Shown: one piece after another, positions 1-64,000 of the stretch
How the letters are laid out: each line of letters begins with the position of its first letter
Numbering within the stretch: the first letter of the stretch is position 1
NCBI RefSeq assembly: GCF_002159735.1
Contig: NZ_NFJF01000002.1
Coordinates: forward strand, 310,001 to 374,000
DNA: 64,000 nucleotides
Source of the DNA: Olsenella sp. An270
GTDB taxonomy: Bacteria; Actinomycetota; Coriobacteriia; Coriobacteriales; Atopobiaceae
Reading direction: 5' to 3'
Made by a program: the position numbers and the translations under genes
Notes under the pieces: model-generated
What the model saw: the letters and a program-made list of their open reading frames with translations, nothing else
Told to the model about the DNA's origin: nothing
Databases searched by the model: none

Positions 1-1
1 C

Positions 2-310
2 AAGAAGGAGATCGGCATCCTGCGCGCGATCGGCGCCTCCAAGCGCAACGTCGCGAGCGTCTTCAACGCCGAGACCTTCATCGAGGGCCTCATCTCCGGC
101 CTCTTTGCCATCGCCGTGGTGGTTATCGTCTCGGTGCCGGTGAACGCCTGGGTGCTCGCCGACTTCGACGTGGAGGGGATCATGAACCTGCCTGCGGGCT
201 CTGCGGCGGTGCTCGTGTGCATCTCGGTCGTGCTGACGCTGGTCGCGGGCCTCATCCCGTCGAGTGCCGCCAGCCGCCGCGACCCCGTGGAGGCCCTCCG
301 CAGCGAGTAG
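2..310 (+). CDS. ABC transporter permease, FtsX/MacB-like C-terminus (partial)
   Basis: The gene enters from the left edge and only its last 102 codons are present. The fragment begins with the hallmark of FtsX-type permeases, a KKEIGILRAIGASKRNV stretch, followed by two hydrophobic membrane segments and the usual cytoplasmic end with a DPVEALRSE motif. These proteins form the membrane part of MacB/LolCDE-like exporters or peptide and stress sensors and pair with a cytoplasmic ATPase, which would lie upstream. The frame is open from base 2 to a TAG. The family call is firm. The substrate cannot be told from this piece. Confidence 0.9.
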   Translation, partial: KKEIGILRAIGASKRNVASVFNAETFIEGLISGLFAIAVVVIVSVPVNAWVLADFDVEGIMNLPAGSAAVLVCISVVLTLVAGLIPSSAASRRDPVEALRSE

Positions 311-328
311 GGGAGCCCCCTTTTCGCG

Positions 329-417
329 GTTTGGGTTCACCTCCCTGAGAGTGCCGTCGCGCGACCTGCGGTTTTGCTAGCGACTACCGTCCATCGTGCG
401 TTTTGGTGAACCCAAAC
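329..417. repeat. Family C palindromic unit (copy C1)
   Basis: A perfect 13-bp inverted repeat, GTTTGGGTTCACC at 329-341 and its complement at 405-417, encloses 63 bp in the gap between the permease and hipB. The same terminal sequence recurs at 59234-59463 and 60747-60833. The rest of the 311-455 gap shows no gene. Confidence 0.75.
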
Positions 418-455
418 TTCGAAGCGAGGCCTCGGCAGACTGTGGCGTGTGGCCC

Positions 456-501
456 TTGACATGCAGACTTTCGCATATAGACTAGTATGCAAAACTCTGC
501 A
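456..501 (+). promoter_or_regulatory. hipBA promoter with overlapping 40-bp operator
   Basis: A TTGACA box at 456-461 and a TAGACT box at 478-483, 16 bp apart, form a good sigma-70-type promoter. Over it lies an inverted repeat with 16-bp arms at 462-477 and 486-501, matching at 14 of 16 positions around the 8-bp centre TAGACTAG. The repeat covers the spacer, the -10 box and the likely start site. HipB proteins are known to repress their own operon by binding inverted repeats, so this is the expected autoregulatory operator. That HipB binds here is inferred. Confidence 0.8.
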
Positions 502-525
502 CACTAGCAAGAAGGCGAGAAGAAC

Positions 526-921
526 ATGGACACGATGCCCATCTCCGTCCCGCGCCAGGCTGGCATCTACGTGCGCCGCTCCCGTGAGGCCCAGGGCCTC
601 ACGCGCACCCAGCTCGCAGCGGCAGCTGGCGTCTCGGAGCGTCTGCTCGCCTCTCTCGAGCTCGGTGACGCCACGGGAATCAGACTCGACAAGCTGCTCG
701 CGGTCTTCGATGCCCTTGAGCTCTCGCTTGCGGTGCAGGGCGAGAAGATCGCCGCCCCATCGCCCTCGCCTGCACCCGCTGCGGACCGGCGACAGACGCC
801 GCAGCCCATCAAGGCAGCCGCAATTTCCTTCGATGACGCAGATTTGATTGCGTCCTACACCCGGCTTTTCCGGGAGATCGCTCGGGAGCAGGGGGTTGTC
901 CTTCCTGAGGGGGCGAGCTAG
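526..921 (+). CDS. hipB: HipB-like XRE-family antitoxin
   Basis: This 131-residue protein carries an XRE helix-turn-helix at about residues 10-70 (GLTRTQLAAAAGVSERLLASLE is the recognisable core) and a Pro/Ala-rich, probably disordered tail. Family members bind and neutralise the HipA kinase and repress the operon. ATG 526 follows a purine-rich GAAGGCGAG. The stop lies 2 nt before the hipA start, so the two are translationally coupled. The inverted repeat over the promoter supports autoregulation. The C-terminal extension is longer than in E. coli HipB (88 residues). HipB is a firm call from the domain and the hipA neighbour. Confidence 0.88.
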   Translation: MDTMPISVPRQAGIYVRRSREAQGLTRTQLAAAAGVSERLLASLELGDATGIRLDKLLAVFDALELSLAVQGEKIAAPSPSPAPAADRRQTPQPIKAAAISFDDADLIASYTRLFREIAREQGVVLPEGAS

Positions 922-923
922 CC

Positions 924-2213
924 ATGGCAGCTCTCGATCTGCGCGTCCTTGTCTCCGGAATTCCCGCAGGAACTGTCCATCAGGACGAGCGCGGTCTCAT
1001 GACCTTCTCCTATGACGCCGGCTACCAGGGTCCGCCACTTTCGCTCTCCATGCCCGTCTCCAACCGGATCTACGGCTCCGATGTGCTGCGCCCGTACCTC
1101 TTCGGCCTGCTGCCGGACAGCGAGCTCCAGCGCCGTGCGATCGGACGCGAGCTCGGGGCGAGTGCCAACAACCCGGTGACGCTGCTCGCCCACATCGGTC
1201 TCGACTGCCCGGGAGCCGTGCAGCTCTGTCCGCCTGATCGCATGGACGAGGCCCTCTCTCGGGATGACGACCGCCGCGAGCTCACCGACCACGAGGTTTC
1301 GCTGCGTCTCAAGGTCGTCCGCGACGAGCCCGAGGCCTCGTGGATGGGACTCGAGGAGCGGTGGTCGCTCGGCGGCAATCAGGGAAAGTTCGCGCTCGCG
1401 GAGGAGGACGGCCACTGGTTCGAGTGCCACGGCGCCGCCCCCACCACGCACATCCTCAAGAACGGCGTCGTCGGCTTCAGGCTCCAGGCGCTCAACGAGT
1501 ACGTCTGCATGCGCACGGCGGAGCGCTGCGGCGTGGCGGCGGCACACGTGGACTACCGCTTCTTCGAGGACGAGCCCGCGCTCATCGTGGAGCGCTACGA
1601 CCGCTTGCGAGATGCCGCGGGCAAGGTGGTTCGCCTGCACCAGGAGGACCTCTGCCAGGCGCTCTCGGTCATGCCGGACAGCAAGTACGCCGAGGACGGG
1701 GGTCCTGCGGCGCGTGACGTGCTGCGACTGTTGGCGCAAACCGCTCACAGCAAGCTCAACCTGCTGCTTTTCTCGCAGCAGCTCTTCTACAACGCGCTCG
1801 TCGGCGCACCTGACGCGCATGCAAAAAACTACTCGGTGCTTCTGGGTATGGGCAGGAACGCGGGGCTCGCTCCCATGTACGACGTCGCCTCCGGCCTCGC
1901 CTACGAGAACTTGAGGCGGCGCGCGCGTCTCGCCATGTCCATAGGAGGGGAGAACCGCGTGGGTCGCATCGGCGCCGGCGCGCTCAAGCGCTACGTGGGT
2001 GGGGGAGATCCCAGCCTTGCCGCGCTTCTCGACCGCGCGGGGCTCACGCTGACGTCGTGTCGCGCCCTCATGACCGACCTTGCGCAGGAGATCCCCGTTG
2101 CGATGGGGGAGGTCTTCGAGGAGTCTGCCGGGCTGCCTGGTGCGGACGAGCTCCGCGAGCACCTGCTCGAGCCCGTCGCCGACAACTGCCGTCGCACGCT
2201 CGCGCTGTTGTAG
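924..2213 (+). CDS. hipA: HipA-like serine/threonine kinase toxin
   Basis: The 429-residue length and domain order fit the HipA family: an N-terminal subdomain at about 1-110, then the kinase-like HipA core. Visible catalytic features are Lys179 in THILKNG (nucleotide binding), Asp297 in the PDAHAKN catalytic loop and Asp320 in YDVASGLAY (metal binding). All are intact, so the protein should be active. E. coli HipA phosphorylates glutamyl-tRNA synthetase and induces persistence. Other HipA-type kinases hit other tRNA synthetases, so the target here is unknown. It is co-transcribed with hipB. Confidence 0.92.
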   Translation: MAALDLRVLVSGIPAGTVHQDERGLMTFSYDAGYQGPPLSLSMPVSNRIYGSDVLRPYLFGLLPDSELQRRAIGRELGASANNPVTLLAHIGLDCPGAVQLCPPDRMDEALSRDDDRRELTDHEVSLRLKVVRDEPEASWMGLEERWSLGGNQGKFALAEEDGHWFECHGAAPTTHILKNGVVGFRLQALNEYVCMRTAERCGVAAAHVDYRFFEDEPALIVERYDRLRDAAGKVVRLHQEDLCQALSVMPDSKYAEDGGPAARDVLRLLAQTAHSKLNLLLFSQQLFYNALVGAPDAHAKNYSVLLGMGRNAGLAPMYDVASGLAYENLRRRARLAMSIGGENRVGRIGAGALKRYVGGGDPSLAALLDRAGLTLTSCRALMTDLAQEIPVAMGEVFEESAGLPGADELREHLLEPVADNCRRTLALL

Positions 2214-2256
2214 CCCCGCCGCTGCGCTATGCTGTGGGCGGACGAGAGGAGCGCGC

Positions 2257-2649
2257 ATGCTGCAGAGGGACTATGTCCTAGAGATCATCGGCCAGTTCGT
2301 GGAGGGCGTCTCGCGCGCGCTGCGTCGTGCGGCGGCGGGCGAGAAGGACGGTCTTCTCGCCACGGAGCAGGAGATCGGCGAGCTGCTGGAGCTCGACCAC
2401 GCGACCGCGCTCGCCCTCGCACCCGACTCGCTCGTCACGATGATGGTGCTCTCGGGCATGGGCGACTCGGTGGCCGCCTACGTCTGCTACGCGCTCGAGC
2501 GCCTCGCTCGCCTCTACGAGCACGCGGGCGACGAGGACACGGCGGGCCTGCGCCGCCTGCAGGCCAAGGCCGTCGCCGAGTCCTTCGGCTGCGACCCGGA
2601 CACGCCGCCCGCCGAGCTCGCCGCGGTGGACGCGGAGCTGTTTGGGTAG
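2257..2649 (+). CDS. small helical protein, DUF6483-like
   Basis: This is a 130-residue, mostly helical, Ala/Leu-rich protein without signal or membrane segment. It opens with MLQRDYVLEIIGQFVEGVSRAL, a start that resembles DUF6483 proteins of Gram-positive bacteria, whose function is not known. ATG 2257 was chosen because GAGAGGA lies 7 nt upstream. The same frame stays open further left but runs inside hipA there. It follows hipA by 43 bp and converges with hicB. The family name rests on recall of the N-terminal pattern and is tentative, but the coding call is sound. Confidence 0.65.
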   Translation: MLQRDYVLEIIGQFVEGVSRALRRAAAGEKDGLLATEQEIGELLELDHATALALAPDSLVTMMVLSGMGDSVAAYVCYALERLARLYEHAGDEDTAGLRRLQAKAVAESFGCDPDTPPAELAAVDAELFG

Positions 2650-2688
2650 GGTACGCTGCGATTTACTACTAGCGCCGGGGCAACCGCC

Positions 2689-3138
2689 CTACAACGCCGC
2701 CGCAACCTTGAGCGGGCGTCCCGCGCGCGGCTTCTCGGTAAGACGCGCCCTCACCGAGTCCAGCGAGACGTAGGCGTTGCGGCCCTCTCTCCAACCATAG
2801 AGCCGGGCGTCCTTGATCATCTGAGAGACGCGGCCCTGCGTGACTCCGAGCATGCGCGCCGCTTCCGAGGCCGTCACCTTCTCTATGGTCTCTATCCCCG
2901 CCGAAATGCCAAAGACCATGTTGGTCCCACCGTGTCGTGGCTTGTTGCCAAAGGTCGGCGTGGGCAGCTCCTTGCCGGCGATTTCCCAATCCTCGATGTG
3001 CATCTTGAGCCAGTCTGCGACCATGAGGCAGAGGTCCTCGAAGTCCTCGCCCTGGGTCGCGCCCTCCATGTCGTAGGGGACGGCGATGAAGCGACCCTCT
3101 TCCTGGAACACCTCGAATTCGTAGACGCCGAAATGCAT
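2689..3138 (-). CDS. hicB: HicB-like antitoxin with C-terminal helix-turn-helix
   Basis: The 149-residue protein has the HicB fold at about 1-60 (YEFEVFQEEGRFIAVPYDMEGATQGEDFEDL), a short linker and a DNA-binding helix-turn-helix at about 90-125 (TASEAARMLGVTQGRVSQMI), followed by a basic tail. HicB proteins neutralise the HicA mRNA interferase and repress the operon through the C-terminal DNA-binding domain. ATG 3138 has GGAGG 6-7 nt upstream, inside the end of hicA, and the genes are 2 nt apart. Order is toxin first, as in most hicAB loci. Confidence 0.88.
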   Translation of the reverse strand: MHFGVYEFEVFQEEGRFIAVPYDMEGATQGEDFEDLCLMVADWLKMHIEDWEIAGKELPTPTFGNKPRHGGTNMVFGISAGIETIEKVTASEAARMLGVTQGRVSQMIKDARLYGWREGRNAYVSLDSVRARLTEKPRAGRPLKVAAAL

Positions 3139-3140
3139 GG

Positions 3141-3326
3141 CTACCTCCAGTTCTTAATCCCCGCATCACGCAGGATGCTCTTGAAGGTGAATTCCAGAAT
3201 CTCTCGATGTCTGGGTACCCAGACTTCTCTTCCGTCGGCGTGTCTGAATCTTTCGTGCTTTGTACCGCCTTCGGCGTGGAATCCGTATGCCTCCAGAAGC
3301 CTAACCACGTCCCTGCGCTTGGTCAA
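3141..3326 (-). CDS. hicA: HicA-like mRNA interferase toxin
   Basis: At 61 residues this is a typical HicA: a double-stranded-RNA-binding-like fold with His24 in GGTKHERF at the position of the catalytic histidine, and the conserved VPRHREI strand. HicA cleaves mRNAs and tmRNA and arrests growth until bound by HicB. The start is a TTG at 3326, supported by GGAGAGG about 4 nt upstream and by a strong promoter just beyond. No ATG or GTG lies in the right place. The pair is complete and looks functional. Confidence 0.9.
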   Translation of the reverse strand: MTKRRDVVRLLEAYGFHAEGGTKHERFRHADGREVWVPRHREILEFTFKSILRDAGIKNWR

Positions 3327-3339
3327 CGCCTCTCCAAAA

Positions 3340-3368
3340 AATATATAGTGACATTAGAATAATGTCAA
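3340..3368 (-). promoter_or_regulatory. hicAB promoter with operator in its spacer
   Basis: On the minus strand a TTGACA box (3368-3363) and a TATATT box (3345-3340) are separated by exactly 17 bp. A perfect inverted repeat, TGACATT-5 bp-AATGTCA at 3349-3367, fills the spacer and touches the -35 box. This is where a HicB repressor would be expected to bind. Binding is inferred. The 3369-3576 gap beyond it shows no gene. Confidence 0.82.
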
Positions 3369-3576
3369 CGGCATAAGCTTGGACGCACATGCTAGCCAAC
3401 GGGGAGGCAAGATCTCATCCTTGTTGCTGACACTTGTCTGACGGTGCAGGTAGAATGAGAGATGACGCCGGATGCAGTTCGGCGTACGGTCGGGGTTGAA
3501 GGCGCAAGTGGCATGGCGAGCGCGGCGCATACGCTGAGGGTGTGTTGTGCGGTGCTTGGTGTGGTGCAATCGGCCC

Positions 3577-3903
3577 CTATTTGTCCCTGAGAGCCTCGGC
3601 TTGAGCCATTTTCACCAGTTTCTTCTTGAGCTCGCAGATCTTCTGGTCCTGCGTGAACGTGCGGACGAGAAGAACCAGGATGCCGCAGCAGAAGATGAAG
3701 TTCACCGGCGCGTCAAAGCCCAGGACGTCGGATGCCCAGTAGGCGATCTGGGGAAAGACGGCGAGCACGAGCAGGATGGCGACGATGAAGAGCCAGAAGA
3801 TCGAGTCGGTGATCTCCAGGCTGGACTTGCGGATCCTGCGCAGCACAAAGAGCAGGATGAGGGCTGCGCAGACGATGAGGGCGATTCTCAGGGGGCCGTT
3901 CAT
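3577..3903 (-). CDS. DUF2304 membrane protein
   Basis: A 108-residue protein with three predicted membrane helices (about 5-22, 33-53 and 67-85) and a charged, coiled-coil-like tail. The pattern of a hydrophobic start, FPQIAYWASDVLGFDAPVNFIF in the middle and a short cytosolic end is that of DUF2304 proteins, which accompany GT2 genes. They are thought to help anchor or flip polyprenyl-linked sugars. ATG 3903 is chosen over an upstream GTG because AGGTGAT precedes it by about 4 nt. It follows the GT2 gene by 5 nt. A second copy of this pair lies at 12663-13778. Confidence 0.8.
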   Translation of the reverse strand: MNGPLRIALIVCAALILLFVLRRIRKSSLEITDSIFWLFIVAILLVLAVFPQIAYWASDVLGFDAPVNFIFCCGILVLLVRTFTQDQKICELKKKLVKMAQAEALRDK

Positions 3904-3908
3904 GCAGA

Positions 3909-4589
3909 TCACCTGAACCACTGGACGAGGAGGATGGACGTGCAGGCGCGGGCCATGTAGGAGATGGAGCGGCGCAGGTTGAGGTAGGACTCGCCGGCCT
4001 CGCGCTCGCGCATCTCCACCTGGACCTCGCGGACCTTCGCACCGCGCCGCATGAGGTAGGCAACCGAGTCGGGCTCCGGGCCAAAGTCAAAGCGCCGCGC
4101 AAACTCCCGCATCATCGCCTGGTTGTAGAGGCGCATCCCCGAGGTCGGGTCCGTGATGCGCTGGCCGGTCGTGAGCCTGATCAGGGTGCTCAGCAGCCTC
4201 GAGCCGATCATGCGGGCCGAGAAGGACTTGCGCTCGCTCACAAAGCGCGAGCCGACCACGATGTCGGCGCCCGTGCGCTCCATCTCGGCCACCATGGGCG
4301 GGACGTGGACGGGCATGTGCTGGCCGTCGGCGTCAAACTGGATGACGGCGTCGTAGCCGTGGGAGAGCGCGTAGGTGACGCCCGTCTGGAACCCCGCCGT
4401 GAGCCCGAGGTTGGTGGGGTGGGTGACGTAGTTGTAGCCGTGCTCCCTGCAGATGGCCTCGGTTGCGTCCGAGGAGTCGTCGTTGATGATGACGTAGTCG
4501 CATCCCGTGTTAGCGGCGAGAAGCTCCTCGACCCTGGACACGATGGACTCCTGCTCGTTGTAGGCAGGGATGATGGCAAGTACGCGCAT
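3909..4589 (-). CDS. glycosyltransferase family 2, dolichol-phosphate-sugar synthase-like
   Basis: This 226-residue GT-A enzyme starts directly with the nucleotide-binding strand IIPAYNEQESI. It has the DADGQH metal-binding motif near residue 85, VVGSRF and the RITDPTSGMRLY signature of the DPM1/DPG-synthase-like GT2 group. Members move a sugar from a nucleotide donor to polyprenyl phosphate or to a glycan acceptor. The companion DUF2304 protein follows at once. It is the last enzyme of the minus-strand lic operon. The paralogue at 12663 shares the same motifs. Donor and acceptor are unknown. Confidence 0.85.
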   Translation of the reverse strand: MRVLAIIPAYNEQESIVSRVEELLAANTGCDYVIINDDSSDATEAICREHGYNYVTHPTNLGLTAGFQTGVTYALSHGYDAVIQFDADGQHMPVHVPPMVAEMERTGADIVVGSRFVSERKSFSARMIGSRLLSTLIRLTTGQRITDPTSGMRLYNQAMMREFARRFDFGPEPDSVAYLMRRGAKVREVQVEMREREAGESYLNLRRSISYMARACTSILLVQWFR

Positions 4590-4607
4590 GGTGCTCCAGG
4601 TGGGGGT

Positions 4608-6419
4608 CTAGGATGTCACGTCAGCGCCATGAGTATAGCCCAAGGGCTTCTCTCCCTCATAGAACGCAAGCGTCTTGTCCAGATACTCATCCGCATAGCG
4701 GAAGTAGATGTAGAGCCACTCGCCCACGAAGTCGCCCTCCGCCTCCTTGAGCAGCGACCACAGGTACCAGCACCAGCCGGCGAGCTGGACGTGCGCCAGG
4801 CAGTGCCTGACCTCCTCCGGCTCCGGTGCGTGGCCAAGGTACTCGCCGAGGGCGTGCAAGGCCTCGGCCTCGCTGAGCTCGCAGCAGACGACGCAGGTGC
4901 CAAAGTCGTTGGCATAGTCGCTCATGCCCGCATACTCCCAGTCGATGAGGTAGTACTTGTCGTCCTCGTCGATCAGGAAGTTCATGTAGAAGAAGTCGTT
5001 GTGGCAGAGGCAGACGCGGGCGCCGTCCGCCCTGACGTGCGCCTCGAGCTTGTCCACCTTGGCGGACATCTCGGCGTAGCCGGGGATGTCGATGGGGCCC
5101 TTCTCAAGGAGCAGACCCTCGTAGCGCTTTGCCTCCTCGTAGAAGTCAAAGTGCCGCGCGACCGCGGCGTTGGACCCGTGCAGCTCGCGCCCCATGCGCA
5201 TCATCCGTGCGAGCTGGTCCGGGTCGTGCGGGTCGGGCTGGTGGGAGTTTGGGACAAAGCGAGAGATCTTCCACCCGCGCTTTGGGTCCTCAAAGACAAA
5301 GGTGTCGTCTATGCCGAGCTCGCGTGCGGTCTCGAGGGCCGCGACCTCTCCGGAGCGATCGATGAGCAGCTCGGTGCCCACGCCGGGGTGACGGTAGACC
5401 CACTCCCCGGAATCGGTCGCAAAGTGGCACGAGAGATTGGTGAGTCCCTGCTTGAGGGGGTAGATGTCACGAATCTCCTCGCGGGAGCACCCGAGCACGC
5501 CCATGATGTTGTCAAAGATCTGGGAGTCAACGTTGTCGATGAACTCCGGGTCAAAGCCCTCGACCTCGGCGAGGGAGTCAAACTCGTGGATGACGCCCTC
5601 GGGGTAGCGCCTGATCTCCATGTCGAGTGACCCGACGTTGCGGACGAGGACGGACTCCCAGAGCTCGTCCTCGGACCCGGCGCGCCTCATCTCTTCGTCG
5701 AGCAACGGCACAAAGCACTCGCAAAATGCTCGGTCAAGGTATGCATGACCCAGCATGACCCACGAGTTGCCCCCGCCGACGGTGACGCCTGTGATTCGTC
5801 CGTCCTCTCCGGCAGACAGGCACCACTCGCTCGTCTTTCCGTCAACGTACTCCGAGGCGTAGTAGGACTTCCAGACGTAGCGCTCGAAGGGGTTTACGGT
5901 GAAGTAGTCGTCAGAGGAGCAGACGTAGGTGTTGCCCAGCCCCTCGCGCAGGAGCCAGAGCGTCCAGGAGTTGTTGCGCTCCGCGTATTGGTCGTTCACC
6001 ACGATCTTCACGCCGTACTTTGCGGCCAGGTAGAAGAAGTACTCCTTCTTATAGCCCACCGCCACGGTGATGTCCGAGATGCCTCGTCTGAGCAGCTGCT
6101 CTATCTGGCGCTCGACAAGAACCTCCCCTCGCACGCGCAGCATCCCCTTGGGGCGCTCGTAGGAGAGGGGGACAAGGCGGCTGGAGAGGCCTGCCGCCAG
6201 AATGACGGCGTTTCTCACGCGGTGGGGCTCGAGCGCCGCGACGCCCCGCTCGGTGATGCGGCCGTCCTCGACGAGGCCGGCCTGCTCGCAGGAGCGGATG
6301 GCGGACTGCGCCGCGTTGCCGGTGAGGTCGGCGAGTCCCGCAAGGTCGTCTGGTCTCGAGGGCGACCCCGTCGAGGAGAGCGCGCGGAGGACCTCGAACT
6401 CGTCTCTTGTGAGCGACAT
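4608..6419 (-). CDS. wHTH - LicC cytidylyltransferase - LicA choline kinase fusion (copy 1)
   Basis: A 603-residue three-part protein. Residues 1-60 form a winged helix (MSLTRDEFEVLRALSSTG). About 72-300 is a nucleotidyltransferase with AAGLSSRLVPLSYERPKGM, as in LicC phosphocholine cytidylyltransferase. About 325-590 is a choline/ethanolamine kinase-like domain with the catalytic loop CHNDFFYMNF near 471 and the metal-binding IDWEYAG. Together these would turn choline into CDP-choline for transfer by LicD. ATG 6419 is set by homology with copy 2; the frame runs on upstream only as antisense to licB. The wing may bind DNA or only stabilise the enzyme. Both catalytic motifs are intact. Confidence 0.85.
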   Translation of the reverse strand: MSLTRDEFEVLRALSSTGSPSRPDDLAGLADLTGNAAQSAIRSCEQAGLVEDGRITERGVAALEPHRVRNAVILAAGLSSRLVPLSYERPKGMLRVRGEVLVERQIEQLLRRGISDITVAVGYKKEYFFYLAAKYGVKIVVNDQYAERNNSWTLWLLREGLGNTYVCSSDDYFTVNPFERYVWKSYYASEYVDGKTSEWCLSAGEDGRITGVTVGGGNSWVMLGHAYLDRAFCECFVPLLDEEMRRAGSEDELWESVLVRNVGSLDMEIRRYPEGVIHEFDSLAEVEGFDPEFIDNVDSQIFDNIMGVLGCSREEIRDIYPLKQGLTNLSCHFATDSGEWVYRHPGVGTELLIDRSGEVAALETARELGIDDTFVFEDPKRGWKISRFVPNSHQPDPHDPDQLARMMRMGRELHGSNAAVARHFDFYEEAKRYEGLLLEKGPIDIPGYAEMSAKVDKLEAHVRADGARVCLCHNDFFYMNFLIDEDDKYYLIDWEYAGMSDYANDFGTCVVCCELSEAEALHALGEYLGHAPEPEEVRHCLAHVQLAGWCWYLWSLLKEAEGDFVGEWLYIYFRYADEYLDKTLAFYEGEKPLGYTHGADVTS

Positions 6420-6433
6420 GCTGCCGTCCCTAC

Positions 6434-7369
6434 CTAGTCCTTCTCGGTCCCAAACAGCTCGCGGAAGTCCGCCGCGGCGGTGATGGCGCCCAGGATGATG
6501 ACGATGGCGCACACGATGCCGCGCGGGTCGGGCATGGTGCCCAGGAGCAGGAGCGAGAAGGGAATCGCCCATGCGGAGTAGGTGATGTTGAGCGCCATGG
6601 CGCGAGAGGCGCCGATCTTGGCGATGGCACGGTAGTAGCAGAGGTAGGAGACCGTGCCGAGAAGGGCGGCGAGTGCGATGACGGGCATCGCGCTGCTCGC
6701 GATGATGTCGAGCGTGCAACCCCAACCGCCGAGCAGCGGGATGATCACGAGGGCGTAGGTGACGGCCGAGGTCGTCTGGCGGATCTGCATGGCGCACTCG
6801 TCGTCCACGCTCGCGTTGCGCAGGCCCCAGTCTATGACCACGGCCTCGGTGCCCCAGCCAAAGACGCAGACGAGCGAGCCGATGATGCCGAGCGTCCAGT
6901 CTCCGGGGATCGCGTCGACGGGGGAGTAGCCCAGGGCGGCGACGCCGACCACGCATGCGAAGAGACCGACCCACTGGTAGGCGTGCATGCGCTCCTTCAA
7001 AAAGACAGTGGCGAGAAAGGCCCCGTAGGCGGGGAAGAACGCGGAGATCGCCGCCGTGTAGGCGGCACCGATGTTGTTGATCGCGAGGACGTAGCCGGTC
7101 ATGCCGACGGGGCCGCCGATCAGCGCCGCCCCAACGATGACGAGGCCCTCGCGCGAGCGAATCGTCTTCCACGTCTGGGCGAGCTTTCTGCGGGCGGCCA
7201 TGTAGAGGAAGGAGAACACCGCGGAGCTCGCATCGTGGAGGAAGGTGCTCGTGAACGACGCGAGCGCTATGGCCTGGGGTGTCGAGACAAAGGCGGCGTT
7301 GGAGAGCGCGATGCTCAGGATGACCGTATCGAGCGCCCAGGTGATCGCCGCCGCAACTCCGTGAATCAT
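6434..7369 (-). CDS. licB: LicB-like choline transporter, EamA/DMT family
   Basis: A 311-residue integral membrane protein with about ten hydrophobic segments arranged as two EamA-type halves (drug/metabolite transporter superfamily). In lic loci this position is held by LicB, the choline importer. Here it lies between two LicC-LicA fusions, which supports choline as substrate. ATG 7369 overlaps the TGA of the upstream gene by 4 bp (ATGA), so the two are translationally coupled; copy 1 of the fusion follows after 14 bp. The transporter family is certain and choline specificity is inferred from context. Confidence 0.82.
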   Translation of the reverse strand: MIHGVAAAITWALDTVILSIALSNAAFVSTPQAIALASFTSTFLHDASSAVFSFLYMAARRKLAQTWKTIRSREGLVIVGAALIGGPVGMTGYVLAINNIGAAYTAAISAFFPAYGAFLATVFLKERMHAYQWVGLFACVVGVAALGYSPVDAIPGDWTLGIIGSLVCVFGWGTEAVVIDWGLRNASVDDECAMQIRQTTSAVTYALVIIPLLGGWGCTLDIIASSAMPVIALAALLGTVSYLCYYRAIAKIGASRAMALNITYSAWAIPFSLLLLGTMPDPRGIVCAIVIILGAITAAADFRELFGTEKD

Positions 7370-9147
7370 GCCGCCTCTCCGTTCTCGTACCAGTCGAGCA
7401 CCATGTCGACGTAGTTGGTGGCATAGCTGTAATAGATGTAGAGCCACTCGCCGACCCCGGCGCCCTCTGCCTCCTTCTCGAGTGCCCAGACGTACCAGCA
7501 CCATCCTCCGAGGACGACGCGCGACCAGAAGTGCCTGCGCTCCTCGAAGGTCGGGGTGCGCCCAAAGTAGTAGGCGAGGGCGGCGTCCGCCTGCTCCCGG
7601 TCGTACTCGCTGCAGATGACAAAGGTGCCAAAGTCGTTGCCGGGGTCGGACATCCCCGCAAACTCCCAGTCGATGACGTCGAGGCCGCCCTCCTCGTCAA
7701 AGAGGAAGTTGAGCGGCAGGTAGTCGTTGTGACTGAAGCAGAGGCCATAGCCGTCTGCGGCGGAGAAGTCGTTGAGGCGCACGATCTTGTCGCGAAGCTC
7801 AAAGTAACCGGGGATGTCGATGGGGCCGTGGGTCTTGAGGAGGTTCTCGTACCCGACGCCATCCGAGAAGAAGTCGAACTCGGAGTCGATGGTCGCCCCC
7901 GACTCGTGGAAGCGGCGGCACAGCTCCATCGCCCGTTTGACCTGGGAGGGGTCGGTGGGATCGAGCGTGTGGGCGTTCGGGACAAAGCGGCAGATCTTCC
8001 AGCCTCTCCGCTCGTCCTCGTGGATGAACGTCCGATCGACGCCGAGCTCGCGCGCGGCTGTGTTGGCCTGCGTCTCGGCGACGCGGTTCATGAACTTCTC
8101 GGTGCCGATGCCGGGGTGCCGGTAGACGTACTCGTCATCACCCACGCGGAAGTGGCAGGAGAGGTTGGTGAGGCCCTGGCTCATCGGATAGAAGTCGCTG
8201 ATCTCCTCGCAGGTGCAGCCGAGCACGCTCACGATGTTGTCAAAGATCTCGGAGTCGACGTTCTCGATGAAGTCGGGGTCAAAGTCCTCGAGCTCGGCGA
8301 GGGAGTCAAACTCGTGAATGACGCCCTCGGGGTAGCGCCTGATCTCCATGTCGAGCGTCTTGATGTTGTCCGCGTAGATGGCCTCCCAGAGCTTGCCGCT
8401 GTTCTCCGCGTGGCTCACGGCCTCGTCGAGCAGGGGGGCAAAGCGCTCGGAGAAGTCGTGGTCAAAGTAGACGTGCCCGAGCATGACCCACGAGTCGCTC
8501 CCGCCGACGGTGACGCCCGTGATGCGGTCCCTGGGACCGGCCTCGATGCACCACTCCTCGGTCGGGCCGGCGGCGTACTCCGAGGCGTAGTAGGACTTCC
8601 AGACGTAGCGCTCGAAGGGGTTCACGGTGAAGTAGTCGTCCGAGGAGCACACGTAGGTGTTGGAGAGGCGGTCGCGCACGAGCCAGAGCGTCCAGGAGTT
8701 GTTCTTCTCGGCAAACTGGTCGTTCACCACGATCTTGACGCCGTACTTTGCGGCGAGGTAGAAGAAGTACTCCTTCTTGTAGCCCACGACCACGGTGATG
8801 TCGGTGATCCCGCGCTCGAGCAGCTGCCTGATCTGGCGCTCGATGAGCACCTCGTCGCGCACGCGCAGCATCCCCTTGGGGCGCTCGTAGGAGAGGGGGA
8901 CAAAGCGGCTGGAGAGGCCGGCGGCCATGATGACGGCGTTTCTCACGCGGTGGGGCTCGAGCGCCTCGATGCCCCGCTCGGTGATGCGGCCGTCCTCGAC
9001 GAGGCCGGCCTGCTTGCAGGACTGGACGGCGGAGTTGACCGCGCCCAGGGAGAGCCCGCAGGTCTCGGCCAGGTCGCGCTGCGTCAGCGGCTCGCCCGTG
9101 TCGGAGAGCGCCTGCAGGACCTTGAACTCGCTCTTGGTGAGGGACAT
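7366..9147 (-). CDS. wHTH - LicC cytidylyltransferase - LicA choline kinase fusion (copy 2)
   Basis: This 593-residue paralogue of the protein at 4608-6419 has the same order: a winged helix at 1-60 (MSLTKSEFKVLQALSDTG), a nucleotidyltransferase with AAGLSSRFVPLSYERPKGM, and a kinase with SHNDYLPLNF near 470 and VIDWEFAG. Long stretches are shared (EYFFYLAAKYGVKIVVND; YPEGVIHEFDSLAE), but the kinase halves diverge. Both copies keep all catalytic motifs, so they may differ in substrate (choline versus ethanolamine or another amino alcohol). It is the first gene of the minus-strand lic operon, with GGGAG before the ATG and a divergent licD on the other side. Confidence 0.85.
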   Translation of the reverse strand: MSLTKSEFKVLQALSDTGEPLTQRDLAETCGLSLGAVNSAVQSCKQAGLVEDGRITERGIEALEPHRVRNAVIMAAGLSSRFVPLSYERPKGMLRVRDEVLIERQIRQLLERGITDITVVVGYKKEYFFYLAAKYGVKIVVNDQFAEKNNSWTLWLVRDRLSNTYVCSSDDYFTVNPFERYVWKSYYASEYAAGPTEEWCIEAGPRDRITGVTVGGSDSWVMLGHVYFDHDFSERFAPLLDEAVSHAENSGKLWEAIYADNIKTLDMEIRRYPEGVIHEFDSLAELEDFDPDFIENVDSEIFDNIVSVLGCTCEEISDFYPMSQGLTNLSCHFRVGDDEYVYRHPGIGTEKFMNRVAETQANTAARELGVDRTFIHEDERRGWKICRFVPNAHTLDPTDPSQVKRAMELCRRFHESGATIDSEFDFFSDGVGYENLLKTHGPIDIPGYFELRDKIVRLNDFSAADGYGLCFSHNDYLPLNFLFDEEGGLDVIDWEFAGMSDPGNDFGTFVICSEYDREQADAALAYYFGRTPTFEERRHFWSRVVLGGWCWYVWALEKEAEGAGVGEWLYIYYSYATNYVDMVLDWYENGEAA

Positions 9148-9341
9148 GTCTGCTCCCGGTAGTATCGACTGCTTACCTTGGGATGATTGTACGCTTACCG
9201 TTTTCTTATGTTCATATTACTTTGAAGCCAAGCTGAAAATGAACGTATTCTTCAAAAAACATGGAAGGTCACCAGGCTTACGGCGCGGGCTGTCCGATGG
9301 GGTATGCTTTTCAGCCGAGTTGACGCGAAGGGAGATGGGCA

Positions 9342-10196
9342 ATGAATCAGGCGGAGGCGCTTGCAAAGCTGCAGGCAACCGAGCTGGAGATTCTGCTGGT
9401 GATTGCTGCGTTTTGTCGAGAGCATGATATTACGTGGTTCCTTGAGGGGGGCACGGCGCTCGGGGCGATTCGCCACAAGGGCTTTATCCCCTGGGACGAT
9501 GACGTGGACATCGCCTTGCTTCGTAAGGACTACGATCGCTTTTGTGAGCTTGCAAAGACGGGGCTTCCCTCCGGCTACTCTCTCCACACCTCACGAAACA
9601 CCGCCGGCAACGCCGCCCTCTTTGCAAAGGTCTACAAGGACGGAACGCGCTTCGAGAATCAGGAGACTCGCGAGGCGGGGCACGCCCAGGGCATCTTTGT
9701 GGACGTTTTCCCCTACGATCGTCTGCCCGTCGATTCTGCCGAGCGTCGCCGGGAGATCTCTCGAGCCTCTCGCGCGCAGCGACTCTCCTACCTCTATCAT
9801 GCAAGAAGCGTGACGGTTCCCCATAGGGGTGCTCTCGGGGCCTCCGAGCGTGCCGCGTGTTTCTTGGCCCATGGCGTCCTTCGTCTGATTGTGTCGGATG
9901 CCGAATGGTTCCAGAATTGTTTTGACGGCGCCATTGTGCGCGAAGGGGAACTGAGCGACGAATGCCTCACGCTTGTGTGGCCAAACATGTCGCCCATTTC
10001 TGCAAAATGCCTTGTGCCTCCTGCCGTCGCGCAGTTTGAGGGGCATGAGCTGCCCGTCCCTCATGACGTTGAGCTTTATCTCGAGCATGTCTATGGCGAC
10101 TGGCGTCGCATACCCGATCCCGAGGATCGCCATACGCATCTGCCGTTGTTCATAGACTTCGGCGACGGGACGACGTGGGGAAGTGCCGCGCGATGA
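9342..10196 (+). CDS. licD: LicD-family phosphocholine (phosphotransferase) transferase
   Basis: A 284-residue cytoplasmic LicD protein. The family signature is clear at about 35-58: EGGTALGAIRHKGFIPWDDDV with the DDDVD metal-binding acidic run, later followed by FVDVFPYDRLP. LicD enzymes transfer phosphocholine from CDP-choline to glycans or teichoic-acid repeat units. ATG 9342 has GGGAGATGGGC just before it. It starts a plus-strand operon (licD, flippase, GT4) divergent from the lic operon and separated by an AT-richer 194-bp gap that should hold both promoters. No single promoter there stood out. Confidence 0.9.
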   Translation: MNQAEALAKLQATELEILLVIAAFCREHDITWFLEGGTALGAIRHKGFIPWDDDVDIALLRKDYDRFCELAKTGLPSGYSLHTSRNTAGNAALFAKVYKDGTRFENQETREAGHAQGIFVDVFPYDRLPVDSAERRREISRASRAQRLSYLYHARSVTVPHRGALGASERAACFLAHGVLRLIVSDAEWFQNCFDGAIVREGELSDECLTLVWPNMSPISAKCLVPPAVAQFEGHELPVPHDVELYLEHVYGDWRRIPDPEDRHTHLPLFIDFGDGTTWGSAAR

Positions 10197-11440
10197 AGCG
10201 ACTCTCTGTCAGGGAGAATATGATTTGGAACTCGGTGGGTTCGCTGCTGTACTCCGGGTGCCAGTGGCTCATCACCGTGTTGGTGGTACGGCTTTCCCCA
10301 GACTATGACGCTGCCGGCGTGCTTGCTCTTGCCATGGCGATCTCCAATGTTTTTGCACCGATTGCGCTCTATAAAATTCGTGCCTATCAGGTGTCGGACG
10401 TTCATGAGGAAACGTCCTCGGGAGAGTACGTGGGTTTCCGCTTTGTCACCATCGGAATCGCCCTTGTTGGCGTCATGGCATATGCCGCGCTGACCTGTGC
10501 CTCGAACGCGCTTCCTTGCATCTTCCTCTATCTCGTGTTTCGTTCGATTGACAGCTTTATTGACGTGCTCCATGGCATTGACCAGCAGCACTATCGCATG
10601 GATTATTGCGGTTGGTCGATGGGCGTGCGCGGGGTGTTGTTCGTCGTCTCGTTTTCTCTGGTGCTGGCGCTTACGGGCAGCCTCGAGCTTGCCGTGCTGT
10701 CCATGTCAATCGTGACCCTTCCAATTGTCTTCTACGATCTTTCACGCGCTGCGCGCCTCTCGTCTGTGCGCCCCGTGTTCTCCCGCGAGAAGATCCTCCA
10801 GCTGCTTGTTCGATGCCTTCCCGCCGTAGTGGGCATGGCGGTCTGCAATCTCGTCGTCACGTTTGCTCGACAGTACCTCGGCATGTCCCAGGGAGAGTCG
10901 GCCCTTGGGATTTATGCGTCCATCTGCACTCCCATCGTCTTGATTCAAGCGTGCTCAAACTATGTGTATGCCCCGCTGCTGGGCGTATTTGCCGAGCACC
11001 TCGACCGAGGGGACACAGCCTCTTTTCGTCAACTCTTTGCCCGTGTCATCCTTGCTTTCGTAGTGATCTTCGCGGGCGGCGCCGCCCTTTTCTTCTTTGC
11101 GGGCGCTTGGTTCTTGCAGACCGTCTTTGGTGAGGGAATCGTTCCATACGGCTATCTCATGTACGCGGGCATCCTCAGCTCTGCCGTTACGGCGTGCATC
11201 GCGTTTCTCTCGGATTTGCTGGTGAGCATGAGGCAGATGCGCTGGAACCTCATAGGTAACCTGGTCGCCTGCGTGGTGTCCGTTCCGGCTACGATCTTGC
11301 TGGTGGACGCATTTGGCATGAACGGGACGAGCCTGTCAATCTCGCTGTCCTATGCAGTGGGGGTAGCTATTATGTGCTGGCACGTGCTTCGCTTCCTCCG
11401 TGGGGCCCATGGTGTGAAAGGGATGGCGGATGGCTGCTAG
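10193..11440 (+). CDS. polysaccharide flippase, Wzx/MATE-like
   Basis: This 415-residue protein has about 12 hydrophobic segments and the opening MIWNSVGSLLYSGCQWL typical of the MVF/PST superfamily of lipid-linked oligosaccharide flippases. It would move undecaprenyl-linked repeat units across the membrane. ATG 10193 overlaps the licD stop (ATGA) and has GGGGAAG about 9 nt upstream. Sitting directly behind licD, it could be the counterpart of pneumococcal TacF, the flippase that selects choline-bearing teichoic-acid chains. That parallel is inferred from position only. Confidence 0.85.
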   Translation: MKRLSVRENMIWNSVGSLLYSGCQWLITVLVVRLSPDYDAAGVLALAMAISNVFAPIALYKIRAYQVSDVHEETSSGEYVGFRFVTIGIALVGVMAYAALTCASNALPCIFLYLVFRSIDSFIDVLHGIDQQHYRMDYCGWSMGVRGVLFVVSFSLVLALTGSLELAVLSMSIVTLPIVFYDLSRAARLSSVRPVFSREKILQLLVRCLPAVVGMAVCNLVVTFARQYLGMSQGESALGIYASICTPIVLIQACSNYVYAPLLGVFAEHLDRGDTASFRQLFARVILAFVVIFAGGAALFFFAGAWFLQTVFGEGIVPYGYLMYAGILSSAVTACIAFLSDLLVSMRQMRWNLIGNLVACVVSVPATILLVDAFGMNGTSLSISLSYAVGVAIMCWHVLRFLRGAHGVKGMADGC

Positions 11441-12596
11441 CTACGCGCTCTTCTCGGCGCAGTACCCGCCGCATCTGGGCGGCATCGAGAACTTCACGCA
11501 GGGTCTTGCCCGCGCGCTCGTGGCTCGGGGAGACCAGGTGCTCGTTGTCACCAACGACACCGAGGGGCTGGGCGCGGGGCGCTCGGACGAGGGGGACGTG
11601 GAGGTCCTTCGTCTCCCGTGTCGCCCGCTCGTCTCGGGACGCCTGCCGCTTCCTCGTCACGGCGCGGCCTACGAGGGCCTTGTTCGCGGGCTGGACGAGA
11701 TGCCGCTCGATGGCGTGCTCGTCAACGCGCGCTTCTACCCTCACTCGTTGCTGGGTATGCGTGTTGCGCGCCGGCACGACCTCAGGCCCGTGGTGCTGGA
11801 TCACGGCTCGGCGTACCTCTCGTTCTCCAATCCCGTGCTCGATCCTGCTGTGCGACTCTACGAGCATGCGATGACGGCGTGGGGGAGGCGCTACGACGCT
11901 GCATACTACGGTATCTCCCAGAAGAGCGCCGAGTGGCTGGGCACCTTCGGGATACGTGCGGAGGGGGTCATTCCCAACGCGATAGACGCTGCCGGGTACC
12001 GCGCCGCTGCCAGCGGACGGGACTTCAGGGGAGAGCTCGGTCTGGCGGAGGCTGATCTCATGGTCGCGTTCGTGGGCCGGCTCATTCCCGAGAAGGGCGT
12101 CTCTGCGCTGATCGAGGCCTCGCGCGACGAGCGTCTTCGCGCTGCCAGAGTGACGTTTGTGCTCGCCGGCGACGGCCCGCTTGCGGGTGATGTGAGCGAT
12201 ACGAAGAGCTCCACTCTTCGCTGGGTCGGGCGCCTGAGTCGCGAAGACGCGGCCGCGCTCCTCTTGCAGGCGGACTGTCTGTGTCTGCCCACGCGCTCAG
12301 AGGGCTTCTCGACCACGCTCCTCGAGGCGTCGGCCTGTGGCTGTCCATCGCTCGTGACGGACGTGGGCGGAGCCCGAGAGCTCATCCCCGACACGGGCTA
12401 TGGGACAATCATGCCCGATGCGTCGGCGGAGACCGTAGTTCGCGAGGTGCTCTCGCTGTGCGAGCGCCGTTCCGATCTCCCGCTGATGGGGGAGAGGTGC
12501 AGGCGCCTCGTGGAGGGCAGCTACGGCTGGGATGACACTGCTGCAAAGCTGGAGAGAGCCCTGAACCTCGAACAGGTAGGTCGGGAGGGCGTGTAG
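11430..12596 (+). CDS. glycosyltransferase family 4
   Basis: A 388-residue GT-B enzyme. The N-terminal acceptor domain opens with FSAQYPPHLGGIENFT, the pattern of retaining GT4 enzymes. The C-terminal donor domain has VAFVGRLIPEKGV and the ExxGxxxLEA-type motif PTRSEGFSTTLLEASACG that binds the nucleotide sugar. No membrane segment is seen. The start overlaps the flippase end by 11 bp, so the two are co-transcribed. It probably adds one sugar during assembly of the lipid-linked repeat unit. The donor is unknown. Confidence 0.9.
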   Translation: MAASYALFSAQYPPHLGGIENFTQGLARALVARGDQVLVVTNDTEGLGAGRSDEGDVEVLRLPCRPLVSGRLPLPRHGAAYEGLVRGLDEMPLDGVLVNARFYPHSLLGMRVARRHDLRPVVLDHGSAYLSFSNPVLDPAVRLYEHAMTAWGRRYDAAYYGISQKSAEWLGTFGIRAEGVIPNAIDAAGYRAAASGRDFRGELGLAEADLMVAFVGRLIPEKGVSALIEASRDERLRAARVTFVLAGDGPLAGDVSDTKSSTLRWVGRLSREDAAALLLQADCLCLPTRSEGFSTTLLEASACGCPSLVTDVGGARELIPDTGYGTIMPDASAETVVREVLSLCERRSDLPLMGERCRRLVEGSYGWDDTAAKLERALNLEQVGREGV

Positions 12597-12662
12597 GAAC
12601 GCCTTGTCAGCCGGTCTGCTAGTATGAGGAAGTTCTGCAATTCCTTGAACGGGGGAATCTCT

Positions 12663-13397
12663 GTGGAGACAGGTATGCAAGATCGGCCCGCGACATGCCG
12701 CTCTCGCGTTCTCGTTGTCATTCCCGCATATAACGAGCAGGAGAGCATTCTGTCCACGGTGGAGAAGATTCGCTCGTGTGGGTATGATTACGTCGTCGTC
12801 AACGACGGCTCCAGAGACGACACCCTCAGGCTTTGTCGCGAGAATGACATTAATGTGCTCGATCTTCCGCAGAATCTTGGTATCGGGGGTGCCGTTCAGG
12901 CCGGCCACAAGTACGCCCAGCGCTACGGCTACGATATCGACATTCAAGTTGATGGAGACGGACAGCACGATCCGAGCTATATCCCTGACCTCGTTCGCCT
13001 TGTCGAAGATGGGGCAGATCTCGCCATAGGCTCTCGCTTCCTTGAGAAAACCGATGGATTCCAGTCCACGTTCATGAGGCGCGTGGGCATCACGTGGCTC
13101 TCTTTCTTGCTCAGGCTTTTCACGGGCAGGAGAATTACCGATCCTACGTCGGGGTTTCGCGCATGCGGTCGCCGCGCCATAGATCTCTTCTGCGACAGTT
13201 ACCCGATTGACTACCCTGAGCCCGAATCGATTGCGCACGCAATCCGCAGGGGGCTCAGCGTTCGAGAGACTTCTGTTCTCATGCGAGAGCGCCAGGGGGG
13301 AGTTTCCTCGATCGGAGGTCTCTCTACGGTCTACTTCATGATCAAGGTGTCCCTTGCGATATGGGTTGCATGCTGGTCGTCAAGAAAGGGGCGCTGA
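12663..13397 (+). CDS. glycosyltransferase family 2, dolichol-phosphate-sugar synthase-like (second copy)
   Basis: A 244-residue GT2 paralogous to the one at 3909-4589: VIPAYNEQESI, VNDGSRDDT, DGDGQHDP (metal site), IGSRFLEKTDGF and RRITDPTSGFRACG all match. I place the start at GTG 12663 because GGGGGA lies 6 nt upstream. ATG 12624 upstream has no ribosome-binding site, and ATG 12675 is also possible. A DUF2304 gene follows after 6 bp, as for the other copy. The enzyme probably loads a sugar onto polyprenyl phosphate for use outside the membrane. Confidence 0.85.
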   Translation: METGMQDRPATCRSRVLVVIPAYNEQESILSTVEKIRSCGYDYVVVNDGSRDDTLRLCRENDINVLDLPQNLGIGGAVQAGHKYAQRYGYDIDIQVDGDGQHDPSYIPDLVRLVEDGADLAIGSRFLEKTDGFQSTFMRRVGITWLSFLLRLFTGRRITDPTSGFRACGRRAIDLFCDSYPIDYPEPESIAHAIRRGLSVRETSVLMRERQGGVSSIGGLSTVYFMIKVSLAIWVACWSSRKGR

Positions 13398-13403
13398 GTT
13401 CTG

Positions 13404-13778
13404 ATGAGCGTCGTCCTGCGGGTGCTCGTTGCCATCATCTTCGTCGTCTTCTTGATTTGCGTCCTTAAGCTCGTCTCAAGGGACAAGCTGTTGCTCAAGT
13501 ACTCGTTGCTGTGGATTCTGCTCTGCGTCGTATGCCTTGCCTGCGACTTGTTCCCAGAAATCGTGTACTGGGCGTCGGGTGTCTTTGGTTTCCTTTCCCC
13601 CTCCAATTTCATTTTTCTCGTCAGCATCGCACTGCTGCTAGCCATTTCTCTTTCGCTCAGCGTTGCCGTGAGTCGGCTAACCATTGCGAACAAGAACCTC
13701 GCCCAGCGCATTGCGCTGCTTGAGAAGGACCTAGAACGAGTTGAAAGCGGCGATGGGGAGACGACAAGCTGCTCCTGA
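13404..13778 (+). CDS. DUF2304 membrane protein (second copy)
   Basis: A 124-residue protein with three membrane helices in the first 90 residues and a coiled-coil-like, charged tail (RIALLEKDLERVE). The core FPEIVYWASGVFGFLSPSNFIF matches that of the copy at 3577-3903 at most positions. The constant pairing of this family with a DPM-like GT2 suggests that the two proteins form a membrane-bound complex. No enzyme motif is visible. A 200-bp gap follows before the CAP-domain gene, with no gene in it. Confidence 0.8.
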   Translation: MSVVLRVLVAIIFVVFLICVLKLVSRDKLLLKYSLLWILLCVVCLACDLFPEIVYWASGVFGFLSPSNFIFLVSIALLLAISLSLSVAVSRLTIANKNLAQRIALLEKDLERVESGDGETTSCS

Positions 13779-13978
13779 GGTGCACTGTTATCGTTCGCGC
13801 CGTGTGCCCCCCTCATATCTCCTGAACTTGCCAAGGAGAGAGTTGCTTTGGTCCGATGCCGCTGCGGAATACCGCCCACAGAATCCCGTAGTCCAAAAAG
13901 GGATTGCGCAATAGCTGTCGCTTGATTTCAGCCTATCACACGCTTGTGGTTCGAATTCTTTTGAGGAAGGGAGAGCGT

Positions 13979-15337
13979 ATGTCGTACAGGCAGCGTTTCT
14001 TCGCGGGGCTCGTGGGCGCCCTGCTTGCCCTGACGGTCGTGCCCGTCGCCGCCAAGGCAGACATCATCACCGACTCGCAGGACTTTGTCATCGAGAAGCG
14101 GGAGTCCCAGATCTCCCTGGGCGAGCCGGTCGACATCGACGAGTCCGAGAGCGTCGTTCTCGCCACGGGAGGAAAGTACGGCACCTTCTCCCTTCCCGTG
14201 TCCGGCACCGTGAGGTACGACTACGCCTGGGACGTGCTCGACCTGCTCAACCAGGAGCGCGCTAAGGCGGGGCTGCCCGCCCTGAGCATGGACCAGGACC
14301 TTCTCAACGCGGCGGTTCTGCGCTCGGCCGAGATCACGGTGCTCTTCGATCATGACCGACCCAACGGGGAGGAGTGCTTCACCGCATCCAGCAAGATGTT
14401 CGGCGAGAACATTGCCTCCGGTCAGCTGAACCCCTCGACGGTCATGAGCGCCTGGATGAACTCGCAGGGTCACCGCGAGAACATCCTGCGCAGCAGCTTC
14501 ACGACCGTGGGCATCGGATGCCTGCAGGTGGGAAACACCTACTACTGGGTCCAGTGCTTCGGGTCCGGTGACCTCGCCTCCGTTACCCGTCCCGCCAACG
14601 TGGACAAGACCCAGGTCGTTCAGGTGGCCCCCGAGGCGTTTGGCCTGGGCGTCTACGTGGTCGCCACGTCCGACGACGGCAGCAGGGTGGTCGACGCCCC
14701 GACGAAGGTCGCGCCCAACACCACGCAGCGCTTCATGATGGTGGTGGAGGGCTCCGCCGACAGCCTCTGGGCCGTCTCGGATCCCATGACGTGGGGCACG
14801 AGCGACGCCAGCATCGCTACCGTGGACGCCAGCGGCGTCGCGACGTTCCTCTCGGGTGGCAAGGTCACCATCGCCGCAGCCTCCTCCGGCGGCCTCGTCG
14901 CCGCGAAGAGCCTCGATCTGACCCTGCTCAGTGAGGGCGACGTCCCGGTCTATCGCGTCTACAACAAGAACTCCGGCCTGCACCACTACACGACGAGCGA
15001 GTACGAGCGCGACCAGCTCGTGAGCCTGGGCTGGAACGACGAGGGCATCTCGTTCTACGTCTCGAAAAAGAAGGGTGCGCCGGTCTACCGCAACTACAAC
15101 CCCAATGACGGCAACCACAACTGGACCGAATCCAAGTTCGAGCACGAGAACCTCAACTCGGTCGGCTGGGACAACGAGGGTGTCGCCTGGTACACGCCCG
15201 AGGGCGCCACGATCGAGGTCTACCGCCTCTATAACCCCAACTCCGGCGAGCACGTCTACACCACGAGCAAGTACGAGTACGACTCCGTCGTAGCTGCTGG
15301 CTGGCACGGCGAGGGCGTCGCCTGGAAGAGCCTGTAG
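13979..15337 (+). CDS. secreted CAP/SCP-domain protein with Ig-like domain and three DUF5648-type repeats
   Basis: A 452-residue exported protein. Residues 1-27 are a signal peptide ending AAKA. About 80-195 is a CAP (SCP/PR1-like) domain with LLNQERAKAGLP, HDRPNGEECF, GENIASG and WMNSQGHRENIL. About 235-320 resembles a Big_2 Ig-like domain (TSDASIATVDASGVATF). The C-terminus holds three repeats of about 45 residues of the form VYRxYNxNSGxHxYTTSxYE...GWxxEGV, which I assign to DUF5648 and which probably bind the wall. ATG 13979 follows AGGAAGGGAGAG. It stands alone between glycan genes and ends in a terminator. Confidence 0.87.
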   Translation: MSYRQRFFAGLVGALLALTVVPVAAKADIITDSQDFVIEKRESQISLGEPVDIDESESVVLATGGKYGTFSLPVSGTVRYDYAWDVLDLLNQERAKAGLPALSMDQDLLNAAVLRSAEITVLFDHDRPNGEECFTASSKMFGENIASGQLNPSTVMSAWMNSQGHRENILRSSFTTVGIGCLQVGNTYYWVQCFGSGDLASVTRPANVDKTQVVQVAPEAFGLGVYVVATSDDGSRVVDAPTKVAPNTTQRFMMVVEGSADSLWAVSDPMTWGTSDASIATVDASGVATFLSGGKVTIAAASSGGLVAAKSLDLTLLSEGDVPVYRVYNKNSGLHHYTTSEYERDQLVSLGWNDEGISFYVSKKKGAPVYRNYNPNDGNHNWTESKFEHENLNSVGWDNEGVAWYTPEGATIEVYRLYNPNSGEHVYTTSKYEYDSVVAAGWHGEGVAWKSL

Positions 15338-15384
15338 CGGCAGGGGCGGGGATTCTGTCGAAGCATCACCTCTGTGACGTGATT

Positions 15385-15423
15385 GTGGGGGGTCGGCGTC
15401 GCCGGCCCCCACGTTTGTCTTTG
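15385..15423 (+). terminator. Rho-independent terminator after the CAP-domain gene
   Basis: A GC-rich stem, GTGGGGGG-TCGGC pairing with GCCGGCCCCCAC at 15385-15412 with one bulge, is followed by the T-rich GTTTGTCTTT. Confidence 0.8.
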
Positions 15424-15646
15424 ATAGGCGACGGCTGTCGCCCTAGTCGTTGGTCTGAGATCGACGGTTTAGAATTATATGTATGCTGAATAATTCGCGC
15501 TGTTGCGGAATAGGGCGGCATGGGAGTGCTCGTTAGGCGGAACGCCTGAGGAGTCCTTCACGAGGAGAATAAACGTCTCGTTTTGCATCCTACCGTCACG
15601 CTATGATATGAGGGCGTTTCCTCATGAATTCGAAGCGGGAGAAAAA
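15424..15646. other. AT-richer leader before the DUF2142 gene
   Basis: No gene is seen in the rest of the 309-bp gap between the CAP-domain gene and the DUF2142 gene. It is AT-richer than its surroundings. A TATGAT at about 15602-15607 could be a -10 box for the plus-strand glycan operon, but I see no convincing -35 box. Confidence 0.4.
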
Positions 15647-17287
15647 ATGACCGAAGATCGTCCTCAGATGGCTTCCGAGCAAAAGGGATTCCTTGCGCGT
15701 CTTTCAAGGGGTCTCATAGAGGGAGGGCGCTGGAAAGCCGTACTGGTGCTGTTGGGGATGCTGACCTGTGGCGTCTATCTCTTCTTTCGTTATAACAGTA
15801 AGTACACCCTGGTCGTGACTGCGCTCGTTCTAGGCGTTCTTGCTGCAGTTCTGTTTTGTCAGCGGCTAGATAAGGGAGAGGGGGCGCGACACGATTTCGC
15901 TTTCATCGTTGGTCTGGCGCTCTCCGGGCTTGTGTTCACGTTCGTGTTTGCTCCGGGAACGGTTCCCGACGAGATTTATCATTTCAACTCATCATACAAA
16001 TACTCGGATATGATTCTTATGCAAGAGGTGAGCAACACCTCGATTACCATGCGTGCCTGTGATGCGGAATTTGAGGATGCGGTTCTATACCACTATCACA
16101 GCGACCCCTCCTTAACTGCACCGACTGTAAATCGGTCGCTCTATAGGACTGTCGTTCAGAGCTTTGCGCTCTTTGCGGGGGATGCTGAGCTTGTTCAGGT
16201 CCCTGTGGATTCATCATATGCCGTAGAGGCAAATCTCCCACAGCTTAAGCTTCCTTCGGCGCTCGGCATTGTTCTTGCCAGAATTATTGGACTCGGTTCA
16301 GTTCCCTTGTTCTACCTCGGGCGCCTATTCAATTTTGCATTCTTCGTCATTCTCGTTGTGGCTGCTGTAAAGATAACGCCCATTGGACGCAACATCTTCA
16401 AAGTGGTTTCGCTGCTGCCAATGACGCTGCACGTTGCCTCGTCCTATTCCTACGATGCTGGTACGATCGGCCTAGCCTTCTTGTTCTGCGCGCTTGCCCT
16501 TAAGGCGATGTGCCTGGAGCGAAAGCTTGACAAGAGAGAACTCGCCGCTCTTGCTGTAGCCGCAGTCCTCATGGCCCCGTGTAAAGTGATATACAGCTTC
16601 TTGCTGGTTATCCTGATGCTGCTACCTTCAGATAGGTTTGCCACACCTAAATCGGGGAGGCTGTACAAGTTTGGTGTCATAGGAGGGATAATTGCCTTCG
16701 TCGCCCTGCTGAGAATAGATACCTTTGCCGCGATGTTCGTGAATACGACATCTCAGACGGTCTCTGAAGTGTCCTCATCAAGTTCCCCCGCGTATTATTC
16801 CTTCACCGATCTGGTGACGGATCCACTGGGCACCGTTGCGTTACTCGCAAGAACGACGGATGCTTATGCAGACTTCTATATGCTCAGCATGGTGGGTGCT
16901 CAGCTGGGATGGTTCCAGTCCACGTTATTCGCTCCGTATTACGCAGCGCTCCCCCTGTTTTTCATCCTGGCGCTCTCTTCGGTCCGCTCGCCCGAGGACA
17001 AGGAAATACTGCCGCGAGCACCTCGCGCTGCGTTTTTTGGGGCGTTCGCTGTTTTTTACATTGCGCTGCTCGTTGAGTTCGCCATTGCATGGACGACCGA
17101 TGGCTCGTTCTTGATAGAGGGGGTCCAGGGTAGGTACTTCCTTCCCATGCTCCCACTGCTCCTTCTCGCTTTGAGGGGTAGGACAGTGACGCTCTCCCGT
17201 TCGATCATGCCTGTGCTTGAACTTTCCGAGATCTTCATAGGACTGTTTATTGTTCTTCGCGCGTTCGCCATTGCGTTGACTCTGTAG
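15647..17287 (+). CDS. DUF2142 polytopic membrane protein
   Basis: A 546-residue membrane protein with about 11-12 hydrophobic segments and a large extracellular loop near 100-190 that begins GTVPDEIYHFNSSYKYSD. This charged PDE(I/A)xHF-type motif after the second or third helix marks DUF2142 proteins, which resemble GT-C glycosyltransferases and sit in polysaccharide loci. ATG 15647 (AGCGGGAGAAAAA before it) is chosen over the longer open frame to the left. Base and codon use are visibly AT-richer than in neighbouring genes, which suggests separate ancestry. It is followed by the GT2 run after 10 bp. Confidence 0.8.
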   Translation: MTEDRPQMASEQKGFLARLSRGLIEGGRWKAVLVLLGMLTCGVYLFFRYNSKYTLVVTALVLGVLAAVLFCQRLDKGEGARHDFAFIVGLALSGLVFTFVFAPGTVPDEIYHFNSSYKYSDMILMQEVSNTSITMRACDAEFEDAVLYHYHSDPSLTAPTVNRSLYRTVVQSFALFAGDAELVQVPVDSSYAVEANLPQLKLPSALGIVLARIIGLGSVPLFYLGRLFNFAFFVILVVAAVKITPIGRNIFKVVSLLPMTLHVASSYSYDAGTIGLAFLFCALALKAMCLERKLDKRELAALAVAAVLMAPCKVIYSFLLVILMLLPSDRFATPKSGRLYKFGVIGGIIAFVALLRIDTFAAMFVNTTSQTVSEVSSSSSPAYYSFTDLVTDPLGTVALLARTTDAYADFYMLSMVGAQLGWFQSTLFAPYYAALPLFFILALSSVRSPEDKEILPRAPRAAFFGAFAVFYIALLVEFAIAWTTDGSFLIEGVQGRYFLPMLPLLLLALRGRTVTLSRSIMPVLELSEIFIGLFIVLRAFAIALTL

Positions 17288-17297
17288 GGAGGCAGCT

Positions 17298-19316
17298 TTG
17301 AAGAGTCTCGGCACTCCTTGGGCAGACCGTCGTTCGGATGCCGTCGAGATTGGTGGAGTGAGAATCGCGGGGGTCGGACCGGGATTCGACCTTCTACGTC
17401 TTGAGGTCTCACTGGATGCGGACCCCGATTTGACCCCATGCGTCTCCGTTCTCGACTCTGCATCGAATGAGGTCCAGCTCGGCGAGGCGGCTGTGCTAGG
17501 CAGTGCGACGTACGCCGAACCGTCCTATCCTGAAACGCTCCGCAGAAGCATCTGCCTTTCCGTGCGGATTCCTTCGGATCTTCCCGAGTTTTCGATCTCG
17601 GTAACGTGCGATGGGACAAAGCCTCTTCGATCGCGTCTCTACGTGAGCCCAGAGGAGGCGCGGGGGCTCAGGGACTCATGGTGGTCCTTGACTAACCCTG
17701 CCGAGTGTGACGACGGCTACGAGGAATGGTTTCGAAAGAACCATGTGACGATGGCGGATCGCGCCGCGCAGAAGATTGCCCAGCGGCACTTTTCTATACG
17801 ACCGCTCTTTTCGATCGTCGTTCCCCTCTTCAGGACCCCCCTGAGCTTCTTCAGCGAAATGACGAGCTCGGTCCTTGCACAAACCTATGACAACTTCGAG
17901 CTCATCCTCGTCAACGCGTCGCCAGAGGACGATGCGCTCGCCTGCGCCTGTCGCGAGCTTTCCGCCATCGACGAGCGCGTAAGGGTGGTAACGCTTGACA
18001 ATAACTACGGCATCACGGAGAACACCAATGCGGGCGTGGACGTGGCGCGAGGGGACTTCGTCTCTTTCTTTGACCACGATGACCTGCTTGAGCCCGACTG
18101 TCTCTATTGGTATGTCAAGGGCATCAATGATTATCCAGACACCGACCTCCTTTACTGCGACGAAGACAAGCTGGAGAACGGACATTTGAGCTTCCCGTAC
18201 TTCAAGCCCGATTTCGACGTCTTCTATCTTGAGACGAACAATTACGTTTGCCACATGCTTACCATTCGCCGAGAGCTTCTCTTGAGGCTGGAGAGGCCAA
18301 ACTCGGAGCTGGATGGGGCACAAGATCACGCGATGGCCCTTGCGACCGGGGACATGGCTCGCAATGTTTACCATGTCAGGCGCGTGCTCTATCACTGGCG
18401 GATCCACTCATCGTCTACGGCCGGCAATGTGGCCGCAAAACCGGAGTCGCTCGATGCCGGAAAGCTTGCAGTGGCGCGTCATCTTGCCTTGCGCGGTGAG
18501 CGAGCCTCAGTCGAAAACCTTGAGGACATGCCGCACTACTACAGGGTGTCCCTCACGCGCGCGTCCTCATCCTCGGTGATGGTGTACGGGCGTTCCGACG
18601 ATCTTGAGGTGCGTGCGGATACGCTGCGCGACTCCTTGCCCGATTCCGTTGCCGAGGTGATTTCCGTAGCGATTCCCTCTCATTCCGCGCTGGTCCCCAC
18701 TTTGCTGGCGGCAGCGCGTTCGGCGCGCGGGGAGTATCTCGTCCTGTGTTCGGATGACGTGGTTCTCCCTAAGGGAAACTGGGTGGAAGAACTCGTCTCG
18801 TTCTGCGCCCGCACAGGAGTGGGCATCGTCGCTCCGGTTGTTCTGTATCCCGATGGGACCGTTCGAGACGCCGGCGTCGTCTGTTCCTTGGAGGGCGCGC
18901 TCAGGCCCGAGTTCCGTGATTTTTTCTTCGAGGGCTCCCCACACGTTCGCGGGCTGCTGAGATGTCCACACACGGTGAGTGCCGTCAGGGGGGCGTGCCT
19001 TGTCATCCGCGCGGACCTGTTCGCCGAGATTGCGTCTTCCCTTACGGGGTGTCCGGGGCTGTTTTGGGACGTCGCGCTCTGTCTCGAAGCTCGTCGCAGG
19101 CGAAATCTCGCCACCGTAGTGCTTCCCTCCGTTCAGGTGAGCGCCCCTGTGCCGGAACTTGCCTTGGGGGGTAGGAAGAGCGAGGTTCTCCGGGCATACG
19201 TCTCGGGCCGTGCGTGGCTCTTCAAGAACTGGCCAGAGTTCTTCTCTGGCGCTGACCGCTTCTATAGCCGACAGATGAGACAGGACGGATACTATGGCCT
19301 TGCGGACTACCGGTAG
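17298..19316 (+). CDS. glycosyltransferase family 2, tandem domain with degenerate second half
   Basis: A 672-residue protein with a beta-rich N-terminal region (about 1-150), a complete GT2 domain (about 165-380: FSIVVPLFRTP, NASPEDD, FDHDDLLEPD, YCDEDKL, the LYHWRIH end) and a second GT2-like region (about 430-640). The second region has lost the first SIVIPxxN strand and keeps CSDDVVLPKGN where the paralogues have LNNDTEVISPD. It may be structural rather than catalytic. The start is TTG 17298, backed by GGGAGG 5 nt upstream. Paralogues at 19294 and 24015 have both halves intact. Confidence 0.85.
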   Translation: MKSLGTPWADRRSDAVEIGGVRIAGVGPGFDLLRLEVSLDADPDLTPCVSVLDSASNEVQLGEAAVLGSATYAEPSYPETLRRSICLSVRIPSDLPEFSISVTCDGTKPLRSRLYVSPEEARGLRDSWWSLTNPAECDDGYEEWFRKNHVTMADRAAQKIAQRHFSIRPLFSIVVPLFRTPLSFFSEMTSSVLAQTYDNFELILVNASPEDDALACACRELSAIDERVRVVTLDNNYGITENTNAGVDVARGDFVSFFDHDDLLEPDCLYWYVKGINDYPDTDLLYCDEDKLENGHLSFPYFKPDFDVFYLETNNYVCHMLTIRRELLLRLERPNSELDGAQDHAMALATGDMARNVYHVRRVLYHWRIHSSSTAGNVAAKPESLDAGKLAVARHLALRGERASVENLEDMPHYYRVSLTRASSSSVMVYGRSDDLEVRADTLRDSLPDSVAEVISVAIPSHSALVPTLLAAARSARGEYLVLCSDDVVLPKGNWVEELVSFCARTGVGIVAPVVLYPDGTVRDAGVVCSLEGALRPEFRDFFFEGSPHVRGLLRCPHTVSAVRGACLVIRADLFAEIASSLTGCPGLFWDVALCLEARRRRNLATVVLPSVQVSAPVPELALGGRKSEVLRAYVSGRAWLFKNWPEFFSGADRFYSRQMRQDGYYGLADYR

Positions 19317-21798
19317 CGCTATGGCGGGACGCGTTCGCTTCGGAACCCTTACGCGTGCACGCGGCAAGTGCCTCATTCTTCTTGAGGGCGTTGAGGATGC
19401 CGAGGCGTTGGATTGCGAGGTTTCGGGCCCGCGGGGTGTGGCTCTCCCCGGCCGAGTGACGACGACCGAGCGCGGCGACAGCGTCTTGGTTGTACCCGTC
19501 GTGCCCTTTGACGTACGCGTCGACCTCTATCGCGAGACGTCGGACGGGAGGCGAGCTCTAGTCGCGTCCCGAATCGTGCGGGAGCTGGGAGCGTCGCTGC
19601 GCTCGAAAGCGAACGCTTTCGTGCGCAATCCCCGCGCCACCGCCCTGCGCTCCTCCGACTCTCTCCTGGTCGAGGACGGCGTGTCCTTCGATGTTCTTGC
19701 CGGCGATGGGGACAACGAGATCCTGAGGGGTAAGGTCATGTTCTCGTTGGAGGAGGGCGACCTGCGCCTCGTCCAACCCGTCGAGGTCATCGCCCTTGAT
19801 AGAAGCACGGGTCAGGTGCTCTCGGGCGAATGGTGCTGCCTGGGTGACGCCGCGCCCATGCGAAAGAACTACCCCGGCGTGTGCGAGAGGGTGGTGGACT
19901 ACTCCCTGCGGATGCCCCGTCTCGAGCATGGGCTCATCGTGTGGGCGCGCTTCGCCTTGGGCGGGGACACGATTGGCTTCGCGGTGCTCTTTGAGGAGTG
20001 GCGCGACAGCCTGCGAGCCGACTGGGCGGCAAGAACGCTCTTCGCCGATCGAGACCCCGCGTATGAGCCTTGGTTTCTAGAGCACCATCGCACTGCGGAG
20101 CGAGAGATCTCCCTACAGCGATCGAACTGGAGCGACCTTGCCGAGCAGCCTCTCTTCTCGATCGTCGTCCCTCTCTTCAGGACCCCGCTGGCCTTTCTCG
20201 AGGAGATGGCGTCCTCCGTGCTGCTGCAAAGCTATCCGCGGCTAGAGTTGATTCTCGTGAACGCAAGCCCTGAGGACGGAGAGCTCGCCCGCGCCGTCGA
20301 GGGGCTTGTCGCGCGGGATGAGCGTGTCCGTTACATACTGCTCGAGGGCAACCGTGGCATCACTGAGAACACCAACGAGGGAATTCGTGTTGCCACGGGT
20401 GACTTCCTCGTCTTCCTCGACCACGACGATACGATCGAGCCGGACGCTCTGTACTGGTACGCACACGAAGTAAGCATCCATCCCGATACCGACCTCATCT
20501 ACTGCGACGAGGACCACCTGAAGGACGGGCACTACGTGCTTCCGTTCTTCAAGCCCGACTGGGATCTCGATTTGCTGAGGTGCGAGAACTACGTCTGCCA
20601 TATGCTTGCGGTGAGACGGAGCCTCGTGATGGAGCTCCCGGAACTTCCGGGGCGTGAGTTCGACGGGTCTCAGGACCACAACATGACGCTCGTGATTGGC
20701 GATCAGGCGCGTCACGTAGCTCACGTCAGGCGCATCCTCTATCACTGGCGCATTCACGAGCAGTCAGTTGCCGGTGCGGGAATCGACCAGAAGCCCTACG
20801 CTCTCGAGGCGGAACGAATTGCGGTTCAGAACCATCTCGACCGCAGGGGCGAGCGGTCGACCGCCGTCATGGGCGGAAGGATTCCCACGCGTGTCGATGT
20901 CGTATACGAGTTTGACGAGCACCCTCTGGTCTCGATTGTGATACCAAACCACAACGAGGCCCCGGTGCTGCGGAGATGCCTCGACTCGCTGTTCTCCAGG
21001 CTCACGTGGCCGAACTTCGAGATCGTGATCGTCGAGAACGGGAGTGACGACCCCGATACGTTCGCGCTCTACGAGGACCTCAAGAATAGATTCACGAACG
21101 TCCGCGTGGTCACCTGCGAGATGCCGCACGGCTTTAATTTCTCCCGCCTCATCAACTTCGGCGTTGACGCCGCCCGCGGCGAGTATCTGCTCCTACTTAA
21201 CAACGACACCGAGGTCATATCTCCCGACCTGCTCGAGCTCATGATGGGGTGCGCTCGTCGCGAGGACGTCGGGTGCGTTGGAGCTAAGCTGCTTTACCCC
21301 GATGGCCTCGTGCAACATGCGGGCGTATCGACGGGACGCTCGTTCGGGCCCCTTCACCTGGGCCATCTTCTTCCGGACGCGGAGGCGGGCTACTACGAGT
21401 GCATGGTGTTGCCTCACCAGCTCAGCGCAGTAACTGCTGCATGCCTGCTTACCAAGCGTTCGGTTTACCGTGAGGTGGGCGGGTTGGACGAGGGTCTTCC
21501 CGTTGACTACAACGACATCGACTTCTGTCTCAAGGTACGTGCGCGGAATCTCGCCGTGGTCGAGCAGGTCAATGCGAAGATGTTCCATTACGAGTCCGTC
21601 TCGCGCGGAATGGAGAAGACCACCGCTCAGTTCGAGAGCCTCGTCAGGGCCCTTGGGATCTACTCCGACCGCTGGGGCGACAACCTCGTTGAAGGCGACC
21701 CTCTCCACAGCTCCCTCTTCTCGTTCGACGACGTATACTGCAAACTTGATGACGGAAGCCTTCCCCTGGGGGCGACCTCGCTCGCCGATTTCCTCTGA
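19294..21798 (+). CDS. glycosyltransferase family 2, two tandem GT2 domains
   Basis: An 834-residue cytoplasmic enzyme: an N-terminal beta-rich domain (about 1-240), GT2 domain one (about 285-500: FSIVVPLFRTP, LDHDDTIEPD, YCDEDHL, LYHWRIH) and GT2 domain two (about 545-790: VSIVIPNHNE, LLLNNDTEVISPD, DYNDIDFCLK). Both active sites look complete, so it may make two successive linkages, as bifunctional polymerising GT2 enzymes do. I use ATG 19294, which overlaps the previous gene by 23 bp and has AGGACGG before it. ATG 19321 is an alternative. It is part of the GT2 operon from 15.6 to 26.4 kb. Confidence 0.88.
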   Translation: MALRTTGSAMAGRVRFGTLTRARGKCLILLEGVEDAEALDCEVSGPRGVALPGRVTTTERGDSVLVVPVVPFDVRVDLYRETSDGRRALVASRIVRELGASLRSKANAFVRNPRATALRSSDSLLVEDGVSFDVLAGDGDNEILRGKVMFSLEEGDLRLVQPVEVIALDRSTGQVLSGEWCCLGDAAPMRKNYPGVCERVVDYSLRMPRLEHGLIVWARFALGGDTIGFAVLFEEWRDSLRADWAARTLFADRDPAYEPWFLEHHRTAEREISLQRSNWSDLAEQPLFSIVVPLFRTPLAFLEEMASSVLLQSYPRLELILVNASPEDGELARAVEGLVARDERVRYILLEGNRGITENTNEGIRVATGDFLVFLDHDDTIEPDALYWYAHEVSIHPDTDLIYCDEDHLKDGHYVLPFFKPDWDLDLLRCENYVCHMLAVRRSLVMELPELPGREFDGSQDHNMTLVIGDQARHVAHVRRILYHWRIHEQSVAGAGIDQKPYALEAERIAVQNHLDRRGERSTAVMGGRIPTRVDVVYEFDEHPLVSIVIPNHNEAPVLRRCLDSLFSRLTWPNFEIVIVENGSDDPDTFALYEDLKNRFTNVRVVTCEMPHGFNFSRLINFGVDAARGEYLLLLNNDTEVISPDLLELMMGCARREDVGCVGAKLLYPDGLVQHAGVSTGRSFGPLHLGHLLPDAEAGYYECMVLPHQLSAVTAACLLTKRSVYREVGGLDEGLPVDYNDIDFCLKVRARNLAVVEQVNAKMFHYESVSRGMEKTTAQFESLVRALGIYSDRWGDNLVEGDPLHSSLFSFDDVYCKLDDGSLPLGATSLADFL

Positions 21799-21816
21799 CG
21801 CCCTGAAAGGACCAGC

Positions 21817-22968
21817 GTGACCACAGCACCCACCAGCGTGAGCATCTCCGAGCCCCGGACGGGCGCGCCGCTCGTCTCGGTTCTCGTGCCCATCTGCAAC
21901 GTCGAGCGCTACCTCGACGAGTGTCTCGCCTCGCTCGCCTCCCAGACCTTCGGTGACTTCGAGGCCATCTGCATCAACGACGGCTCCACGGACGGGTCGC
22001 GCGCCATCATCGAGCGCTACCTCCAGTCGGACCCGCGCTTTCGCGTGATCGACAAGCCCAACTCGGGCTACGGCGCCTCGATGAACCTCGGCCTGGACGC
22101 CGCCCGCGGCACCTACCTGGCGATTCTGGAGTCAGACGACTTCTATGAGCCCGACGCCCTGGAAAAGCTCGTGTCCGCGGCGGAGAAGAGCGGCTCCGAC
22201 GTGGTCAAGGCCGACTTCTGGCTCTACTGGTCCACGCCGACCGAACGCAGGGAGCCCTTCCGCATCGTCGACGAGCAGCAGGCGGGCAGGACCCTCAGGC
22301 CCCTCGACGACGTCGCGGTCTTCTTCCGCAAGCCGTCCATCTGGTCCGCGCTGTACCGCCGATCGCTGCTCGAGGACAACGGCATCCGCTTCCTGGAGAC
22401 CCCCGGCGCGTCCTACCAGGACGCCGGCTTCAACTTCAAGGTCCTCGTCTGTGCGGGCTCGGTGACCTTCCTCGCCGACCAGATCCTGTCGTACCGCCAG
22501 GACAACGAGAAGTCCTCGGTCAACTCGCCCGCCAAGGTCTACTGCGTCTGCGACGAGTACGCCGCCATGGAGGCGTTTCTCGCCGACCACGGCACCGACC
22601 GCGCGCGCCTCACCGCCATCCTGGAGCGCATGAAGTTCGACAGCTACATGTGGAACTACGACCGGCTGAGCGAGGATCTGCGCGCCGAGTTCGTCGAGCG
22701 CGCCGCCCGCGAGTTCGCCGACGACCTCGCCGCCGGAAAGGTGGACGTCTCGCTCTTCGAGCCCTGGTCGGAGGCCGACCTGCGTGCCCTCGTCGCCGAT
22801 CCCGCCGCGTTCTCGGCGACCCGCTGCATCTACACGGCCCCCGGCAAGCTCAACACCTTCAGGCACTACCTCGACCTCGGGGGCATCCCGCTGGTCCTGA
22901 AGGTCATCGCCTACAAGACCTTCCGCCACTCCGTGCGACGCACCAACGAGGCGGGTGGTGCGGAGTGA
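21817..22968 (+). CDS. glycosyltransferase family 2
   Basis: A 383-residue single-domain GT2: VSVLVPICNVERYLDEC, INDGSTDGS, SGYGASMNLGL and the metal site ESDDFYEPD, followed by a helical C-terminal region of about 150 residues. It resembles the EpsJ/WcaA-type enzymes that extend exopolysaccharides. The start is GTG 21817 with GAAAGGA 6 nt upstream. The end overlaps the next GT2 gene through GTGA. The acceptor is probably the lipid-linked repeat unit of this locus. Sugar specificity cannot be read from the sequence. Confidence 0.88.
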   Translation: MTTAPTSVSISEPRTGAPLVSVLVPICNVERYLDECLASLASQTFGDFEAICINDGSTDGSRAIIERYLQSDPRFRVIDKPNSGYGASMNLGLDAARGTYLAILESDDFYEPDALEKLVSAAEKSGSDVVKADFWLYWSTPTERREPFRIVDEQQAGRTLRPLDDVAVFFRKPSIWSALYRRSLLEDNGIRFLETPGASYQDAGFNFKVLVCAGSVTFLADQILSYRQDNEKSSVNSPAKVYCVCDEYAAMEAFLADHGTDRARLTAILERMKFDSYMWNYDRLSEDLRAEFVERAAREFADDLAAGKVDVSLFEPWSEADLRALVADPAAFSATRCIYTAPGKLNTFRHYLDLGGIPLVLKVIAYKTFRHSVRRTNEAGGAE

Positions 22969-24011
22969 GCCGGCTCACAGTGGTGGTGCCCTGCTACAAC
23001 GTGGGCGACTACCTGGACTGGAGCCTCGGCTCCCTCGAGGCTCAGACGCTCGCCGACTTCGACGTCGTCTGCGTGAACGACGGCTCCACCGACGACACGC
23101 GCGAGAGGCTCGCTGCCTGGGAGGCGAGGGACCCTCGCATCCGCGTGGTCGACAAGCCCAACGGCGGCCTCTCCTCGGCAAGGAACGCCGGCATCCGCGC
23201 CGCGAGGACCGACTACGTCTGCTTCCTCGACTCCGACGACCGCTTCCACCCCACGGCGTGCGAGAGGATCGTGGCGCTGCTCGACGAGACGGGTGCCGAC
23301 GTCCTCACCTTCGGCGCGACGTGCTACCCCGAGGAGGCGGGCTACCCCTGGCTGATCGGCGCGCTGAGCCCGCGCGACGCCGTCTTCGACCGCTTCACCA
23401 TGGACATCCTCCTCAAGGAGGCCTCCCGGCCCTTCGCATGGCGCACGGCCTGCCGCACCGCGTTTCTCGTCGAGAAGGGCATCTGGTTCGAGGAGGGGCT
23501 CCGCTTCGGCGAGGACCAGGTCTTCGACTTCGCCATCTACCCGCGCGCCGCGAGGACCGTGCTGAGCTCCGAGAAGCTCTACGACTATCGCGTGGTGCGC
23601 GAGGGCTCGCTCATGAGCGCCGTGCGCGACGACTTTGGCGTCAAGATGCGCGAGCACGTGAAGATCCTCGACGCGATCCTGCGCGACTGGGACGAGGCGG
23701 GCTTTCTCGCGGAGCACGGCGCCGACATGGTCGCGTTCTGCCTCGACTTCGCGCTCTATGACGCCATCAAGCTCAGCGAGGAGGACTACCGCTCGGTGGC
23801 CGTCCCCCTGCGCGAGCTCATGGGGCGCTACTGGAGCGTGGGGGAGGTCGAGCGGATGGAGCTCGCCCCCGCGACGAGGCGCATGGCGCTCGAGGCGTGC
23901 TACCGGATGAGCATCACGCCGTCCGGCCGCCGGCGCCTCGTCCTTCAGTACTACGGTCAGCAGCACGGCAGGAAGGCGCTGCTGCGCCGCCTGGTCACGG
24001 GCAAGGAGTAG
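22965..24011 (+). CDS. glycosyltransferase family 2
   Basis: A 348-residue GT2 with VVVPCYNVGDYLDWSL, VNDGSTDDT, GGLSSARNAGI and the LDSDDRFHP metal site, then a helical C-terminal part. It is closely related in type to the gene before it. The start is GTG 22965, overlapping that gene's stop by 4 bp. The same frame remains open for about 300 bp upstream, but that part has no GT sequence and lies over the previous gene. A tandem GT2 gene follows 3 bp after its stop. Confidence 0.88.
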   Translation: MSRLTVVVPCYNVGDYLDWSLGSLEAQTLADFDVVCVNDGSTDDTRERLAAWEARDPRIRVVDKPNGGLSSARNAGIRAARTDYVCFLDSDDRFHPTACERIVALLDETGADVLTFGATCYPEEAGYPWLIGALSPRDAVFDRFTMDILLKEASRPFAWRTACRTAFLVEKGIWFEEGLRFGEDQVFDFAIYPRAARTVLSSEKLYDYRVVREGSLMSAVRDDFGVKMREHVKILDAILRDWDEAGFLAEHGADMVAFCLDFALYDAIKLSEEDYRSVAVPLRELMGRYWSVGEVERMELAPATRRMALEACYRMSITPSGRRRLVLQYYGQQHGRKALLRRLVTGKE

Positions 24012-24014
24012 GCG

Positions 24015-26423
24015 GTGCGCGCGCGGAGGGTGGCGGCGTGTCGCGCCGACGGCAGGCTCTACGTGCTCCTGGACGTCGGCGGGACGCCGGTCGGCTCGAT
24101 CGTACCGTCCGCCACGGTCGAGGGGCGCGACGTCCCCGTCGAGCTCTACCCCTACGCCCCCGACCCGGCGTCGGGGCTCGTCGTGCTGGTCGCCCCCTAT
24201 CTCGCCCCCTCCACGATCGACGTGCGGCTCCGGGACAACGGGGGAGAGGCGGGCCTCGCCCTGAGCTGCCCCGCGGAGCGCTGGCGCTCCAGCCTGACGT
24301 ATCGGCTCCACCCCGACGTGCCCGTCGCGCTGCGCGGGACCGAGCGGGGCTGGGTGCGGGGGCGCCTCAGGCCCTCGCTCGACCGCTATCTGCGCGGCGA
24401 CGGCCGCGACGTGTGGCGCGTGAGCGTCACCTGGGCGGGGGACGAGGCGACGGACCCCCGTCTCGCCCTCCTCGACGAGCATGGCTTCCCGCTTCCCGCC
24501 GAGGTCTGGCCCTTCGAGCGTCAGACGGGTGTGTCCGCGCCATGGGGAGGGACGCTCAACCACCAGGTCTTCTCGGTCGCCGTGCCCGAGGGCTGCCGCT
24601 CGTTCGTCCTTCTCGCCCACGACGAGGCCGGCGTCGCGGCCGACGGGTTCTGCTCGCTCGACGAGCGGCTCCACCGTGACAAGGAGTACGAGACGTGGCG
24701 TCACCAGCGAGACGCCCGGGCCGACGACGGGCGCTACCGCAGCTGGTTCGCCGAGCACCGGGCCACGCCCGGCCAGCTCGACGCGCAGCGCGCCGCGGCC
24801 CCCGTGGACGGGCCGCTCTTCAGCATCGTCGTGCCGTGCTTCGAGTCCGACGAGACGTACCTGCGCGAGCTCGTGGACTCCGTGCGCGCGCAGAGCTACG
24901 GGCGCTGGGAGCTCCTGCTGGTCGACGCGTCTCCGGAGCGCCGGACGGTCCGCTCGGTCGCGGATGGGTCCTGCGACGCGCGCGTGCGCCGCGTGGCCCT
25001 CGAGGCGAACGCCGGGATCGTGGGCAACACCAATGCCGGGATCGCGCTCGCGCAGGGCGACTACGTGGCCTTCCTCGACCACGACGACCTGCTCGAGCCC
25101 GACGCGCTCTTCTGGTACGCCCGCGCGGCCTCCTCGGACGAGCAGCCCGACGTGCTCTACTGCGACGAGGACCTCTTCGAGCGAAGGGACGCGTGGCACC
25201 AGCCCGTCTTCAAGACGACGAGCCTCAACGTCGACCTGCTCTACAGCCACAACTGCGTGACTCACCTCCTGTGCGTGCGCCGCGCCCTGCTCGAGCGGAT
25301 CGGCCCCTCACCGGAGGATGTCTCGGGCGCGCAGGACTACGACCTCGTGCTGCGCGCGCTCGCCGCGGGCGCGCGCTTCTCCCACGTCCCCCGCGTGCTC
25401 TACCACTGGCGCGAGCACGCCGGGTCCACGAGCGGGGACAACGCGGCGAGCAAGCCCTACGCCGTCGAGGCGGGGCGGCTCGCGCTCGAGCGTCACATGG
25501 CCGCCCGCGGCGTCGCGTGCTCGGTCGAGGAGGCGGCGCACCCCTTCGTCTACCGCGTGCGCTACCGGCTGCCCGACCCGCACCCGCTCGTGAGCGTCGT
25601 CATCCCCTCGCGCGACCACGCCGACGTGCTGCGCACCTGCGTGGAGTCCGTCTTCGCGCGCTCTACCTACGACCGGCTCGAGGTGCTCGTGGTGGAGAAC
25701 GGCAGCCGCGAGGAGGGGACCCGGGCGCTCTACCGCGAGCTCGAGGCCGCCCATCCGGGTGCGTTCTCCGTGGTCGACGCCACGGAGGAGGTTGCGGACG
25801 GCTTCAACTACGCGCGCCTCGTGAACGTGGGCGCGGCCGCGGCGCGGGGCGAGTACCTCCTGCTGCTCAACAACGACACCGAGGTCATCTCGCCCGACTT
25901 CGTGGAGGAGATGCTCGGTTACCTCCAGCGGCCGGAGGTGGGCGTCGTCGGCGCCAAGCTCTACTTCCGAGACGGCCTCACCCAGCACGCGGGCATGCTC
26001 GTCGGGCCCTACGGGGCCGTGTCCCACCCCAACCAGGACTTCCCGCCGTCGCGCGAGGGCTATCTGGCGCGCGCGGTGCGCCCGGGGAACTTCTCGGCCG
26101 TGACCGGGGCCTGCCAGATGGTGCGCCGCTCCGTCTTCGACGAGGTGGGCGGCTACGACGAGTCGTTCGCCGTGGGCTTCAACGACGTCGACTTCTGCTT
26201 CAGGGTGCGCGAGGCGGGCTATCTCGTCACGTTCACGCCCTACGCCGAGCTCCACCACTACGAGTTCGTCTCGCGCGGCCGTGAGGAGGGCGACCCGGAG
26301 AAGATGGTCCGCTGGGAGCGCGAGCGGGCGCGCTTCGCCGAGCGCTGGCCGCGGGTCTTCCGCGACGGCGACCCCTACACCAACCCCAACCTCGACCGCG
26401 ACAGCTTCTACTACGGGCTGTAG
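24015..26423 (+). CDS. glycosyltransferase family 2, two tandem GT2 domains
   Basis: An 802-residue paralogue of the protein at 19294. After an N-terminal beta-rich domain (about 1-240) come GT2 one (about 270-480: FSIVVPCFESD, LDHDDLLEPD, YCDEDLF, LYHWREH) and GT2 two (about 525-780: VSVVIPSRDH, LLLNNDTEVISPD, GFNDVDFCFR). Both active sites appear intact. It starts at GTG 24015 and is the last gene of the GT2 run. Its base composition is as GC-rich as the genome, unlike the 15.6-19.3 kb genes, so the run is probably a mosaic. Confidence 0.88.
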   Translation: MRARRVAACRADGRLYVLLDVGGTPVGSIVPSATVEGRDVPVELYPYAPDPASGLVVLVAPYLAPSTIDVRLRDNGGEAGLALSCPAERWRSSLTYRLHPDVPVALRGTERGWVRGRLRPSLDRYLRGDGRDVWRVSVTWAGDEATDPRLALLDEHGFPLPAEVWPFERQTGVSAPWGGTLNHQVFSVAVPEGCRSFVLLAHDEAGVAADGFCSLDERLHRDKEYETWRHQRDARADDGRYRSWFAEHRATPGQLDAQRAAAPVDGPLFSIVVPCFESDETYLRELVDSVRAQSYGRWELLLVDASPERRTVRSVADGSCDARVRRVALEANAGIVGNTNAGIALAQGDYVAFLDHDDLLEPDALFWYARAASSDEQPDVLYCDEDLFERRDAWHQPVFKTTSLNVDLLYSHNCVTHLLCVRRALLERIGPSPEDVSGAQDYDLVLRALAAGARFSHVPRVLYHWREHAGSTSGDNAASKPYAVEAGRLALERHMAARGVACSVEEAAHPFVYRVRYRLPDPHPLVSVVIPSRDHADVLRTCVESVFARSTYDRLEVLVVENGSREEGTRALYRELEAAHPGAFSVVDATEEVADGFNYARLVNVGAAAARGEYLLLLNNDTEVISPDFVEEMLGYLQRPEVGVVGAKLYFRDGLTQHAGMLVGPYGAVSHPNQDFPPSREGYLARAVRPGNFSAVTGACQMVRRSVFDEVGGYDESFAVGFNDVDFCFRVREAGYLVTFTPYAELHHYEFVSRGREEGDPEKMVRWERERARFAERWPRVFRDGDPYTNPNLDRDSFYYGL

Positions 26424-26490
26424 ACCTTCTCGCCGGCCCTTCTCGCCCACCCTTCGTCGAGGCGGCGCCTTGGCACGGCCTCGCATCGAA

Positions 26491-26548
26491 GCGGAGGAAT
26501 CGCACAGAATCAGGCTCCCCGAGGCGCGATTCTGTGCAGTTCCTCCGC
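26491..26548. repeat. Family A hairpin element (copy A1)
   Basis: Arms of 21 bp (26491-26511 and 26528-26548, two mismatches, 16-nt loop) share the core CACAGAATC with copies A2-A4. Copies of CCTTCTCGCC lie to the left (26425 onwards) and GGGCGAGAAG to the right. The 26424-26681 gap contains nothing else recognisable. Confidence 0.7.
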
Positions 26549-26681
26549 CTCGGTGAACGGGCGTGCGAAGGCGGGCGAGAAGAACCCCGCTCCCGGCAGT
26601 TGTGAAAGATATGAACGGCGCGCTCCTGCGCTACGATGTCTTCTTGGACTGCAAACAGGACCACGTCGATAGGTTTCCTTC

Positions 26682-28604
26682 ATGGCCTCTCACTTCTCCT
26701 CCGGCGACAAGACCCCCAAGAGCGTCCCGACCATCCAGCGCGCCGCGACCGGCTCATCCCCCTACTCGAGGGACAACGCCGCGGCATACGCCACCGTGCG
26801 CAGAGGCGGACGCCCGGGCTCCCCGCGCCGCGGCCGCGTCGTCGCCATCGTCGTCTGCGCGGTCGTCGCCCTGCTGCTCGTCGTGGGCGGGACGGTCGGC
26901 TTCATGCTGTACCGCTCCGCCATGACGGTGAAGGCGAGCGCCGCGACCATCATGGACCAGGTCGACCCGCTCAAGGAGAGCCTCAAGTCGGGCGACGAGG
27001 CGGCGCTCAGCAACGCCGTGAGCACCATCGTCTCCGAGACCGACACCATCCAGCGCGAGGTGAGCGCCCCGCTGTGGACCGTCGCATCCTTCATCCCCGT
27101 CATCGGCGAGGACGTGAGGTCGGTCCAGACCCTGGGGACCGTCGCCTCCGACCTCGTCAACGAGGCGCTCGTCCCGATCACCGACGACCTCGCGGGCGTG
27201 CAGCTCTCGTCGCTCTTCCAGGACGGCGTCGTCAACGTCGAGCTCATCCAGGAGGTCTCCGGCTCGCTGGGAGACGCGCTGCCGGTCATCCAGTCCTCCG
27301 TGGACGCCATCTCCGCGCTTCCCGAGGCCCACATCCCCCAGCTGAGGGAGGTCCTCGACCGCGTGCAGGGGCCCGTGTCCGAGGCGGGCGGCGTCATCGA
27401 GCAGGTCAAGCCCATGATCGACCTGCTGCCCCAGATGCTCGGGGCGGACGGCCAGACGCGCACCTACCTCATCGTGGCCCAGAACAACGCCGAGCTCCGC
27501 TCCACGGGAGGCCTCCCCGGCTCCTGGGGCACCATCACCGTGACCGACGGCGCCATCTCCATGGGCGGGGACTTCCACACGGTCCTGCACAAGGACGGCC
27601 TGCGCGCCTCCGCCACCGACGAGGAGATCAGCTACGTCTGCGCGACCATCCACACCGATCCCGCGCAGATGAACTTCACCCCCGACTTCACCCGCGTGGG
27701 TACCCTCGCGCGTGAGTACTGGGAGCAGGTCGGCAACGGCTCGGTCGACGGCGTCATCGCGATCGACCCGGTCTTCCTGCAGCGTCTGCTTGCCCTCACC
27801 GGCGGCTTCACCGTGGCCGACGGCACCGTCGTGGACGGGTCCAACGCGGCGAGCATTCTGCTCAACGGCGCCTACAAGGCGATCGGCGACGACGGCGACG
27901 CCCAGGACGCGTTCTTCGCCAGCGTCGCCGCGCAGGCGTTCGACCACGTCATGAACAACCTCGGCGGCGTCGACATGACCGCGCTGCTCGACGTCATCCA
28001 GGCGTCCGGCGAGGACGGCCGACTCCTCGTGTGGATGGCCAACGAGGACGAGGAGGCCCTCATGGACCAGCTGGGGCTCTCGGGCGCGCTCGAGGACGAC
28101 CCCGCGACGCCCGAGCTCGGCGTCTACCTCAACGACAGCACCGTCAGCAAGATCAGCTGGTACGCCTCGACGAGCACGGTCGTGGGGGAGGGCGTGACCA
28201 ACGCCGACGGCACGACCACCTATGACGTCACCACCACGCTCTCCAACACCATCACGCCCGAGGAGGCGCAGAGCGTGCCGCGCTACATCTCCGGCTACAA
28301 CCCGCAGAAGCGCGACGTCACCGACATGCTCGTCTACCTCTACGTCTACGCCCCGGCGGGCGGCAGCATCTCCAACTACGCCGTGAGCGAGGGCGGCATT
28401 GTCGACGGCATGTCGCCGATCGACTGCACCGTCTACGGGCGCCAGGTGATCAACTCCTTCGTCCACGCCCGGGCTGGGGAGACGGTGACGATCACCTATC
28501 AGGTGACCGTCCCGGCGGGCGCCACCGAGCCGCTCTCCGTCCGCACGACGCCGCTCGGCCAGGAGTCCCTGATGAGCGTCCAGGAGCCCGGCGCGCAGCA
28601 GTAG
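26682..28604 (+). CDS. DUF4012 membrane-anchored exoprotein
   Basis: A 640-residue protein with a basic, Ser/Arg-rich cytosolic start, one membrane helix (about 53-75) and a large outside part. The TYLIVAQNNAELRSTGGLPGSWG block near residue 262 is the clear signature of DUF4012, a family common in actinobacteria next to surface-polysaccharide genes. Function is not established. Some relatives are grouped with LytR-CpsA-Psr-like wall assembly because of context. It lies directly after the GT2 operon, in its own unit closed by a good terminator. The start is ATG 26682. Confidence 0.85.
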   Translation: MASHFSSGDKTPKSVPTIQRAATGSSPYSRDNAAAYATVRRGGRPGSPRRGRVVAIVVCAVVALLLVVGGTVGFMLYRSAMTVKASAATIMDQVDPLKESLKSGDEAALSNAVSTIVSETDTIQREVSAPLWTVASFIPVIGEDVRSVQTLGTVASDLVNEALVPITDDLAGVQLSSLFQDGVVNVELIQEVSGSLGDALPVIQSSVDAISALPEAHIPQLREVLDRVQGPVSEAGGVIEQVKPMIDLLPQMLGADGQTRTYLIVAQNNAELRSTGGLPGSWGTITVTDGAISMGGDFHTVLHKDGLRASATDEEISYVCATIHTDPAQMNFTPDFTRVGTLAREYWEQVGNGSVDGVIAIDPVFLQRLLALTGGFTVADGTVVDGSNAASILLNGAYKAIGDDGDAQDAFFASVAAQAFDHVMNNLGGVDMTALLDVIQASGEDGRLLVWMANEDEEALMDQLGLSGALEDDPATPELGVYLNDSTVSKISWYASTSTVVGEGVTNADGTTTYDVTTTLSNTITPEEAQSVPRYISGYNPQKRDVTDMLVYLYVYAPAGGSISNYAVSEGGIVDGMSPIDCTVYGRQVINSFVHARAGETVTITYQVTVPAGATEPLSVRTTPLGQESLMSVQEPGAQQ

Positions 28605-28630
28605 CGTCCCGCCGGCTTCGCTTCGACCCG

Positions 28631-28661
28631 AGGAGGGCCGCCCTGGCGCGGCCCTCCTTTT
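28631..28661 (+). terminator. Rho-independent terminator after the DUF4012 gene
   Basis: Stem AGGAGGGCCGC (28631-28641) with GCGGCCCTCCT (28648-28658), loop of 6, followed by TTT. Confidence 0.85.
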
Positions 28662-28780
28662 GGTATGTGAGAATTCGGTTTACTCCTACCTCGGCGACCT
28701 CGCCTGAGGTAACGTTACGCACGATATGGTCAGTCCACGGTCCCGAATCGAGACATCACCGAGCCACTGGAGGATAGTCG

Positions 28781-30439
28781 ATGACCAAGTCCCGAACCAT
28801 CACCCGTCGCGACGCCCTGGCCTGCTCCACCCTCGCCGCCGGCGCCGTCGCCCTTGCGGGCGCCACCCCCGCCGGCGCGGAGGAGCCTGGGAGCGTCCTG
28901 TCCGCCGACGTCGTCGACTACCTCTACATCGACAGCGCCTCGCTCGGCTTTGGTGAGGAGCAGCACGTCGTCGCCGCCCTGAGGGACCGCTCCGGCTTCA
29001 GCGCCGCGACGCTCTCCCTGCTCAACGTCGACACGGGGGCACAGCGTGACGTCGCACTCTCCAAGACGGTCGACAACACGCTGCTCTTCTCGCTCAACGT
29101 TGACGGCGAGGGCACCTACTACGTCCAGACGCTCTCCCTCACGGACGCCTCCGGCTCCCTCGTCGTGGACTTCTCCGACGCCGACGCCTCCGTCCGCTCC
29201 TTCGAGGTGAGCGCCGCCTCCGCCGCGCCCATGCTGCTGAACGCGGACGGCGCCGATGAGGACGTCGCGTTCGAGGTGTACGGCTCCGACTCCGAGGGCG
29301 AGCTGGTGAGCGCCGCATCGATTGAGGACGCCGCGGCCGTGGCCGTCTCCTCCGTGGACGCCGAGCCCCAGGCGCGGGGCACGGGCGTCGTGGTGGCGCT
29401 CGACCCCGGCCACGTGGGCGCCAGCTCCGGAGCCTCCGGCAACGGCCTGCGCGAGGAGGAGATCACCTGGAAGATCGCCCAGTACTGCCGCTCGGAGCTC
29501 GACACCTACGAGGGCGTCTCATCCTTCTTCACGGTGACGCCGAGCGAGAGCATCGGCACGGGCAGGACCGAGCTCAAGACCCGCGTGAGCAGGGCAAAGA
29601 GCGGCGGTGCCGACGTGCTGGTGAGCCTGCACATCAACTCGACCGGCAACGGCAGCGCCTATGGCGCGGAGGTCTACTACCCCTACAACGGGAGCTACAA
29701 CAACTCCACGCACGCCGTCGGCAAGGCCCTCGCCGACAAGATCGTCGTCCAGCTGGAGGCCCTCGGCCTCTACAACCGCGGGACCAAGATCAGGGTCATC
29801 AACGGCGACGACGACTATGCCTATGCGGACGGCAGCGATGGCGACTACTACGGCATCATCCGCTACGCGCGCCAGGAGAACCTGCCCGCCATCATCGTGG
29901 AGCACGCCTTCATCGACAACAGGAGCGACGCCGCCAACTTCCTGAACTCGCCCGAGAAGCTCAGGCGGCTCGGCGTGGCGGACGCTGCGGGCATCGCCAA
30001 CTACTTCGGCCTCTCCAAGGCCGGGGCCTCCGACGGCACGATGTACCGCCTCTACAACCCCAACAGCGGCGAGCACTTCTACACCGCGAGCTCCGGCGAG
30101 CGGGACAACCTGATCGCGGCGGGCTGGAACTACGAGGGCGTGGGCTGGACGGCCCCGACGAGCTCGAACACCCCGGTCTACCGCCTCTACAACCCCAACG
30201 CCGGGGACCACCACTACACCACGAGCGACTACGAGCGCGACAGCCTGGTCAAGGCCGGCTGGCGCTACGAGGGCGTCGGCTGGTACTCCGACGACGCGAA
30301 GTCCGTCCCCCTCTACCGTCAGTACAACCCCAACGCGCGGTCCGGCACGCACAACTACACCACGAGTACCTACGAGCGCGACAGCCTGATCAAGGCGGGC
30401 TGGCGCGACGAGGGCATCGGCTGGTACGCCCTCTCGTAG
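28781..30439 (+). CDS. secreted N-acetylmuramoyl-L-alanine amidase (Amidase_3) with three DUF5648-type repeats
   Basis: A 552-residue exported wall hydrolase. The first 36 residues carry a twin-arginine-like signal (TITRRDALA then a hydrophobic run to PAGA), so Tat export is likely. An unassigned beta-rich domain follows (about 40-195). Amidase_3 lies at about 200-415 with the zinc ligands in LDPGHVG, LREEEI and VSLHINS and the catalytic Glu in IIVEHAFIDN. The last 140 residues are three repeats of the YRLYNPNSGEHFYTAS...GWxYEGVGW type, presumed wall-binding. The same module appears in the next two genes. Confidence 0.9.
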   Translation: MTKSRTITRRDALACSTLAAGAVALAGATPAGAEEPGSVLSADVVDYLYIDSASLGFGEEQHVVAALRDRSGFSAATLSLLNVDTGAQRDVALSKTVDNTLLFSLNVDGEGTYYVQTLSLTDASGSLVVDFSDADASVRSFEVSAASAAPMLLNADGADEDVAFEVYGSDSEGELVSAASIEDAAAVAVSSVDAEPQARGTGVVVALDPGHVGASSGASGNGLREEEITWKIAQYCRSELDTYEGVSSFFTVTPSESIGTGRTELKTRVSRAKSGGADVLVSLHINSTGNGSAYGAEVYYPYNGSYNNSTHAVGKALADKIVVQLEALGLYNRGTKIRVINGDDDYAYADGSDGDYYGIIRYARQENLPAIIVEHAFIDNRSDAANFLNSPEKLRRLGVADAAGIANYFGLSKAGASDGTMYRLYNPNSGEHFYTASSGERDNLIAAGWNYEGVGWTAPTSSNTPVYRLYNPNAGDHHYTTSDYERDSLVKAGWRYEGVGWYSDDAKSVPLYRQYNPNARSGTHNYTTSTYERDSLIKAGWRDEGIGWYALS

Positions 30440-30463
30440 CACGACGACAGATTGGAACCGTAT

Positions 30464-31564
30464 ATGACGCGCTCCCACCGACTGCGCAGCCTCGCGCTCT
30501 CCGCCCTGCTCGCGTTCTCCGTCGCCGTGACGGCCTCGCCCGTCTGCGCCGTCGCCGAGGAGGCCACCGAGGGCACGGGGCAGGCTGCGATGTACCGTCT
30601 CTACAACCCCAACAGCGGCGAGCACTTCTACACCGCTAACAACTACGAGGCGGAGTTCCTCGTCGACGAGGGCTGGGACTACGAGGGCGTGGGCTGGATG
30701 GCCCCGACCACGTCGAGCACCCCGGTCTACCGCCTCTACAACCCCAACGCCGGAGACCACCACTACACCACCTCGGTCGCCGAGCGCGACCACCTCAAGT
30801 CCGTGGGCTGGCGCGACGAGGGAATCGGCTGGTACTCCGACGACGCCAAGACCGTGGCGCTGCTGCGCCAGTACAACCCCAACGCGGCCGCGGGCGCCCA
30901 CAACTTCACCACGAGCGAGTTCGAGAGGGACAGCCTCGTCAAGGCGGGCTGGCGCGACGAGGGAATCGGCTGGTACGGCTGCGGCACGGGCGAGGAGGAC
31001 CCCTACAAGGGCGTCCTCACGCGCACGCCCATCATGGGGAAGTCCACCGCGACGGTCGACCAGATGGTCGCCTACTACAACCGCACCGGTAAGACCTATC
31101 CCTCCGACGTGTACGCGCGCTACGGCGCGGCAGACATCCGCGCGTTCTGCACCATCCTGGTCGAGGAGGCGAACGCCGAGGGGATCAACGCGGAGGTGCT
31201 CTTCGCCCAGGCGATGCACGAGACCGGCAACCTGCAGTTCGGCGGTCAGGTGAGCGCCGAGCAGTGCAACTTCGGCGGTCTCGGCGCCACCAACGGCGGC
31301 GCGGCCGGGGCCGACTTCAGGCAGGTCGCCGAGGAGCACGGCTACGAGGAGTCCGACAGCGTCCGCATCGGCCTGCGCGCGCAGGTGCAGCACCTCAAGG
31401 CGTACGCGACCAAGGGCCCGCTCAACAACGAGTGCGTCGACCCGCGCTTCGGCCTGGTCCCTCGTGGCGTCGCTCCGTACGTCGAGCTTCTCGCCGGCAG
31501 GTGGGCGGTCCCCGGGGACGGCTACGGGAAGGCGCTCGTCACCATCATGGAGAAGGTCGCCTAG
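30464..31564 (+). CDS. secreted glucosaminidase (GH73-like) with three N-terminal DUF5648-type repeats
   Basis: A 366-residue exported protein: signal peptide (about 1-28, ending VCAVAEE), three YRLYNPNSGEH-type repeats (about 44-180) and a glucosaminidase domain (about 190-366) with LFAQAMHETGNLQFGG holding the presumed catalytic Glu, and SVRIGLRAQVQHLKAYA. Members cut the GlcNAc-MurNAc bonds of peptidoglycan. ATG 30464 has GGAA 7 nt upstream. An in-frame TTG 12 bp earlier is less likely. Module order is the reverse of the amidase gene, with repeats first and enzyme last. Confidence 0.88.
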   Translation: MTRSHRLRSLALSALLAFSVAVTASPVCAVAEEATEGTGQAAMYRLYNPNSGEHFYTANNYEAEFLVDEGWDYEGVGWMAPTTSSTPVYRLYNPNAGDHHYTTSVAERDHLKSVGWRDEGIGWYSDDAKTVALLRQYNPNAAAGAHNFTTSEFERDSLVKAGWRDEGIGWYGCGTGEEDPYKGVLTRTPIMGKSTATVDQMVAYYNRTGKTYPSDVYARYGAADIRAFCTILVEEANAEGINAEVLFAQAMHETGNLQFGGQVSAEQCNFGGLGATNGGAAGADFRQVAEEHGYEESDSVRIGLRAQVQHLKAYATKGPLNNECVDPRFGLVPRGVAPYVELLAGRWAVPGDGYGKALVTIMEKVA

Positions 31565-31585
31565 CTGCGATCTCATCGATCAATC

Positions 31586-31620
31586 GGGGGCGCGTCCGGA
31601 ACCGGGCGCGCCCCCTGTGA
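31586..31620 (+). terminator. possible terminator hairpin
   Basis: A perfect 9-bp stem GGGGGCGCG/CGCGCCCCC (31586-31594 with 31607-31615) follows the glucosaminidase gene. The tail TGTGATTGT is only weakly T-rich, so termination may be partial. Confidence 0.5.
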
Positions 31621-31706
31621 TTGTGAGGAGGGCGCTCTTCTCGGCGACACGACGACGACTCTCGTGGTACAGTCAAACGGTTTGCCAATTGATAGATGGG
31701 AAGAGC

Positions 31707-33947
31707 ATGAGAAACCGCATCGCTGTCGTGGCCGTCTGTCTTTCTCTCGTCCTCGCCGCCGCGCTCGCCCCCCTCGGCGTCAGCGCCGAGGCGACGGAGC
31801 CCGAGGCCGAGTCCGAGGAGGCGGTCGTCGAGGTCGCGGATACCCCGTCGCAGGACGTCGTCACCGACGACGATCCCCCTCAGACCGACGAGGTCCCCGA
31901 CTCCGGCGCCGATCAGGAGGAGGGGGACTCCGCCGACGACTCCGGCTCCCAGGGGCAGGGCGCCGAGACCGGCGAAGGGGATGAGGAGGGAGAAGCGCCC
32001 GCCGACGAGACGGGCGACCCGACGGAGGGCTCCGACGACGAGACGGGCGAGCCGGAGGAGGCCCCCGCCGAGGTGTCGACGCTCTCCGCGGACCCCGAGC
32101 CTCGCGCCGCCACGTCCATGAAGCCGATGTACCGCCTCTACAACCCCAACAGCGGCGAGCACTTCTACACCGCGAGCAACTACGAGGCCCGGAGCCTGGT
32201 CTCGGCCGGCTGGCGCTACGAGGGCGTGGGCTGGATGGCCCCGGCCACGTCGAGCACCCCGGTCTACCGCCTCTACAACCCCAACGCCGGGGACCACCAC
32301 TACACCACGAGCGCCTACGAGCGCGACCACCTCAAGTCCGTGGGCTGGCGCGACGAGGGAATCGGCTGGTACTCGGACGACGCCAAGACCGTGCCGCTGC
32401 TGCGCCAGTACAACCCCAACGCCCGCGCGGGCGCCCACAACTTCACGGCGAGCACCTACGAGCGCGACAGCCTCGTCAAGGCGGGCTGGCGCGACGAGGG
32501 CATCGGCTGGTACGGCAGCGGGTCGGCCGGCGACGATCCCGCCCACGGTCTGCTCACGCGCACCCCCATCGTGGGCGACTCCACGGCGAGCGCCTCCACG
32601 ATGGCCGCCTACTTCAAGGCGATGGGCCGCTCCTACCCCTCCGACGTCTACTCGGCGTACGGTGCCGGCAGCATCGATGACTTCTGCCGCATCCTCGAGG
32701 AGGAGGCGAAGGCGGAGGGCGTCAACCCCGCCGTCGTGTTTGCCCAGGCCATGGTCGAGACCAATAACCTCAGGTTTGGCGGTCGGGTGAGCGCCGCGCA
32801 GTGCAACTTCGCGAGCCTGGGTGTTACGGGCGACAACGCACGGGGAACGGACTTCTCCTCCTACGGCTCCGACGCGGTGAGGATGGGGCTGCGCGCCCAG
32901 GTGCAGCACCTCAAGGCCTACGCCACGGACGCACCGCTCAAGAACGCCTGCGTCGACGCGGGCTACGACGCCGTGCCCAAGGGCAGCGCCGCCTACGTCG
33001 AGCTCTTGGGCTCCGGGGTCTGGTCCGGCGACTCGGGATACGCCTCCAAGATCGTGAAGATTCTCGACGCCTACGCGCCCACGTTCGTGACGAGCTCCGA
33101 GAAGTCCTACAGCGCCGTGTACAACTACGAGTTCTACCGTACCAAGTACCCCGACATCGCCGCCGCCTTCGGGGACGACAGGGCGGCGACGCTCAACCAC
33201 TTCCTGACGCTGGGCGTCAGGGAGCGGCGCCAGGCCTGCGCGACCTTCTCGGTCCAGTCGTACTACAACCAGTACGAGGACGTGCGCCGGGCGTACGGCA
33301 CGAACATGCTGGCGATCTGCCGGCACTACATCCAGTACGGCAAGTCCGAGGGGCGCGCCGGGACGGGCTGCTCGACCCTCCAGGGCTCGTGGCAGTACCA
33401 CAACGTCGCCTGGGCCGGCCAGCCCAACGGCTACTGGTGCGGCCCCGCCTCCGGCTACATGATCCTGCGCAACGTCGGGGCCAACACCTCCGCGAGCGGG
33501 ACGCCGCTCACGATGGGCAACGTCGCGAGCTACATGGGCACCACGACGAGCGGCACCAGCTTCGCCAACCGCGCCTTCGCCAACGGCATGAACAACTGGC
33601 TCGGCAAGAGCGTCTACACGACGGTCCACACCCCGTCCTACTCGACGGTGCGCGCTGCGATTCTGGACTCCTACAACAACGGCTACGCCTCAGCGGTCGA
33701 CACGCAGGAGCGTCGCGGCGGCCCGCACCTCAACGGGCACAGCAACAGCACCTTCTCCCACATCATGGTCGTCGACGCCTACAACCTGAGCAGCGACACG
33801 GCGACGATTGTCGATCCCGGCGCGGGCACGATCTGGGGCGCCTCGGCGCAGAAGTTCAGCGTCAACCTCAACTATCTCGTGACCCAGTTCATGCAGAAGG
33901 AAGTCTTCTTCGACCGCGAGCACATCGGCCTTCACTACGCCCGTTAG
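31707..33947 (+). CDS. secreted glucosaminidase - C39-like peptidase fusion with DUF5648-type repeats
   Basis: A 746-residue exported protein in five parts: signal peptide (about 1-27), an acidic Glu/Asp/Pro-rich linker (about 28-135), three YRLYNPNSGEH-type repeats (about 140-275), a glucosaminidase (about 280-465; FAQAMVETNNLRFGG), two copies of a YxxxYPDxxxAFGxD...HFxxxGxxEGR repeat (about 470-560), and a C39-like papain-fold domain (about 575-746) with Cys in YWCGPASGYMIL, His in FSHIMVVDAY and Asp in TIVDPGAG. The last domain could cut peptide cross-links or process a secreted peptide. ATG 31707 follows TGGGAAGAG. Confidence 0.87.
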   Translation: MRNRIAVVAVCLSLVLAAALAPLGVSAEATEPEAESEEAVVEVADTPSQDVVTDDDPPQTDEVPDSGADQEEGDSADDSGSQGQGAETGEGDEEGEAPADETGDPTEGSDDETGEPEEAPAEVSTLSADPEPRAATSMKPMYRLYNPNSGEHFYTASNYEARSLVSAGWRYEGVGWMAPATSSTPVYRLYNPNAGDHHYTTSAYERDHLKSVGWRDEGIGWYSDDAKTVPLLRQYNPNARAGAHNFTASTYERDSLVKAGWRDEGIGWYGSGSAGDDPAHGLLTRTPIVGDSTASASTMAAYFKAMGRSYPSDVYSAYGAGSIDDFCRILEEEAKAEGVNPAVVFAQAMVETNNLRFGGRVSAAQCNFASLGVTGDNARGTDFSSYGSDAVRMGLRAQVQHLKAYATDAPLKNACVDAGYDAVPKGSAAYVELLGSGVWSGDSGYASKIVKILDAYAPTFVTSSEKSYSAVYNYEFYRTKYPDIAAAFGDDRAATLNHFLTLGVRERRQACATFSVQSYYNQYEDVRRAYGTNMLAICRHYIQYGKSEGRAGTGCSTLQGSWQYHNVAWAGQPNGYWCGPASGYMILRNVGANTSASGTPLTMGNVASYMGTTTSGTSFANRAFANGMNNWLGKSVYTTVHTPSYSTVRAAILDSYNNGYASAVDTQERRGGPHLNGHSNSTFSHIMVVDAYNLSSDTATIVDPGAGTIWGASAQKFSVNLNYLVTQFMQKEVFFDREHIGLHYAR

Positions 33948-33956
33948 GAGGCGCGC

Positions 33957-35264
33957 ATGCCCAGGCACTTCACCGATGACGAGGGGACCGCGCGGCACCG
34001 GCGTGCCCTGATTGCGGTCCTGGTCGCCGTGCTCGCGCTGGCGTGCGTCGGCGTCGGCGCCCTTCTCGCCCTGCACGGCGGCCAGCAGGGAGAGGAGGCG
34101 CCGGTCGAGGAGCCGGACGACGCGGTACCGGAGCCCGAGACTGACGACGTCCCCACCGAGCAGCCCGCCGCGGACCTGCCCTTCTCGCTCGACGGCGTGA
34201 CCGCGGACGCTCCCCTCGTGGAGGCCGCCGACGCGGCCCGGCCCGCGGAGCTGGCGGGGGAGTGGACGTTCGGCGGCGACTACGCCCAGATCGGCTCGTA
34301 TCCGCTCGACGGGCGGACCGTGTTCGGTTCCGCGACCGACACGCCCGACGACATCTCGAGCTACCGCGCCGCGCTCATCTCGCCGGACGGGGTGACCTAC
34401 CTCGAGGACCGGCAGACGGACGAGGCCTACTTCGAGCCGCAGGACGGGACGGGGACCGCGGAGCGCCTGGTGTGGCGCTCGTCCGAGCTCACGCTCCTTC
34501 CCGCCTCGACCTCGGACAACTGGCGTGTCCAGACCTGGGACGCCGCCTCCGGTGAGACGGTCGTCCTCGGGAGCGCCGAGCTGCTCAACGGAACGCCCGA
34601 CACCCCCGCCGTCGGCGGGGAGGTCGTCCCCACCTGCAACGAGACGCACGCGTTCTTCTCGTCGTGCCTCGCGGAGGGCGACTCCTGGTCTCCCGCCGTG
34701 CTCGCGTTCGACCTGTCGAAGGCCGAGCAGAAGGGCGAGGTCATCGGCACCGGCAACTACCCCGCGGCGATCGAGGGCGGGGCTCTGTGGGCCTCTGCGC
34801 AGGTCCAGGCGGGTGACGGCACGCTCTTCGGCTCGCTCGAGCAGTGGGACGGCGGCGATTCGGAGAGCGTCTTCTCCGTGACGTCCGACGACGGTTCCTG
34901 GGGTATCTCGGGGGTCTGGGCGAGCGACGGCCGCCGCGTGGTGAGCTTCTCCTCCACCGACTCCTCCCAGGGAAGCTACATCGGGATTTGGGACGAGGGC
35001 TTCGAGTCCTGCCTGGCGTGGGTCCGGACGCCCGCCTCGAGGGTCATCGCGTCCGTGAACGAGGGCTGGGTCGTCTGGGGCGCCGGCTCCGAGCTGGACA
35101 ACCCGGGGATGTACGCCTTCGGCTTCGCCGACGGCACGATGCTGGACCTGGGCTCCTCCGTCGGCTATTCGCGGCCGCTGATCGCGAGCGACAGCAACGC
35201 CGTGATCGTGCCCGAGTGCGACGGGCAGAACGCCGCGGTGTTCCACGTCGGCGAGCTCGGCTGA
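33957..35264 (+). CDS. membrane-anchored extracytoplasmic protein of unknown function
   Basis: I do not recognise this 435-residue protein. Residues about 17-40 are a membrane helix after a basic start (type II anchor). About 43-85 is an acidic Glu/Asp/Pro linker. The rest (about 90-435) is beta-rich, with repeated WxxxD/GxW-type strands and alternating acidic loops that look like a beta-propeller. The start has a near-perfect AGGAGG, and it follows the C39 fusion by 9 bp, so the two are co-transcribed. It may be an accessory or inhibitor of the upstream hydrolase. That is inferred from position only. Confidence 0.6.
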
Positions 35265-35434
35265 TCGTCCTCGACGCTCGTCCTTCTCGCCCCACCGGCG
35301 CCGAATCGCCCCCCAGCGGATTGTCGCGTCTGAGCGAGACGTTTCGGGGTAACATATCCCTCGTGGCAATCGCCACGGGTATCGCGCGCAAGCGCAGCTT
35401 TTGCCCCGCGGGGCGTATGAAAGAAAGGCACGAC
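35265..35434 (+). promoter_or_regulatory. structured leader of the cold-shock gene
   Basis: The 170 bp before the csp ATG contain two hairpin-forming stretches: GTGGC-AATC-GCCAC at about 35363-35376 and the 12-bp palindrome GCCCCGCGGGGC at 35403-35414, just ahead of the GAAAGG ribosome-binding site. A TAACAT at about 35350-35355 could be the -10 box. Cold-shock mRNAs often carry long leaders that refold with temperature; whether this one does is untested. Confidence 0.45.
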
Positions 35435-35638
35435 ATGGCACAGGGTACTGTCAAGTGGTTCAACCCGGACAAGGGCTACGGCTTCATCTCTCGTGAGGAC
35501 GGCGACGACCTGTTCGTCCACTACTCCGAGATTCAGATGGACGGCTTCAAGACGCTGGACGAGGGCCAGGCCGTCGAGTTCGACATCACCACCGGCCAGA
35601 ACGGCAAGCTCCAGGCTTCCAACGTCCGCAAGCTCTAG
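35435..35638 (+). CDS. cspA: cold-shock protein, CspA family
   Basis: A 67-residue cold-shock domain with both RNA-binding motifs: KGYGFIS (RNP1) and DLFVHYS (RNP2), plus the typical [11 protein letters not shown] start and [10 protein letters not shown]. The length is that of single-domain CspA/CspB proteins, which act as RNA chaperones and antiterminators. ATG 35435 follows GAAAGG. It is a single-gene unit with a structured leader and its own terminator. Which paralogue it is, and whether it is cold-induced or constitutive, cannot be told. Confidence 0.95.
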
Positions 35639-35662
35639 GCTCTGCGAACAAGGCGACTTGGA

Positions 35663-35692
35663 GGGGCTCGGACTCAGGTCCGGGCCCCTTTT
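35663..35692 (+). terminator. Rho-independent terminator after cspA
   Basis: Stem GGGGCTCGGAC with GTCCGGGCCCC (35663-35688), followed by TTTT. Confidence 0.88.
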
Positions 35693-35725
35693 GCGTGGCT
35701 GCGTCCTTCTCGCCCGTGCCACCTT

Positions 35726-35797
35726 CGCCGAGACAGAGAAACGGCACAGAATCGCGCATTTTGGAGGCCGATTCTGTGCCGATTCTCTGTTTCGGCG
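35726..35797. repeat. Family A hairpin element (copy A2)
   Basis: Arms of 29 bp (35726-35754 and 35769-35797) pair with two mismatches around a 14-nt loop. The core is CAGAGAAACGGCACAGAATCG. It lies between the cspA terminator and the marR promoter, with GTCCTTCTCGCCCG at 35703-35716 on its left. Confidence 0.8.
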
Positions 35798-35815
35798 CGC
35801 TTGTCTCTCGCCGCC

Positions 35816-35844
35816 TTGACAACCATCCGAAATCGGACTAATCT
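35816..35844 (+). promoter_or_regulatory. marR-ABC operon promoter with operator in the spacer
   Basis: TTGACA (35816-35821), a 17-bp spacer and TAATCT (35839-35844) make a strong promoter. The palindrome TCCGA-AA-TCGGA (35826-35837) fills the spacer and is the natural binding site for the MarR protein encoded just downstream. Confidence 0.8.
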
Positions 35845-35874
35845 GGCACCTCGCAACCGGGAGAAGGGGGAGAG

Positions 35875-36342
35875 GTGTCCACGCACGACCAGCTCACGAG
35901 CGCGCGAGAGATTGACGTGCTCTACCGCGAGAGCGACAAGCTCTACTACGAGCTCGCGCGCGACTGCGGTCTGTCGGAGACCGCGTACTGGATCATGTAC
36001 GCGCTCGAGGTCTCCGGCGGCAGCGTCACGCAGCGCCAGATCGCCGGCGACTTCTCGTACTCCAAGCAGACGGTCAACTCCGCGCTCAAGACGCTCGAGG
36101 CGCGCGGCCTGGTCACGCTCGCGCCCGCCGAGGACGACCGCCGCACCAAGCTCGTCTCGCTCACGCCCGCCGGCCGGGCCTTCGCCGACGAGCGCATCCG
36201 ACCGGCCATCGCCGCGGAGGACCGCGCCTTCACGAGCCTCGCCCCCGCCGAGCGCGCCGAGCTCCTGCGGCTCGTGCGCGCCTATGCGAGCGCCATCGAC
36301 GCAGAGATCGCGCGTCTGAGAGAGGGGAGGGCGGACGCATGA
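35875..36342 (+). CDS. MarR-family transcriptional regulator
   Basis: A 155-residue winged-helix regulator: dimerisation helices at both ends and a DNA-binding core at about 45-105 (TQRQIAGDFSYSKQTVNSALKTLEARGLV, then the wing DDRRTKLVSLT). MarR proteins usually repress neighbouring exporter genes until a ligand binds. GTG 35875 follows GGGGGAGAG. The gene overlaps the first ABC gene (ATGA), and the promoter has a palindromic site, so autoregulated control of the exporter operon is the likely arrangement. The ligand is unknown. Confidence 0.92.
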   Translation: MSTHDQLTSAREIDVLYRESDKLYYELARDCGLSETAYWIMYALEVSGGSVTQRQIAGDFSYSKQTVNSALKTLEARGLVTLAPAEDDRRTKLVSLTPAGRAFADERIRPAIAAEDRAFTSLAPAERAELLRLVRAYASAIDAEIARLREGRADA

Positions 36343-38126
36343 GCGAGAAGAACCCCTCGACGCGCCGCGACTACAGCAAGCGCACCTCCGCGCGGCTCCT
36401 CGTGAGCCTCATGGCCCCGTACAAGGCCACGCTCGCCGCCATCCTGGTGGCGGCCCTGTGCGACATGACGGGCATGCTCTTCATCCCCACGCAGCTCTCC
36501 GCCATGGTCAACGTGGCCGTGAACACGCGCGACATGTCCGCGCTCATGGGCCATGGCGTCGCCATGCTGATCGCCGCCTTCGTGGGCTCCGGCGGCTACC
36601 TCACGACGGTCTACCTCACCTCGCGCCTGTGCGCCAAGATCGGCCGCGACCTGCGCACGCGCGTCTACGAGGCGTCGCTGGCCTTCTCGGCCTCCGACTT
36701 CAACGCCTTTGGCACGGGCTCCATGATCACGCGCACGCTCTCCGACGCCAACGTCGTCCAGCAGACGCTGCTCATGTCGATCCTCATGATCTTCCCCGTG
36801 CCCATCGCCTGCGTGATCGCGGTGGCGCTGGCCTTCTCCACCGACGTGGTGATGGGCTGGGTGCTGCTCGTCGTGACGCTCGCCGTGGTCGCCATCTGCG
36901 TGGCGGCCGTGGCCAAGTCGGCGCCCATCTTCACGCGCCTGCAGGGCTTCATCGACAACATGAACACGCGCCTGCGCGAGTCGATCACCGGCGTGCGCGT
37001 GATCCGGGCCTTTGGCAAGGAGGCCCACGAGCGCGGCCGGCTGGACGAGACGTTCTCGGACTTCGCCACCAACGCGATTAGCGTGAACGTGGTCTTCGCC
37101 CTGACCGACTCCATCACGTTCTTCCTGATGAACGCCGTCGAGTCCGTCATCATGTGGGTCGGCGCCGACCGCGTGGGCGCCCACGCCATGCAGATCGGCT
37201 CCATCTCCGCCCTGGTGGAGTACGCGATGCTCATCATGATGTTCCTCATGATGGCGCAGTTCGCGATCCTCCAGGTGCCGCGCGCCCTGGCCTGCCTCAC
37301 CCGTGCGGCCGAGGTGCTGGGCGTGGAGCCGGAGATCGCCGACGACCCGGCCGCCGCGGCGCTGCCCGCGGGCGTGAAGGGCGCCGAGGTCGCGCGCTTC
37401 GACCACGTGAGCATGCGCTTCTCGGACGCCGACGAGGACACCCTGCACGACCTCACGTTCTCCCTGCGTCGCGGCGAGGTGACCGCGATCATAGGCAACA
37501 CGGGCTCCGGCAAGTCCACGATCGCGCGCATGCTGCTGCGCTTCAACGACGCCACGGGCGGCAGCCTCAGCTTCGGCGGCGTCGACGTGCGTCGCCTCAC
37601 CCAGGCCGACCTGCGCGCCCGGATCGCGTACGTGCCGCAGAAGGCGTGGCTCTTCTCGGGCACCATCGCCGAGAACCTGCGCCACGGCGACGCCGACGCC
37701 CCCGACGAGCGCCTCTGGCACGCCCTCGACGTCGCCCAGGGCGGCTTCGTGCGGCAGCTGCCCGACGCGCTCGGGACGCGCGTGGCCCAGGGCGGCACCA
37801 ACTTCTCGGGCGGCCAGCGCCAGCGCCTTGCCATCGCCCGCGCCCTCGTGCGCGACGCCGACCTCTACGTCTTTGACGACTCGTTCTCCGCGCTCGACTA
37901 CAAGACCGACGCCGCCCTGCGCCGCGCGCTCGCCGGCGAGCTCACGGACGCCGCCACGCTGATCATCGCCCAGCGCGTGAGCACCATCCACGACGCCGAC
38001 CAGATTGTGGTCCTGAAGGACGGCGAGGTCGTGGGCCTGGGCCGCCACGACGAGCTCATGGAGAGCTGCCCCACCTACCGAGAGATCGCCGATTCCCAGA
38101 CGAGGGGAGGTGCCGCCAATGAGTAG
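36339..38126 (+). CDS. heterodimeric ABC exporter subunit with degenerate catalytic site
   Basis: A 595-residue half-transporter: six membrane helices in the first 320 residues, then an ATPase domain with Walker A GNTGSGKST, Q-loop VPQKAWLFSG, intact signature FSGGQRQRLAIARA and Walker B VFDDSFSALD. The Walker B ends in Asp instead of the catalytic Glu, as in the TM287-type subunit of heterodimeric exporters such as TM287/288 and BmrCD. It should pair with the next gene product, leaving one weak and one active ATP site. It overlaps marR by 4 bp. Probable substrates are drugs, peptides or lipids. Confidence 0.92.
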   Translation: MSEKNPSTRRDYSKRTSARLLVSLMAPYKATLAAILVAALCDMTGMLFIPTQLSAMVNVAVNTRDMSALMGHGVAMLIAAFVGSGGYLTTVYLTSRLCAKIGRDLRTRVYEASLAFSASDFNAFGTGSMITRTLSDANVVQQTLLMSILMIFPVPIACVIAVALAFSTDVVMGWVLLVVTLAVVAICVAAVAKSAPIFTRLQGFIDNMNTRLRESITGVRVIRAFGKEAHERGRLDETFSDFATNAISVNVVFALTDSITFFLMNAVESVIMWVGADRVGAHAMQIGSISALVEYAMLIMMFLMMAQFAILQVPRALACLTRAAEVLGVEPEIADDPAAAALPAGVKGAEVARFDHVSMRFSDADEDTLHDLTFSLRRGEVTAIIGNTGSGKSTIARMLLRFNDATGGSLSFGGVDVRRLTQADLRARIAYVPQKAWLFSGTIAENLRHGDADAPDERLWHALDVAQGGFVRQLPDALGTRVAQGGTNFSGGQRQRLAIARALVRDADLYVFDDSFSALDYKTDAALRRALAGELTDAATLIIAQRVSTIHDADQIVVLKDGEVVGLGRHDELMESCPTYREIADSQTRGGAANE

Positions 38127-39978
38127 CGAGAAGGACCGCGAGCTCGACCAGGCCGCCGAGCTCGAGCGCGGCTGCGCCGCGGCGTCCGCCGAGGAGGAGC
38201 TGGAGGTGCCGACCGACGCCCTCGGCACGGCCCGTCGCCTCTGGGAGGCCGCCGCAGGCCAGCGCTGGAGGCTCGTCGTTGCCGCCGTCTGCTCCGTGCT
38301 CTACGTGTGCGGCTCGCTCGGCGCCACGGCCTACAGCGCACACCTGATCGACCTGCTGTGGACCAACATCCAGGCGGCCTTCGCGGAGGGGGAGAGCTTC
38401 GTCGCGGCCATCGGCAACGGCGGCGAGCGGATCCTCGTCTTCCTGGGCATCTGGACGGCCGCCTGGCTCTTCTACACGGTGCAGGTGCTCGTCATGGCGA
38501 GCTTTGCCGAGCGGCTCAACCTCGGCCTGCGCCGCCGCATAGCCGAGAAGTGCGCGCGCCTGCCGCTCTCCTACTACGACGCGCACCAGCCTGGCGACAC
38601 CATCAGCCGCGCCACCAACGACCTCGACAAGGTCTCTGAGGTGCTGCAGCGCGGCCTGCTCCAGCTGCTGATCGCCGTCACCATGGTGGGCGGCGCCATC
38701 GTCATGATGTCCACCTACGACCTCATGCTCACCGGCGTCTTCGTGACGTTCGCCCTGGTCGCGACCGTGGCGACCAAGATCGTGACCACGGCCACCCTGA
38801 AGGCCGCCGCGGCGCGTCAGGCCGCCCTCGGCGAGCTCACCGGGCGCGTCGAGGAGGCCTACTCCGGGCGCGCCGTCATCAAGGCGTTCGGCCGCGAGGA
38901 GGCGAGCCTGGCCGACGTGGCCGAGGCCGCCGAGCGCCTCGCCGAGACGAGCGGCGCCGCCGACTTCGTGACCAACGCGATCGCGCCGGCCATCCGCTTC
39001 CTGATGCGCCTCTGCCAGGTGACCGTGGGTCTTCTCGCCGGCGGCATGCTCGTCATGGGGCAGATCTCGGTTGGCGTGTTCCAGGCGTTCTTCCAGTACG
39101 TCATGCAGGCGTCCGAGCCGTTCACGCAGCTCTCGCTCACGGTGAACATGCTGCAGGGCGCGCTGGCCGCCGCCGAGCGCGTGTTCCGCCTGCTCGACGA
39201 GGCGGAGGTCGTGCCCGACCCGGCGGTCCCGACCGAGCTCCCGGAGGTCGTCGAGGGCCGCGTTGCCTTCGAGCATGTGCGCTTTGGCTACGCGCCGGAC
39301 CGCCCGCTCATGCGTGACGTGTCGCTTACGGCCGAGCCCGGGCAGAAGGTCGCCATCGTGGGTGCCACGGGCGCCGGCAAGACCACGCTGATCAACCTGC
39401 TGATGCGCTTCTACGAGGTGGACGGCGGGCGGATCACGCTCGACGGCGTGGACACGCGCGAGCTCACGCGCGCGGAGCTGCGTCGCCAGTTTGGCATGGT
39501 GCTGCAGGACGCATGGCTCTTCGAGGGGACCATCGCCGAGAACATCGCCTACGGCAAGCCCGGGGCCACCCGCGAGGAGGTCGAGGCCGCGGCCCGCGCC
39601 GCGCACGTGGACTTCTTCGTGCGCACGCTCCCGCACGGCTACGACACGCTGCTCTCCAACGACGCCGAGAACATCTCCCAGGGCCAGCGCCAGCTGCTCA
39701 CCATCGCGCGTGCCATGCTCACCGACCCGGCGATCCTCATCCTCGACGAGGCGACCTCGAGCGTGGACACCCGCACCGAGCAGGCCATCGTTCGGGCGAT
39801 GGAGGCCATCATGGAGAACCGCACGAGCTTCGTGATCGCGCACCGCCTCTCCACGATCGTCGACGCCGACCTCATCCTCGTGATGGAGGCGGGCAACATC
39901 ATCGAGCAGGGCACGCACGAGGAGCTGCTCGCCGCCGGCGGCGCCTATGCCGAGCTCTACCGCAGCCAGTTCGCGTAG
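38119..39978 (+). CDS. heterodimeric ABC exporter subunit with canonical Walker B
   Basis: A 619-residue partner of the preceding gene: a longer charged N-terminus (about 1-45), six membrane helices, then Walker A GATGAGKTT, Q-loop VLQDAWLFEG, signature ENISQGQRQLLTIARA and Walker B LILDEATSSVD. Here the Walker B Glu is present but the signature reads SQGQ instead of SGGQ, the exact complement of the degenerate partner and the same pattern as TM288. I use ATG 38119 (GGGAGG 8 nt upstream) rather than GTG 38110. It overlaps the previous gene by 8 bp. Confidence 0.92.
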   Translation: MSSEKDRELDQAAELERGCAAASAEEELEVPTDALGTARRLWEAAAGQRWRLVVAAVCSVLYVCGSLGATAYSAHLIDLLWTNIQAAFAEGESFVAAIGNGGERILVFLGIWTAAWLFYTVQVLVMASFAERLNLGLRRRIAEKCARLPLSYYDAHQPGDTISRATNDLDKVSEVLQRGLLQLLIAVTMVGGAIVMMSTYDLMLTGVFVTFALVATVATKIVTTATLKAAAARQAALGELTGRVEEAYSGRAVIKAFGREEASLADVAEAAERLAETSGAADFVTNAIAPAIRFLMRLCQVTVGLLAGGMLVMGQISVGVFQAFFQYVMQASEPFTQLSLTVNMLQGALAAAERVFRLLDEAEVVPDPAVPTELPEVVEGRVAFEHVRFGYAPDRPLMRDVSLTAEPGQKVAIVGATGAGKTTLINLLMRFYEVDGGRITLDGVDTRELTRAELRRQFGMVLQDAWLFEGTIAENIAYGKPGATREEVEAAARAAHVDFFVRTLPHGYDTLLSNDAENISQGQRQLLTIARAMLTDPAILILDEATSSVDTRTEQAIVRAMEAIMENRTSFVIAHRLSTIVDADLILVMEAGNIIEQGTHEELLAAGGAYAELYRSQFA

Positions 39979-39982
39979 CGCC

Positions 39983-40072
39983 GCCGCCCTTCTCGCCCGC
40001 GCCGCCCTTCTCGCCCGCGCTGTCCTTCTCGCCCGCGCTGCCCTTCTCGCCCGCGCTGTCCTTCTCGGCCAA
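39983..40072. repeat. five tandem 18-bp units containing CCTTCTCGCCCGC
   Basis: Five direct copies, each exactly 18 bp, with consensus GCYGYCCTTCTCGCCCGC, start 4 bp after the ABC gene stop. The last copy is diverged. The unit contains the GTCCTTCTCGCCCG motif that borders other intergenic elements in the window, and family A copy A3 follows directly. Confidence 0.85.
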
Positions 40073-40083
40073 CCGCGCCCAAA

Positions 40084-40139
40084 CAGAGAAACGGCACAGA
40101 ATCGGCCCTCCAAGAGGCTGGTTTTGTGTCGTTTCTCTG
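40084..40139. repeat. Family A hairpin element (copy A3)
   Basis: Arms of 20 bp (40084-40103 and 40120-40139) pair with three mismatches around a 16-nt loop; the core is the same as in A2 and A4. The remainder of the 310-bp gap to 40288 is AT-richer (40195-40260) and probably holds the promoter of the next gene, though no clear boxes were found. Confidence 0.78.
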
Positions 40140-40288
40140 TCTCGGGGAGATTGGCATGGCCGACGATGACCGCCTGTCGCCGCAGACGCCAATCTTGCAG
40201 ATAGCTGCATAAAATCCTATGAAGATAGATTGAAGCAAGCCATTATTCATCCAATCGACGTGCGAGAATGACGCCGAGGGGGTGAGCC

Positions 40289-41347
40289 ATGAGCCTGACG
40301 GTCGAAAGAAGAATCGAGGAGCTGCTGAGCGACGCGGAACGTCGGGGCTCCTGCTGCGTGCCGGGAGATCGTGCGACGCGCGCCGCCATGCGACGCAGGG
40401 CGGGTGAGGTCACAGAGCCCATCCGCGGCATCTTCGTCCGAGGTGAGGTATGGGAGCGGCTCGAGCCGCCGGACAAGATGATGCACCTCATGAGAGCGGT
40501 CGCGACGCTCCGTCCCACGTGGCGCTTCTGCGGCGCGTCGGCGGCGGTCGCGTACGGCCTGCCCGTCACGCGGGAGCTGCTCGACGAGGTCTCCGTGGCG
40601 GCTCCGCCGGGTGCCGTGCATCAGGCGACCGGGGGCATCGTCCGCCATCACATCGCCGACGACGCCGTCGAGATGTGCGGGGGCCTGCCGCTGGTTCCGT
40701 TCTGGCGCACGGTCTTTGACTGCCTGGCGTCGTTCGAGCTCCCCGACGCGCTCGCCATAGCCGACGCGGCACTGAAGGTGGGTCGCCTCTCGGCCCGCGG
40801 GCTGGCCGGATTTCTCGCCGAGGAGTACCGGGGCCGTCCCGGCGTCCGCAGGGCGCTCGGGGCGGCCGTGCTCGCGGACGCGCGCGCCGAGAGCGGCGGC
40901 GAGTCAATCGCGCGTGCCACCATGTTCCAGCTCGGCTTTGCGAAGCCGGAGCTGCAGGTCTGGATCGAGGACCCGGTGGAGCCCGGGAAGTGGTTCCGCG
41001 TGGACTTCCTGTGGCTCACGGAGGACGGCCGACTCGTCATCGGCGAGCTGGACGGGCGCCAGAAGACGAGCCGCCCCGATCTCATGGGCGGGCGCGACGC
41101 GCTGCGCGTCATGCAGGACGAGCGGCTGCGGGAGTCGCACCTCACGGCGCTGCGTCCCGCGATCGTGCGCTTCTCGTACGATGACGCGCGCGACCCGGCG
41201 CGGCTGGGCCCGCTGCTCGAGCGCTTCGGCGTGCCGCGCGGCTCGGACACCTGGCCGACCGAGGCCCCGACGATCGTCACGCGAAGCTCCCGCCTCGACT
41301 ACGCGGAGGGTCGGCTGCGCATCGTCCGCGCGACGGCCCGCGCATGA
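40289..41347 (+). CDS. AbiEi-like / DUF559-type PD-(D/E)XK nuclease-like protein
   Basis: A 352-residue cytoplasmic protein. The first half resembles AbiEi-type antitoxin proteins: a helical, probably winged N-terminus, then WRFCGASAAVAYGLPV. The second half looks like the DUF559/Vsr-like PD-(D/E)XK fold (about 205-290), with Glu in ESGGESIAR, Asp in FRVDFLW and the pair IGELDGRQK. No AbiEii toxin gene is nearby, so it is an orphan. ATG 40289 has GGGGGTGAG upstream. Family A palindromes lie on both sides (A3 and A4). Function is unknown; defence or DNA repair are the likely options. Confidence 0.65.
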   Translation: MSLTVERRIEELLSDAERRGSCCVPGDRATRAAMRRRAGEVTEPIRGIFVRGEVWERLEPPDKMMHLMRAVATLRPTWRFCGASAAVAYGLPVTRELLDEVSVAAPPGAVHQATGGIVRHHIADDAVEMCGGLPLVPFWRTVFDCLASFELPDALAIADAALKVGRLSARGLAGFLAEEYRGRPGVRRALGAAVLADARAESGGESIARATMFQLGFAKPELQVWIEDPVEPGKWFRVDFLWLTEDGRLVIGELDGRQKTSRPDLMGGRDALRVMQDERLRESHLTALRPAIVRFSYDDARDPARLGPLLERFGVPRGSDTWPTEAPTIVTRSSRLDYAEGRLRIVRATARA

Positions 41348-41349
41348 GG

Positions 41350-41459
41350 TTCTTCTCGCTTGCCAACATCGCCCAAACAGAGAATCGGCACAGAACGAGC
41401 CGTCTGAGAGGCTGATTCTGTGCCGATTCTCTGTTTGGGCGATGTTGGCCCGAGAAGAA
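41350..41459. repeat. Family A hairpin element (copy A4), very long stem
   Basis: Arms at 41350-41400 and 41411-41459 form a stem of about 48 bp with only a few mismatches and one bulge around a 10-nt loop. The outer part is TTCTTCTCG, the middle GCCAACATCGCCCAAACAGAG, the inner part the family core. It sits between two convergent genes, and GCGGGCGAGAAGGACG follows at once. Confidence 0.85.
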
Positions 41460-41479
41460 CGCGCGGGCGAGAAGGACGC

Positions 41480-41710
41480 CTAGTCGCAGGCGCCGCAGGA
41501 CTCGCACTTCTCGCTCTTGGGCGAGGCGCCCTTGCCGCGCTGGTCGGTGTTGTAGAAGCCCGAGCCCTTGAAGACGATGCCGGACGGGTCGAACACGCGC
41601 TCCGCCTCGCGGCCGCAGCTGGGGCAGCTCACCGTGGGGTGGGCGCTCATCGGGTGCTCCACCTCGAACGTGATCCCGCAGTCGGGGCAGTGATAGTCGT
41701 AGCGTGCCAT
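41480..41710 (-). CDS. fmdB: FmdB-family zinc-ribbon protein
   Basis: A 76-residue small protein with the standard FmdB pattern: MARYDYHCPDCG at the start, a second CPSCG pair about 25 residues on, FKGSGFYNTD after it, and a C-terminal CESCGACD. The two Cys pairs form a zinc ribbon. FmdB proteins are putative regulators with unproven roles. ATG 41710 is preceded by GGAGGG. The frame is open 12 codons further, but homologues start here. It converges with the AbiEi-like gene across hairpin A4 and diverges from the HAD-TPK gene. Confidence 0.9.
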   Translation of the reverse strand: MARYDYHCPDCGITFEVEHPMSAHPTVSCPSCGREAERVFDPSGIVFKGSGFYNTDQRGKGASPKSEKCESCGACD

Positions 41711-41884
41711 GGTACCCTCCGAAAAGCCTGAATAGTCCAAACGCAAGATACTTTACCCAACGCGCGCGTCGGCGAACACGAGGTTTTTCTCGCTCGATGC
41801 GTTTATCATGATAGATGTTCGACACGTACACGAATGTGTGTGCAAGTGCGTGGGCGCCACGCGCTCGCACGGGACGGGGGACCG

Positions 41885-43234
41885 ATGGAGATCTCGGGCG
41901 CGATCTTTGACTGCGACGGCACGCTCGTCGACTCTATGACCATGTGGCGCGGCGCGAACCGCTGGCTCTTCGAGGCCAACGGCCTTGACGCCGACGCGGT
42001 CGACCTCGTGGCGCTCGAGGCGCTCTCCATCTGGGACATGTGCGCCTACATGCACGACGAGCTGGGCTGCGAGGCCACGGCCGAGGAGCTCTACGAGCAG
42101 CTCTGCGCCCACGTCCGCGACGCCTACAGAAACGAGGTGGAGATCTTCCCCGGCGCGCGCGAGTTCGTCGCCGAGCTGGCCGCGGCGGGCGTCCCGATGA
42201 TCATCGCCTCCTCGACGCCGGTGCGCGAGCTGCGCTGCGCGCTCGAGGCGCACGGCCTCGACGGCTACTTCCGCGACCTCGTGAGCACCGAGGACGTGGG
42301 CGGGCGCGACAAGGAGTTCCCCGACGTCTACCTGGAGGCGCAGCGCCGCCTGGGCACGCCGCGCGAGACCACGTGGGTCTTCGAGGACGCGCCCTTTGGC
42401 GTGCAGACGTCGCGGCGCGCCGGCTTTGCCGTGGTCGGCCTCATGAACGACCACGACGGCCGCCGCGAGGAGGACGTGCGACCCTACTGCGACATCTACG
42501 TCCACGGCTACGCCGAGCTCTCGCTGCCGCTGCTGCGCGACTACGAGCGGCCCGTGCCGCCGCACGGCGCGCCGATGAGGGCGCTTCTGGTTGCCGGCTC
42601 GCCGGAGCCGAGCTCGCCCTCGCTGCTCACGCGCCTCGCCGACGAGGCCGACTACGTCGTCGTGGCCGACGGCGGCGCCGACGCCTGCCGCGCGGCCGGC
42701 GTGGCCCCCGACCTGTTCTGCGGCGACGGCGACTCCGCCTCCGCCGAGGCAGCCGACTGGGCCCGCGCCGCGGCCCGAGCCTGCGTGGACTTTCCGTCCG
42801 AGAAGTACGCGACCGACCTCGCCCTCGCGATCGACTGCGCGCGGCACGAGGCCGCCCGCCGGGAGGCCCCGCTCGCCGTGACGCTCACGTGCGCCTCGGG
42901 CGGCCGGCCCGACCACGCGCTCGCCGTCGTGGGCCAGCTCACCGCGCCCGACCTCGCTTCGGCGCGCCTCGTCGAGGACGGCTTCGAGATGCGCGTCGTC
43001 TCGGCGGCGGGGGAGTCCAGCTGGGAGCTCGGGCCGGACGCCGTGGGCCGCACGTTCTCGGCCGTCGCCGTCGCCCCGGACACGCGCGTGGACGAGACGG
43101 GCATGCGCTGGGAGCTCTCCGACAAGCCGATGGAGCTTCTCGGCGACCTCGGCGTCTCCAACGTCGTCACCTCCGCCGACGCGCGCGTCGCCTGCCGCTC
43201 CGGCGCCGTGGCCGCGTTTCTGCTCGGGGCGTAG
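41885..43234 (+). CDS. thiN: HAD phosphatase - thiamine pyrophosphokinase fusion
   Basis: A 449-residue fusion. Residues 1-215 are a HAD hydrolase of the beta-phosphoglucomutase type: nucleophile Asp9 and Asp11 in FDCDGTLVDS, Ser/Thr in ASSTPV, Lys in GRDKEFPD and Asp in FEDAPFG. From about 234 comes thiamine pyrophosphokinase: VVADGGADACRAAG, DLFCGDGDSAS, SEKYATDLALAI and SGGRPDHALA. TPK makes thiamine diphosphate from thiamine. The HAD half might act on a thiamine phosphate ester. In Bacillus, thiN also sits just before rpmB, which supports the call. ATG 41885 has GGGGGA before it; an upstream in-frame ATG is less likely. Confidence 0.88.
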   Translation: MEISGAIFDCDGTLVDSMTMWRGANRWLFEANGLDADAVDLVALEALSIWDMCAYMHDELGCEATAEELYEQLCAHVRDAYRNEVEIFPGAREFVAELAAAGVPMIIASSTPVRELRCALEAHGLDGYFRDLVSTEDVGGRDKEFPDVYLEAQRRLGTPRETTWVFEDAPFGVQTSRRAGFAVVGLMNDHDGRREEDVRPYCDIYVHGYAELSLPLLRDYERPVPPHGAPMRALLVAGSPEPSSPSLLTRLADEADYVVVADGGADACRAAGVAPDLFCGDGDSASAEAADWARAAARACVDFPSEKYATDLALAIDCARHEAARREAPLAVTLTCASGGRPDHALAVVGQLTAPDLASARLVEDGFEMRVVSAAGESSWELGPDAVGRTFSAVAVAPDTRVDETGMRWELSDKPMELLGDLGVSNVVTSADARVACRSGAVAAFLLGA

Positions 43235-43296
43235 CCCCGTCGCCCCCACAGGTTGTCCCCGCCGACACAAACGCCACAAATGCTTGAGGTTTTGCG

Positions 43297-43324
43297 TTGC
43301 AGACGGGCGGCCGTGTGCTATAGT
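43297..43324 (+). promoter_or_regulatory. rpmB promoter
   Basis: TTGCAG (43297-43302), a 16-bp spacer and TATAGT (43319-43324) with an extended TGC just before it. The start would fall about 50 bp ahead of the rpmB ATG. Confidence 0.7.
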
Positions 43325-43381
43325 TGGCGAGCTGTGTAAAAGCGGGCGCGAGAAGAGCGCCGCGCCCCCGAGGAGGTAAGC

Positions 43382-43570
43382 ATGTCCAAGGTCTGTGAGT
43401 TCTGCGGCAAGCATGCCGTTGCCGGTCGTTCCATCAGCCACTCCCACCGCGTGGTGAACCGCACGTTCAAGCCCAACATCCAGCGCGTCACCGTGGTCGT
43501 CGACGGTCACCGTCGCAAGGCCAACGTGTGCTCCCGCTGCCTCAAGTCGGGCAAGATCGCCCGCAGCTAG
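43382..43570 (+). CDS. rpmB: 50S ribosomal protein L28
   Basis: A 62-residue L28 of normal length, with KHAVAGRSISHSHRVVNRTFKPNIQRV in the middle. It is the zinc-binding C+ form, having CEFCGK at the start and CSRCLKSG near the end. Bacteria that switch to C- paralogues under zinc shortage often carry a second copy elsewhere. The ribosome-binding site AGGAGGTAAG is near perfect. It is a single-gene unit with its own promoter and terminator, between thiN and asp23 as in Bacillus. Confidence 0.97.
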   Translation: MSKVCEFCGKHAVAGRSISHSHRVVNRTFKPNIQRVTVVVDGHRRKANVCSRCLKSGKIARS

Positions 43571-43592
43571 TCGCCGCGACATCGCACGCGCA

Positions 43593-43621
43593 GGGGGTCG
43601 TCCTCGGACGGCCCCCTTTTT
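43593..43621 (+). terminator. Rho-independent terminator after rpmB
   Basis: Stem GGGGGTCGTCC with GGACGGCCCCC (43593-43616), 2-nt apparent loop that opens to 4, followed by TTTTT. Confidence 0.9.
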
Positions 43622-43663
43622 CTGTGGCGCCGCGGCCGCGCGTCGCGCTCGGCCTGCCTGCGC

Positions 43664-43669
43664 TATAAT
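43664..43669 (+). promoter_or_regulatory. -10 box for the asp23-fakA-recG operon
   Basis: A perfect TATAAT at 43664-43669 lies 41 bp ahead of the asp23 ATG. No good -35 box is visible, so an activator or alternative -35 recognition may be involved. Confidence 0.55.
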
Positions 43670-43710
43670 CGACGCATTGAGACAGCTCTCCCTACTTGAG
43701 AGGAGTCCGC

Positions 43711-44058
43711 ATGTCAGGTGTTGTTCCGGGTACGCTCAGGGTCTCCAACGACTGCATCGCCGACCTCGCCGGCTATGCCGCGCTCGAGTGCTACGGCGTG
43801 GTTGGCATGGCAGAGATCGACGAGCAGGCCGGCGTCGCCCGCCTGCTGCCGTCCTTCCGCCTGCGCAAGGGCATCGACGTCGCCGCCTCCGCCGGCCGCG
43901 TCACGGTGGACCTCCACGTGATCGTGGAGCAGGGGGTCAACATGTCCTCCGTCGTGGGCAACCTCACGAGCTCCGTCAAGTTCCTGCTCAAGCAGATCGC
44001 CGAGCTCGAGAACGTTGACGTGAGGGTTCACATCGAGGGCCTGCGCAACGCGCGCTAG
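43711..44058 (+). CDS. Asp23/Gls24 family envelope stress response protein
   Basis: A 115-residue Asp23-domain protein: ISNDCIADLAGYAALECYGVVGMAE-type start, basic LRKGIDVAA in the middle, and VDLHVIVEQGVNMSSVV near the end. It is the orthologue of B. subtilis YloU by position before fakA (yloV). Asp23 proteins lie at the membrane and influence envelope stress responses; YloU itself is uncharacterised. ATG 43711 follows GAGAGGAG. It is the first gene of an operon running through fakA, recG, rsmD and coaD. Confidence 0.92.
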   Translation: MSGVVPGTLRVSNDCIADLAGYAALECYGVVGMAEIDEQAGVARLLPSFRLRKGIDVAASAGRVTVDLHVIVEQGVNMSSVVGNLTSSVKFLLKQIAELENVDVRVHIEGLRNAR

Positions 44059-44101
44059 CACCTCCCGCAGCATAGGCCCGAAAGAGAAAAGGTCCTCGAA
44101 G

Positions 44102-45772
44102 ATGATTTCTTCCGTCGTCCGCACATGCTTCCCCGTGGCCGCCAAGGTCGTGGCCGACCGCGCCGAGGAGATCAACAAGCTCAACGTCTTCCCCGTCCCC
44201 GACGGAGACACCGGCACCAACATGTCGCTCACCCTGAACACCGTCGTCCGCGAGGTGGAGGCCCTGCCGGCCAGCGCCACCATGGACGACGTCTCCAAGG
44301 CGATCACGCACGGCTCGCTCATGGGCGCGCGCGGCAACTCCGGCGTCATCACGAGCCAGATCCTGCGCGGCATCGCCGAGGGCCTCTGCGACGCCAAGGA
44401 CCCCGAGCACGCCACGCCCGCGGACGTCGCGCACGCGTTCCGCCGCGGCGTGAAGGTGGCCTTCAAGGCCGTCCGCAAGCCGGTCGAGGGCACCATCCTC
44501 ACCGTCCTGCGCGACGTCTCCGCCAAGGCCGACCAGCTCGAGAAGACCCGCGACCTCGCCACGCACGACATGCTCGACGCCCTCGTCGTCGAGGCCTACG
44601 AGTCCGTGGCGCGCACCCCCGAGCTGCTGCCCGTCCTCAAGGAGAACGGCGTCGTGGACTCCGGCGCCTTCGGCTTCGCCGTCTTCATGGAGGCCTTCGT
44701 CAACGCCGCCACCGGCAAGGCCGGCGAGCTCACTGACTTCAAGACCACCGTCGACGCCAAGGCCGACGTCTCCGCCAAGGTCGCCATCGAGCTCAACGAC
44801 GACTGGGAGGGCTCGGAGTTCCGCTACTGCAACGAGTTCCTCTTCAAGGCCGAGAAGGACTTCGACGTCGACGAGTCGCTCTCCTATCTCGCCACCCTCG
44901 GCGACTGCGAGCTGATCGTGGGCGCCTACCCCGACTTCAAGGTCCACGTCCACTCCAACGAGCCCAACCGCGTGCTCGAGTACATGCTCCAGTTTGGCCA
45001 GGTCTACGAGGTCTTCATCCACAACATGGACATGGAGTCCCACGACCGCACCGCCAAGATCGCGGCCGACCAGGCGGCGGAGGGTGAGAAGGACGCGGGC
45101 CCGCGCAAGGCGCTCGGCTTCGTGGCCGTCGCGGCCGGCTCGGGCGAGGAGGAGATCCTCCGCTCGCTGGGCGTTGACGTCGTCGTCTCCGGCGGCCAGA
45201 CCATGAACCCCTCCACGGCCGACATCCTGGAGGCCATCGAGTCCGCCAACGCCGACAACGTGATCGTGCTCCCCGGCAACGGCAACATCCGCATGGCCGC
45301 CGAGGCAGCCGCCTCCGCCTGCGAGGACGCGCACGTCGCCGTGGTTCCCACCAAGACGGTCCTGCAGGGCTTCTCGGCCATGTTCGTCGTGGACCCCGAG
45401 GCCTCGCTCGAGGACAACGTCGAGGCCATGACCGAGGCCATCCAGGGCGTCCGCGGCGGCGAGGTCACCACCGCCGTGCGCGACTCCCAGGCCGCCGACG
45501 GCACCCCCATCCACGACGGCGACGTCATGGGCATCCAGGACGACTCGATCGACGTGGTGGGATCCGACGTCATGCAGGTCACGCTCGACCTCATCGCCAA
45601 GATGCAGGACGAGGAGGAGGGCGACTCGCTCACCATCCTCGCCGGCCAGGACATGGACGATGAGAGCTTCGAGGCGCTCGTCGCCGCCATCGAGGAGGCC
45701 CAGCCCGACCTGGAGGTCGACCCGCACCGCGGCGAGCAGCCCCTCTACCCCGTGATCTTCTCGATCGAGTAG
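44102..45772 (+). CDS. fakA: fatty acid kinase catalytic subunit FakA (DAK2/YloV)
   Basis: A 556-residue protein with an N-terminal DAK2 ATP-binding domain (about 1-200: LNVFPVPDGDTGTNMSLT, GARGNSGVITSQILRG), a middle region, and the C-terminal DegV-like part (about 320-556: GSGEEEILRSLG, NPSTADILEAI). FakA phosphorylates fatty acids bound to a separate FakB carrier so that they can enter phospholipid synthesis through PlsY/PlsX. plsX and acpP lie 6 kb downstream in the same direction. Length and motifs are normal. Confidence 0.93.
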   Translation: MISSVVRTCFPVAAKVVADRAEEINKLNVFPVPDGDTGTNMSLTLNTVVREVEALPASATMDDVSKAITHGSLMGARGNSGVITSQILRGIAEGLCDAKDPEHATPADVAHAFRRGVKVAFKAVRKPVEGTILTVLRDVSAKADQLEKTRDLATHDMLDALVVEAYESVARTPELLPVLKENGVVDSGAFGFAVFMEAFVNAATGKAGELTDFKTTVDAKADVSAKVAIELNDDWEGSEFRYCNEFLFKAEKDFDVDESLSYLATLGDCELIVGAYPDFKVHVHSNEPNRVLEYMLQFGQVYEVFIHNMDMESHDRTAKIAADQAAEGEKDAGPRKALGFVAVAAGSGEEEILRSLGVDVVVSGGQTMNPSTADILEAIESANADNVIVLPGNGNIRMAAEAAASACEDAHVAVVPTKTVLQGFSAMFVVDPEASLEDNVEAMTEAIQGVRGGEVTTAVRDSQAADGTPIHDGDVMGIQDDSIDVVGSDVMQVTLDLIAKMQDEEEGDSLTILAGQDMDDESFEALVAAIEEAQPDLEVDPHRGEQPLYPVIFSIE

Positions 45773-45775
45773 GCA

Positions 45776-47944
45776 GTGGGGGAGCGCCCCGCCATACCGT
45801 CAGCAGCAGAGAGGGTGCAGCGAACCTGCGCCCTCTCTGACTCTGTGTCGAGCCTGCGCTACGTGAAGGGCGCGCGCCAGGAGGCGCTCGCGCGCCTGGG
45901 GATTCGGCGCGTCCGCGACCTCCTGCTGCACGTGCCCCACCGCTACCTCGACTTCACGAACGTCACCAAGATCGCCCGTGCCGACGTGGGGCGCGACGCC
46001 ACGGTCGTCGCCACGGTCGACCGGGTCGACCAGCGCCGCGCGCGCACCCGGCCCAACATGAAGATCGTCGAGCTCTCCGTCATGGACGAGACGGGCGTCC
46101 TCATCGCCACGTTCTTCCGCCAGCCGTGGGTCGCCGAGCAGGTGCACGAGGGGGACACCGTCGCGCTCTCGGGCAAGGTGACCTTTGGCAACGGCTTCCG
46201 GCAGATGAAGGCCCCGTTCTACGAGGTCGTGACGGGGGAGGGCGGCGCCGGCGGCTACGCGCGCGTCCTGCCCGTCCATCCCGTCACCGAGGGCCTCACC
46301 GCAAGCTGGATGCGCAGGATCGTCGCCTCGGCCGTCGCCGACGCCTCCGACGTCTGCGACTGGCTGCCGGCGTCGCTCGCCGCCCGCCGCGGTCTCATGA
46401 CGCTCGGACGCGCCCTGCGCGACGTCCACTTCCCGCCCTCCGTTGCGGCCGCGGGCCTCGCGCGCAGGCGGCTCGCCTACGACGAGCTGCTCTGTCTCCA
46501 GCTGGCCCTTCTCGCCCGACGCCAGATCGAGCTCGCCGGCGTGGAGCCCTGCTCGCACGTCAGCGGGGGACCGCACGTGGACGCCCTTCTCGCCGCGCTT
46601 CCCTTTGACCTCACCGACGAGCAGCGCGTCGCCGCCGATGAGATCCTGGCCGACATGGCCGCCCCGCGCGTCATGAACCGGCTGCTCCTGGGCGACGTCG
46701 GGACCGGCAAGACCGCCGTCGCCGCGGTCGCGCTCGCCGCCGTGGCCGACACCGGGACCCAGGCCGCCGTCATGGCGCCCACCTCGGTGCTCGCGCGCCA
46801 GTACGCCGAGAAGCTCGGCCCCGTGCTCGACGCCGCGCACGTGAGCTGGGCGCTCGTGACCGGCGCTACGCCCGCGCCCGAGCGCTCGCGCCTCGAGAGC
46901 GCGGCTGCCCGCGGCGAGGTGACGGTCGTCTTTGGCACGACGGCGCTGCTCTCCGACGCCCTCGAGTTCTCCGCCCTCACGCTCGTGGTGATCGACGAGC
47001 AGCACCGCTTTGGCGTCGACCAGCGCGCGGCCCTGCGGCGCAAGGGCGCGGGCGCGGACCTTCTGGCCATGACCGCCACGCCCATCCCGCGCACGCTCGC
47101 CCTCTCGCTCTACGGCGACGTCGACCTCTCGAGGATCCGCCGTCGGCCGCGCGCCGGCGCGGGCATCACGACGCGCGTCATCTCTCCCACCAACCTCGAC
47201 CTCGCATGGGGTGCCATCCGAGACGCCGTGGCGGCCGGGCGCCAGGCCTACGTGGTCTGCCCGCTCGTGGACGACGCCGACGACGGGTCGGCGCTCGACG
47301 ACGTCCCCGAGGCCCTGCGCGGCTCGGCCGCCCGCCCGCGCGCCGCGGTGCCCACGCTCGAGGAGCTGCGCGCCCAGGTCCTGCCGGGCGTCGCCTGCGA
47401 CCTGCTCCACGGTCGCATGACGGCGGCCGAGAAGGACCTCGCCATGGAGCGGTTCCGCGCGGGGAAGACCCAGGTGCTCGTGACCACCACGGTCGTGGAG
47501 GTGGGCGTGGACGTCCCCAACGCCACGGTCATGGTCGTGCTCGACGCCGACCGCTTTGGCCTGGCCACCCTCCATCAGCTCCGCGGCCGCGTCGGCCGCG
47601 GCGACGTCTCGGGGACGGTCTTCCTCTCCTGTGCGGCCAAGCGCGACAGCCGCGCGCGAGAGCGCCTCGCCGCCCTGGAGGCGACCTCGGACGGCTTCGA
47701 GCTCGCCGAGCTCGACCTGCGTCTGCGTCACGAGGGCGAGGTTCTGGGGTATCGTCAGAGCGGCGGCGTCTCGCTCGAGGTCTCCGACCTCGAGGCCGAC
47801 CGCGACCTCGTGGAGTGGGCGCATGCCGACGCCCGCGAGATCGCCGACGCCGACCCGCGCCTCTCCGCGCCCGCGCACCGCGCGATGGCGCTCGAGGTGC
47901 GCGACAGGTTTGGTGCCTACTTCGAGGAGCTGGAGCGCGCATGA
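45776..47944 (+). CDS. recG: ATP-dependent DNA helicase RecG
   Basis: A 722-residue superfamily 2 helicase. The N-terminal wedge/OB domain spans about 25-190 (ELSVMDETGVLIATFFRQPW). The helicase core follows with Walker A LLGDVGTGKTAVAA near 305, the Walker B variant DEQH near 406, TATPIPRTL, and motif VI QLRGRVGRG. RecG remodels stalled forks and Holliday junctions. GTG 45776 lies 3 bp after fakA and has no clear ribosome-binding site, so coupling to fakA is likely. The end overlaps rsmD (ATGA). Confidence 0.95.
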   Translation: MGERPAIPSAAERVQRTCALSDSVSSLRYVKGARQEALARLGIRRVRDLLLHVPHRYLDFTNVTKIARADVGRDATVVATVDRVDQRRARTRPNMKIVELSVMDETGVLIATFFRQPWVAEQVHEGDTVALSGKVTFGNGFRQMKAPFYEVVTGEGGAGGYARVLPVHPVTEGLTASWMRRIVASAVADASDVCDWLPASLAARRGLMTLGRALRDVHFPPSVAAAGLARRRLAYDELLCLQLALLARRQIELAGVEPCSHVSGGPHVDALLAALPFDLTDEQRVAADEILADMAAPRVMNRLLLGDVGTGKTAVAAVALAAVADTGTQAAVMAPTSVLARQYAEKLGPVLDAAHVSWALVTGATPAPERSRLESAAARGEVTVVFGTTALLSDALEFSALTLVVIDEQHRFGVDQRAALRRKGAGADLLAMTATPIPRTLALSLYGDVDLSRIRRRPRAGAGITTRVISPTNLDLAWGAIRDAVAAGRQAYVVCPLVDDADDGSALDDVPEALRGSAARPRAAVPTLEELRAQVLPGVACDLLHGRMTAAEKDLAMERFRAGKTQVLVTTTVVEVGVDVPNATVMVVLDADRFGLATLHQLRGRVGRGDVSGTVFLSCAAKRDSRARERLAALEATSDGFELAELDLRLRHEGEVLGYRQSGGVSLEVSDLEADRDLVEWAHADAREIADADPRLSAPAHRAMALEVRDRFGAYFEELERA

Positions 47945-48528
47945 GGATCGTCGGCGGAAAGTGGCGGGGGCGGCAGATCGAGGCCCCGGAGGGGCGCGGC
48001 GTCACGCGGCCCACGACCGACCGCATGCGCGAGAGCATCGCCTCGCAGATCCTCTCGGCGCGCGGGCTCGACCTCTCCGGCCGCTCGGTGCTCGACGCGT
48101 TCGCGGGCTCGGGCGCCATGGGGCTCGAGCTGCTCTCGCGCGGCGCCGCCCGCGCGACCTTCGTGGACCGGGACCGCCGCGCCGTTGCCCGCATCCGGCG
48201 CACGGTCGGCGCGCTCGGGGCCGGGGAGGGGGAGGTCGCCGCGCTCGCCGGCGACGTCTTCGCGCTCGCCGCACGCGGCCTTCCGGGTGCGCCGTTCGAC
48301 GTCGTGTTCCTCGACCCGCCCTACGCGCTCGAGGCAGCCCGCGTCTCCGGGCTCGTGGACGCGCTCGCGTCCTCGGGCCAGCTCGCCGACGGCGCCGTGG
48401 TAGTCTACGAGCATGCGGCCGACGCCCCCGCCCTGAGCTGCGACGCGCTGGGGCCCGCCCGCTCCAGAAGACATGGGATTACGGCCGTGGACCTCATGGT
48501 CGCACGCGTGGAAGAGGACGATCAATGA
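47941..48528 (+). CDS. rsmD: 16S rRNA (guanine966-N2)-methyltransferase RsmD
   Basis: A 195-residue SAM-dependent methyltransferase: MRIVGGKWRGRQIEAP start, RPTTDRMRESI, SAM-binding LDAFAGSGAMGLELLSRGA, and the catalytic FLDPPYAL motif. It methylates G966 of 16S rRNA in the 30S subunit. The ATG overlaps the recG TGA and the TGA overlaps the coaD ATG (ATGA both times). The long open frame upstream is only antisense-like sequence within recG. rsmD-coaD is a very common pair. Confidence 0.95.
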   Translation: MRIVGGKWRGRQIEAPEGRGVTRPTTDRMRESIASQILSARGLDLSGRSVLDAFAGSGAMGLELLSRGAARATFVDRDRRAVARIRRTVGALGAGEGEVAALAGDVFALAARGLPGAPFDVVFLDPPYALEAARVSGLVDALASSGQLADGAVVVYEHAADAPALSCDALGPARSRRHGITAVDLMVARVEEDDQ

Positions 48529-49037
48529 GCAGCGAGACCATCACGCACGTCGTCGTGCCGGGAACCTTCGACCCGGTGACGCTCGGCCACATCGACGTCA
48601 TCCGCAGGACGCGCCGGCTCTTCCCGCGCGTCACCGTCGCCGTGGCGGCGTCCGCCAACAAGAACGGCCGCGGGACCACGTTCTCGCTCGAGGAGCGCGT
48701 CGAGATGATCCGCGAGGCGCTGGTCTGCGAGGGCCTGCCGGACGACATCGAGGTCGCGCCCTTCACCGGGCTTCTCGTCAGCTTTGCCAAGGAGCTCGGC
48801 GCGGGCGGCGTGGTCAAGGGCCTGCGCGCGATGACTGACTTCGAGTATGAGCTCCAGCAGGCGGACCTCAACAGCCACCTCTCCCCGGACCTGGAGAGCG
48901 TCTTCGTCATGTCCAACCCGCAGTACGGCTACGTCTCGTCGTCGATCGTGCGCGAGATCGCCTCGATGGGCTCCGACGTGAGCACGCTCGTGCCCGCCAA
49001 CGTCAACGAGCGGCTGCTCGCGCGCTACGGGCGGTAG
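48525..49037 (+). CDS. coaD: phosphopantetheine adenylyltransferase
   Basis: A 170-residue enzyme of coenzyme A synthesis that joins 4'-phosphopantetheine and ATP to give dephospho-CoA. The nucleotidyltransferase motif GTFDPVTLGH is at 13-22, the conserved KGLRAMTDFEYE follows in the middle, and YVSSSIVREIA near 135 is the second ATP-binding motif. Length is normal (about 160 in most bacteria). It ends the recG-rsmD-coaD overlap series and is followed by the first 31-bp repeat array. Confidence 0.96.
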   Translation: MSSETITHVVVPGTFDPVTLGHIDVIRRTRRLFPRVTVAVAASANKNGRGTTFSLEERVEMIREALVCEGLPDDIEVAPFTGLLVSFAKELGAGGVVKGLRAMTDFEYELQQADLNSHLSPDLESVFVMSNPQYGYVSSSIVREIASMGSDVSTLVPANVNERLLARYGR

Positions 49038-49043
49038 AGCGGT

Positions 49044-49267
49044 CCTTCTCGCCCGGCGCTTTCCGCGATTTGCCGCCCTTGTCCTTCTCGGCCCTAGAAA
49101 GTCGTGCCCTTGTACGGCAGCGACGGCCCCGGGGCGTACAACGCCGAGAATTTCTAGAAGATCTTGCGACAAGGTCGTCGATTCCTAGAGGCGCAGGTGA
49201 CAAGGACAACGATTCCTAGGGGCGGGGACGACAAGGGCCGCGTTTTCTAGAACCGCGGGCGACAAGG
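49044..49267. repeat. Bipolar array of 31-bp units (array B1)
   Basis: The core CCTTSTC occurs forward at 49044, 49077 and 49108, then a GGCCCCGGGGCG centre follows, then the reversed core GACAAGG (first copy TACAACG) at 49137, 49168, 49199, 49230 and 49261. After the first step (33 bp) the steps within each arm are 31 bp. Between cores each unit carries a TTCTAGRAAT-type stretch. It fills most of the 393-bp gap between coaD and the next gene. From 49268 to 49430 only a possible extended -10 box (TGC-TACTAT, 49368-49373) is seen. Confidence 0.88.
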
Positions 49268-49430
49268 ACGGCGATTCCCGGAGCCCGCCGCCACGCCCGC
49301 CGACGCGAAACCGCCACAACCTGCGGTGGCCCCCGGCTGCGCCTTTATCATCAGGCGCGCAATCTGCTACTATGGCCTTTGATGGAGCCACTGCGCCCAC
49401 CACCGATGAGTCACGCGAAAGGAACCATAG

Positions 49431-49928
49431 ATGCAGCCAGGTGAGGAAATCGAGAGCTTGGTGGACGAGCTCGAGCAGATCGTCAACGAGGCAAAGTCCC
49501 CGCTCATGGACAACGGCCAGAAGAAGATCGTGGACGCCCAGGACGTCTACGAGATTCTCGACGAGATCCGTCGCGTCTTCCCGCAGGAGTTCTCCGATGC
49601 GCGCCGCATCCTCAAGGAGGAGCAGGAGATGCTCGACCGCGCGCAGCAGCAGGCCAACTCCATCATCGCCGACGCCCAGCAGCAGGCGATCATCCTCGCG
49701 GGCGACCAGGAGGTCGTGCGCATCGCGCAGCAGCAGGCCGAGGGCATCCGCGACCAGGCCGCGCAGTACGAGCGCGACACCCGCTACAACGCCGAGGAGT
49801 ACGCCGACACGGTGCTGGCCCACCTCGAGGAGAACCTCAAGAGCCTCACGAGCTCCGTCTCCCGCGTCCGCCAGACGCTCGACGAGAACTCCGGCCCGCG
49901 CAACACCACCAACAACGTGCCCTGGTAG
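49431..49928 (+). CDS. SepIVA/DivIVA-like coiled-coil protein
   Basis: A 165-residue, strongly helical protein with a long coiled coil (about 60-150) rich in Gln, Glu and Ala (QQQANSIIADAQQQAIILAGDQEVVRIAQQQAEGI). The same kind of gene lies beside the DUF177 gene and rnc in mycobacteria, where SepIVA acts in septation and envelope precursor synthesis. I infer orthology from position and architecture. The start ATG 49431 follows AAAGGA. It sits between the two repeat arrays with yceD and rpmF. Confidence 0.75.
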   Translation: MQPGEEIESLVDELEQIVNEAKSPLMDNGQKKIVDAQDVYEILDEIRRVFPQEFSDARRILKEEQEMLDRAQQQANSIIADAQQQAIILAGDQEVVRIAQQQAEGIRDQAAQYERDTRYNAEEYADTVLAHLEENLKSLTSSVSRVRQTLDENSGPRNTTNNVPW

Positions 49929-49936
49929 CAGCCGTC

Positions 49937-50521
49937 ATGAAGCCGCTGCCCTTTGTCATCGACGACCGCCTCGCGGCGGCGGGCGACACCTGCCCGCTCG
50001 CCGGCCACCTCGACGAGTCCGGCTACGAGCTCGGTGACCACGAGTTCTCCCTGCCCGAGGGAATCGACTACGACCTCGTGCTCACCAACGCCGGCGAGGG
50101 CATCCTCGCGACGGGGCTCGTCCGCGCCCACGTGGTGGGGACGTGCGACCGCTGCCTGGAGGATGCCGAGTTCGACGTGGCGGGCGAGGTCGACGGCTAC
50201 TACCTCTTCGAGGAGCCCGAGCGCCTGGGCGAGGACGAGGACGAGGCCGACTACGAGCTCGTCGCGCCCGACAACACGATCGACCTCTCGGTCGCGCTGC
50301 TCTCGGCGCTCGTGATGGACACGCCGTTCGTGGTGCTGTGCCGCGAGGACTGCGCCGGCCTCTGCCCGGTCTGCGGTGCCAACCTCAACGACGGCGACTG
50401 CGGTCACGCGGCCCAGATCGAGGCACAGCGCGAGGCCGATCGCCTCGAGTCGTCGCCCTTCTCGGCGCTCGCTGGGCTCGATCTTGGCGCGTCCGAGGGG
50501 GACGATTCCGCGAACGAGTGA
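49937..50521 (+). CDS. yceD: YceD/DUF177 family protein
   Basis: A 194-residue protein of the DUF177 family with the usual acidic middle and the two Cys groups CDRCLE (about 70) and CREDCAGLCPVCG (about 135-147), which can hold zinc. YceD proteins influence 23S rRNA and ribosome assembly and are nearly always next to rpmF, as here. It follows the SepIVA-like gene by 8 bp. rpmF comes after a 120-bp gap with its own promoter. Confidence 0.92.
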   Translation: MKPLPFVIDDRLAAAGDTCPLAGHLDESGYELGDHEFSLPEGIDYDLVLTNAGEGILATGLVRAHVVGTCDRCLEDAEFDVAGEVDGYYLFEEPERLGEDEDEADYELVAPDNTIDLSVALLSALVMDTPFVVLCREDCAGLCPVCGANLNDGDCGHAAQIEAQREADRLESSPFSALAGLDLGASEGDDSANE

Positions 50522-50556
50522 AGAATTGCTGAGCACGTGCCCTTTTCGTGGACTCG

Positions 50557-50565
50557 TGCTATAGT
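50557..50565 (+). promoter_or_regulatory. rpmF extended -10 promoter
   Basis: TGC-TATAGT, an extended -10 box identical to that of rpmB (TGC-TATAGT at 43316-43324), lies 77 bp ahead of the rpmF ATG. The -35 region is weak. Confidence 0.6.
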
Positions 50566-50641
50566 GTCTCCTTGCGTGAATTGGTAATGAGCGCCTCCGT
50601 GGGCGAGCGGCGGGCGCCTTCGTGACAAGAGAGGTTTTGAC

Positions 50642-50821
50642 ATGGCAGTACCCAAGCAAAAGAAGGGCCGCGGCGCCACCCACTCCCGTCGTTCGGCCAA
50701 CAGCAAGCTCGCTGCTCCGGCGCGCTCCGTGTGCCCGCAGTGCGGCGCTCCCAAGCTCCCGCACCACGTGTGCCCCAACTGCGGTCACTACAAGGACCGC
50801 GAGGTCATCGTCACCGAGTAG
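50642..50821 (+). CDS. rpmF: 50S ribosomal protein L32
   Basis: A 59-residue L32, starting MAVPKQKKGRGATHSRRSANSKL and carrying the zinc-binding pairs CPQCG and CPNCGHYK (C+ form, like L28 at 43382). Length is typical of L32. It has its own promoter and a terminator directly after it. Its place after yceD is conserved in most bacteria. plsX follows only after the 31-bp repeat array. Confidence 0.97.
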   Translation: MAVPKQKKGRGATHSRRSANSKLAAPARSVCPQCGAPKLPHHVCPNCGHYKDREVIVTE

Positions 50822-50844
50822 CATCGCTCACAGACGACTCCGCA

Positions 50845-50874
50845 GGGGTCGGGCCTTCGGGTCCGGCCCCTTTT
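50845..50874 (+). terminator. Rho-independent terminator after rpmF
   Basis: Stem GGGGTCGGGCC with GGTCCGGCCCC-type partner (50845-50870), loop TTC, followed by TTTT. The sequence after it (TTTTGCGTG) is the same as after the cspA terminator. Confidence 0.87.
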
Positions 50875-50888
50875 GCGTGCGGCGGCGT

Positions 50889-51267
50889 CCTTGTCGCCCG
50901 GCGTTCCGGGAATCGCCGCCCTTGTCCGGTTGGGCTCTAGAAAATGCCGCCCTTGTCCGAGGTTCTTCTAGGAATGCGCGCCCTTGTCCGAACCCCTTCT
51001 AAAGATTGCCTCCCTTGTCCGGCAGCCTTCTAGGAATCGCCGCCCTTGTCCGAGCTAGCGCTGATTTGGCCGGACAAGGGCTTGCAATTCTAGACGTCGG
51101 GATGACAAAGGCGGCGATTTTCGGAAGGGGCACAGGCAAGGGCGGCAATTCTTAGACGCGGCCCGGACAATGACGGCGATTTTCGGAAGGGGCACAGGCA
51201 AGGGCAGCAATTCTTAGACGCGGCGCAGACAAGGGCCGTGATTCGTAGAACGGCGCGGGCGAGAAGG
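50889..51267. repeat. Bipolar array of 31-bp units (array B2), six forward and six reversed
   Basis: CCTTGTC begins at 50889, 50920, 50951, 50982, 51013 and 51044, exactly every 31 bp. After a 22-bp centre (51051-51072) the reversed core GACAAGG or a close variant begins at 51073, 51104, 51135, 51166, 51197 and 51228, again every 31 bp. A last diverged copy, GAGAAGG, is at 51261. Unit consensus: CCTTGTCCG, about 6 variable bases, TTCTAGRAAT, CGCCGC. The reversed half contains a near-identical 62-bp dimer (51111-51172 and 51173-51234). No gene is seen from 50822 to 51328. Confidence 0.93.
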
Positions 51268-51328
51268 ACGGGCGGCGTGCGTGACGTGGCATAATGGGAC
51301 GCGGACAAGAACGCGCGAAAGGGGAGAC

Positions 51329-52318
51329 ATGACCACCATCTGCGTAGACGTCATGGGCGCCGACAAGGAGCCCGAGGTCCTTCTCGAGGGCGTGGCCCAG
51401 GCGCTCGCCGACGACCCCGAGCTCGAGGTGCTCGTCGCCGGCGCCGCCGAGGTGGTCGAGCCCTTCGCGGCCGCCCACGAGCGCGCCCGCGCCCTCGTGA
51501 CGACCGAGGTCATCACGATGTCCGAGCACCCAGCGAGCGCCGTGCGCCAGAAGAAGGACGCGAGCATCGTGCGCGCCGCCGCCGCCGTGCGCGCGGGCGA
51601 GGCCGACGGGCTCTTCTCGGCCGGCTCCACCGGCGCCGTGCTCACCGCCGCGACCTTTGGCGTGGGCCGCATCAAGGGGGTCAAGCGCCCCGCGCTCTCG
51701 CTGCCGTTCCCGGGCGTCTCCGGCAAGCCCACGGTCTTTCTCGACATGGGCGCCAATGCCGACGTCAAGCCCGACGTGCTGGTGCAGTTCGCCCACATGG
51801 GGCGTGCCTACTCGCGCGCGGTCCTGGGCGTGGCCGAGCCGCGCGTGGGCCTGCTCTGCAACGGCTCCGAGGACACCAAGGGCTCGGAGATGGCGCTCGC
51901 CTACCACGCCGCGCTCGAGGCGGGGGACTGCGGATTCGCCGGCAACGCGGAGGGCACCGACCTGCTCGCCGGCACCTTCGACGTCATCGTGGCGGACGGC
52001 TTCACCGGAAACGTTGCCCTCAAGTCGATCGAGGGCACGGGCAAGTTCGTCATCAAGCGCCTCAAGGCCGCGATGGAGGCGTCGCTTTCCAACAAGATCG
52101 GCATGGCCCTTCTCGCCAAGTCGCTCAAGTCGCTGGCCGCCGAGATGTCCGGCGACGAGTACGGCGGCGCCATCCTGCTGGGCCTGCGCGCCCCGGTCGT
52201 GAAGGGGCACGGCGCCACGAGCGCCCAGGCCGTCCGCAAGGGCACGCTCGCCGCCGCGGCGGCCGTCCGGGCCGGGCTCTGCGAGAAGATCGCCGACGCC
52301 TGCGAGATCGCCGGCTAG
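51329..52318 (+). CDS. plsX: phosphate acyltransferase PlsX
   Basis: A 329-residue soluble enzyme that converts acyl-ACP to acyl phosphate, the first step of the PlsX/PlsY route to phosphatidic acid. Family marks are VDVMGADKEP at the start, SAGSTGAVLTAA, DMGANADVKP, LLCNGSEDTKGSE, and VADGFTGNVALKSIEG. ATG 51329 follows AAAGGGGAG. The frame is open 16 codons upstream without a ribosome-binding site. It precedes acpP, as in many Gram-positives. fakA upstream feeds the same pathway with exogenous fatty acids. Confidence 0.96.
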   Translation: MTTICVDVMGADKEPEVLLEGVAQALADDPELEVLVAGAAEVVEPFAAAHERARALVTTEVITMSEHPASAVRQKKDASIVRAAAAVRAGEADGLFSAGSTGAVLTAATFGVGRIKGVKRPALSLPFPGVSGKPTVFLDMGANADVKPDVLVQFAHMGRAYSRAVLGVAEPRVGLLCNGSEDTKGSEMALAYHAALEAGDCGFAGNAEGTDLLAGTFDVIVADGFTGNVALKSIEGTGKFVIKRLKAAMEASLSNKIGMALLAKSLKSLAAEMSGDEYGGAILLGLRAPVVKGHGATSAQAVRKGTLAAAAAVRAGLCEKIADACEIAG

Positions 52319-52384
52319 CGCGGGTGGGCGCCGGGCGCCGGACGGGGTAGAATCGTACGGTAGGCTTTATCCGGAGGAGGAACC

Positions 52385-52624
52385 ATGGACCGCGACGCAA
52401 TTCTCGCCAAGGTGATCGAGGTCGTCGACGACACGCTCTCGCTCGGCTCCGACGTCACGCTCGACGAGCAGACCAACCTGAAGGAACTCGGCGCCGACTC
52501 GTTCGACCTGCTCGAGCTCGTGACCGCCCTCGAGGACGAGTTCTCCATGACCTTCGACGACGACGCCGTGGGCACGATCGCCACCGTCGGCCAGGCCGTC
52601 GACGCCATCGCGGCCGCCCAGTAG
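52385..52624 (+). CDS. acpP: acyl carrier protein
   Basis: A 79-residue acidic four-helix protein. Ser39 in GADSFDLLELV is the phosphopantetheine attachment site; most ACPs read DSLD here, so the Phe is a small deviation. Helix II contains the usual acidic recognition face. It carries growing acyl chains in fatty-acid synthesis and supplies acyl-ACP to PlsX. CCGGAGGAGGAACC gives a strong ribosome-binding site, and TAGAAT at 52348-52353 could be a -10 box. rnc follows directly. Confidence 0.95.
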   Translation: MDRDAILAKVIEVVDDTLSLGSDVTLDEQTNLKELGADSFDLLELVTALEDEFSMTFDDDAVGTIATVGQAVDAIAAAQ

Positions 52625-52639
52625 GTGGGGGACCGATCG

Positions 52640-53368
52640 TTGAAGATGCACCAGCGGGTGGCCGAGGCCGAGCGGGTCTGCGGCCACCACTTTGAGAACC
52701 AGGACCTGATCGTCTCGGCCCTCACGCACCCCTCGGCCGCCGAGGGGCGGCCCGTGTCGGCCTCCTACGAGCGCCTCGAGTTCCTGGGCGACTCCATCCT
52801 CGGCGCCATCGTGGCGACCGACCTCTTCGAGCGCTTCCCCGACATGGACGAGGGCGCGCTCACACAGGCCAAGATCAGCCTCGTCTCGGGCAAGATGCTC
52901 TCGAGCGTCGCCGCGCGCCTGGGCCTCGCGCCCCTCATCGTGATGGGCGAGTCCGAGCGCGGAACGGGGGAGCGCGGCATGCACTCCGCGCTCGAGAACG
53001 TCTACGAGGCGCTCGTGGGCGCCCTCTACCTGGACGCCGGCTACACGACGACGCACGAGTTCGTGCTCGCTACGCTCGGCCCGGAGGTCTCCCCGGCGCT
53101 CGCCGAGAAGCCCATCAGCCCCAAGTCGCGCCTGCAGGAGGTCACCCAGCGCGAGCTGCACTGCGGCCCGGAGTATAGGCTCGTCTCGGAGGAGGGGCCC
53201 GCGCACGACCCCACGTTCACGTCGGTCGTGCTCGTCGAGGGCCGGCGGATCGGCCGCGGCTCGGGGCCCTCGAAGAAGTCTTCTGAGAGCGCCGCCGCCG
53301 TCGACGCGCTCGTCCGCCTCGGCTACGCCGACGAGGGCGACTTCGACGGCGCCGGGACCACCAACTAG
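52640..53368 (+). CDS. rnc: ribonuclease III
   Basis: A 242-residue RNase III: catalytic domain (about 1-145) with the signature ERLEFLGDSILG and the downstream ENVYEALVGALYLD acidic site, then a double-stranded-RNA-binding domain (about 160-235: SPKSRLQEVTQ, GSGPSKKSSESAAAVDAL). It processes rRNA precursors and structured mRNAs. I place the start at TTG 52640 because GGGGGA lies 7-8 nt upstream. GTG 52625, right after the acpP stop, has no site, and ATG 52646 is possible. The long inverted arrays nearby could be natural substrates if transcribed. Confidence 0.94.
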   Translation: MKMHQRVAEAERVCGHHFENQDLIVSALTHPSAAEGRPVSASYERLEFLGDSILGAIVATDLFERFPDMDEGALTQAKISLVSGKMLSSVAARLGLAPLIVMGESERGTGERGMHSALENVYEALVGALYLDAGYTTTHEFVLATLGPEVSPALAEKPISPKSRLQEVTQRELHCGPEYRLVSEEGPAHDPTFTSVVLVEGRRIGRGSGPSKKSSESAAAVDALVRLGYADEGDFDGAGTTN

Positions 53369-53387
53369 CGTGCGGAGGACGTGCAAG

Positions 53388-56300
53388 TTGTACCTGAAGT
53401 CGCTGACACTCAAGGGGTTCAAGTCCTTCGCGGACCGCACCCACATGGTCTTCGACCCCGGTCTCACCGTGGTCGTGGGGCCCAACGGCTCCGGCAAGTC
53501 CAACGTCTCCGACGCGATCCTGTGGGTCCTCGGCGAGCAGAGCGCCAAGCAGCTGCGCGGCCAGGCCATGGAGGACGTGATCTTCTCGGGCTCGTCGGCG
53601 CGCTCCGCGGTGGGCGTGGCCGAGGTCACGCTCGTGCTGGACAACTCCGACCACACGCTGCCCATCGACTTCGCCGAGGTGGGCATCACGCGTCGCATGT
53701 ACCGCTCGGGCGAGTCCGAGTACCTGATCAACGGCTCGCCGAGCCGCCTCATGGATGTCCAGGACATCCTGCACGACTCGGGCCTGGGCAAGGACACCCA
53801 CTCGATCATCTCCCAGGGCAAGCTCGACTCGATCCTCTCGAGCCGCCCGGAGGAGCGTCGTGCCCTCATCGAGGAGGCGGCCGACATCTCCAAGCACCGC
53901 CGCCGCAAGGAGCGGAGCCAGCGCAAGCTCGCGTCGATGGACGAGAACCTCGCCCGCGCCAAGATGCTCTCGCGCGAGATCGCGCGCCAGCTGCGCCCGC
54001 TCGAGCGCCAGGTCGACAAGGCCCAGCGAGCCCGCCAGCTCGAGGACGAGCTCAAGGGGCTCGAGGTCCAGCTCGCCGTCGACGACCTGCGGCGCCTGCA
54101 GGAGGGCTACGCCCGGCTCGAGGCGCGCGGCAAGGAGGCCGACGCCGCCTGCGAGCTCGCCCAGTACCGTCTGGACGAGAAGAGCGCCGAGCTCGAGAAG
54201 CTCCAGTCGCTGCTCGAGCAGAAGGGCCTCTTTGTGGGTGACCTCGGCGAGCAGCGCCGCCGCATGCAGGACCTTCTCGGCAGGATGGACGCGGACATGC
54301 GCCTTCTGGAGGAGAAGGGCAAGAACATGGTCTCGCGCCTCTCCGACATGCGCATGCAGCTCTCCACGATGGAGAAGCAGCGCGCCGACGCCGCCTCGGA
54401 GCACGAGGGCGTGGCCGGCGAGCTCTCCGACGCGCGCGTGCGCGAGGCGAGCCTGCGCGAGTCGGTCGAGGGGCTCTCCCGCGCCGCCCGCGAGGCGAGC
54501 GAGCGCCGCCGCTCCATAGACGACGAGCTCTCCGGCATCACGGCAGACGAGCGCTCCGCGCGCGGCGAGGCCGACCGCGAGACGCTCGCCTATGCCAAGC
54601 TCGAGGACCAGATCTCCAACGCCGAGGTCGAGGACCAGATGTTCGCCTCGCGCCTCGAGCAGCTGGAGGAGTCGCTGCGCACGACCGGTGAGGCCGTCAC
54701 CGAGAGGGCCGACCGGATCGAGGCCCTCGAGGGGTCGCTCCTCGAGGCGCGCCGGCGCGAGTCCTCCCTCACCGCCTCCATCACGGGCCTCTCGGGCGCG
54801 CTCGACGCGGCGCGCTCCGAGCACGCCGAGGCGCAGCGGGCCCTCTCCGCAGCGACCGCCACGCTCGAGGCGCTGCGCTCCGTCGACTCCGACGTCGAGC
54901 TCGCGAGCCCGCTCGTCGCGGCGCTCGCCGCCGACGAGGACCGCGTCCGCTGCCGCCTCGCCGACCTCGTCGACGCCGACCCCGAGGTCGAGTCGCTCGT
55001 CGAGCGGCTCCTCGGCGACGACCTCGCCGCGCTCGTCGTGGACGGTGCGGACGACGCGGTCGCCCTCGCGGAGCGCGCCCTCGGCCTCGCCGACCGGGAC
55101 GGTCGCGCCGCGATCGTCGCCTCCGCGGCCCCCGGGCATGCGGATGTCCCCTCGGACGCTCCCGGCACCCCGCTCGTCTCCCGCCTGCGCGTCTCCGACG
55201 AGGCGCGGTCGCTGCTCGAGGCGCTTCTCGGCGGCGTGCGCATCGTGGGCGACGCCAAGGAGGCGGTCCGCGCGCACTCTGCCGTTCCCGACGCGACGTA
55301 CGTGACCCTGGACGGCGTCGTCGTCCTGCCCGACGGGCGCGTCCACGTGGGCACCGCCCCCTCGAGCGAGGCCGGCGCACTGGAGCGCAAGCGCCGCATC
55401 CGCGAGCTCGAGGGTGGCATGGCGGCCCTCGAGTCGCGCCTGTCCGCCGCGGCGGAGGCGGTGGCCGAGGCCGAGTCCTCCCTCGCCGACGCCCGCGAGC
55501 AGGCTGCCGCCGCAAAGGGCGAGCTCGCGCGCCTCACCGCCGAGGTCTCCTCGACGACCGCGGAGCGCGGTCGCCTGGAGGCGCAGCTCGCCGCCGCCAC
55601 CTCGGAGCGCGCGCAGGTGACCAAGCGGCGCGAGGCGTCGCTCCAGCGTGCTGCCGAGGCGCGCGCCCAGATCGAGGAGCACCGCGCCGCCGCCCGAGCC
55701 GCCCGTGAGCGCGCCGACGAGCTCGCCGGCCGCCTCGCCGAGCGCACGGCCGAGCACGAGGAGGCCGTCCGAGCCCAGGGCAAGGCGTCGAGGGAGCTCT
55801 CCGACGGCCGCCTGGAGCTCGCCATGACGAGCGAGCGCCGCGCGGGGCTCGAGCGCAGGGAGCGCGAGCTCTCCGCCCGCGTCTCGGAGCTCGACGGTCG
55901 CATCGACGCCACCCGTCGCTCGTCGCGCTCCCTGGAGGTCGTCCGCCTTCGTGTCGACCCGCTGCACGACCGCTACGACGCCATCCGCGAGCGCGCCCTC
56001 GAGTGGGCGGGTCGCCTGAAGGACCGCGCCTCGCTCGCCGAGGCGGACTCCGACTCGCTCAAGAAGACGATCGGCGACGCCCGCGAGGCCGTGAACAAGG
56101 CCTCCGCCGAGCTCGAGGAGGCCCGCACGGCGTCCACCGCCGTCAAGGTCGACCTCGGCAAGCTCGAGGTGCAGGTGCAGACCGCGGTCAACGCCATCGT
56201 GGCGACGGGCGCCGTGCTCGACGAGGCCCTCGAGTGCCCGCCGCCCGAGGACCGCGACGAGGCCGAGCGCCGCGCCGACTCCCTCCGCTCCCAGATCGAG

Positions 56301-56924
56301 TCCATCGGACCGGTGAACGCCGTGGCCATGGACGAGTACCTGAGGCTCAAGGAGCGCTACGACTACATCGACGAGCAGGTCCGCGACCTCGAGGACGCCC
56401 GCGTGTCCCTGCGCAAGATCACGGCCGCCATCGACCGCAAGATGCGCAACCGCTTCCTCACGGTGTTCGAGCGCGTGAACGCGAACTTCTCGGAGATATT
56501 CGCCCTGCTGTTCCCCGGCGGCCAGGCGCACATCGAGATGACCGACCCCGACAACCCCTCGGAGACCGGCATCGAGATCGTGGCCCAGCCGCGCGGCAAG
56601 CGGCTCTCCAAGATGATGCTCATGAGCGGCGGCGAGAAGTCCCTCACGGCGCTCGCCCTGCTCTTCGCCGTCTACAAGGTGCGCACGGTGCCGTTCTACG
56701 TCTTCGACGAGGTCGAGGCAGCGCTCGACGACTCGAACCTCTCCAAGCTGCTCGACGCCATCGAGCAGCTCAAGTCCTCCACGCAGCTCATCGTCATCTC
56801 TCACCAGCGCCGCACGATGGAGCAGGCCGACGTCCTCTACGGCGTCTCCATGCAGGCGGACGGCGTGAGCCGCGTGGTGTCCCAGCGTCTCGACCGCGAG
56901 ACCGGAAAGGTGGTTGATGCATAG
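53388..56924 (+). CDS. smc: chromosome segregation protein SMC
   Basis: A 1178-residue condensin ATPase. Head motifs: Walker A GPNGSGKSN near 31, signature LMSGGEKSLTALAL near 1078 and Walker B VFDEVEAALDD near 1105. Two long coiled coils flank a hinge at about 500-640. Family members start MYLKSLTLKGFKSFA, which here begins at TTG 53388 with GGAGGA 8 nt upstream, so I prefer it to GTG 53370. SMC extrudes DNA loops and helps separate origins, with ScpA and ScpB (not in this window). The stop overlaps the ftsY GTG by one base. Confidence 0.96.
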   Translation: MYLKSLTLKGFKSFADRTHMVFDPGLTVVVGPNGSGKSNVSDAILWVLGEQSAKQLRGQAMEDVIFSGSSARSAVGVAEVTLVLDNSDHTLPIDFAEVGITRRMYRSGESEYLINGSPSRLMDVQDILHDSGLGKDTHSIISQGKLDSILSSRPEERRALIEEAADISKHRRRKERSQRKLASMDENLARAKMLSREIARQLRPLERQVDKAQRARQLEDELKGLEVQLAVDDLRRLQEGYARLEARGKEADAACELAQYRLDEKSAELEKLQSLLEQKGLFVGDLGEQRRRMQDLLGRMDADMRLLEEKGKNMVSRLSDMRMQLSTMEKQRADAASEHEGVAGELSDARVREASLRESVEGLSRAAREASERRRSIDDELSGITADERSARGEADRETLAYAKLEDQISNAEVEDQMFASRLEQLEESLRTTGEAVTERADRIEALEGSLLEARRRESSLTASITGLSGALDAARSEHAEAQRALSAATATLEALRSVDSDVELASPLVAALAADEDRVRCRLADLVDADPEVESLVERLLGDDLAALVVDGADDAVALAERALGLADRDGRAAIVASAAPGHADVPSDAPGTPLVSRLRVSDEARSLLEALLGGVRIVGDAKEAVRAHSAVPDATYVTLDGVVVLPDGRVHVGTAPSSEAGALERKRRIRELEGGMAALESRLSAAAEAVAEAESSLADAREQAAAAKGELARLTAEVSSTTAERGRLEAQLAAATSERAQVTKRREASLQRAAEARAQIEEHRAAARAARERADELAGRLAERTAEHEEAVRAQGKASRELSDGRLELAMTSERRAGLERRERELSARVSELDGRIDATRRSSRSLEVVRLRVDPLHDRYDAIRERALEWAGRLKDRASLAEADSDSLKKTIGDAREAVNKASAELEEARTASTAVKVDLGKLEVQVQTAVNAIVATGAVLDEALECPPPEDRDEAERRADSLRSQIESIGPVNAVAMDEYLRLKERYDYIDEQVRDLEDARVSLRKITAAIDRKMRNRFLTVFERVNANFSEIFALLFPGGQAHIEMTDPDNPSETGIEIVAQPRGKRLSKMMLMSGGEKSLTALALLFAVYKVRTVPFYVFDEVEAALDDSNLSKLLDAIEQLKSSTQLIVISHQRRTMEQADVLYGVSMQADGVSRVVSQRLDRETGKVVDA

Positions 56925-57823
56925 TGGGCCTTCTCGACAGCCTGAGGTCCGGCCTCCAGCGCTCGCGCGAGGCGATCAACGAGATCTTCTACATGGGCGG
57001 CGAGGTCGACGAGGACTTCTGGGAGGACCTCGAGGACACGCTCGTCATGGGTGACATGGGCGCCGAGGTCGCCATGCGCGTGACCGACGACCTGCGCGAG
57101 CAGGCGGCGCGCGAGAACCTCACCCGTGCCGACCAGCTTCGCGACGCGCTGGCCCGCCGTCTCGCCGCGGAGTTCCCCTCCGCCAAGCGCGACCCCTTCA
57201 CCGACCTTCCGAGCTGCGTCCTGTTCGTCGGCATCAACGGGGCCGGCAAGACGACCACGGTGGGCAAGCTCGCCGGGCGCGCCCGTGAGGCCGGCGCGAG
57301 CTGCCTCATCGGCGGCGCCGACACCTTCCGCGCGGCCGCCATCGAGCAGCTCGAGGTCTGGGGCCAGCGCGCGGGCGTCGACGTGGTGACGCGCGAGCGC
57401 GGCGCCGACCCCGCGAGCGTGTGCTACGAGGTGGTCGAGGAGGCCGAGAGGCGCGGCGCCGAGCTCGTGCTCATCGACACCGCCGGGCGCCTCCACACCT
57501 CTGCCGACCTCATGCGCGAGCTCGCGAAGGTCGTGAACGTCACCCGCAAGCGCTGCCAGCTGCCGGTCGCGGTCGTGCTCGTCATCGACGCGACCACCGG
57601 CCAGAACGGCCTCAACCAGGCGCGTGAGTTCAACGATGCCCTCGAGCTCGACGGCCTCATCGTCACCAAGCTCGACGGCACCGCCAAGGGCGGCATCGCG
57701 CTCGCCATCTCCAGCCAGCTCGGCCTGCCCATCTACCGCATCGGCGTGGGCGAGGCCATCGACGACCTCCAGACCTTCGACGCGCTCGACTTCTGCCGCG
57801 CGCTCGTGGGTGAAGGGATGTAG
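56924..57823 (+). CDS. ftsY: signal recognition particle receptor FtsY
   Basis: A 299-residue NG-domain GTPase without the long acidic A domain of E. coli FtsY, as is usual in Gram-positives. N domain about 1-95, then G domain with GINGAGKTTTVGKLA near 103, DTFRAAAIEQL, DTAGRLHT and TKLDGTAKGG. It docks ribosome-nascent chain complexes bound to Ffh at the membrane. The GTG start shares its G with the smc stop. ffh follows after 2 bp, so receptor and particle protein are co-expressed. Confidence 0.97.
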   Translation: MGLLDSLRSGLQRSREAINEIFYMGGEVDEDFWEDLEDTLVMGDMGAEVAMRVTDDLREQAARENLTRADQLRDALARRLAAEFPSAKRDPFTDLPSCVLFVGINGAGKTTTVGKLAGRAREAGASCLIGGADTFRAAAIEQLEVWGQRAGVDVVTRERGADPASVCYEVVEEAERRGAELVLIDTAGRLHTSADLMRELAKVVNVTRKRCQLPVAVVLVIDATTGQNGLNQAREFNDALELDGLIVTKLDGTAKGGIALAISSQLGLPIYRIGVGEAIDDLQTFDALDFCRALVGEGM

Positions 57824-57825
57824 CC

Positions 57826-59205
57826 ATGTTCAACTCTCTCTCCGACCGCCTCCAGGACACCTTCGACCGCCTTCGCGGCAAGGGACGCCTCACCGAGGAC
57901 GACATCAACGTCGCGATGCGCGAGATCCGCATGGCGCTTCTCGAGGCCGACGTCAACTACCGCGTGGTCAAGGAGTTCGTCGCGCGCTGCAAGGAGAAGT
58001 GCCTCACCGCCGACGTCCTCTCGTCGCTCTCTCCGGCGCAGAACGTCGTCAAGGTCGTGCTCGACGAGCTCACGGTTCTTCTCGGCTCCACCGACTCGCG
58101 CCTGACGCTCGCGCAGAACCGCACGCCCAACGTGATCATGCTCGTCGGCCTGCAGGGCTCGGGCAAGACCACCGCCGCGGCCAAGCTCGCCTACCTCCTC
58201 AAGGGCCAGGGCCACAGCCCGCTCCTCGCCGCGTGCGACACGCACCGCCCCGCGGCTGCCGACCAGCTCGAGACGCTCGGCTCAGAGATCGGCGTGCCGG
58301 TCTTCCGCGGTGACGGGAAGGACGCCGTGGCCGTCGCGGAGGGCTCGATCAAGGAGGCGGTCGACCGCCTCTGCGACATCGTCATCGTGGACACCGCCGG
58401 ACGCCTGCAGATCGACGAGGAGATGATGCAGGAGGCCGTGGCGATCAAGGCCGCGGTGCGCCCCGACCAGATCCTCATGGTCGTCGACGCCATGACCGGC
58501 CAGGACATCGTGAACGTGGTCACGGAGTTTGCTAACCGCGTGGACTTTGACGGCGTGATCATGTCCAAGCTCGACGGCGACGCCCGCGGTGGCGGCGCGC
58601 TCTCCGTGCGCGAGGTCACCGGCAAGCCCATCAAGTTCGTCTCGATGGGGGAGAAGCCCGACTCGCTCGAGGTCTTCCACCCCGACCGCATGGCCAAGCG
58701 CATCCTCGGCATGGGCGACGTCGTGGGCATCATCGAGCAGGCGCAGAAGGTCGCCGACGAGCAGCAGGTCGCCGACGCGGAGCGCATGCTGCGCGAGGGC
58801 TTCACGATGGACGACCTCCTCTCGCAGATGCAGCAGATCCGCAAGATGGGCGGCCTCCAGAAGCTGATGGGCATGATTCCCGGCATGGAGCGCGCGATGG
58901 CGCAGGCGCCCCAGGCGGCGAGCGACGAGCAGCTGACCCGCATCGAGGCGATCATCCACTCGATGACCAAGGAGGAGCGCGCCCGCCCCAAGATCATCAA
59001 CGGGCAGCGCCGCCGCCGCATCGCGCTGGGCTCCGGCCGCAGCGTCCAGGAGGTCAACCAGCTCATCAAGCAGTGGGGCGAGATGAACAAGATGATGGGC
59101 CGGATGAAGGGCATGATGCAGCCGGGTGCGGGCGGCAAGAAGAACCGTCGCGCCATGCAGCAGATGATGCGCAACATGGGCGGCGGGCAGGGCCTCCCGT
59201 TCTAG
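57826..59205 (+). CDS. ffh: signal recognition particle protein Ffh
   Basis: A 459-residue SRP54 homologue: N domain (about 1-90), G domain with GLQGSGKTTAAAKLA near 108, DTHRPAAADQL, DTAGRLQIDEEMM and SKLDGDARGGGAL, and a Met-rich M domain (about 300-459) with RRIALGSGRSVQEVNQLIKQ for 4.5S RNA binding and a Gly/Met-rich tail. It binds signal sequences as they leave the ribosome. YlxM, which separates ftsY and ffh in Bacillus, is missing. No SRP RNA gene was found in the window. Confidence 0.97.
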   Translation: MFNSLSDRLQDTFDRLRGKGRLTEDDINVAMREIRMALLEADVNYRVVKEFVARCKEKCLTADVLSSLSPAQNVVKVVLDELTVLLGSTDSRLTLAQNRTPNVIMLVGLQGSGKTTAAAKLAYLLKGQGHSPLLAACDTHRPAAADQLETLGSEIGVPVFRGDGKDAVAVAEGSIKEAVDRLCDIVIVDTAGRLQIDEEMMQEAVAIKAAVRPDQILMVVDAMTGQDIVNVVTEFANRVDFDGVIMSKLDGDARGGGALSVREVTGKPIKFVSMGEKPDSLEVFHPDRMAKRILGMGDVVGIIEQAQKVADEQQVADAERMLREGFTMDDLLSQMQQIRKMGGLQKLMGMIPGMERAMAQAPQAASDEQLTRIEAIIHSMTKEERARPKIINGQRRRRIALGSGRSVQEVNQLIKQWGEMNKMMGRMKGMMQPGAGGKKNRRAMQQMMRNMGGGQGLPF

Positions 59206-59228
59206 ACGCCCGCTCCTCCGCCCCCTCT

Positions 59229-59463
59229 GTGCCGGTTTGGGTTCACGGTTTCGTGGCTTGCTCCGGCACCTTTTGCAGAACCGCAGGTAGTTGCATCATT
59301 CAATTTCATATGAGCGAACTGCGCGTGCAATGCGAACCCAAACCGTTTTCCGGTTTGGGTTCGTTCTTCCGTGCACGCTCGGTCCTTGCTGAGAGCTCTT
59401 GCTGCTAGTTGCTCTGCAGGGCTTCGAGATGCGTCGGCTCGCAGCAAGCTGCGAACCCAAACC
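59229..59463. repeat. Family C palindromic units (copy C2, double)
   Basis: GGTTTGGGTTC-type ends occur forward at 59234-59244, reversed at 59333-59345, forward at 59351-59363 and reversed at 59451-59463, giving two units of about 100 bp. Where the units meet, CGAACCCAAACCG-TTTTC-CGGTTTGGGTTCG forms a perfect 13-bp hairpin (59333-59363) followed by TTCTTCC, which may act as the ffh terminator. A smaller GTGCCGG/CCGGCAC stem (59229-59269) followed by CTTTT lies nearer the ffh stop. Confidence 0.8.
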
Positions 59464-59477
59464 TCTCTTGGAGGTGG

Positions 59478-60512
59478 CTAGCGCTGTGTCGGGAGGAGTG
59501 CCCTTCCCCAGCGAATGCCGTCGACAAGCTCGAGCGCGTCGTGGAGGGCGACGCGCTCGTCGCGGTAGAAGGCGAGGTCATCCGCCGGCAGGCGCAGGTC
59601 CCTCCGAATTTTGGCGACGAGCGAGTCCATGTAGTCGATGTCGTCGTAGTGCACCTTCCTGAGCTCGTAGGGCTTTATGCCGTGGGCGATCATCTCGTTC
59701 CTGCGCTCGTCGTCTCGCGCCGCCACGACGGGGTCGTCATGTACGCGTCCCTTGTAGTCCACCGCTATCCCTCGAAACGGCATCCGTGCCTCGGGCCCAA
59801 AGCTGACGGGCGCGAGGATGAGGATGTCCGGCTTCCTTATGCTCTTCTGCTCGAACTCCCTCCCGATGGCCTCCAGGCTCAGCTCCTCGTTCATCGACAC
59901 GAAGTCGAGCTCGTATCCTCCCTGTTCACGCCTGCCCCTGAACCTCACGCCCAGCTTGCTCTCGTAGGGCGACCCCGAGTCTGAGCAGACGAGCGGCAGG
60001 GCGTCCCTGACCTTGCCCATCCCGTAGCAGCCACCCATCCTGTCGAGGAACTCGTCAATTGCACGCCGCGTGGTGAGAGGTTCCCAACGCTGGTGCATGC
60101 CGTCCTCGACGTCGTCCGAGATCGCGTAGGTCCCGCAGAGCTCGCTCATGAGGAGCGACTCCTCGAGGGTCGTGGCGATTCGCGCCATCTGCAGCGGCAG
60201 GAGCTCGGGGGAGGTCAGGCAGACGTCCTCGGAGATGCGGACGAACGCGTCGCGCGGATGGATGCGACGGGTCACGTGACGGACGACCCTTCTCGAGGAG
60301 TGGCTGTTGTTGTCGCTCGAGACCAGGAGGTGAAGCGGTCGCGAGAGCCGCTGCAGGGGAGGACAGTTGTCGACGGCCCTCTCCAGCTCTTCGACGGAGG
60401 GGAGCTTCTCGGGCACGTAGCCCGTCCGCTCGTCCCACTCCGCGACGAGTGCGGGAAACTCGGCCAGGCGCATGACCTCGAGCGCGGAGGTGTATGTGAT
60501 CAGAATCGACAT
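59478..60512 (-). CDS. hypothetical protein, possible PD-(D/E)XK nuclease fold
   Basis: I do not recognise this 344-residue protein with certainty. The first half is helical and contains TSPELLPLQMARI and LMSELCGTYAI, a pattern like the N-terminal half of AbiEi/DUF559-type proteins. The second half has SPYESKL (about 180), KPDILIL, GIAVDYKGRVHDD and RRNEMIAHGIKPYEL, which fits a PD-(D/E)XK core. It is a lone gene with a weak ribosome-binding site, bordered on both sides by family C palindromes with identical 13-bp stems. It resembles the gene at 40289 in both architecture and setting. Confidence 0.55.
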   Translation of the reverse strand: MSILITYTSALEVMRLAEFPALVAEWDERTGYVPEKLPSVEELERAVDNCPPLQRLSRPLHLLVSSDNNSHSSRRVVRHVTRRIHPRDAFVRISEDVCLTSPELLPLQMARIATTLEESLLMSELCGTYAISDDVEDGMHQRWEPLTTRRAIDEFLDRMGGCYGMGKVRDALPLVCSDSGSPYESKLGVRFRGRREQGGYELDFVSMNEELSLEAIGREFEQKSIRKPDILILAPVSFGPEARMPFRGIAVDYKGRVHDDPVVAARDDERRNEMIAHGIKPYELRKVHYDDIDYMDSLVAKIRRDLRLPADDLAFYRDERVALHDALELVDGIRWGRALLPTQR

Positions 60513-60746
60513 GAGCCAAGCCTAGGGGACGAACGCGGCGAGAGGCGGGGCGTGGGAAAAAGTCAGTCCGCTCACGTACCGCAAACTGTCACGAGACGTG
60601 CGCCGCGGGGCGAAGCCCCAGATAAACACTATGATAGGTGTCGGGTTGAGGCGCGCGCCAGCGGTGCCGCCGACGCCCGGGATCGCTGCCGCTGGGCGGG
60701 CGAGAAGGACGCCCCAAAGCTGGGCATGGCGTACGACGTCCTCTGT
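60513..60746. other. intergenic region left of copy C3
   Basis: No gene is seen. It contains a small GGGGC-GAA-GCCCC hairpin (60607-60619), a TATGAT (60630-60635) and the border motif GCGGGCGAGAAGGACGCC at about 60695-60712. The promoter of the minus-strand gene ending at 59478 should lie here but could not be fixed. Confidence 0.4.
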
Positions 60747-60833
60747 GGTTTGGGTTCGAAAACATGGTGTCGGCGGTCAAGGGGTGCGATTCCTAGAAGA
60801 AACGAACCCAAACCGTTATTCGGTTTGGGTTCG
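60747..60833. repeat. Family C palindromic unit (copy C3)
   Basis: GGTTTGGGTTCG at 60747-60758 pairs with its complement at 60803-60814. A tight hairpin with the same 13-bp stem as in C2 follows (60803-60833, loop TTATT). Read on the minus strand it is followed by TTTCTTC and could terminate the L,D-transpeptidase transcript. Confidence 0.8.
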
Positions 60834-60862
60834 CTCGTCACGCGGGCGTTGTGGGCCCGACC

Positions 60863-62302
60863 CTAGCCGTGAACCACCACGACGTCGCCGACCTGGACGA
60901 GGCCATAGAGCGACTCTGCCTTGTCGCGCGGGAGGTTCACGCATCCGTGGCTGCCGTTCCAGAGGTAGATCGAGCCTCCGAAGCTGGAGCGCTGCGCGTC
61001 GTGGAGGGCGACGAGGTTGCCGACGAACGGCATCCAGTAGGAGACCGGGGTCTCGTAGTCCGGCTCGCCGTCCTTGTTCCAGTCGAGGCCTATGAGGACG
61101 GTGTCCCGGGTCATGTTCTCGTTGATCGCGTAGACCCCATAGCTCGTTCCCCAGCCCTGCGAGGGGTTGCCGGTGACGCAGGCGGACTCCCAGACGAGCG
61201 AGCCGTCGTCGCCGTACATGCGCACGTACTGCTCGGAGATGTCGATGTCGATGTAGCGCTGGCCCCAGTCGCGCCCGCCCTCGCCCGGGACGACCTGGCC
61301 GCGCTGCTCGAAGGGGACCTCGACCGCCTGCGGGGCGCCGGCGCTCACGGCGGCGACCAGCGCGTCGGCGACGCCCGACTCGCTGATCTTCCACCCGTAG
61401 TCACCACCCGAGACGCTGACCTGCTTGCCGTCGGCGCGCGTGTAGGTGCGCTCCGAGCCCACAGTGTTGAGCCGCGAGACGCTCTCCGCGGCCCACGCGG
61501 CGGCGGCGTCGGTGCTGAGCGAGACGGTGAGGTCGTCCGCGACCGTCACCCACCCGGCGATGACCTCGGCGCTCACCTCGGCCGCGGTCTCCCCGTCGAG
61601 CGTGAGGGTGGTCCCGGCGGCCGCGAGGTAGGCGTTCGCGGCCTCGACAGCCGCATGGAGGGCGTCGTCGGACTCGGCGAGCTGCTCCGAGCCGAGCTCG
61701 ATCTCGCCCGCCCGCGAAGCAAACCCCTGGGCGAGCGCGTCGACCAGGGCGTCGTCATCGAGGTACTGCGCCATGACCGAGGGGTCGAGCCCAAACGACC
61801 CCGCCTCGGCGTCAAAGACCACCGCCCCGCCGGCGAGGCTCGAGGCGGCCACCTTCGCGGAGTCCTTGAAGGGGGCGAAGAGGCCGAGAAGGGCCTCGCG
61901 GTCATAGACGACGGCGCTCTTGGCGCTCACGGATCGTGAGCCCTGGGAGAGGGCGATCGGCCATGCCCAGGGGTTCGTCGCCGCGACGGCCTCTCGTGCG
62001 TAGGACTCGCCGTCGTAGGCGAGCCCTATCTGGTCCGCCGCGATGGTGAGGTCGATGCCGTCGCCGGAGACGTGGGCCTGATACCCCGCGAACGAGCCCG
62101 CCTTCTCCGTCGCGACGTCCTCGGCGCGCCGGAGGGAGACGTCGGTGCCGTCGAGCGTGGTTCCGGGCATGAAGAAGAGGTGGAAGTAGATGACGCCGCC
62201 GAGATAGGCAACGAGCACGACGGCGAGAAGGGCGAAGGGAACGACCAGCGCCCGCCTGCTCTTCTTGGGCTCGGGCGCGGGGGCGCTCATGTGACTTGCC
62301 AT
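60863..62302 (-). CDS. L,D-transpeptidase (YkuD) with PG-binding-4-like domains
   Basis: A 479-residue anchored wall enzyme: cytosolic start, one membrane helix (about 18-40), two regions resembling the PG_binding_4/VanW-associated domain (about 45-330), and a YkuD catalytic domain (about 345-479) with YIDIDISEQYVRMY, NLVALHD and the active-site SHGCVNLP, Cys454. It makes 3-3 peptidoglycan cross-links or attaches proteins to the wall. ATG 62302 follows AAGGTG, with a second ATG four codons on. It diverges from the methyltransferase gene. Confidence 0.92.
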   Translation of the reverse strand: MASHMSAPAPEPKKSRRALVVPFALLAVVLVAYLGGVIYFHLFFMPGTTLDGTDVSLRRAEDVATEKAGSFAGYQAHVSGDGIDLTIAADQIGLAYDGESYAREAVAATNPWAWPIALSQGSRSVSAKSAVVYDREALLGLFAPFKDSAKVAASSLAGGAVVFDAEAGSFGLDPSVMAQYLDDDALVDALAQGFASRAGEIELGSEQLAESDDALHAAVEAANAYLAAAGTTLTLDGETAAEVSAEVIAGWVTVADDLTVSLSTDAAAAWAAESVSRLNTVGSERTYTRADGKQVSVSGGDYGWKISESGVADALVAAVSAGAPQAVEVPFEQRGQVVPGEGGRDWGQRYIDIDISEQYVRMYGDDGSLVWESACVTGNPSQGWGTSYGVYAINENMTRDTVLIGLDWNKDGEPDYETPVSYWMPFVGNLVALHDAQRSSFGGSIYLWNGSHGCVNLPRDKAESLYGLVQVGDVVVVHG

Positions 62303-62408
62303 GGGGACACCTTGATTTCGGGACGCGCGGTACGTTGTTTGCGTTCCTTATCGTACCCTAGGATGCGTTGCTTGATGGCGAGGTATCGGAAAAGTTGACA
62401 GGAGGGGC

Positions 62409-63227
62409 ATGGCACGTCTGGTCTATGCGAGCGACCTGTCCGACGAGCGTCTGGACATCTTCTCCCGCCTGACGGAACATCAGCTCAGGGCTGGGCTCGA
62501 GACGGACGGCGGCGCGTTCGTCGCCGAGTCGCGCCTGGTGGTCGAGGTCGCGCTCGACAGCGGCGCGCGGCCGCTGTCCTTTCTCCTTGACGAGCGGGAC
62601 CTCGCGGCGAGCGAGGGGCTGCTCGCGCGCGCGGGCGATGACGTGCCCGCCTACGTCCTGCCCCACGACCAGATCAGCCGGCTGACGGGGTTTCGGCTCA
62701 CGAGGGGACTGCTCTGCGCGATGCGCCGGCCGCCGGAGCGCTCGGTCGAGGACGTCGTGCGCGGCGCCCGCCACGTGGCCGTGCTCGAGGACCTGGTCGA
62801 CGTCGCCAACGTCGGCGCGCTCTTCCGCAACGCCGCCGCCCTCGGCGCCGACGCCGTGATCCTCTCGCCCCGCTGCGCCGACCCGCTGTGCCGCCGCGCG
62901 CTCCGCGTCTCGATGGGGTGCGCCCTCAAGCTGCCGTGGGCGCGCGCCGAGGAGGGGGAGTGGCCGCGAGGGACGCTCACCGACCTCCGTGACCGGGGCT
63001 TCTCGTGCCTCGCGCTCGCTCTGGAGCCGGGCGCCGTGCCGCTCGACGACGCGTCCCTTCTCGTCTCCGAGCGCAGGGCCCTGCTCTTTGGCAGCGAGGG
63101 CTTCGGCCTCTCGAGGGAGGCCCTCGAGGCCTGCGAGCGCTCCGTCATCATCCCGATGGCGCGCGGCGTGGACTCGCTCAACGTGGCCGCGAGCTCCGCC
63201 GTGGCGTTCTGGCAGCTCTTCCGGTAG
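62409..63227 (+). CDS. TrmH/SpoU-family RNA 2'-O-methyltransferase
   Basis: A 272-residue SPOUT enzyme. The N-terminal substrate-binding region (about 1-115) is followed by the knotted catalytic domain with motif 1 VANVGALFRNAAALGADAVIL, motif 2 LFGSEGFGLS and motif 3 IPMARGVDSLNVAASSAV. It transfers a methyl group from SAM to a ribose 2'-OH in tRNA or rRNA. Which nucleotide is modified cannot be told. ATG 62409 follows GGAGGGGC. It converges with ftsH across a hairpin terminator. Confidence 0.92.
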   Translation: MARLVYASDLSDERLDIFSRLTEHQLRAGLETDGGAFVAESRLVVEVALDSGARPLSFLLDERDLAASEGLLARAGDDVPAYVLPHDQISRLTGFRLTRGLLCAMRRPPERSVEDVVRGARHVAVLEDLVDVANVGALFRNAAALGADAVILSPRCADPLCRRALRVSMGCALKLPWARAEEGEWPRGTLTDLRDRGFSCLALALEPGAVPLDDASLLVSERRALLFGSEGFGLSREALEACERSVIIPMARGVDSLNVAASSAVAFWQLFR

Positions 63228-63231
63228 CGCG

Positions 63232-63271
63232 GGCGAGAAAAGCCCTCCCCGTCGCAGGTGGCGGGGAGGGC
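63232..63271 (-). terminator. Rho-independent terminator of ftsH
   Basis: A perfect 10-bp stem, GCCCTCCCCG (63242-63251) with CGGGGAGGGC (63262-63271), is followed on the minus strand by TTTTCTC. It sits between convergent genes and would mainly serve ftsH. Confidence 0.8.
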
Positions 63272-63294
63272 ATGAGGGCCTGGAACGCGGCCGC

Positions 63295-64000
63295 TTACTC
63301 GGCGGGCTTCGGCATCTTGGGGGCGAAGCCGTCGTCGCGGGTGAGGATGTTCATGAACTCCTCGCCGGTGATGGTCTCCTTGCGCTGCAGGTAGTGGGCG
63401 ATCTCATGCAGCTTGAAGCGGTTCTCTCGCAGCGTGCGCAGGGCGTTCTGATGCCCCTCCTCCACGAGCGCCTGGACCTCGGCGTCGATCTCCTGGGCCG
63501 TGCCCTCGGAGCACGTGAGCTGCTGGCCCCCGCCGAGGTAGCGGCTCGCGGGCTGGCCGAGCTGCACCATGCCAAACTTGTCGGACATGCCGTACTGCGT
63601 GACCATGGCGCGCGCGAGCTGCGTGGCCTTCTCGATGTCGTTGGAGGCGCCGGTGGTCATCTCGTCGAAGATGAGCTCCTCGGCGGCGCGCCCGCCGCAC
63701 AGTACCGCGATCTTGTCCTTGGCCTCCTGGCGCGTGGTGAGGAAGTGCTCGTCCTCCTCGACCTGCATCGTGAAGCCGAGCGCGCCCGAGGTGCGCGGCA
63801 CGATCGTGATCTTGGAGACGGGGGCCGACCCCTTCTGCATGGCAGCCACGATGGCGTGTCCCGTCTCGTGGTAGGAGACGACCTCCTTCTCGTGCGGCGA
63901 GAGGACCGTGGACTTCTTCTTCTCGCCGGCGATGACCACGTCGACGGACTCGAGCAGGTCCTCCTGCGTCACGCGGCGCCTGCCCATGCGAACGGCGCGC
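63295..64000 (-). CDS. ftsH: ATP-dependent zinc metalloprotease FtsH, C-terminal part (partial)
   Basis: The gene runs off the right edge; 234 codons of the C-terminal region are present. They include the end of the AAA lid (AVRMGRRRVTQEDLLESVD), the protease zinc site HETGH in VVSYHETGHAIV, and the third-ligand region FDEMTTGASNDIEKATQLARAMVTQYGMS. The end is short and lacks a long acidic tail. FtsH is a membrane-bound hexamer that degrades misfolded membrane proteins and regulators. The membrane and ATPase parts lie outside the window. Confidence 0.96.
   Translation of the reverse strand, partial: RAVRMGRRRVTQEDLLESVDVVIAGEKKKSTVLSPHEKEVVSYHETGHAIVAAMQKGSAPVSKITIVPRTSGALGFTMQVEEDEHFLTTRQEAKDKIAVLCGGRAAEELIFDEMTTGASNDIEKATQLARAMVTQYGMSDKFGMVQLGQPASRYLGGGQQLTCSEGTAQEIDAEVQALVEEGHQNALRTLRENRFKLHEIAHYLQRKETITGEEFMNILTRDDGFAPKMPKPAE

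Follow-up and report, generated by a model that had tools for sequence, protein, structure and literature searches.

Oriented, helically phased site arrays at gene ends in Olsenella sp. An270 and its relatives, with a tentative role as two-way transcription barriers

What might a bacterium gain from a repeat array that holds an exact 31-bp step and reverses its orientation once, at its centre? Such an array lies between rpmF and plsX in Olsenella sp. An270, at 50889..51266 of the 64,000-nt stretch of DNA analysed here (the window, to which coordinates refer unless a contig or locus is named). Delimited by sequence and profile scan, it comprises six forward cores, a central flip, six reverse cores and a right outer CTTCTCG-type half-site, and repeat-finding tools recovered it independently. 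An earlier note on this DNA had described six copies of CCTTGTC at a strict 31-bp step, and these are exact, at 50889, 50920, 50951, 50982, 51013 and 51044. The six reversed cores that it placed at the same step start at 51073, 51104, 51135, 51166, 51197 and 51228; two of them read exactly GACAAGG and four carry one mismatch (GACAAAG, GGCAAGG, GACAATG and GGCAAGG). The symmetry point, which the note set at 51061, was measured at ~51061.5. Beyond that description, we found a conserved second block, TCTAGGAAT, ahead of each core, and the array unit is tTCTAGGAATcgccGCCCTTGTC followed by ~8 free bases.

A profile built from all copies resolved a directional 31-bp unit consisting of block A (tTCTAGGAAT), a loose CGCC linker, block B (GcCCTTGTC) and ~8 nearly free bases. 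The outermost forward CCTTGTC core of the focal array, recognised by sequence (50889..50895, + strand), belongs to a partial unit. It is followed by five full forward units found by the profile scan (50904..51058, + strand; starts at 50904, 50935, 50966, 50997 and 51028), by a 22-bp central spacer between two head-to-head cores (51051..51072; unit starts 37 bp apart) and by six reverse units, also from the profile scan (51065..51250, - strand; starts at 51065, 51096, 51127, 51158, 51189 and 51220). The right-hand outer half-site, CGAGAAGG, was identified by sequence at 51259..51266 (- strand). Upstream lies rpmF, encoding 50S ribosomal protein L32 (50642..50821, + strand; NCBIfam TIGR01031), and downstream plsX (51329..52318, + strand; NCBIfam TIGR00182).

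The focal array belongs to a large family. At ≤3 mismatches, the unit pattern had 105+101 matches in the host genome (G000; other G-numbers denote species of its genus, the Thermophilibacter group), versus 0+0 for the pattern read backwards, a control that excludes chance. From 408 kb of stretches around unit matches, at least 42 arrays were mapped; further G000 arrays lie beyond these stretches (for example G000:C10:189766, C11:142647 and C12:44129), and ~50 arrays in all are scattered around the chromosome. By the common rule, forward units at 31-bp steps lead to a single head-to-head flip, with 37 bp between unit starts, and then to a reverse run; a minority of arrays have a junction other than 37. 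The order is always forward then reverse, and reverse-to-forward neighbours occur only at three adjacent array pairs. Arms in G000 hold 1 to 6 units, their left and right lengths being uncorrelated (r = -0.06), and the largest arms in the family reach 13 sites. Within the window, the profile scan located a second array of two forward and five reverse units (49061..49283; junction 37), 23 bp after the coaD stop, and an isolated single unit (60768..60798, - strand).

Other repeats also occur in the window. A short intergenic repeat, approximately CAGAGAAACGGCACAGAATCGG, is found in at least three copies just after CTTCTCG motifs (35703-35770, 40058-40120 and 41349-41400); a 135-bp tandem repeat inside a gene (30044-30427) encodes YRLYNPNAGDHNYTTS-type repeats; and ~5 copies of an 18-bp tandem repeat, CGCTGCCCTTCTCGCCCG, lie between genes (39982-40067). 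The CTTCTCG signal was considered as a genus-wide ancestral element and rejected, being merely 1.1-1.5x enriched between genes.

The position of the arrays relative to genes is highly asymmetric. With gene calls made for this analysis from codon usage, no coding gene was predicted inside or across the arrays examined. The median distance from a gene 3′ end to the first full unit was 23 bp in G000 and 27 bp in G025, and 48 of the 71 gene ends facing arrays lay within 35 bp, versus none of the 60 facing gene starts (stop versus start asymmetry, p ~2e-8 and 4e-8). Several genes take their stop codon from the CTAG of the first unit. Five convergent pairs in G000 and three in G025 have both stops ≤30 bp from an array that fills nearly the whole gap. 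The neighbouring genes sampled were varied (coaD, DNA polymerase IV, glnA, dGTPase, transporters) and had no functional bias. A crude intrinsic-terminator scan, which detects few terminators anywhere, scored 4 of 28 array-adjacent 3′ ends versus 22 of 120 others, with no significant depletion. The focal array is less typical in this respect: it is preceded by the ordinary intrinsic terminator of rpmF, a GC hairpin followed by TTTT, recognised by sequence at 50845..50874 (+ strand), and is therefore not needed to end rpmF.

Are these arrays peculiar to one chromosome? Our survey covered 31 genomes of the genus, several of the compared genomes being incomplete bins, and its unit detection depends on profile thresholds. 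Among the 31, G003 (Olsenella uli An820), G014 (a CASEQJ metagenome bin) and G023 (Atopobium sp. UBA1382) had unit numbers similar to those of G000 and the same array geometry, and nearly all of their placeable arrays were at spots orthologous to those of G000, in flanking DNA ~85-95% identical. All four carry an array in the rpmF-plsX slot. The earlier note had held that absence of an array from the same place in close relatives would count against function, and that conserved phasing in other species would support it; G003, G014 and G023 each have an array there, and their arrays keep the same geometry.

In the other species examined, the rpmF-plsX slot holds unrelated inverted repeats or short gaps. 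Across loci L137-L164 it is a hotspot for repeats, with for example ATAACACGCAGAATTACC...GATTCTGCGTGTTAT in G001, G010 and G027 and GAGCATGCC-type repeats in G011 and G022 (Thermophilibacter provencensis); in the gap of G029 (L152), repeats GTTAGGAATCGCGGCATGTTTGG resemble a third, more distant relative of the unit with longer steps. A contig filed under 'Collinsella' (CASEEY010000155.1, L104) shares its array with Atopobium sp. UBA1382 (L107); it resembles a duplicate of a UBA1382 contig and is probably bin contamination. The close species G024, G001, G010 and G027 have few or no arrays, from which it follows that array function is dispensable or replaced there. A tree of the PlsX region does not resolve whether the array-bearing species form one clade.

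A two-unit profile search revealed diverged arrays, which we call type 2, in G025, G004, G006 and G013. The type 2 profile counted ~152 units in G025, ~130 in its sister species G004, 20 in G006 and 11 in G013. Their core is GTCCCGGAATCGgCGACCTTCTC, reading CCTTCTC where type 1 reads CCTTGTC, and their steps are 41 bp in 164 of 188 cases and 31 bp in 21 of 188, with junctions of 37, 16, 26-27 or 47. These arrays also run forward, flip and reverse, and are also located after stop codons. When 34 type 2 arrays were tested against G000, 18 had flanks inside the G000 stretches, and 14 of these 18 adjoin a G000 array. At one site shared by the two types, the junction is 37 in G000 and G023, 27 in G006 and 16 in G025, and the place of the second window array (49061..49283) is occupied by type 1 in G003, G014 and G023 and by type 2 in G025.

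The distances between units are tightly controlled, the two main steps amounting to about three (31 bp) and four (41 bp) turns of the helix. Type 1 same-arm steps were exactly 31 in 469 of 489 cases, and type 1 junctions exactly 37 in 60 of 81, with 13 more about one unit longer (67-69). We collected 29 off-standard distances (41, 20, 58, 26 and 27 for type 1; 31, 16, 26 and 47 for type 2, the latter from G025 only), and 28 of them fell within 1 bp of a 10.5-bp lattice, the single outlier being 34; the formal p of ~3e-11 treats the events as independent, though they are only partly so. Type 1 events alone gave 9 of 10 on the lattice. DNA helical phase is thus conserved in the arrays, and the lattice is the strongest evidence for reading the array as double-stranded DNA on one face. 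The earlier proposal that a DNA-binding protein would meet every core on the same face is strongly supported for a predicted protein, because even the exceptions fall on the 10.5-bp lattice.

We compared orthologous units, defined as those in the same slot with the same index from the centre. Free bases were identical to G000 at 53% (G023), 45% (G014) and 30% (G003), against 33% for random pairs, a level so near to random that they are nearly saturated; conserved motif bases were ~78-80% identical and indels were nearly absent. Neutral indels should have destroyed the spacing over the time in which free bases approached saturation, yet steps and junctions are kept. Within arrays, free-base identity was 0.43 for adjacent units and 0.38 for random ones, and with neighbours barely more alike than random units, homogenisation does not maintain the pattern. 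The same numbers bear on neutral tandem-repeat growth by slippage from an inverted seed site, an account to which a few identical neighbouring units (G000:C7:120-188 and C8:193881-193948) and a 62-bp duplication in the right arm of the focal array lend some colour. It is nonetheless highly improbable, with free bases nearly random even between adjacent units and the step length kept far longer than neutral indels would allow. Spacing is held across species as the free bases randomise, which strongly favours selection on phase over slippage, as the earlier note had proposed.

The inverted layout also invites an explanation in RNA. The centre of the arrays is distinctive: TTGTA occurs in 31 of 118 innermost units versus 7 of 386 others, together with a preferred CGG extension, and TTGT(A/C)CGG as the innermost extension is special genome-wide. 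Bases 24-27 covary across the centre (p = 0.001, innermost pair). No compensatory change was found between mirror units 1-3; covariation is limited to the innermost four bases. A centre that covaries, flanked by mirror units that do not, points to a special dyad and not to a long hairpin under selection. Folded as RNA, the focal array is predicted to reach -205 kcal/mol (z = -8.9), a strength that follows from the inverted layout and is not evidence of function.

An RNA element, in which transcribed arrays fold into long 3′-UTR hairpins that serve as an RNase III substrate, an mRNA stabiliser or an unusual terminator, would nevertheless accommodate this fold, the central covariation and the position just after stop codons. 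We consider it improbable, because covariation is missing away from the centre, arm lengths in G000 are uncorrelated, and a hairpin has no need of exact 31- or 41-bp steps or of a 10.5-bp lattice. A-form RNA has ~11 bp per turn. The earlier suggestion of a stem of about 170 bp cut by RNase III is not supported, on the first two of these grounds, the arms being unequal as well. The same suggestion pointed to the nearby rnc, the RNase III gene (52646..53368, + strand; NCBIfam TIGR02191); with dozens of arrays situated elsewhere, its proximity is probably accidental, and no link between rnc and the focal array was found. An Rfam scan of the window gave no match above gathering score.

We also considered how arrays come and go. 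G022 has just two, at both ends of a 6.6-kb segment of PTS/SIS/GntR genes that is 97.9% identical to G000 (L086 5557-12178 versus L075 6053-12673), where the adjacent mfd is only 87% identical; on these identities, the segment reads as a recent exchange with an array at either border. G025 (L286) lacks ~5 kb that G000 carries between two arrays (L079), and G004 (L301; also in comparison with L069) lacks ~4 kb that its sister G025 carries between two arrays (L278/L279). In both cases a single array is left, through apparent recombination between arrays. Two convergent genes with a 4-bp overlap in G000 (L069 360-380) are held apart in G025 by an array (L278 1431-1559) that has a short, imperfect CCCGCGCG duplication on its flanks, a hint that arrays can be inserted. 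Arrays are found at the borders of gene cassettes that species have exchanged or lost.

These three cassettes and the split pair, along with the unrelated palindromic repeats that fill the same slots in other species, could suit a mobile or recombination element: repeats that are non-autonomous, or sites of a recombinase, would have spread to the ends of genes and come to act as places where cassettes are exchanged. We judge this quite unlikely as an explanation of the arrays. Their positions are conserved over roughly 10% gene divergence, they have no linked transposase, the unit had no match in phage, plasmid or viral collections, and mobility alone leaves unexplained why phase is conserved where free bases are randomised. 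An origin from RAYT/REPIN elements was examined and rejected: RAYT-like Y1 transposase genes are widespread in the genus (28 of 31 members, 1-6 each) and unlinked to arrays. G000 has no PF01797 match at E ≤ 0.001, and no array units lie near those RAYT loci that were inspected in G003, G014 and G023. The RAYT literature centres on proteobacteria.

Collectively, these are selected, oriented, helically phased site arrays with a special centre, placed at gene ends, whose motif and step are lineage-specific. Each is very probably a phased binding array for a putative protein. As to what the binding might achieve, we tentatively favour a role as a two-way transcription barrier at gene 3′ ends, a reading to which we give not quite an even chance. 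Stated in full, and with the same reserve, the array would be a cis-acting cluster of sites for a putative sequence-specific DNA-binding protein and would act as a two-way polar barrier. From a nucleus at the dyad centre, the protein would spread cooperatively on a single face of the DNA until both arms are filled. A polymerase arriving from either side would meet the sites in the same orientation, which would explain both the single flip and the unequal arms and would make a filled array a polar barrier in both directions. Such an array may end or insulate transcription and separate neighbouring units, notably convergent pairs for which it is the whole gap, and a changed putative binding protein would account for the way motif and step shift together from lineage to lineage.

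Helical phasing, placement at gene 3′ ends and between convergent genes, distribution around the chromosome and a sample of flanking genes without functional bias would all be shared by a topological or nucleoid element, in which phased arrays bind a nucleoid protein or a gyrase-like wrapper and absorb supercoils or set domain borders, a role proposed for some BIMEs, without being terminators. We regard that alternative as unlikely, given that neither a sequence motif that shifts from CCTTGTC to CCTTCTC between sister lineages nor a strictly polar layout with one flip would be needed by a universal wrapping enzyme. The two-way barrier remains our preferred reading. One candidate factor, a protein with an S1/CSD-TOTE domain encoded between two arrays (L081:5215-6498), was rejected for its patchy distribution, as it is missing in the array-bearing G003, G023 and G004. 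If a protein does read the arrays, this would give bacteria a new means of terminating or insulating transcription, or of organising the chromosome. The 31-bp CCTTGTC and 41-bp CCTTCTC arrays at the same loci would then amount to a natural experiment in how a protein and dozens of its sites change together.

How do the arrays compare with known systems? They are not a CRISPR, in which near-identical repeats alternate with unique spacers, as the earlier note had recognised: the repeats are degenerate, the free stretch is only ~8 nt, and the two halves are inverted head to head. A replication origin is implausible, with some 50 copies per genome. The note had likewise set them apart from BIMEs, which are bound by several proteins and have suggested roles in chromosome organisation and transcription termination (PMC2817692). 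The likeness to BIME/REP sequences is considerable, both being extragenic, present in many copies, clustered, regularly spaced, found in both orientations and near gene 3′ ends. REP units, however, are imperfect palindromes of 20-40 bp with a head of the GT(A/G)G type, whereas the array unit is directional, non-palindromic and without a GTAG head; REP units alternate in orientation, whereas the arrays flip once; and REP sequences are tied to a RAYT flanked by the same repeats, whereas the arrays have no linked RAYT and show quantised helical spacing.

REPINs are reportedly inverted pairs of short repeats spread through one genome, with species-specific sequence families. The arrays resemble them as inverted short repeats that are genome-wide and form species-specific families, but hold a fixed phase over arms of as many as 13 sites, are stable at orthologous places and occur in G000 where no RAYT was found. 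MIRU/VNTR loci likewise lie between genes as tandem units and differ in copy number from species to species; there, neighbouring units are nearly identical, whereas array units have diverged (adjacent and random units being almost equally alike), their halves are inverted and their phase is under selection. Arrays of 31-bp CTTGTC repeats in distant phyla, considered as possible relatives, proved to be plain VNTRs without the second block. A literature search limited to an open library, and hence not proof of absence, found no description of the arrays.

Plasmid centromere-like sites (parC/stb iteron arrays) and other iterons are oriented tandem protein sites in helical phase; the arrays differ from them in their dozens of chromosomal copies, their place at gene 3′ ends and their head-to-head flip. 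Sal boxes of TTF-I, which form eukaryotic polar terminator arrays, are oriented binding sites repeated immediately beyond the end of transcribed units. Here the analogy is one of mechanism only, as the arrays are bacterial, bidirectional and helically phased and their protein is putative. Among the classes compared, no described bacterial repeat keeps helically phased polar sites on both sides of a single flip at gene ends. It is possible, though we hold it doubtful, that the arrays constitute a chromosomal system of oriented, helically phased terminators or insulators, a bacterial counterpart of polar roadblock terminators. A dedicated putative protein would read them, and from one sister lineage to the other both its specificity and its step per subunit (three or four helical turns) would have shifted in concert with arrays throughout the chromosome.
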